Part shown: one piece after another, positions 1 to 14,109 of the stretch
Numbering within the stretch: the first letter of the stretch is position 1
How the letters are laid out: each line of letters opens with the position of its first letter
Assembly (NCBI GenBank): GCA_021158055.1
Contig: JAGGVJ010000037.1
Location: 1-14,109, forward strand
Source of the DNA: Candidatus Iainarchaeum sp.
GTDB lineage: Archaea > Iainarchaeota > Iainarchaeia > JAGGVJ01
Direction: 5' to 3'
Length of the DNA: 14,109 nt
Notes under the pieces: model-generated
Database searches by the model: none
Told to the model about the DNA's origin: nothing
Seen by the model: the letters and a program-made list of their open reading frames with translations, nothing else
Translations under genes and position numbers: made by a program

Positions 1-3000
1 AAACTTATCACTGCACTTGCCTGTTGCAGGAATGCACGCGTGGATATTGTAAACTCCGGGCGGGACTTCAACAAACACCTGCCCGTTGGTTCCGGTGAAC
101 AGACCGAACTCAGTTAAATCGCTTACCCTTGTTGCAGTTGCAGTCACTTCGCCCGAATAAGGATTTGAACAATCAGTAACTGTAATTTTGAACTGGGAAT
201 AATAACTCACGTCCCACGAGTCAAGGCTCGGGGTGCTTCCGGAAGTAAAGTTTGCCCTTAGCTTGATTGGAATGCTTCCGACAGTTTCTGAAATGTTCTG
301 GCCGTTCTTCACGTCTGCAACCAAAACCGAATCATCTGATGCATCCAAAACATCAACCGTAAGCGTTGATGCTCCGGGTGTGGTCTTTGAAAAAGTCACT
401 ACCCCCCACTTGCTGAAATTCACCGGGCTGATGACGCCTGTTGTGAAAGTACCGGTTGCTTGTCCTTCAGTTAAAACCACACTGCCAAATAACAATTCAG
501 TGTTTGAAAATAATCCATCATCCAGACTCAAACCCACAGTTGCAAGACCTGAATCGTTCACAAACACTTCTTTTGAAAACTCACTGCCCCAGTACTCACC
601 ATCAAACGCCTTTGCCAATACCTGCCACAAACCCGGCTCCCCCTCAGCAACAAACGAATAAATATTTGAAGCCTGCGCAGCCGGGTTCAGCACCTCACTT
701 CCTACCCCCTCCAAAACACGGAAATCAAATTCAATAATCGGGTCGTCGTTGGGGTCAGTTGCAGTAGCTGTTGCAGTCACTGAATCACCTAACTCAAACA
801 AAGGCGCATTCAAGGAAATTTCGGCTATTACCGGTGCGCTGAACTGTTCTTGAATACCAAACAAAGCGGTTGGTTCCAGATCTACTTGTTTTCGAATAAA
901 CACATTTAAGATATTAAACGAATTGACCGTACAGACTTCACCACCCCCCCGCTCGCTACATTGAACGGCAACAACATTATCGCCTTTACTAAGACCAGAA
1001 GTTACATCCCACGTATTTACACAGGTATTACTGCCATGACAACCACCACCACAATGACCAATGTACGAACCATTGCCTGAATAAACCCATTGACCATCAT
1101 CACTAGTAACCCTCACACTAGATGACCCAACACTCGTTACAAACACCCTTTTCCTCATATACCAATCACAATCATCACAACTGGCCCAATAATCAACAGA
1201 CGCATCTGGCAAATCAGTCCAAGTTGAATCATCAAAACCCACACTTGTCCAATCTAAAGGACCCGTACACGAAGCAGACCGGTAATACTTCCAACCAACC
1301 TCCCAATTACCCGACGAATCAAAAGTATCAACATCAGAACTCGCACTAACAGCTGACACATTACCATAATACATGAAAATGCCAGTCGAACTGTTCGCAG
1401 GAATGCTCGGCACCTTCACCCACACCTTCGTGCTTGCAGTATTACAACCCGACTCAAGCCAATAACTCAACCCACTCAAACCCAAACCATCAGCAAACCT
1501 CAAATCACCGCAATCACTGTTCATCACCCCGGCAGAAACCAAAGACGCAGAATCAAACCCAACCAACACCTGAAAATCAGCCAAATCAGAACCGCTTGTC
1601 TCAGTTATCGTAACTGATTTCCTGTAACTCCAATCACTGTCCCACCAGCCAGTTACAGGCAATTGCCCGCTGAAAACACTGCTTCTGTTGCCTTGCGCGT
1701 CAGTGGCAGTAACCTCAACCACCCACTGACCTGCACCATCAGGAATAAAAGAATACTGGTTGACTGACTGGGCTGTCGGACCCGCGAACACGCTTGAATC
1801 AGGTTTCTTCACAGTGAAAGTGTAACTGGAGATGGTCTGTGTCCCCTGCGGGTCGGTTGCAGTGGCTGTTGCGGTAACGCTTTGTCCTTCCTCTGGCAAA
1901 GCGGGGTCAAACGAAACGCTTTTGACAATAGGACTATCGCTTTGCTCTTGCGCACCGGTACTTGCAGTGGGTTCCGGGGAAGTGTATTTTCGGACACGGA
2001 CGTCATCCAGTCCGACCCCGTTTGAATCTGTAAGAGCAACATGGTTATAGAACTTACCGCTGTCTGCAAGAGCCTGGTTATATACCCCTTCCCAATCCCA
2101 TGTACTGGGTTCGTTCGTGCCATGTTTCCATATCTTAAACTTGCCGTTGTTTCCAAGCTTCTCTACCTTTACATTGAACCAGTTTCCCCTCTCGTTGTAA
2201 TAATTATATTTTGTGCTCGTGTGCAAAACATTTTCAGAACCGCCGACTTTTTCTATGAACCTGACATACTGATCACCTGAAGAATACGTGCGCATGTAAA
2301 TCTTGAGATAGTCGTTGTCTGACAAATGAATCATTCTCGGGTGATACTGGTCATTACCCGAACCGCTTCCGTGGTTTTTGACTTTAAACAACCATTCTTT
2401 TCCGCCTGACGGAACAACATTTTCCGCCGTGTAAATAACCCCCCCGTCACTTGTGCCCTTCAGATAATTGCCGGAAGCTGTCCAGGAACCACTTGCAACA
2501 GACCACCCATTGTAGCTTGCATCTTCAAAGTCATCAAAAAAGTCAAAGGTTTCTGTCGCGCTGCTTACACCATCAGCTGACTGGTTACCGTAATACAGGT
2601 AAATATTCTCCGATGAGTTTGCCTGGATCTCAGGGACCTTCACCCACGCCTTGTTGTCAGACTCCAGCCAGTAAGAAAGCTCTTTGGGAACACCACCTGT
2701 CGCAAACCTCAAATCAGCCAAGTCCAACCTTGCTTTTTCTGCATCGAAACGCTCCTGAATTTCTGCCTGGGAAAGGACACGGTTGTAAATTTTTACTTCG
2801 TCGATGGTGCCGTTGAAAAACTCACCAGCTCCACCACCATAAGCACCAATCGTGAAATTACCACCTGTCACCGGTGAAGGGACACCGCCGGCATCCAAGG
2901 TTACGTCCGCGCCATTGACGTACATTTTTCCTTTTCCTGACTGCCCAACTACTCCCAAGGCAACAATGTGATACCATTGACCCAACTCAGGAGTAAATTC

Positions 3001-5958
3001 TGTCGAGCTAATCGCTACTCCCCCCAAACTAAATCGCAAATTTGTAGATGCTTTTTCCCAATAAAATTCATAAACACCTGCGCCACCTCTTTTATCAACA
3101 ACAACGTAATAAGAATTGGTAAGATCTTCAAATTTAACCCATGCTTCAACAGTAATCTCACCAGCGGCATCCAAACTCCCATCATTTCCAGCAACAATAT
3201 AATCATCCGCGCCGTCAAACTCCAAACCACCCCCAAATTTACCAGTCGACCAAACAGGACCGTTTGTCAAAGTTCCATCATTGCCGTTCCCGGAAGAATC
3301 AGCGGCCTTCGTTCCACTGCCCTCGCTGAAATGCCAGCTTCCAACCAAACCAGAATTGTCATAAATAGCACCAGTCAAATCAACGGAAAGCGGGTAATCA
3401 GTCAAATCAGAACCGCTCGTCTCAGTTATCATAACTGATTTCCTGTAACTCCAATCACTGTCCCACCAGCCACTCACACCAACCTGCTTGCTGAAAACAC
3501 TGCTCGTGTTGCCTTGCCCATCAGTTGCAGTAACCTCAACAGTCCAAAAACCGCTTGAATCAGGAGTAAACGAATACTCATTGCCTGTCTGTGTTATAGG
3601 GCCCGCGAACACACTCGAATCAGACCTCTTCACAATAAAAGAATAACTGGAGATGCTGCCCTGCAGAACGTCCGCCAATACAGTTGCAGTCAGCACGTTG
3701 CCCTGTTCAGGCAAAGAGGGTTCAAACACCAGATCGTTTATGTATGGAAAATCGGCCTGCTGTTGCGAACCAACGCTTGTTGTCGGCTCCGGAACAACCT
3801 GTTCCCTGTACAGATCCGGATTAAAGCCGTCTTCGTACGCGGAAGGAGTTGTTGTTCCGGTCAATAAATTGTAATCCAACCTTACTCTGCCGTATCCCCC
3901 GTTGCCGCCAGCCGCCCGCGTATTTACACCCGGAGCCCCCGAACCATACGATGCAGTCACTTTTGACGATCCGATGCTGGCATTGTCTGAAACAATATAA
4001 ATGCTTCCTCCGGCACCACCCCCTCCACCTCCTGTTTCGCCGGTGTTGTCATTCGGGGCGTTTTGACCGCTTGAACTAACGGACCCGTCAACCTGAACAG
4101 AACCGGCTGAAATTAGTATTATCCCTCCGCCTGCCCCGCCGGTTCCACCGCAATCGGGGTTGTCCCCGTCACGGCCCCCGCTTCCGCCGCCTCCGCCGAA
4201 AAACAGTTCAGAAAGCTGCGGCGAACCAATCGCACTGCCACCAACGGCTGTTGTGCTCCCGCAACTCCACCCGCCGCCACATGAATAATACTTGCGCTGA
4301 CCGTTGGACCCGGCTGTTCCGTATCCTCCGCCTGCCCCGCCTTCACCTGAATGGCACCACTCGGCGTCACCGCCGCCGCCACCGGCACCGTTAGCTTGTG
4401 TGCAGCGATTTCCATAGCCTACTTGTGACTCGCCTTTTTCTCCGCCACCCCAGTTACCACAGCCGCCAAGGTCACCTCCGCGAAAACCCTTTCCTGAAGC
4501 ATCAATGCTCGCGCCCGCATTCACTAAAACGGCTGCGTTTGACCTGAAAGAAATTATTCCCCCGGTGTAACCATTCCAGGCAGGGGCAATTATACCTGCT
4601 CCCGAATCCAGCGTGACATCAGTGTAATTCGGAACCCTTACAACCTGCGCGGAAATTGAAGAAACCGAATTAAAAACCCCTGAAAAATAATCATTTTTCA
4701 GCGGCATGTCAAGGACAAGGTTTTCAGTACCACCGCCTGAAACAATTCTCCTGAATTCATAATTTCCGGCGCCATTGCCCTGCATCTGCATCACCAGTAT
4801 TTCATCGTCGTCTGAAAACCCGAAACCGTCACTGACTGTTATCAGGTTCGAACCCGCACCGGCGCCGGAAGTCAAATACGCGTAAGTGTTTACCACCGTG
4901 CCTGGTGAAGAAACCGTGAGAGCACCGTCAGAACCGCTTCCCAACACACCGAAGCTGCTCAAAAAATCACTTTTTGAATCCGCTGAAGAATTGCCGTAAT
5001 ACATGAAAATATTTGTTGAACCGTTTGCAGGAATACTCGGCACCTTCACCCAAACCCTGTTGTCTGATTCAACCCAATAAGGAATTTCCTGAACACCACC
5101 TGAATCTGCGAATCTCAAGTCCGAATAATCAAGGTTTCCCTTTGATGCATTGAAGTGATCCTGGATCTCTGCTTGGGATAAAGCACGGTCGTATATTTTT
5201 ACTTCGTCGATAAGACCCTTAAACCTGCCATACCAACCGCCCAAACCACCTATGTAAAAAGGCCTGTTTGAACCCGAGGTTGTGCTTACTGCACTTCCAT
5301 TAAATACCCCGTCTAAGTAAATAGTTGCAGTTGTTCCATCATAAGTGAATACTGCATAATGCCAATTACCCAAGGAATACTCCGTTGAACCAACAATATA
5401 TGTTGAACCCGTATACATGCCAAGCTTATTAACATTTGAACCAACTCCCGCCCCAAACCAAAGACCGGAATTTCCATCAGGAGCATGGTCAACTAACGAG
5501 GAATAAGAGTCACCATAAGAATTTGAATTAACTGACGAATAAAACCATAAAGCAACAGATATCGGTGAATTTGCCGCATAATCATAATTTTGAGTTATTA
5601 CCTTATCATCCACACCGTCAAACTGCAACCCATTCCCGAATTTTCCAGCAACCCAAACAGGACCGTTTGCCAAAGTACCGTCATTTCCGTTCCCGGAAGA
5701 ATCCCTTGCAACAGAACCGCTTCCCTCAGAAAAATGCCAGCTTCCGACCAAACCGGTGTTGTCATACAAAACATCAGTCAAATCAACCGGAACCTGAAAA
5801 TCAGTCAACTCGGAACCGGAAGAATCAGTTACCGTGATTGGTTTCCTGTAATCCCAGTCAGCATCCCACCAGGTGGCAGAAGCAGAAACTGCCTGCAATA
5901 AGAAAGCGAAAACAAAAACGCAAATCACAATTTTGTTCACATTACCTGAAAACATCAT
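1..5958 (-). CDS. Giant secreted surface protein with three DUF2341/LamG modules (partial, 3' end outside window)
   Basis: The reading frame is open without a stop from an ATG at 5958 to base 1, 1986 residues, and its C-terminus lies beyond the left edge. Residues 1-26 form a signal peptide (hydrophobic run IVICVFVFAFLL, cleavage near VSA). Three modules begin with a WWDxDWxYRK motif at about residues 30, 830 and 1436 and contain the DLRFA and YYGN motifs typical of DUF2341. Modules 1 and 2 hold an inserted LamG/concanavalin-like domain (about 68-265 and 855-1055). Residues 470-690 are glycine-rich. Ig/PKD-like linkers (TATATATDP..) lie at about 738-826, 1343-1433 and 1709-1787. Residues 1140-1330 look like another concanavalin-like sandwich and 1540-1680 like a galactose-binding domain (GFDDSTW). 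The last 190 residues are beta-rich. The protein is probably a cell-surface adhesin or glycan-binding protein. The membrane or wall anchor is not visible. A second ATG at 5955 is equally possible. Confidence 0.87.
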   Translation of the reverse strand, partial: MMFSGNVNKIVICVFVFAFLLQAVSASATWWDADWDYRKPITVTDSSGSELTDFQVPVDLTDVLYDNTGLVGSWHFSEGSGSVARDSSGNGNDGTLANGPVWVAGKFGNGLQFDGVDDKVITQNYDYAANSPISVALWFYSSVNSNSYGDSYSSLVDHAPDGNSGLWFGAGVGSNVNKLGMYTGSTYIVGSTEYSLGNWHYAVFTYDGTTATIYLDGVFNGSAVSTTSGSNRPFYIGGLGGWYGRFKGLIDEVKIYDRALSQAEIQDHFNASKGNLDYSDLRFADSGGVQEIPYWVESDNRVWVKVPSIPANGSTNIFMYYGNSSADSKSDFLSSFGVLGSGSDGALTVSSPGTVVNTYAYLTSGAGAGSNLITVSDGFGFSDDDEILVMQMQGNGAGNYEFRRIVSGGGTENLVLDMPLKNDYFSGVFNSVSSISAQVVRVPNYTDVTLDSGAGIIAPAWNGYTGGIISFRSNAAVLVNAGASIDASGKGFRGGDLGGCGNWGGGEKGESQVGYGNRCTQANGAGGGGGDAEWCHSGEGGAGGGYGTAGSNGQRKYYSCGGGWSCGSTTAVGGSAIGSPQLSELFFGGGGGSGGRDGDNPDCGGTGGAGGGIILISAGSVQVDGSVSSSGQNAPNDNTGETGGGGGGAGGSIYIVSDNASIGSSKVTASYGSGAPGVNTRAAGGNGGYGRVRLDYNLLTGTTTPSAYEDGFNPDLYREQVVPEPTTSVGSQQQADFPYINDLVFEPSLPEQGNVLTATVLADVLQGSISSYSFIVKRSDSSVFAGPITQTGNEYSFTPDSSGFWTVEVTATDGQGNTSSVFSKQVGVSGWWDSDWSYRKSVMITETSGSDLTDYPLSVDLTGAIYDNSGLVGSWHFSEGSGTKAADSSGNGNDGTLTNGPVWSTGKFGGGLEFDGADDYIVAGNDGSLDAAGEITVEAWVKFEDLTNSYYVVVDKRGGAGVYEFYWEKASTNLRFSLGGVAISSTEFTPELGQWYHIVALGVVGQSGKGKMYVNGADVTLDAGGVPSPVTGGNFTIGAYGGGAGEFFNGTIDEVKIYNRVLSQAEIQERFDAEKARLDLADLRFATGGVPKELSYWLESDNKAWVKVPEIQANSSENIYLYYGNQSADGVSSATETFDFFDDFEDASYNGWSVASGSWTASGNYLKGTSDGGVIYTAENVVPSGGKEWLFKVKNHGSGSGNDQYHPRMIHLSDNDYLKIYMRTYSSGDQYVRFIEKVGGSENVLHTSTKYNYYNERGNWFNVKVEKLGNNGKFKIWKHGTNEPSTWDWEGVYNQALADSGKFYNHVALTDSNGVGLDDVRVRKYTSPEPTASTGAQEQSDSPIVKSVSFDPALPEEGQSVTATATATDPQGTQTISSYTFTVKKPDSSVFAGPTAQSVNQYSFIPDGAGQWVVEVTATDAQGNRSSVFSGQLPVTGWWDSDWSYRKSVTITETSGSDLADFQVLVGFDSASLVSAGVMNSDCGDLRFADGLGLSGLSYWLESGCNTASTKVWVKVPSIPANSSTGIFMYYGNVSAVSASSDVDTFDSSGNWEVGWKYYRSASCTGPLDWTSVGFDDSTWTDLPDASVDYWASCDDCDWYMRKRVFVTSVGSSSVRVTSDDGQWVYSGNGSYIGHCGGGCHGSNTCVNTWDVTSGLSKGDNVVAVQCSERGGGEVCTVNSFNILNVFIRKQVDLEPTALFGIQEQFSAPVIAEISLNAPLFELGDSVTATATATDPNDDPIIEFDFRVLEGVGSEVLNPAAQASNIYSFVAEGEPGLWQVLAKAFDGEYWGSEFSKEVFVNDSGLATVGLSLDDGLFSNTELLFGSVVLTEGQATGTFTTGVISPVNFSKWGVVTFSKTTPGASTLTVDVLDASDDSVLVADVKNGQNISETVGSIPIKLRANFTSGSTPSLDSWDVSYYSQFKITVTDCSNPYSGEVTATATRVSDLTEFGLFTGTNGQVFVEVPPGVYNIHACIPATGKCSDKF
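1582..1651 (-). repeat. Near-identical intragenic repeat, copy at the start of DUF2341 module 3
   Basis: These 70 bases encode the linker and WWDSDWSYRK segment that opens module 3. By my alignment they differ at two positions from the copy at 3403-3472. The flanking domains are much more diverged, which suggests recent gene conversion or module duplication. Confidence 0.85.
3403..3472 (-). repeat. Near-identical intragenic repeat, copy at the start of DUF2341 module 2
   Basis: This is the partner of 1582-1651, with 68 of 70 bases identical. It encodes the same opening segment of module 2. A third, clearly more diverged version lies at about 5793-5875 at the start of module 1. Confidence 0.85.
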
Positions 5959-5986
5959 AAAATCACTGTTTGTCAAAAAGCACACT

Positions 5987-6030
5987 AAACGGTCCCGTCA
6001 TTTGGAACCGGTTCCGGTCCGGGACGGTTT
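5987..6030 (-). promoter_or_regulatory. GC-rich hairpin in the leader of the giant surface-protein gene
   Basis: Outer arms AAAC-x-GTCCCG (5987-5997) and CGGGAC-x-GTTT (6020-6030) pair with one mismatch. They enclose a perfect 12-base palindrome, GGAACCGGTTCC (6004-6015). The structure starts 29 bases upstream of the ATG at 5958, in otherwise AT-rich DNA. It could be an operator or an RNA hairpin controlling translation; the role is inferred only from position. Confidence 0.45.
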
Positions 6031-6073
6031 TGGCAGCAGATCCAAACAAACAACCACTGGATAATAAAAATAA

Positions 6074-6091
6074 AACCTTATTTAATAGGTT
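6074..6091 (-). promoter_or_regulatory. Possible TATA region of the surface-protein gene, inside an inverted repeat
   Basis: AACCT and AGGTT arms flank an AT core that reads CTATTAAATA on the minus strand, a plausible TATA box. Initiation about 25 bases downstream would give a leader of about 100 nt containing the 5987-6030 hairpin. The TATA-like AACTTTATTT in the repeat at 6166-6180 is an alternative. Confidence 0.3.
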
Positions 6092-6142
6092 ATTGCTGTC
6101 AACACGCTAAATTTCACTTGACCTGTCCTGAAAGCACTGAAA

Positions 6143-6198
6143 AGTTGCAGAAATTTTGCGAAAAGGAAATAAAGTTTTTCCCTTAATCAACTGCAACT
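6143..6198 (+). repeat. Dispersed repeat copy D, flanked by an 8-base inverted repeat
   Basis: The core at 6161-6190 (AAAAGGAAATAAAGTTTTTC and onward) matches the reverse complement of the repeats at 9275-9330 and 11544-11602. Perfect arms AGTTGCAG (6143-6150) and CTGCAACT (6191-6198) enclose it. It lies 27 bases past the stop of the frameshifted gene at 6225. Its orientation is opposite to the other three copies. Confidence 0.6.
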
Positions 6199-6224
6199 CT
6201 TTTACCCTTCACTTCAGCGTTTTT

Positions 6225-7186
6225 TCAGCCAGGCGGCTTCTTCAGCTTTTCCTGGCTTAAAAACAACACTTTTTCACCTTCTTTTTTCCCGATGGCCTGC
6301 CATGGCTGTGTTACGTTTCCCGGGCAGCCTGTGAAAAAAACCAGTGAACAGTCAAGATGCGGTTTTGTCTTGTCCAGGTCACTGATATACTGGCGGTAAA
6401 ACGAAGCGTACCTGATAAAAAACGCCCTGATGCAGCCCTCAAAATCCCTGAAAATTCCCGCTTCTTCTTCCGCAACCCTGTAAATAACATAGTCTTTTGC
6501 AGCTTTCTGGCACAGCAAATCAAAATTGCTTTCGCGCAACTTGTCTTTGCTGATGTTTTTCCTTGCGTTTTTTGCCAGCTGAAAAAAGGCCGGGTGGTTT
6601 TCTATACAGCCTGAAAGCTTTTTTCCTGCCAAAAAAAGTTTCTCCTCAAAATCCGATTTGTACTTGCTGTACAGGCACGAAACCGGGACAACGCAAAACA
6701 ACCCCCGTATTTTTTTGATTCAGCCATTGACTTCAGGGTTTCAACATACTTTTTTGTTCTTTCACAGGGTACGTGATTTACTTCTTCAACTCTTTTGTCC
6801 CCGGGAGAAACGTAAATCTTAAGCCCCTTGGAGTAAACTTTTTTCACTTCCAGATTCAGCCTGTAAAAGTTATCAAGAGTTGCTTCCTCGCACAAGCCGG
6901 CGGCGTCCAAACCAAGATTTGAGTTTTTGCAGCCGCCCCAAAACTGAAACAATTCAACCGGCCTGTTTTCGGCAACTTTTAACCTGATTTTTTCCAGGAT
7001 CTTTTCTTTTGCGTCACTGGAAGGCATGGAACCTGCCCTGTATTTCCTGCCTGTCAATTTTTTGAACACTTCCAGACTAAATTCGCAGGCATTTTCAGAA
7101 ACGCGTGCCTTAAGTCCGGATTCCGGATTTTTGCCAAAAAACTTTTTTCCACTGCAATTCCCGGCTTTCAAAAACAAACGTTTCAT
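6225..7186 (-). pseudogene. Frameshifted conserved-looking protein (or programmed -1 frameshift gene), possibly DIT1/PvcA-like
   Basis: Two overlapping minus-strand frames (7186 to 6602, and 6701 to 6225) each read as normal protein. A single -1 shift or a one-base insertion near 6702-6716 joins them into one product of about 320 residues. The junction holds a run of seven A in the phase TCA AAA AAA (6716-6710, a canonical A_AAA_AAA slippery heptamer) and then five G. I do not recognise the family firmly. The order of features, namely NRPVELFxFWGGCKNSN (about 74-90), an EE..L..L..EV..VY segment, IYVSPGDKRVEEVN (124-137) and a C-terminal TQPWQAIG, resembles the DIT1/PvcA isonitrile synthase fold, but this is weak. 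The ATG at 7186 is preferred over the GTG at 7195 because a TATA box lies 26 bases upstream. Alternatives are a decayed gene or a sequencing indel. Confidence 0.55.
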
Positions 7187-7207
7187 GAAAAACACTAGAC
7201 AAACAGA

Positions 7208-7217
7208 TTATTTAAAC
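7208..7217 (-). promoter_or_regulatory. TATA box of the frameshifted gene
   Basis: GTTTAAATAA on the minus strand is centred about 26 bases upstream of the ATG at 7186. This is the archaeal TATA-to-start distance, so the transcript would be leaderless. Confidence 0.5.
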
Positions 7218-7246
7218 AACAACTAACAAACAAGCGCCATCTGGTT

Positions 7247-8470
7247 TCAATTTCTATTTTTTTTCAAAAAACTTTCAAGCGAAATCATATTTTCTTTATT
7301 GGTTGATTTGGTTATTAAAATAAAAGAAAATCCTTTGTGGGTTTTTTTAAAATCATCAAATCCTTTTTGTTCTCTTTCAGGTATTTCGTCTGTTGCAGTT
7401 ACATTTATGGCTGTGTTTTCAGCAATGAAATCAACCTCGGATTTCAATTCAGACCAGTAACTTATTTCCCTGCAGGACTCCAATAACTTTATAAAAACAG
7501 TATTTTCATACATCTGGCCCAAGTTTTTTGAATATTTTATGCTTGCGACATTTATCAACCCGTTGTCCAATGCATAAAATTTAGAAAGCTTTGTTATGTC
7601 GTGTTTTATTTTTGCTGAAAAAGAAAAATAAGTAACTTCAAACAAAAGATAAGCATCAACCATATAACTGACATAAAGGGAAATGGTGTCTTTTGACAAC
7701 CCGAAAACTTTCGACAACTTATTGAAACTCACTTTTGACGACGAAGTGCTAATGATATACCTTGCAATACCCATTAACTGTTTGGTGTTTCTTATGCCGT
7801 GCCTTTGAATGATATCCTTGTAGACAATATCCTCAAAATATTGCTGTAAAATAAACAATTTTTTTTCAGGGGATTTTTCCAGAACAACTTCCGGAAACCC
7901 GCCAAACTTTAAGTATTCTTCAAGCACACCTTTTTTATTGAACTCAAGAAACTCTTTAAAAGACAAAGGGAAAACTTCAAAAGACAAATTTCTGCCCGTC
8001 AACAGGGTTGAAAGTTCCTTTGACAACAAAGAAGCGCTTGAACCCGTAACCACAAATTTAATGTTTTCATTCAGATCATACTTTGTCCTGATCCACTTCT
8101 CCCAACCGTCAATTTTTTGAATTTCATCAATAAAATAATAAACCTTTCCCTTGTTTTTTAAATAATGCCAGTAGGCATTCAAAACCTGCTCCAGTAAATC
8201 TATATTTAAATTTTCTGTGAAATTATAATCCTCAAGATTCAAATACAAAATCTGCTCTTTATTTATTTTATTTTTTATTAACTTCATCATTAACTGCTTT
8301 AAAATTGTGGATTTTCCCGACCGCCTTATCCCCTTTAAAACAATGACTTCCCTGCGCTTGAAATAAGAGTAAATCTTCTCAACATAACCGGTTCTTTCAA
8401 CACCCGAATCAAACTCTTTTTCCCAAAAATTCCATCTCTTAAGAACATCAACAATGATATTTTCATCCAT
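7247..8470 (-). CDS. Archaeal AAA ATPase with DUF4143-like C-terminal domain
   Basis: 407 residues, the usual length for this family. The P-loop GIRRSGKST is at 47-55, Walker B YYFIDEIQ at 111-118, and the sensor segment VVTGSSASLL at 140-149 is followed by LLTGR. GGFPE is at 190-194, and a helix-turn-helix-like stretch (FNKLSKVFGLSKDTISLYVSYM) spans about 249-270. The C-terminal domain ends with EVDFIAE (345-351) and AINVT (354-358), the position of a PD-(D/E)XK-like core in related proteins; the usual lysine of the second strand is replaced by T. These ATPases are common and often multicopy in archaea, their substrate is unknown, and roles in defence or mobile-element biology are only suspected. 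The ATG at 8470 lies 26 bases from a TATA box, so translation is probably leaderless. It shares its architecture with the ATPase at 9580. Confidence 0.85.
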   Translation of the reverse strand: MDENIIVDVLKRWNFWEKEFDSGVERTGYVEKIYSYFKRREVIVLKGIRRSGKSTILKQLMMKLIKNKINKEQILYLNLEDYNFTENLNIDLLEQVLNAYWHYLKNKGKVYYFIDEIQKIDGWEKWIRTKYDLNENIKFVVTGSSASLLSKELSTLLTGRNLSFEVFPLSFKEFLEFNKKGVLEEYLKFGGFPEVVLEKSPEKKLFILQQYFEDIVYKDIIQRHGIRNTKQLMGIARYIISTSSSKVSFNKLSKVFGLSKDTISLYVSYMVDAYLLFEVTYFSFSAKIKHDITKLSKFYALDNGLINVASIKYSKNLGQMYENTVFIKLLESCREISYWSELKSEVDFIAENTAINVTATDEIPEREQKGFDDFKKTHKGFSFILITKSTNKENMISLESFLKKNRN

Positions 8471-8490
8471 GATGCAAATTACAACTTACA

Positions 8491-8530
8491 AATATATAAA
8501 GGTTGCTAATATAATAGCAACCTATATAAA
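8491..8530. promoter_or_regulatory. Palindromic operator between two opposed TATA boxes
   Basis: A perfect 8-base inverted repeat (GGTTGCTA at 8501-8508, TAGCAACC at 8515-8522) is flanked on the left by CTTTATATATT reading on the minus strand toward the ATPase start at 8470. On the right it is flanked by TATATAAATA reading on the plus strand. The left box is 26 bases from the ATG. The plus-strand box would drive an antisense transcript into the methyltransferase gene. Binding of a regulator to the palindrome could block both. Confidence 0.5.
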
Positions 8531-8570
8531 TAATTAGATCACATTTTCGGAAACCTTTGTTGCTTTGTTT

Positions 8571-9230
8571 TTACTTTATTACTGTCTTACTGTGCTTTTT
8601 GCACACAACAAGCATTTCCTGCTTCAGCGTGATGAGTTTCATAAGCAGGTTGTAGTGCTGGGCATTCCCGTAATAGTACTGGAAACGGGTTATTTCAAAA
8701 CCCGACCTTGAAAGAATATGCTTCAAGGTGTGCCTGTCATGCCAAAGGGTATGGGTTGGGTTGCCGAACTCAAAATGCAGCGCCTGCCACAACAAATGAA
8801 GAGTCTTGTGGCGGTTGTGCCAGCTGTTCTTGTCCTTGAATTCCCTTGGGGGCTTCAGCAAAACCGTAATCCACTTTGCGTTGGGAGTGGTGAGAACAAA
8901 CTGCCCGTCGTCTTTCAAGTGTTTTTTGATATTGTCAAGGAACAATCCCTGGTTGCTCACGTGCTCCAATACATCTCCGGCAACGATCACGTCAAACTGT
9001 TTTTTGAAATCATAAGTTTCCATGTCTGCCTGAACCACGTCCTTGTCGTGCGAGGGCTCCAAATCAATCCCAATTGCCTTCTTTGCCTGCTTTTTTATTG
9101 CCTCCCACAACATATGCTTTTCCGCATCGCAATCGCCCACGCTTCCGATATCCAACACGTCTTTTCCTTTAACAAAATCAAGAATTATTTCTTCCCTAAT
9201 CAAAACATCCAACTCCGAATAAAATAACAA
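8571..9230 (-). CDS. Class I SAM-dependent methyltransferase
   Basis: 219 residues with a full Rossmann methyltransferase core. Motif I VLDIGSVGD is at 25-33, the ribose-binding acidic loop GIDLEP at 54-59, motif III/IV DVIVAGDVLEHV at 80-91, and the post-motif LKDDGQFVLTTPN at 105-117. The C-terminal part (WHNRHKTLHLLW, then LSRSGFEI) is typical of the Methyltransf_11/23 type that modifies small molecules or sugars; the substrate cannot be read from sequence. The frame begins with TTG at 9230. Other TTG codons at 9212 and 9203 follow a CGGAG-like ribosome binding site, so the true start may be up to nine codons later. It stands alone, about 100 bases upstream of the ATPase at 8470 on the same strand. 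Confidence 0.85.
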   Translation of the reverse strand: MLFYSELDVLIREEIILDFVKGKDVLDIGSVGDCDAEKHMLWEAIKKQAKKAIGIDLEPSHDKDVVQADMETYDFKKQFDVIVAGDVLEHVSNQGLFLDNIKKHLKDDGQFVLTTPNAKWITVLLKPPREFKDKNSWHNRHKTLHLLWQALHFEFGNPTHTLWHDRHTLKHILSRSGFEITRFQYYYGNAQHYNLLMKLITLKQEMLVVCKKHSKTVIK

Positions 9231-9274
9231 TTACAATAATTTAGAACTAATAAATTTAGGTATTTAATGGCGTT

Positions 9275-9330
9275 GTTGTTTGCGGGGGAAAAATCCATTA
9301 GGGAAAAACTTTATTTCCTTTTGGGGTTTG
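9275..9330 (+). repeat. Dispersed repeat copy A
   Basis: This is the most complete copy of the family. GTTGTTTGCGG, A-runs, ATTAGGGAAAAACTTTATTT and CCTTTTGGGGTTTG follow one another. GGGAAA and TTTCC form a short hairpin around AACTTTA. Copies lie at 11544-11602 and 14078-14109 in the same orientation and at 6143-6198 inverted. On the minus strand it starts about 14 bases after the stop of the fossil ATPase tail and contains two T5 runs, which would suit an archaeal terminator. Confidence 0.65.
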
Positions 9331-9343
9331 TTTTGATTGTGGT

Positions 9344-9403
9344 TTAATTCACTAGCCATTTCCACAAAGGAACATATCTGATTTTTCTTTTTATGCCAAA
9401 GCG
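9344..9403 (-). pseudogene. Fossil C-terminus of a third AAA/DUF4143 ATPase
   Basis: The minus-strand frame ends RKIRYVPLWKWLVN and stop, closely matching the last residues (YYIPLWKWLLG) of the intact ATPase encoded at 9580-10818. Nothing upstream in this frame resembles the rest of the family, and a P-loop is absent. The simplest reading is a homologous ATPase gene of which only the end survives, perhaps deleted when the plus-strand ATPase arrived. The short match leaves some doubt. Confidence 0.5.
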
Positions 9404-9414
9404 TTTTTTTCTAT

Positions 9415-9440
9415 TGCACAATAGTTTATAAATTTGTGCA
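9415..9440. repeat. Inverted repeat around a TATA-like core
   Basis: TGCACAA (9415-9421) and TTGTGCA (9434-9440) are perfect 7-base arms separated by 12 bases that include TTTATAAAT. The arrangement resembles an operator overlapping a promoter. No intact gene directly follows it; it may have served the lost gene of this region. Confidence 0.4.
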
Positions 9441-9549
9441 TTATGATTATATAAAAACACAAAATCAGAAAAAATTTCATTTCTTTTGTCTGTTTTGTTC
9501 CATGAGGGTGTGACAAAAAGTTCATTTATACTACACGGTGGTGGAAACA

Positions 9550-9559
9550 TTTATAAATA
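9550..9559 (+). promoter_or_regulatory. TATA box of the plus-strand ATPase
   Basis: TTTATAAATA is centred 25 bases before the GTG start at 9580, which fits a leaderless archaeal transcript and supports that GTG as start. Confidence 0.55.
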
Positions 9560-9579
9560 AATATTGTTTATGATTATGT

Positions 9580-10818
9580 GTGAAAGAAACAATTCAAAGA
9601 TGGAATATCTGGTGGGAAAACCCGCAACAGCTGAAAAAATTTATCGGCACGCAGCGAACGGCTTTGCCTTTACTGGTAAAGGAACTTAAAATCAGGCATA
9701 TTAAAGACATTATCGGGGTCAGGAGATCAGGCAAAACTGTTTTGATGTATCAGATAATGTCCAATCTTATGAATGCGGGTGTCAAACCTGAAAATATTCT
9801 TTATCTGAATTTTGATGATCCTGAATTACTGGACATTGAGGAGTCGGTAAAAAATTCTTTGCATTTAAATCCGGGTATTTCCCATGTTTTTTTTGATGAG
9901 ATTCAAAATGTTGCGGGTTGGGAAAAAATATTAAGGGTTTATTATGACAGAAAAAAATTTGAGCAGATATTTGTGTCCGGTTCTTCCGCTTCTTTGATTT
10001 CAAGAGATATCGGAAAAACCCTTACCGGAAGGCACATAACAAAAATCATCATGCCTTTTTCTTTTGAGGAATATTTAAGGCATTGCGGTGTTGAAAATCC
10101 GGGGCAGGTTTCAAACAGGGAAAAGGTAATTAATTTTCTTGAAATTTACCTTAAACACGGCGGTTTTCCCGAAACAGTCAAATCAGACAGCTTGACTTCA
10201 AAGGCAATGCTGGTCAATTTGTATAATGACATTCTTTCAAGAGACATTGTCTCAAGGTTTGATGCTGATTTTGACATAGTTAAAAAGATCGGGTATTATT
10301 TAATGACAAATATCGGTTCGCCTTTTTCTTATAACAGTGTGGCAAATGCGTTGAATTTACATTTTGACACTGTTAAAAAATATATCCCGTATTTTGAAGA
10401 GGTATTCCTTTTGGTCATCATTCATCATTTTTCATGGAAGATCAAGGTCCAGTTGAAAAAAGACATAAAGTGTTACCCCATAGATGTCGGTTTAAGAAAT
10501 GCGGTTTCATTTAAGTTTTCTGATGACCTTGGCAAACTCGCAGAAGCAACTGTTTTACTGGAGCTAAAAAGAAAAGGCTTGAACCCGTTTTTTTGGAAAG
10601 GTAAAAATGAAGTTGATTTTGTGTGCATGGAAGGCGACGAGCTGACCGCAATAAATGTAACTTATGCAGACAACATAAATAAAAGAGAAAAAAAAGGTTT
10701 ATTGGAATTCAGGGAAAAATACCCCCGCGCAAAATTAATGTTGATTACCGGGGAACTGGAAACTGTGACTGAAGAAGGCATATATTATATCCCTTTGTGG
10801 AAATGGCTGTTGGGCTAA
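9580..10818 (+). CDS. Archaeal AAA ATPase with DUF4143-like C-terminal domain (second copy)
   Basis: 412 residues, with the architecture of the ATPase at 7247-8470 but clearly diverged. The P-loop GVRRSGKT is at 46-53, Walker B VFFDEIQ at 103-109, and sensor VSGSSASLI at 132-140 is followed by LTGR. HGGFPE is at 193-198. The C-terminal EVDFV (344-348) and AINVT (357-361) again lack the usual lysine of the PD-(D/E)XK-like core, and the protein ends IPLWKWLLG. The start is GTG: an in-frame stop at 9571 excludes longer versions and a TATA box lies 25 bases upstream. The AbrB-RelE pair follows 168 bases downstream on the same strand after a T6 terminator, so it is probably a separate unit. Function beyond ATP binding is unknown. 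Confidence 0.86.
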   Translation: MKETIQRWNIWWENPQQLKKFIGTQRTALPLLVKELKIRHIKDIIGVRRSGKTVLMYQIMSNLMNAGVKPENILYLNFDDPELLDIEESVKNSLHLNPGISHVFFDEIQNVAGWEKILRVYYDRKKFEQIFVSGSSASLISRDIGKTLTGRHITKIIMPFSFEEYLRHCGVENPGQVSNREKVINFLEIYLKHGGFPETVKSDSLTSKAMLVNLYNDILSRDIVSRFDADFDIVKKIGYYLMTNIGSPFSYNSVANALNLHFDTVKKYIPYFEEVFLLVIIHHFSWKIKVQLKKDIKCYPIDVGLRNAVSFKFSDDLGKLAEATVLLELKRKGLNPFFWKGKNEVDFVCMEGDELTAINVTYADNINKREKKGLLEFREKYPRAKLMLITGELETVTEEGIYYIPLWKWLLG

Positions 10819-10854
10819 TTCAACTGCCTGTGCTGGCCTTTTCTTTTCCGGTGG

Positions 10855-10860
10855 TTTTTT
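10855..10860 (+). terminator. T-run terminator after the second ATPase
   Basis: Six T residues lie 37 bases past the ATPase stop. Short T-runs without a strong hairpin are typical archaeal terminators. Confidence 0.4.
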
Positions 10861-10937
10861 GCGCCTTGTTTTGTATCTGACAATTTCCATTCCCATTTGT
10901 GATGTGCTGTTTGGCATTGCTTTCACATCTGTAAAAA

Positions 10938-10972
10938 CAAAAACTTTATTTAGTTGGTAAGATACATCTTAC
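10938..10972 (+). promoter_or_regulatory. Promoter and operator of the toxin-antitoxin pair
   Basis: AAAAACTTTATTTAG (10938-10953) is a BRE/TATA-like element. Immediately after it lies a near-continuous palindrome, GTAAGAT-AC-ATCTTAC (10957-10972), with perfect 7-base arms covering the expected initiation point. AbrB/MazE-type antitoxins repress their own promoter, so this is the probable binding site of the antitoxin or the toxin-antitoxin complex. Confidence 0.6.
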
Positions 10973-10985
10973 TTGGGTGATTTAC

Positions 10986-11252
10986 ATGGATGTCGGCATA
11001 ACTAAGATGAGCACTAAAGGCCAGATAGTTATCCCTATTGATTTAAGAGGGGAATTTGATATTGGCGAGAAACTTGTTGTCATTAAGACTGATAAAAAAT
11101 TAATCATTAAAAAGGCAAGTGAACTTGATAATAATCTCGCTGAAGATCTGGAGTTTGCAAAAAGAACTGAAGAGGCATTGCAAAGAATAGAGCATGGCAA
11201 AGGCACTGAAATGAAATTTGATGATTTTATCAGTGAGATGAAAAAATGGTAG
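10986..11252 (+). CDS. AbrB/SpoVT-family antitoxin
   Basis: 88 residues. The N-terminal half (ITKMSTKGQIVIPIDLRGEF..GEKLVV.) is the swapped-hairpin AbrB/MazE DNA-binding fold, with the TKGQIVIP signature. The C-terminal half is charged and helical (EDLEFAKRTEEALQRIEHG), as in antitoxin tails that wrap the toxin. A GTG at 10977 is in frame, but the ATG at 10986 is preferred because GGTGAT (10976-10981), complementary to the archaeal 16S tail, lies four bases upstream. The last seven bases overlap the start of the RelE-like toxin, indicating translational coupling. A palindrome between the TATA box and the start suggests autoregulation. Confidence 0.85.
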   Translation: MDVGITKMSTKGQIVIPIDLRGEFDIGEKLVVIKTDKKLIIKKASELDNNLAEDLEFAKRTEEALQRIEHGKGTEMKFDDFISEMKKW

Positions 11253-11488
11253 ATGTGATTTTTGATTTAAAATTTAAGAAAAATTTTAAAAAAATCAAAG
11301 ATGTTTCCGCCAAAAGTAAAATAATAAAACAGGTTTCTAAACTAAAAAACCACCCGGAACTGGGAAAACCCATGAGGTACGGGCGTAAAGGCACCAGAGA
11401 ACTTTACATTTCACCTTTCAGATTGTCTTATTTGATTAAAGGCAATAAGATATACTTATTGGATCTTTACCATAAAGACCTTCAATAG
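11246..11488 (+). CDS. RelE/ParE-superfamily toxin
   Basis: 80 residues with the compact RelE pattern. An N-terminal strand and lysine-rich helices (LKFKKNFKKIKD, SKIIKQVSKLKNHPELGKPM) precede R-G-x-R/ELYISPFRLSYLI and a final strand IYLLDLYHKDLQ. Proteins of this fold usually cut mRNA on the ribosome, or in the ParE branch poison gyrase. The RGTRELY-PFRLSY strand and the final YHK are in the places of RelE active-site residues. Its ATG overlaps the antitoxin stop (ATGGTAG), the classic toxin-antitoxin layout. Antitoxin first with an AbrB-type fold is a common archaeal combination. Confidence 0.82.
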   Translation: MVDVIFDLKFKKNFKKIKDVSAKSKIIKQVSKLKNHPELGKPMRYGRKGTRELYISPFRLSYLIKGNKIYLLDLYHKDLQ

Positions 11489-11502
11489 TTCTTGTTCCTG
11501 CG

Positions 11503-11509
11503 TTTTTTT
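11503..11509 (+). terminator. T-run terminator after the toxin gene
   Basis: Seven T residues follow the toxin stop by 15 bases. Confidence 0.45.
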
Positions 11510-11543
11510 AACAGTGTTGTTTATTCAGTAAATTGACAGATAA

Positions 11544-11602
11544 GTTGTTTTCAGAGGGAAAAAGCAACTTAAAGGAAAAACATTATTCCCTTTTGGGGTT
11601 TG
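11544..11602 (+). repeat. Dispersed repeat copy B
   Basis: This copy aligns with 9275-9330 over its whole length. The last 30 bases (GGAAAAACATTATTCCCTTT and on to GGGGTTTG) differ at about three positions. An additional inverted repeat, TAAGTTG (11541-11547) and CAACTTA (11565-11571), covers its first half. On the minus strand it begins nine bases after the stop of the split operon gene at 11612 and contains two T5 runs. Confidence 0.65.
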
Positions 11603-11611
11603 TGACTAAAA

Positions 11612-11719
11612 TCACGTTGGTTGGTCAATGGGCTTTATTTCAGGCATTATTTCCGCGTAAGGCCCTTCGGTTACCGGTTTGTTCTCAATGCATACCAACG
11701 GGTGGTTTTTTATCCTCAT
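11612..11719 (-). pseudogene. 3' half of the operon gene split by the IscB element
   Basis: From ATG at 11719 the frame reads MRIKNHPLVCIENKPVTEG and on to IKPIDQPT with a TGA at 11612, 35 codons of ordinary-looking protein directly abutting the right end of the IscB element. It lacks its own ribosome binding site. Joined to the codons ending at 13183, with the element removed, it continues the reading frame of the gene starting at 13326 and restores a protein of about 84 residues. The family is unrecognised. Whether this half is still translated is unclear. Confidence 0.6.
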
Positions 11720-12933
11720 CGTAAGACCCCTTCCGAAAGGGGTGGGATAAATTGCAATCCTTTTCCATAGCTTACCATCTCCACATTGTTGACATTTGCA
11801 TTGACTGTGGTCTTTGTTGGGTTTAGCAAACGAACCCATTGACCATGGTTGAAAATTCCTTTGACTCTGCATAATACATTGTTATGATTTACCAAATCAT
11901 TTGGCTGCAATTTGTATCTTTGCCTCCTGATACTTGGCTTAAAACCTTTTCTGTTAAGCTGAATGCTTCTGTTGTTTCGTCTTGTCTGTGTTATGTTCAG
12001 TTCTTTGGCTCTTTCCTGAATCCTGCCCTTTGCTATGACAAAAGCGTCATTGCAGTGGCTTTTCTCAAGCAATAATTTGATTCTGTTGCATTTTGTGATG
12101 TAGCCAAAAGTTGTTTCACAGTCAATAGTTTCAGCCAGTTTTTTTCTCACAATATTCATAAACGCTGTTGCATTAAGTGATTCTTTTGCCTTTACCTGAA
12201 TGTTTGGGAAGCCAAACTCTTTTGCTGTTTGATTGCCTTTTTTTTGGTTGCAGTTGTGGCAGGCAATGGTTAGGTTTGAGACTCTGTTTGAGCCGCCTCT
12301 TGACTTTGGCACAATGTGCTCTACTTCAAGCGGAACATTTGTTTTGCCGCAGTAAGCGCATTTTCTTTTGTATTTCTCAAGCAAATACTCTCTGACTGCA
12401 TAACCTTGCAGCTCCCCTTGCTGATACTCAACCCCTTTAATTTCAGGGTTCTGCATTTTTTGGGTGTCAAAAGAGGCAATTTCAATTATGGTTTTTGTTA
12501 TCGGCAAAATCCTTTTCAGTTTTTCAATAAACCGGATGTGAGTGTCAAGCTTGTGCTGAATGCTTGGCGCAAACCAGCCTTTGCTTTTGGCTCTGTTGTC
12601 AAACCTTGGTTCCCTATGCCACAGTTTTGCTCTTCTGGTTCTTCTGTAATTGCCTTTTTGCTCTATCAGTTTTTTGATGTTGTTTCTTAGTGTCACTTCT
12701 CCCACAATCAACTCTGCTTTTTTTGTTATTGCACTGAAACCTATTTTTGAGTAACCGGAGTCAATGCCTAAAGTTATGTTTTGTTTGTTTTCTCCTGTTG
12801 CGTATTTCAATTGTATTGCAAACGGGTTTCTTTGTATTACCTCCGCTTTGTTTTGCTTTAGTAGCCTGTATGCTTTTCCCGGTGTTGTGGGCATTAGTGG
12901 TTTGCCACGCATGTTTAAGACAAATACTCTCAA
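11716..12933 (-). CDS. iscB: IscB RNA-guided HNH/RuvC nuclease
   Basis: 405 residues from TTG at 12933, the normal IscB size. The N-terminal PLMP motif is at 12-15 (VFVLNMRGKPLMPTTPGKA). RuvC-I LGIDSGYSKIG has D58. The arginine-rich bridge helix YRRTRRAKLWHREPRFDNR is at 96-114. RuvC-II IIEIASFD has E151. The HNH domain has CAYCGK (C192, C195), catalytic H206 in EVEHIVPKSRGG, N220, and CHNC (C225, C228). RuvC-III HCNDAFVIA has H293 and D296. A basic C-terminal target-motif-interaction domain (RKGFKPSIRRQRYKLQPNDL, then VKGIFNHGQW) follows. All catalytic residues are present. IscB cuts double-stranded DNA guided by an omega-RNA. The frame is open further upstream to 13122, but that part folds as RNA and is unlike IscB; TTG follows an AGGAG-like site. 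The C-terminus is encoded by the right-end hairpin and the stop lies in the flanking ATGA. Confidence 0.92.
   Translation of the reverse strand: MRVFVLNMRGKPLMPTTPGKAYRLLKQNKAEVIQRNPFAIQLKYATGENKQNITLGIDSGYSKIGFSAITKKAELIVGEVTLRNNIKKLIEQKGNYRRTRRAKLWHREPRFDNRAKSKGWFAPSIQHKLDTHIRFIEKLKRILPITKTIIEIASFDTQKMQNPEIKGVEYQQGELQGYAVREYLLEKYKRKCAYCGKTNVPLEVEHIVPKSRGGSNRVSNLTIACHNCNQKKGNQTAKEFGFPNIQVKAKESLNATAFMNIVRKKLAETIDCETTFGYITKCNRIKLLLEKSHCNDAFVIAKGRIQERAKELNITQTRRNNRSIQLNRKGFKPSIRRQRYKLQPNDLVNHNNVLCRVKGIFNHGQWVRLLNPTKTTVNANVNNVEMVSYGKGLQFIPPLSEGVLR
11727..11742 (-). repeat. Right-end hairpin of the IscB element
   Basis: CCCCTT and AAGGGG form a perfect 6-base stem with a four-base loop. It lies eight bases inside the ATGA flank and is the kind of subterminal hairpin bound by TnpA in IS200/IS605 elements. 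It is also read as the last codons of iscB. Confidence 0.65.
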
Positions 12934-13200
12934 GTTTTGCCTGCTCCTGCCGGAGCATTGGTTCTCATCGGAGTTGTTATCAGCCAGTACTTTACAGGGC
13001 ACACTGAGAGTTTCCTCTCTGTTTAATACCTCGTTTACAGAGCAGGGAACTTGAGAAGCATTCCCTGGTGCGTTCTTAAACTCTACTGATAACTTCTGCA
13101 TATTTCTTTGCCTCCTAATCAACTAATTGCTCTCAAACCTCACAGTTCAAGCCCCATCCGTTAGGGTGGGGTAATTGACTTCACAGCCGGCTGATTTTTT
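12934..13200 (-). ncRNA. Omega-RNA (HEARO-type) of IscB, with 5' guide from the flanking gene
   Basis: The region directly upstream of iscB contains nested perfect stems. A long-range 8-base stem (CTGATAAC/GTTATCAG at 12976-12983 and 13086-13093) encloses a GAAA-capped GAGAG/CTCTC hairpin (13006-13019) and a CAGGGAA/TTCCCTG hairpin (13043-13067). A GCTCC/GGAGC hairpin (12943-12956) lies just before the TTG start and the left-end hairpin (13152-13171) lies at the 5' side. This matches the known position of HEARO/omega-RNA upstream of IscB. The guide would be the 15-20 bases upstream of the element, ending near 13183 (AAATCAGCCGGCTGT). The precise RNA ends are inferred. Confidence 0.72.
13152..13171 (-). 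repeat. Left-end hairpin of the IscB element
   Basis: CCCCATCC and GGGTGGGG (plus-strand reading) pair with one G-T wobble around GTTA. The hairpin starts about ten bases inside the left boundary and its loop-side sequence (CCCTAACGG) resembles the right-end hairpin (CCCTTTCGG). Confidence 0.65.
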
Positions 13201-13326
13201 TAATCTTACGATGTATTTTTCGTACGGGTTTTTGCGTTTTACCCAAAGCGGCTGTTCTTTGCATTCGGCAAGAAAAACATTTCCGATCAAGCATTTTGAG
13301 CCGGTCAAAACATCACTCAACAACAT
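13181..13326 (-). pseudogene. 5' half of the operon gene split by the IscB element
   Basis: The frame opens with ATG at 13326, overlapping the end of the winged-helix gene by 14 bases, and encodes MLLSDVLTGSKCLIGNVFLA, then ECKEQPLWVKRKNPYEKY and IVRLKKSAGC, 48 residues to 13183. It then enters the IscB element and stops after about 11 foreign codons at 13147. Removing the element appends the 35 codons at 11719-11615 in frame, giving about 84 residues with three to four cysteines. I do not recognise the protein. Its close coupling to the upstream gene suggests that all three operon products act together. Confidence 0.65.
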
Positions 13327-13603
13327 TTATTTTGTTTTCTTTTTTTAACTGGTTTAAAATCAGTTTTGTTTCAACAGTGTCCAAGTCAAATTCTTCTGAA
13401 ATTTCAGATAAGTATGCTTTCTTTTTTTTCTGAATGAACAGCATGACTTTTTCTTTGTTTTCGTTTACTTCAAACAATTCCTTATCCGTGTTGGTAAGCA
13501 AAACTCCGTTTATCGAATCAATCGGGAACCTCGCACCCAGCTTAACAAGTTTTAATTGCGGAACAAGCCATTCGTGATTCAAATCATTGGTTTTTGCTTT
13601 CAA
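13313..13603 (-). CDS. Small protein with C-terminal winged-helix domain
   Basis: 96 residues. The C-terminal 45 (VMLFIQKKKKAYLSEISEEF, then DLDTVETKLILNQLKKENKI) form a helix-turn-helix followed by a short wing, as in many archaeal winged-helix regulators. The N-terminal half (WLVPQLKLVKLGARFPIDSI, then NGVLLTN) is unrecognised. The start is TTG at 13603, overlapping the preceding gene by 20 bases, with GGGTGG a few bases upstream. Its stop overlaps the next gene by 14 bases. It could be a transcriptional regulator of this operon or a protein-binding wing domain, as in archaeal ESCRT- or Smc-associated proteins; the sequence does not decide. Confidence 0.65.
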   Translation of the reverse strand: MKAKTNDLNHEWLVPQLKLVKLGARFPIDSINGVLLTNTDKELFEVNENKEKVMLFIQKKKKAYLSEISEEFDLDTVETKLILNQLKKENKINVVE

Positions 13604-13943
13604 TCAATCCACCCAGTTCTTTTTCGATTTTTTTAGCGAATTTGTCGATGTCTGTTGCCAGTGTTTCTTTTTCTTCATTTGTCAAATCAAACAATTTGTT
13701 CATCCTGCTTCCCAGAAGAGATGCTTCGACAAGAACGGAAAACAAGACTGTTTTTACATTGTCCGGCACTTCGCTTGACAACGAAACCAGTACTTTCGGG
13801 TCGTCTTTAAGCTCTTTTATGACTTCGTATTCTTTTGGAAATTTTTTTTCTATGTTTGCCAGTAATTCAACTGATTTAGAAGAACCAATCAAAAACTCCT
13901 TGTAAAACTTTATCATCTCTATTCCAAATTCTTCTTTCGTCAT
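13584..13943 (-). CDS. Helical protein of unknown function
   Basis: 119 residues, predicted almost entirely alpha-helical and charged, without signal peptide or membrane segment. I do not recognise a family. An N-terminal helix (EFGIEMIKFYKEFLIG) precedes a lysine-rich segment and an amphipathic C-terminal helix (DKFAKKIEKELGGLIES) that could support coiled-coil contacts. The ATG at 13943 has GGTGA (13952-13948) four bases upstream, a good archaeal ribosome binding site. It is the first gene of a tightly overlapping three-gene operon with the winged-helix protein and the split gene. Confidence 0.65.
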   Translation of the reverse strand: MTKEEFGIEMIKFYKEFLIGSSKSVELLANIEKKFPKEYEVIKELKDDPKVLVSLSSEVPDNVKTVLFSVLVEASLLGSRMNKLFDLTNEEKETLATDIDKFAKKIEKELGGLIESKNQ

Positions 13944-13947
13944 AATT

Positions 13948-13988
13948 TCACCAACACAACATTAATAGGAAACACAGTATTAAAAACA
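13948..13988 (-). promoter_or_regulatory. Promoter and ribosome binding site of the three-gene operon
   Basis: GTTTTTAATACTG (about 13988-13976) is a TATA-like box on the minus strand. GGTGA at 13952-13948 is complementary to the archaeal 16S 3' tail. Initiation about 25 bases from the box would leave a leader of about 12 nt that just includes the binding site. Confidence 0.45.
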
Positions 13989-14077
13989 CTTTTCAAAGAG
14001 TACCTTGCCGGTAATATTCTATTATGCATGCAACGGATTTGTGTGCCGGCACTGCGTGTTTGATAAGTTAAAAAGGG

Positions 14078-14109
14078 ATTGTTTGCGGAAAAAACCTGAT
14101 TAGGGAAAA
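14078..14109 (+). repeat. Dispersed repeat copy C, cut by the window edge
   Basis: ATTGTTTGCGG, an A6 run, CCTGATTAGGGAAAA matches the first half of copy A at 9275. The conserved second half would lie past the right edge. Confidence 0.5.

What the first reader, a model, noticed from the sequence alone, without database searches (positions are those of the whole stretch)
11612..13326. IscB element splits an operon gene, and excision would rejoin it in frame at a guide-plus-ATGA target
Seen: codons up to 13183 (ending KSAGC) and codons from 11719 (starting MRIKNHP) are both ordinary protein, in compatible phase, on the two sides of an element with terminal hairpins and iscB. The joined product is about 84 residues. 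Known: the IscB omega-RNA carries its guide at the 5' end, taken from DNA next to the left end, and the target motif is 3' of the target; HEARO elements are reported, from memory, next to ATGA or GTGA. Inference: the guide ending AAATCAGCCGGCTGT followed by ATGA at 11719 is exactly the empty site, so the nuclease would cut the healed allele and favour retention of the element in this gene.
Basis: partly seen in the sequence, partly recalled or inferred. Interest (0 to 1): 0.92.

Follow-up and report, generated by a model that had tools for sequence, protein, structure and literature searches.

The report
IscB element interrupting a small gene
A mobile DNA element that carries IscB, the RNA-guided DNA cutter ancestral to Cas9, sits inside a small archaeal operon gene; removing it would restore the gene in frame, but at a slightly different spot (…GAA|ATAA) than first proposed, and relatives of the element tend to sit exactly at gene starts and ends.

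Summary
Confirmed: a HEARO omega-RNA (12957-13179, minus strand, 117.9 bits) and an intact iscB (11716-13122) form an IS200/IS605-type element inside an operon, and the open frames on its two sides are in phase. Both halves score as coding in that one frame.

Corrected: comparison with 67 related elements puts the left edge at 13179|13180, so the guide ends ..GGCTGTGAA, 3 nt further in than stated. The right edge is most likely 11714|11713 with target-adjacent motif ATAA, not ATGA at 11719. Right-end loop bases covary with the motif (T with ATAA, 8/8; C with RTGR, 42/43) and the window has the ATAA type. The three nearest IscBs use ATAA, and iscB's stop codon overlaps the ATGA. Frame is kept either way; the healed protein is 82 residues, not 84.

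Not shown: an intact homologue, excision, or cleavage. The genome has no Y1 transposase and the element's right-end outer stem is broken, so it is probably stranded.

By-product: among 50 RTGA-type relatives, 27 abut a start codon (9.9% expected; 15.5% for sites outside ORFs) and 11 rebuild an ATGA stop/start overlap. The window element is a minority, in-gene case. The mechanism itself is known for this family.

The parts
11714..13179 (-). whole element, GTCA... to ...TTACGATGAGG (1466 bp)
   Evidence: left edge from relatives with different flanks; right edge from right-end structure, spacing and loop/motif covariation
12957..13179 (-). HEARO omega-RNA scaffold
   Evidence: Rfam RF02033, 117.9 bits, E 2.2e-24, model 1-211 complete
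13180..13196 (-). guide segment (host DNA next to the left end), AATCAGCCGGCTGTGAA
   Evidence: position next to the RNA's 5' end; unique in the genome, next best match has 3 mismatches
11716..13122 (-). iscB, 468 aa; the ORF starts with TTG inside the omega-RNA region
   Evidence: NCBIfam guided_IscB E 1.3e-114; Pfam RRXRR and HNH; solved TbaIscB E 4e-51; RuvC-I Asp and HNH His present
11714..11760 (-). right end: inner hairpin kept, outer stem lost (about 7 nt missing next to the Woesearchaeal L010)
   Evidence: sequence comparison and DNA fold
11710..11713 (-). target-adjacent motif ATAA in the right flank (best-supported)
   Evidence: right-end loop class and nearest relatives
11716..11719 (-).
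13180..13326 (-). 5' part of the interrupted gene, 49 codons (MLLSDV...KKSAGCE)
   Evidence: coding score 0.133, only coding-like frame; weak match to the third gene of the syntenic operon in L099
11612..11713 (-). 3' part of the interrupted gene, 33 codons plus stop (IKNHPLVCIENK...DQPT)
   Evidence: coding score 0.318 in the joined frame only
13313..13603 (-). operon gene 2 (96 aa), overlapping the interrupted gene
   Evidence: relatives in G050, G024 (E 5e-4 to 6e-4) and weaker in G075, G023; the G075 and G023 copies follow gene 1
13584..13943 (-). operon gene 1 (119 aa)
   Evidence: homologues G075 (E 1e-19) and G023 (E 1e-17), each followed by gene 2 and a third gene

Best explanation
An IS200/IS605-type element without its own transposase, carrying iscB and its omega-RNA, inserted without target duplication into the third gene of a small archaeal operon, between ..GGCTGTGAA and ATAAAAAA. 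The omega-RNA is expected to take its guide from the left flank, so IscB would recognise guide plus ATAA, that is, the empty allele, and cut it, favouring chromosomes that keep the element (the retention model known for this family; inferred here). Shown by sequence: the element's parts, its left edge, an intact nuclease, and two coding halves in phase. Well supported but inferred: the right edge and ATAA. Inferred only: guide processing, cleavage and retention. The copy is probably no longer able to move by itself, since the genome has no Y1 transposase and its right-end outer stem is broken.
For: HEARO 117.9 bits; IscB equivalog hit and intact catalytic residues; left edge constant at GTCA. 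Across relatives the right-end 3' loop base covaries with the motif (T/ATAA 8/8, C/RTGR 42/43, Fisher 1.4e-8), and the window has the ATAA-type loops (TTTA.., TCTT). The nearest IscBs L013, L009 and L010 all use ATAA (L013 read by eye). Both halves are coding in one frame. The left half matches L099 gene 3 (shuffle p 0.0005-0.004). Upstream ORFs of 162 and 102 codons in L009 and L010 end exactly at the TAA rebuilt by the same junction rule.
Against: No intact homologue of the joined protein in 87 genomes of the class or in the genome, viral and plasmid collections. The right half has no significant match on its own. In about half of the RTGA relatives the insertion lies at a gene start, so an in-gene site is not the usual kind. 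At least one relative (L019) has flanks that do not rejoin into a gene. The window's right end is degenerate, so its edge is read from partial signals.
Confidence: 0.75

Rival explanations
1. The right edge is: TTACG|ATGA with an ATGA motif, an 84-residue healed protein, and iscB's stop codon completed by host DNA.
For: ATGA is the commonest motif in the wider family; L010 also reads TTACG-ATGA.
Against: The loop bases and spacing are of the ATAA class; L010 itself fits ATAA at normal spacing; the nearest relatives use ATAA; iscB's stop would lie outside the element, unlike the relatives checked.
Confidence: 0.18
2. The right-hand ORF is not the end of the interrupted gene but a separate short ORF starting at the ATG, coupled to iscB through the ATGA overlap, as in the many relatives that abut a start codon.
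For: 27 of 50 RTGA relatives abut a start codon.
Against: The ORF would have only 35 codons; the left ORF has no stop of its own before the junction, is in phase and is coding-like.
Confidence: 0.12
3. The flanks are not the original empty site: an element-side deletion or rearrangement removed host DNA, so removal would not restore a real gene.
For: L019 shows a truncated HtpX-like left flank with an unrelated right flank; L099 gene 3 is longer than the joined protein.
Against: Both halves are coding and in phase; in about a quarter of RTGA relatives (13/50) the joined flanks rebuild the end of a long ORF exactly.
Confidence: 0.15

Closest known systems
HEARO / IscB (OMEGA) elements, e.g. OgeuIscB and TbaIscB
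   Same: omega-RNA upstream of iscB, RuvC and HNH domains with catalytic residues, guide side at the RNA's 5' end, motif on the far flank; ATAAAA fits published IscB motifs such as NTAAA (PMC13180657)
   Different: archaeal lineage; broken right end; lies inside a gene; only IscB/HEARO found in its 87-genome phylum sample
IS200/IS605 elements with TnpB
   Same: insertion without duplication next to a short motif read by a loop beside a terminal hairpin; RNA-guided nuclease said to aid retention (PMC11870625)
   Different: IscB instead of TnpB, guide at the RNA's 5' end, no transposase in the element or the genome
IStrons (group I intron plus IS605)
   Same: insertion in a gene with a question of harmlessness (PMC4227781)
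   Different: no group I intron found; nothing suggests RNA splicing

Membership tests
HEARO/IscB element | HEARO RNA next to the gene | tested here: met
   117.9 bits against a cut-off of 83, full model
HEARO/IscB element | IscB protein with RuvC and HNH active sites | tested here: met
   NF040563 382.5 bits against a cut-off of 175; Asp and His present
HEARO/IscB element | edges: GTCA start, motif after the right end | tested here: met
   which motif (ATAA or ATGA) is inferred
HEARO/IscB element | RNA-guided cutting of the empty site | not testable with these tools
   needs protein, RNA and DNA in vitro
mobile IS200/IS605 element | Y1 transposase in the element or the genome | tested here: not met
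   PF01797: none in the window's genome at E<=1; 10 of 14 control genomes ring
mobile IS200/IS605 element | intact terminal hairpin with outer stem | tested here: not met
   outer stem absent in the window, present in L009 and L010
IStron | group I intron RNA | tested here: not met
   the only Rfam match in the window is HEARO

The most novel reading that the evidence does not exclude
HEARO/IscB elements as a family favour, or survive mainly at, translation start and stop codons: their motif RTGA doubles as start codon and stop/start overlap, the loop beside the right-end hairpin spells it, and the omega-RNA's 5' hairpin usually supplies a stop codon in exactly the frame that an upstream gene ending at the motif needs. 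This would make insertion nearly harmless in operons.
Probability: 0.5. Interest if true: 0.6.

Novelty: new member of a known kind. Interest (0 to 1): 0.42.

Why it matters
It gives a concrete, testable IscB target in an archaeal lineage where the nuclease is otherwise absent. It also shows how to read the insertion edge and the motif from the right-end loops. If the start/stop-codon pattern holds, it explains how elements of this family spread through compact operons at little cost, and it predicts motifs for uncharacterised IscBs from sequence alone.

Tried and rejected
Homology search for the joined protein in own class, all-species genome contigs, viral contigs and plasmids: no true hit; L089 is a chance 8-mer match. 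Pfam and PDB searches of the joined protein: nothing. An alignment of the joined protein to L096/L097 gene 3 crossing the junction is only marginal (p 0.02-0.07) and is not used as proof. Viral scan with operon gene 1: none. No second match to the guide in the genome better than 3 mismatches. I first accepted ATGA as the right flank and dropped it for the window and L010 once the spacing and loop rule were clear. Papers by Weinberg 2009, Kapitonov, Altae-Tran 2021 and Meers 2023 are not held, so whether the start-codon pattern has been noted there is unchecked.

Full report
Observation. The window (contig 15 of a 1.15 Mb, 94.9%-complete genome) carries, on the minus strand, a complete HEARO RNA at 12957-13179 and an iscB of 468 residues at 11716-13122. 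The RuvC-I aspartate and the HNH histidine are present where the solved TbaIscB chain has alanine. Neither HEARO nor IscB was found in any other of the 87 genomes held for its class, which is also all that is held for its phylum. No Y1 transposase is found in the genome, although 10 of 14 control genomes ring.

Left edge. In 17 relatives whose flanks differ, the element begins at GTCA and the preceding bases vary freely; the same holds for most of the wider set. The window's element therefore begins at 13179 and the guide reads ..AATCAGCCGGCTGTGAA, three bases longer than in the finding. The codon phase is unchanged.

Right edge. After iscB, relatives share an outer stem (commonly N3CAA..TTGN3) around an inner hairpin, then a spacer of mostly 7-8 nt (range 5-10), then RTGA, RTGG or ATAA. 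The second-last base of the 3' internal loop is T in all 8 elements with ATAA and C in 42 of 43 with RTGR (Fisher p = 1.4e-8). GTGA elements tend to have a C, and ATGA elements a T, at the first loop position. This looks like the loop-to-target pairing known from IS200/IS605 elements (my knowledge, not retested). The window's loops (5' TTTA, 3' TCTT) are of the ATAA type. Its three nearest IscBs by tree path (L013, L009, L010) all use ATAA (the window's place is not a strongly supported clade). ATAA lies at 11713-11710, and iscB's stop codon (11718-11716) then falls inside the element. The outer stem has lost about 7 nt compared with L010 and no longer forms. I put about 0.8 on ATAA and 0.18 on ATGA.

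Do the halves belong together? With codon usage trained on 257 long ORFs of the same genome, the left 49 codons and right 33 codons score as coding in the joined frame and in no other. The operon's first gene has clear homologues in two other genera, each followed by a gene-2 homologue and a third gene. The left half resembles the third gene of one of them, L099 (shuffle p 0.0005-0.004); the right half has no significant match. So interruption of one gene is likely but not proven, and the healed product would be 82 residues.

How it works. Insertion without duplication means that any precise excision restores the frame; no design is needed. The omega-RNA should carry the left flank, so guide plus ATAA equals the empty site, and cutting it would favour retention. 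This is the model described for TnpB (PMC11870625), and published IscB motifs include NTAAA (PMC13180657). None of these steps was shown here. With no transposase and a broken right end, this copy is probably stranded.

Wider pattern. I collected 67 distinct elements with both edges, from 20 HEARO-bearing genomes and the earlier loci. Of 50 with RTGA, 27 have that RTGA as a start codon (ORF of at least 60 codons, in-frame stop within 60 codons upstream) against 9.9% of 4785 RTGA sites in their own flanks (p = 8e-15). Even compared with RTGA sites outside ORFs (15.5%), p = 4e-10. Taking one element per genome, 13 of 23 (p = 7e-6). In 11 the joined flanks rebuild an ATGA stop/start overlap (0.75% expected, p = 1e-13). 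In 40 of 67 the element offers a stop codon within 25 nt in the frame needed by such an upstream gene, against 9 and 10 in the other two frames. In annotated plasmids, three of the iscB elements read directly abut annotated starts (L293 metallophosphoesterase, L294 thioredoxin, L295 hypothetical). Caveats: start codons are called by simple ORF rules, many genomes are draft MAGs, copies within a genome are related, some right ends were set by eye, and selection against harmful insertions may explain the pattern. The window itself is an in-gene case.

Verdict. A good observation with the edges off by 3 and 6 nt; an ordinary member of a known kind, with a potentially new family-wide insertion pattern found on the way.

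Noticed in passing
L009-L248 (67 elements): HEARO/IscB elements with RTGA motifs mostly abut start codons or stop/start overlaps (27/50 and 11/50).
   Followed up: partly
right ends of the same elements: Loop bases of the right-end hairpin covary with the motif (ATAA, RTGA, RTGG), so the motif can be predicted from the element.
   Followed up: partly
L172-L205 (G097, Borrarchaeum weybense): One archaeal genome holds 36 HEARO copies; several are elements of about 380-410 nt with both ends but no iscB (L174, L176, L177, L180, L181, L187, L196, L202).
   Followed up: partly
first 25 nt of the elements: A stop codon sits at about nt 17-19 in the frame an upstream gene ending at the motif would use (40/67 against 9 and 10 in other frames).
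   Followed up: partly
L019: Left flank is a truncated HtpX-like gene and the right flank starts an unrelated short zinc-ribbon ORF, so flanks do not always rejoin.
   Followed up: no
window 10977-11488: AbrB/MazE-like antitoxin plus RelE/ParE-like toxin pair, convergent with the interrupted operon.
   Followed up: no
L129 (G000:C24:2983-3267): Weak second copy of operon gene 1 in the same genome, followed two genes on by a RelE-like ORF.
   Followed up: no
window 1-5985 (-): Very large open frame (1995 aa, runs off the contig) with repeated LamG-like and glycine-rich stretches: probable surface protein.
   Followed up: no
L011, L013: A MAG labelled Actinomycetes carries IscBs that group with the archaeal ATAA-type set; transfer or mis-binning.
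   Followed up: no
window 7247-8470 (-) and 9580-10818 (+): Two AAA_14/DUF4143 ATPase genes flank a methyltransferase gene.
   Followed up: no
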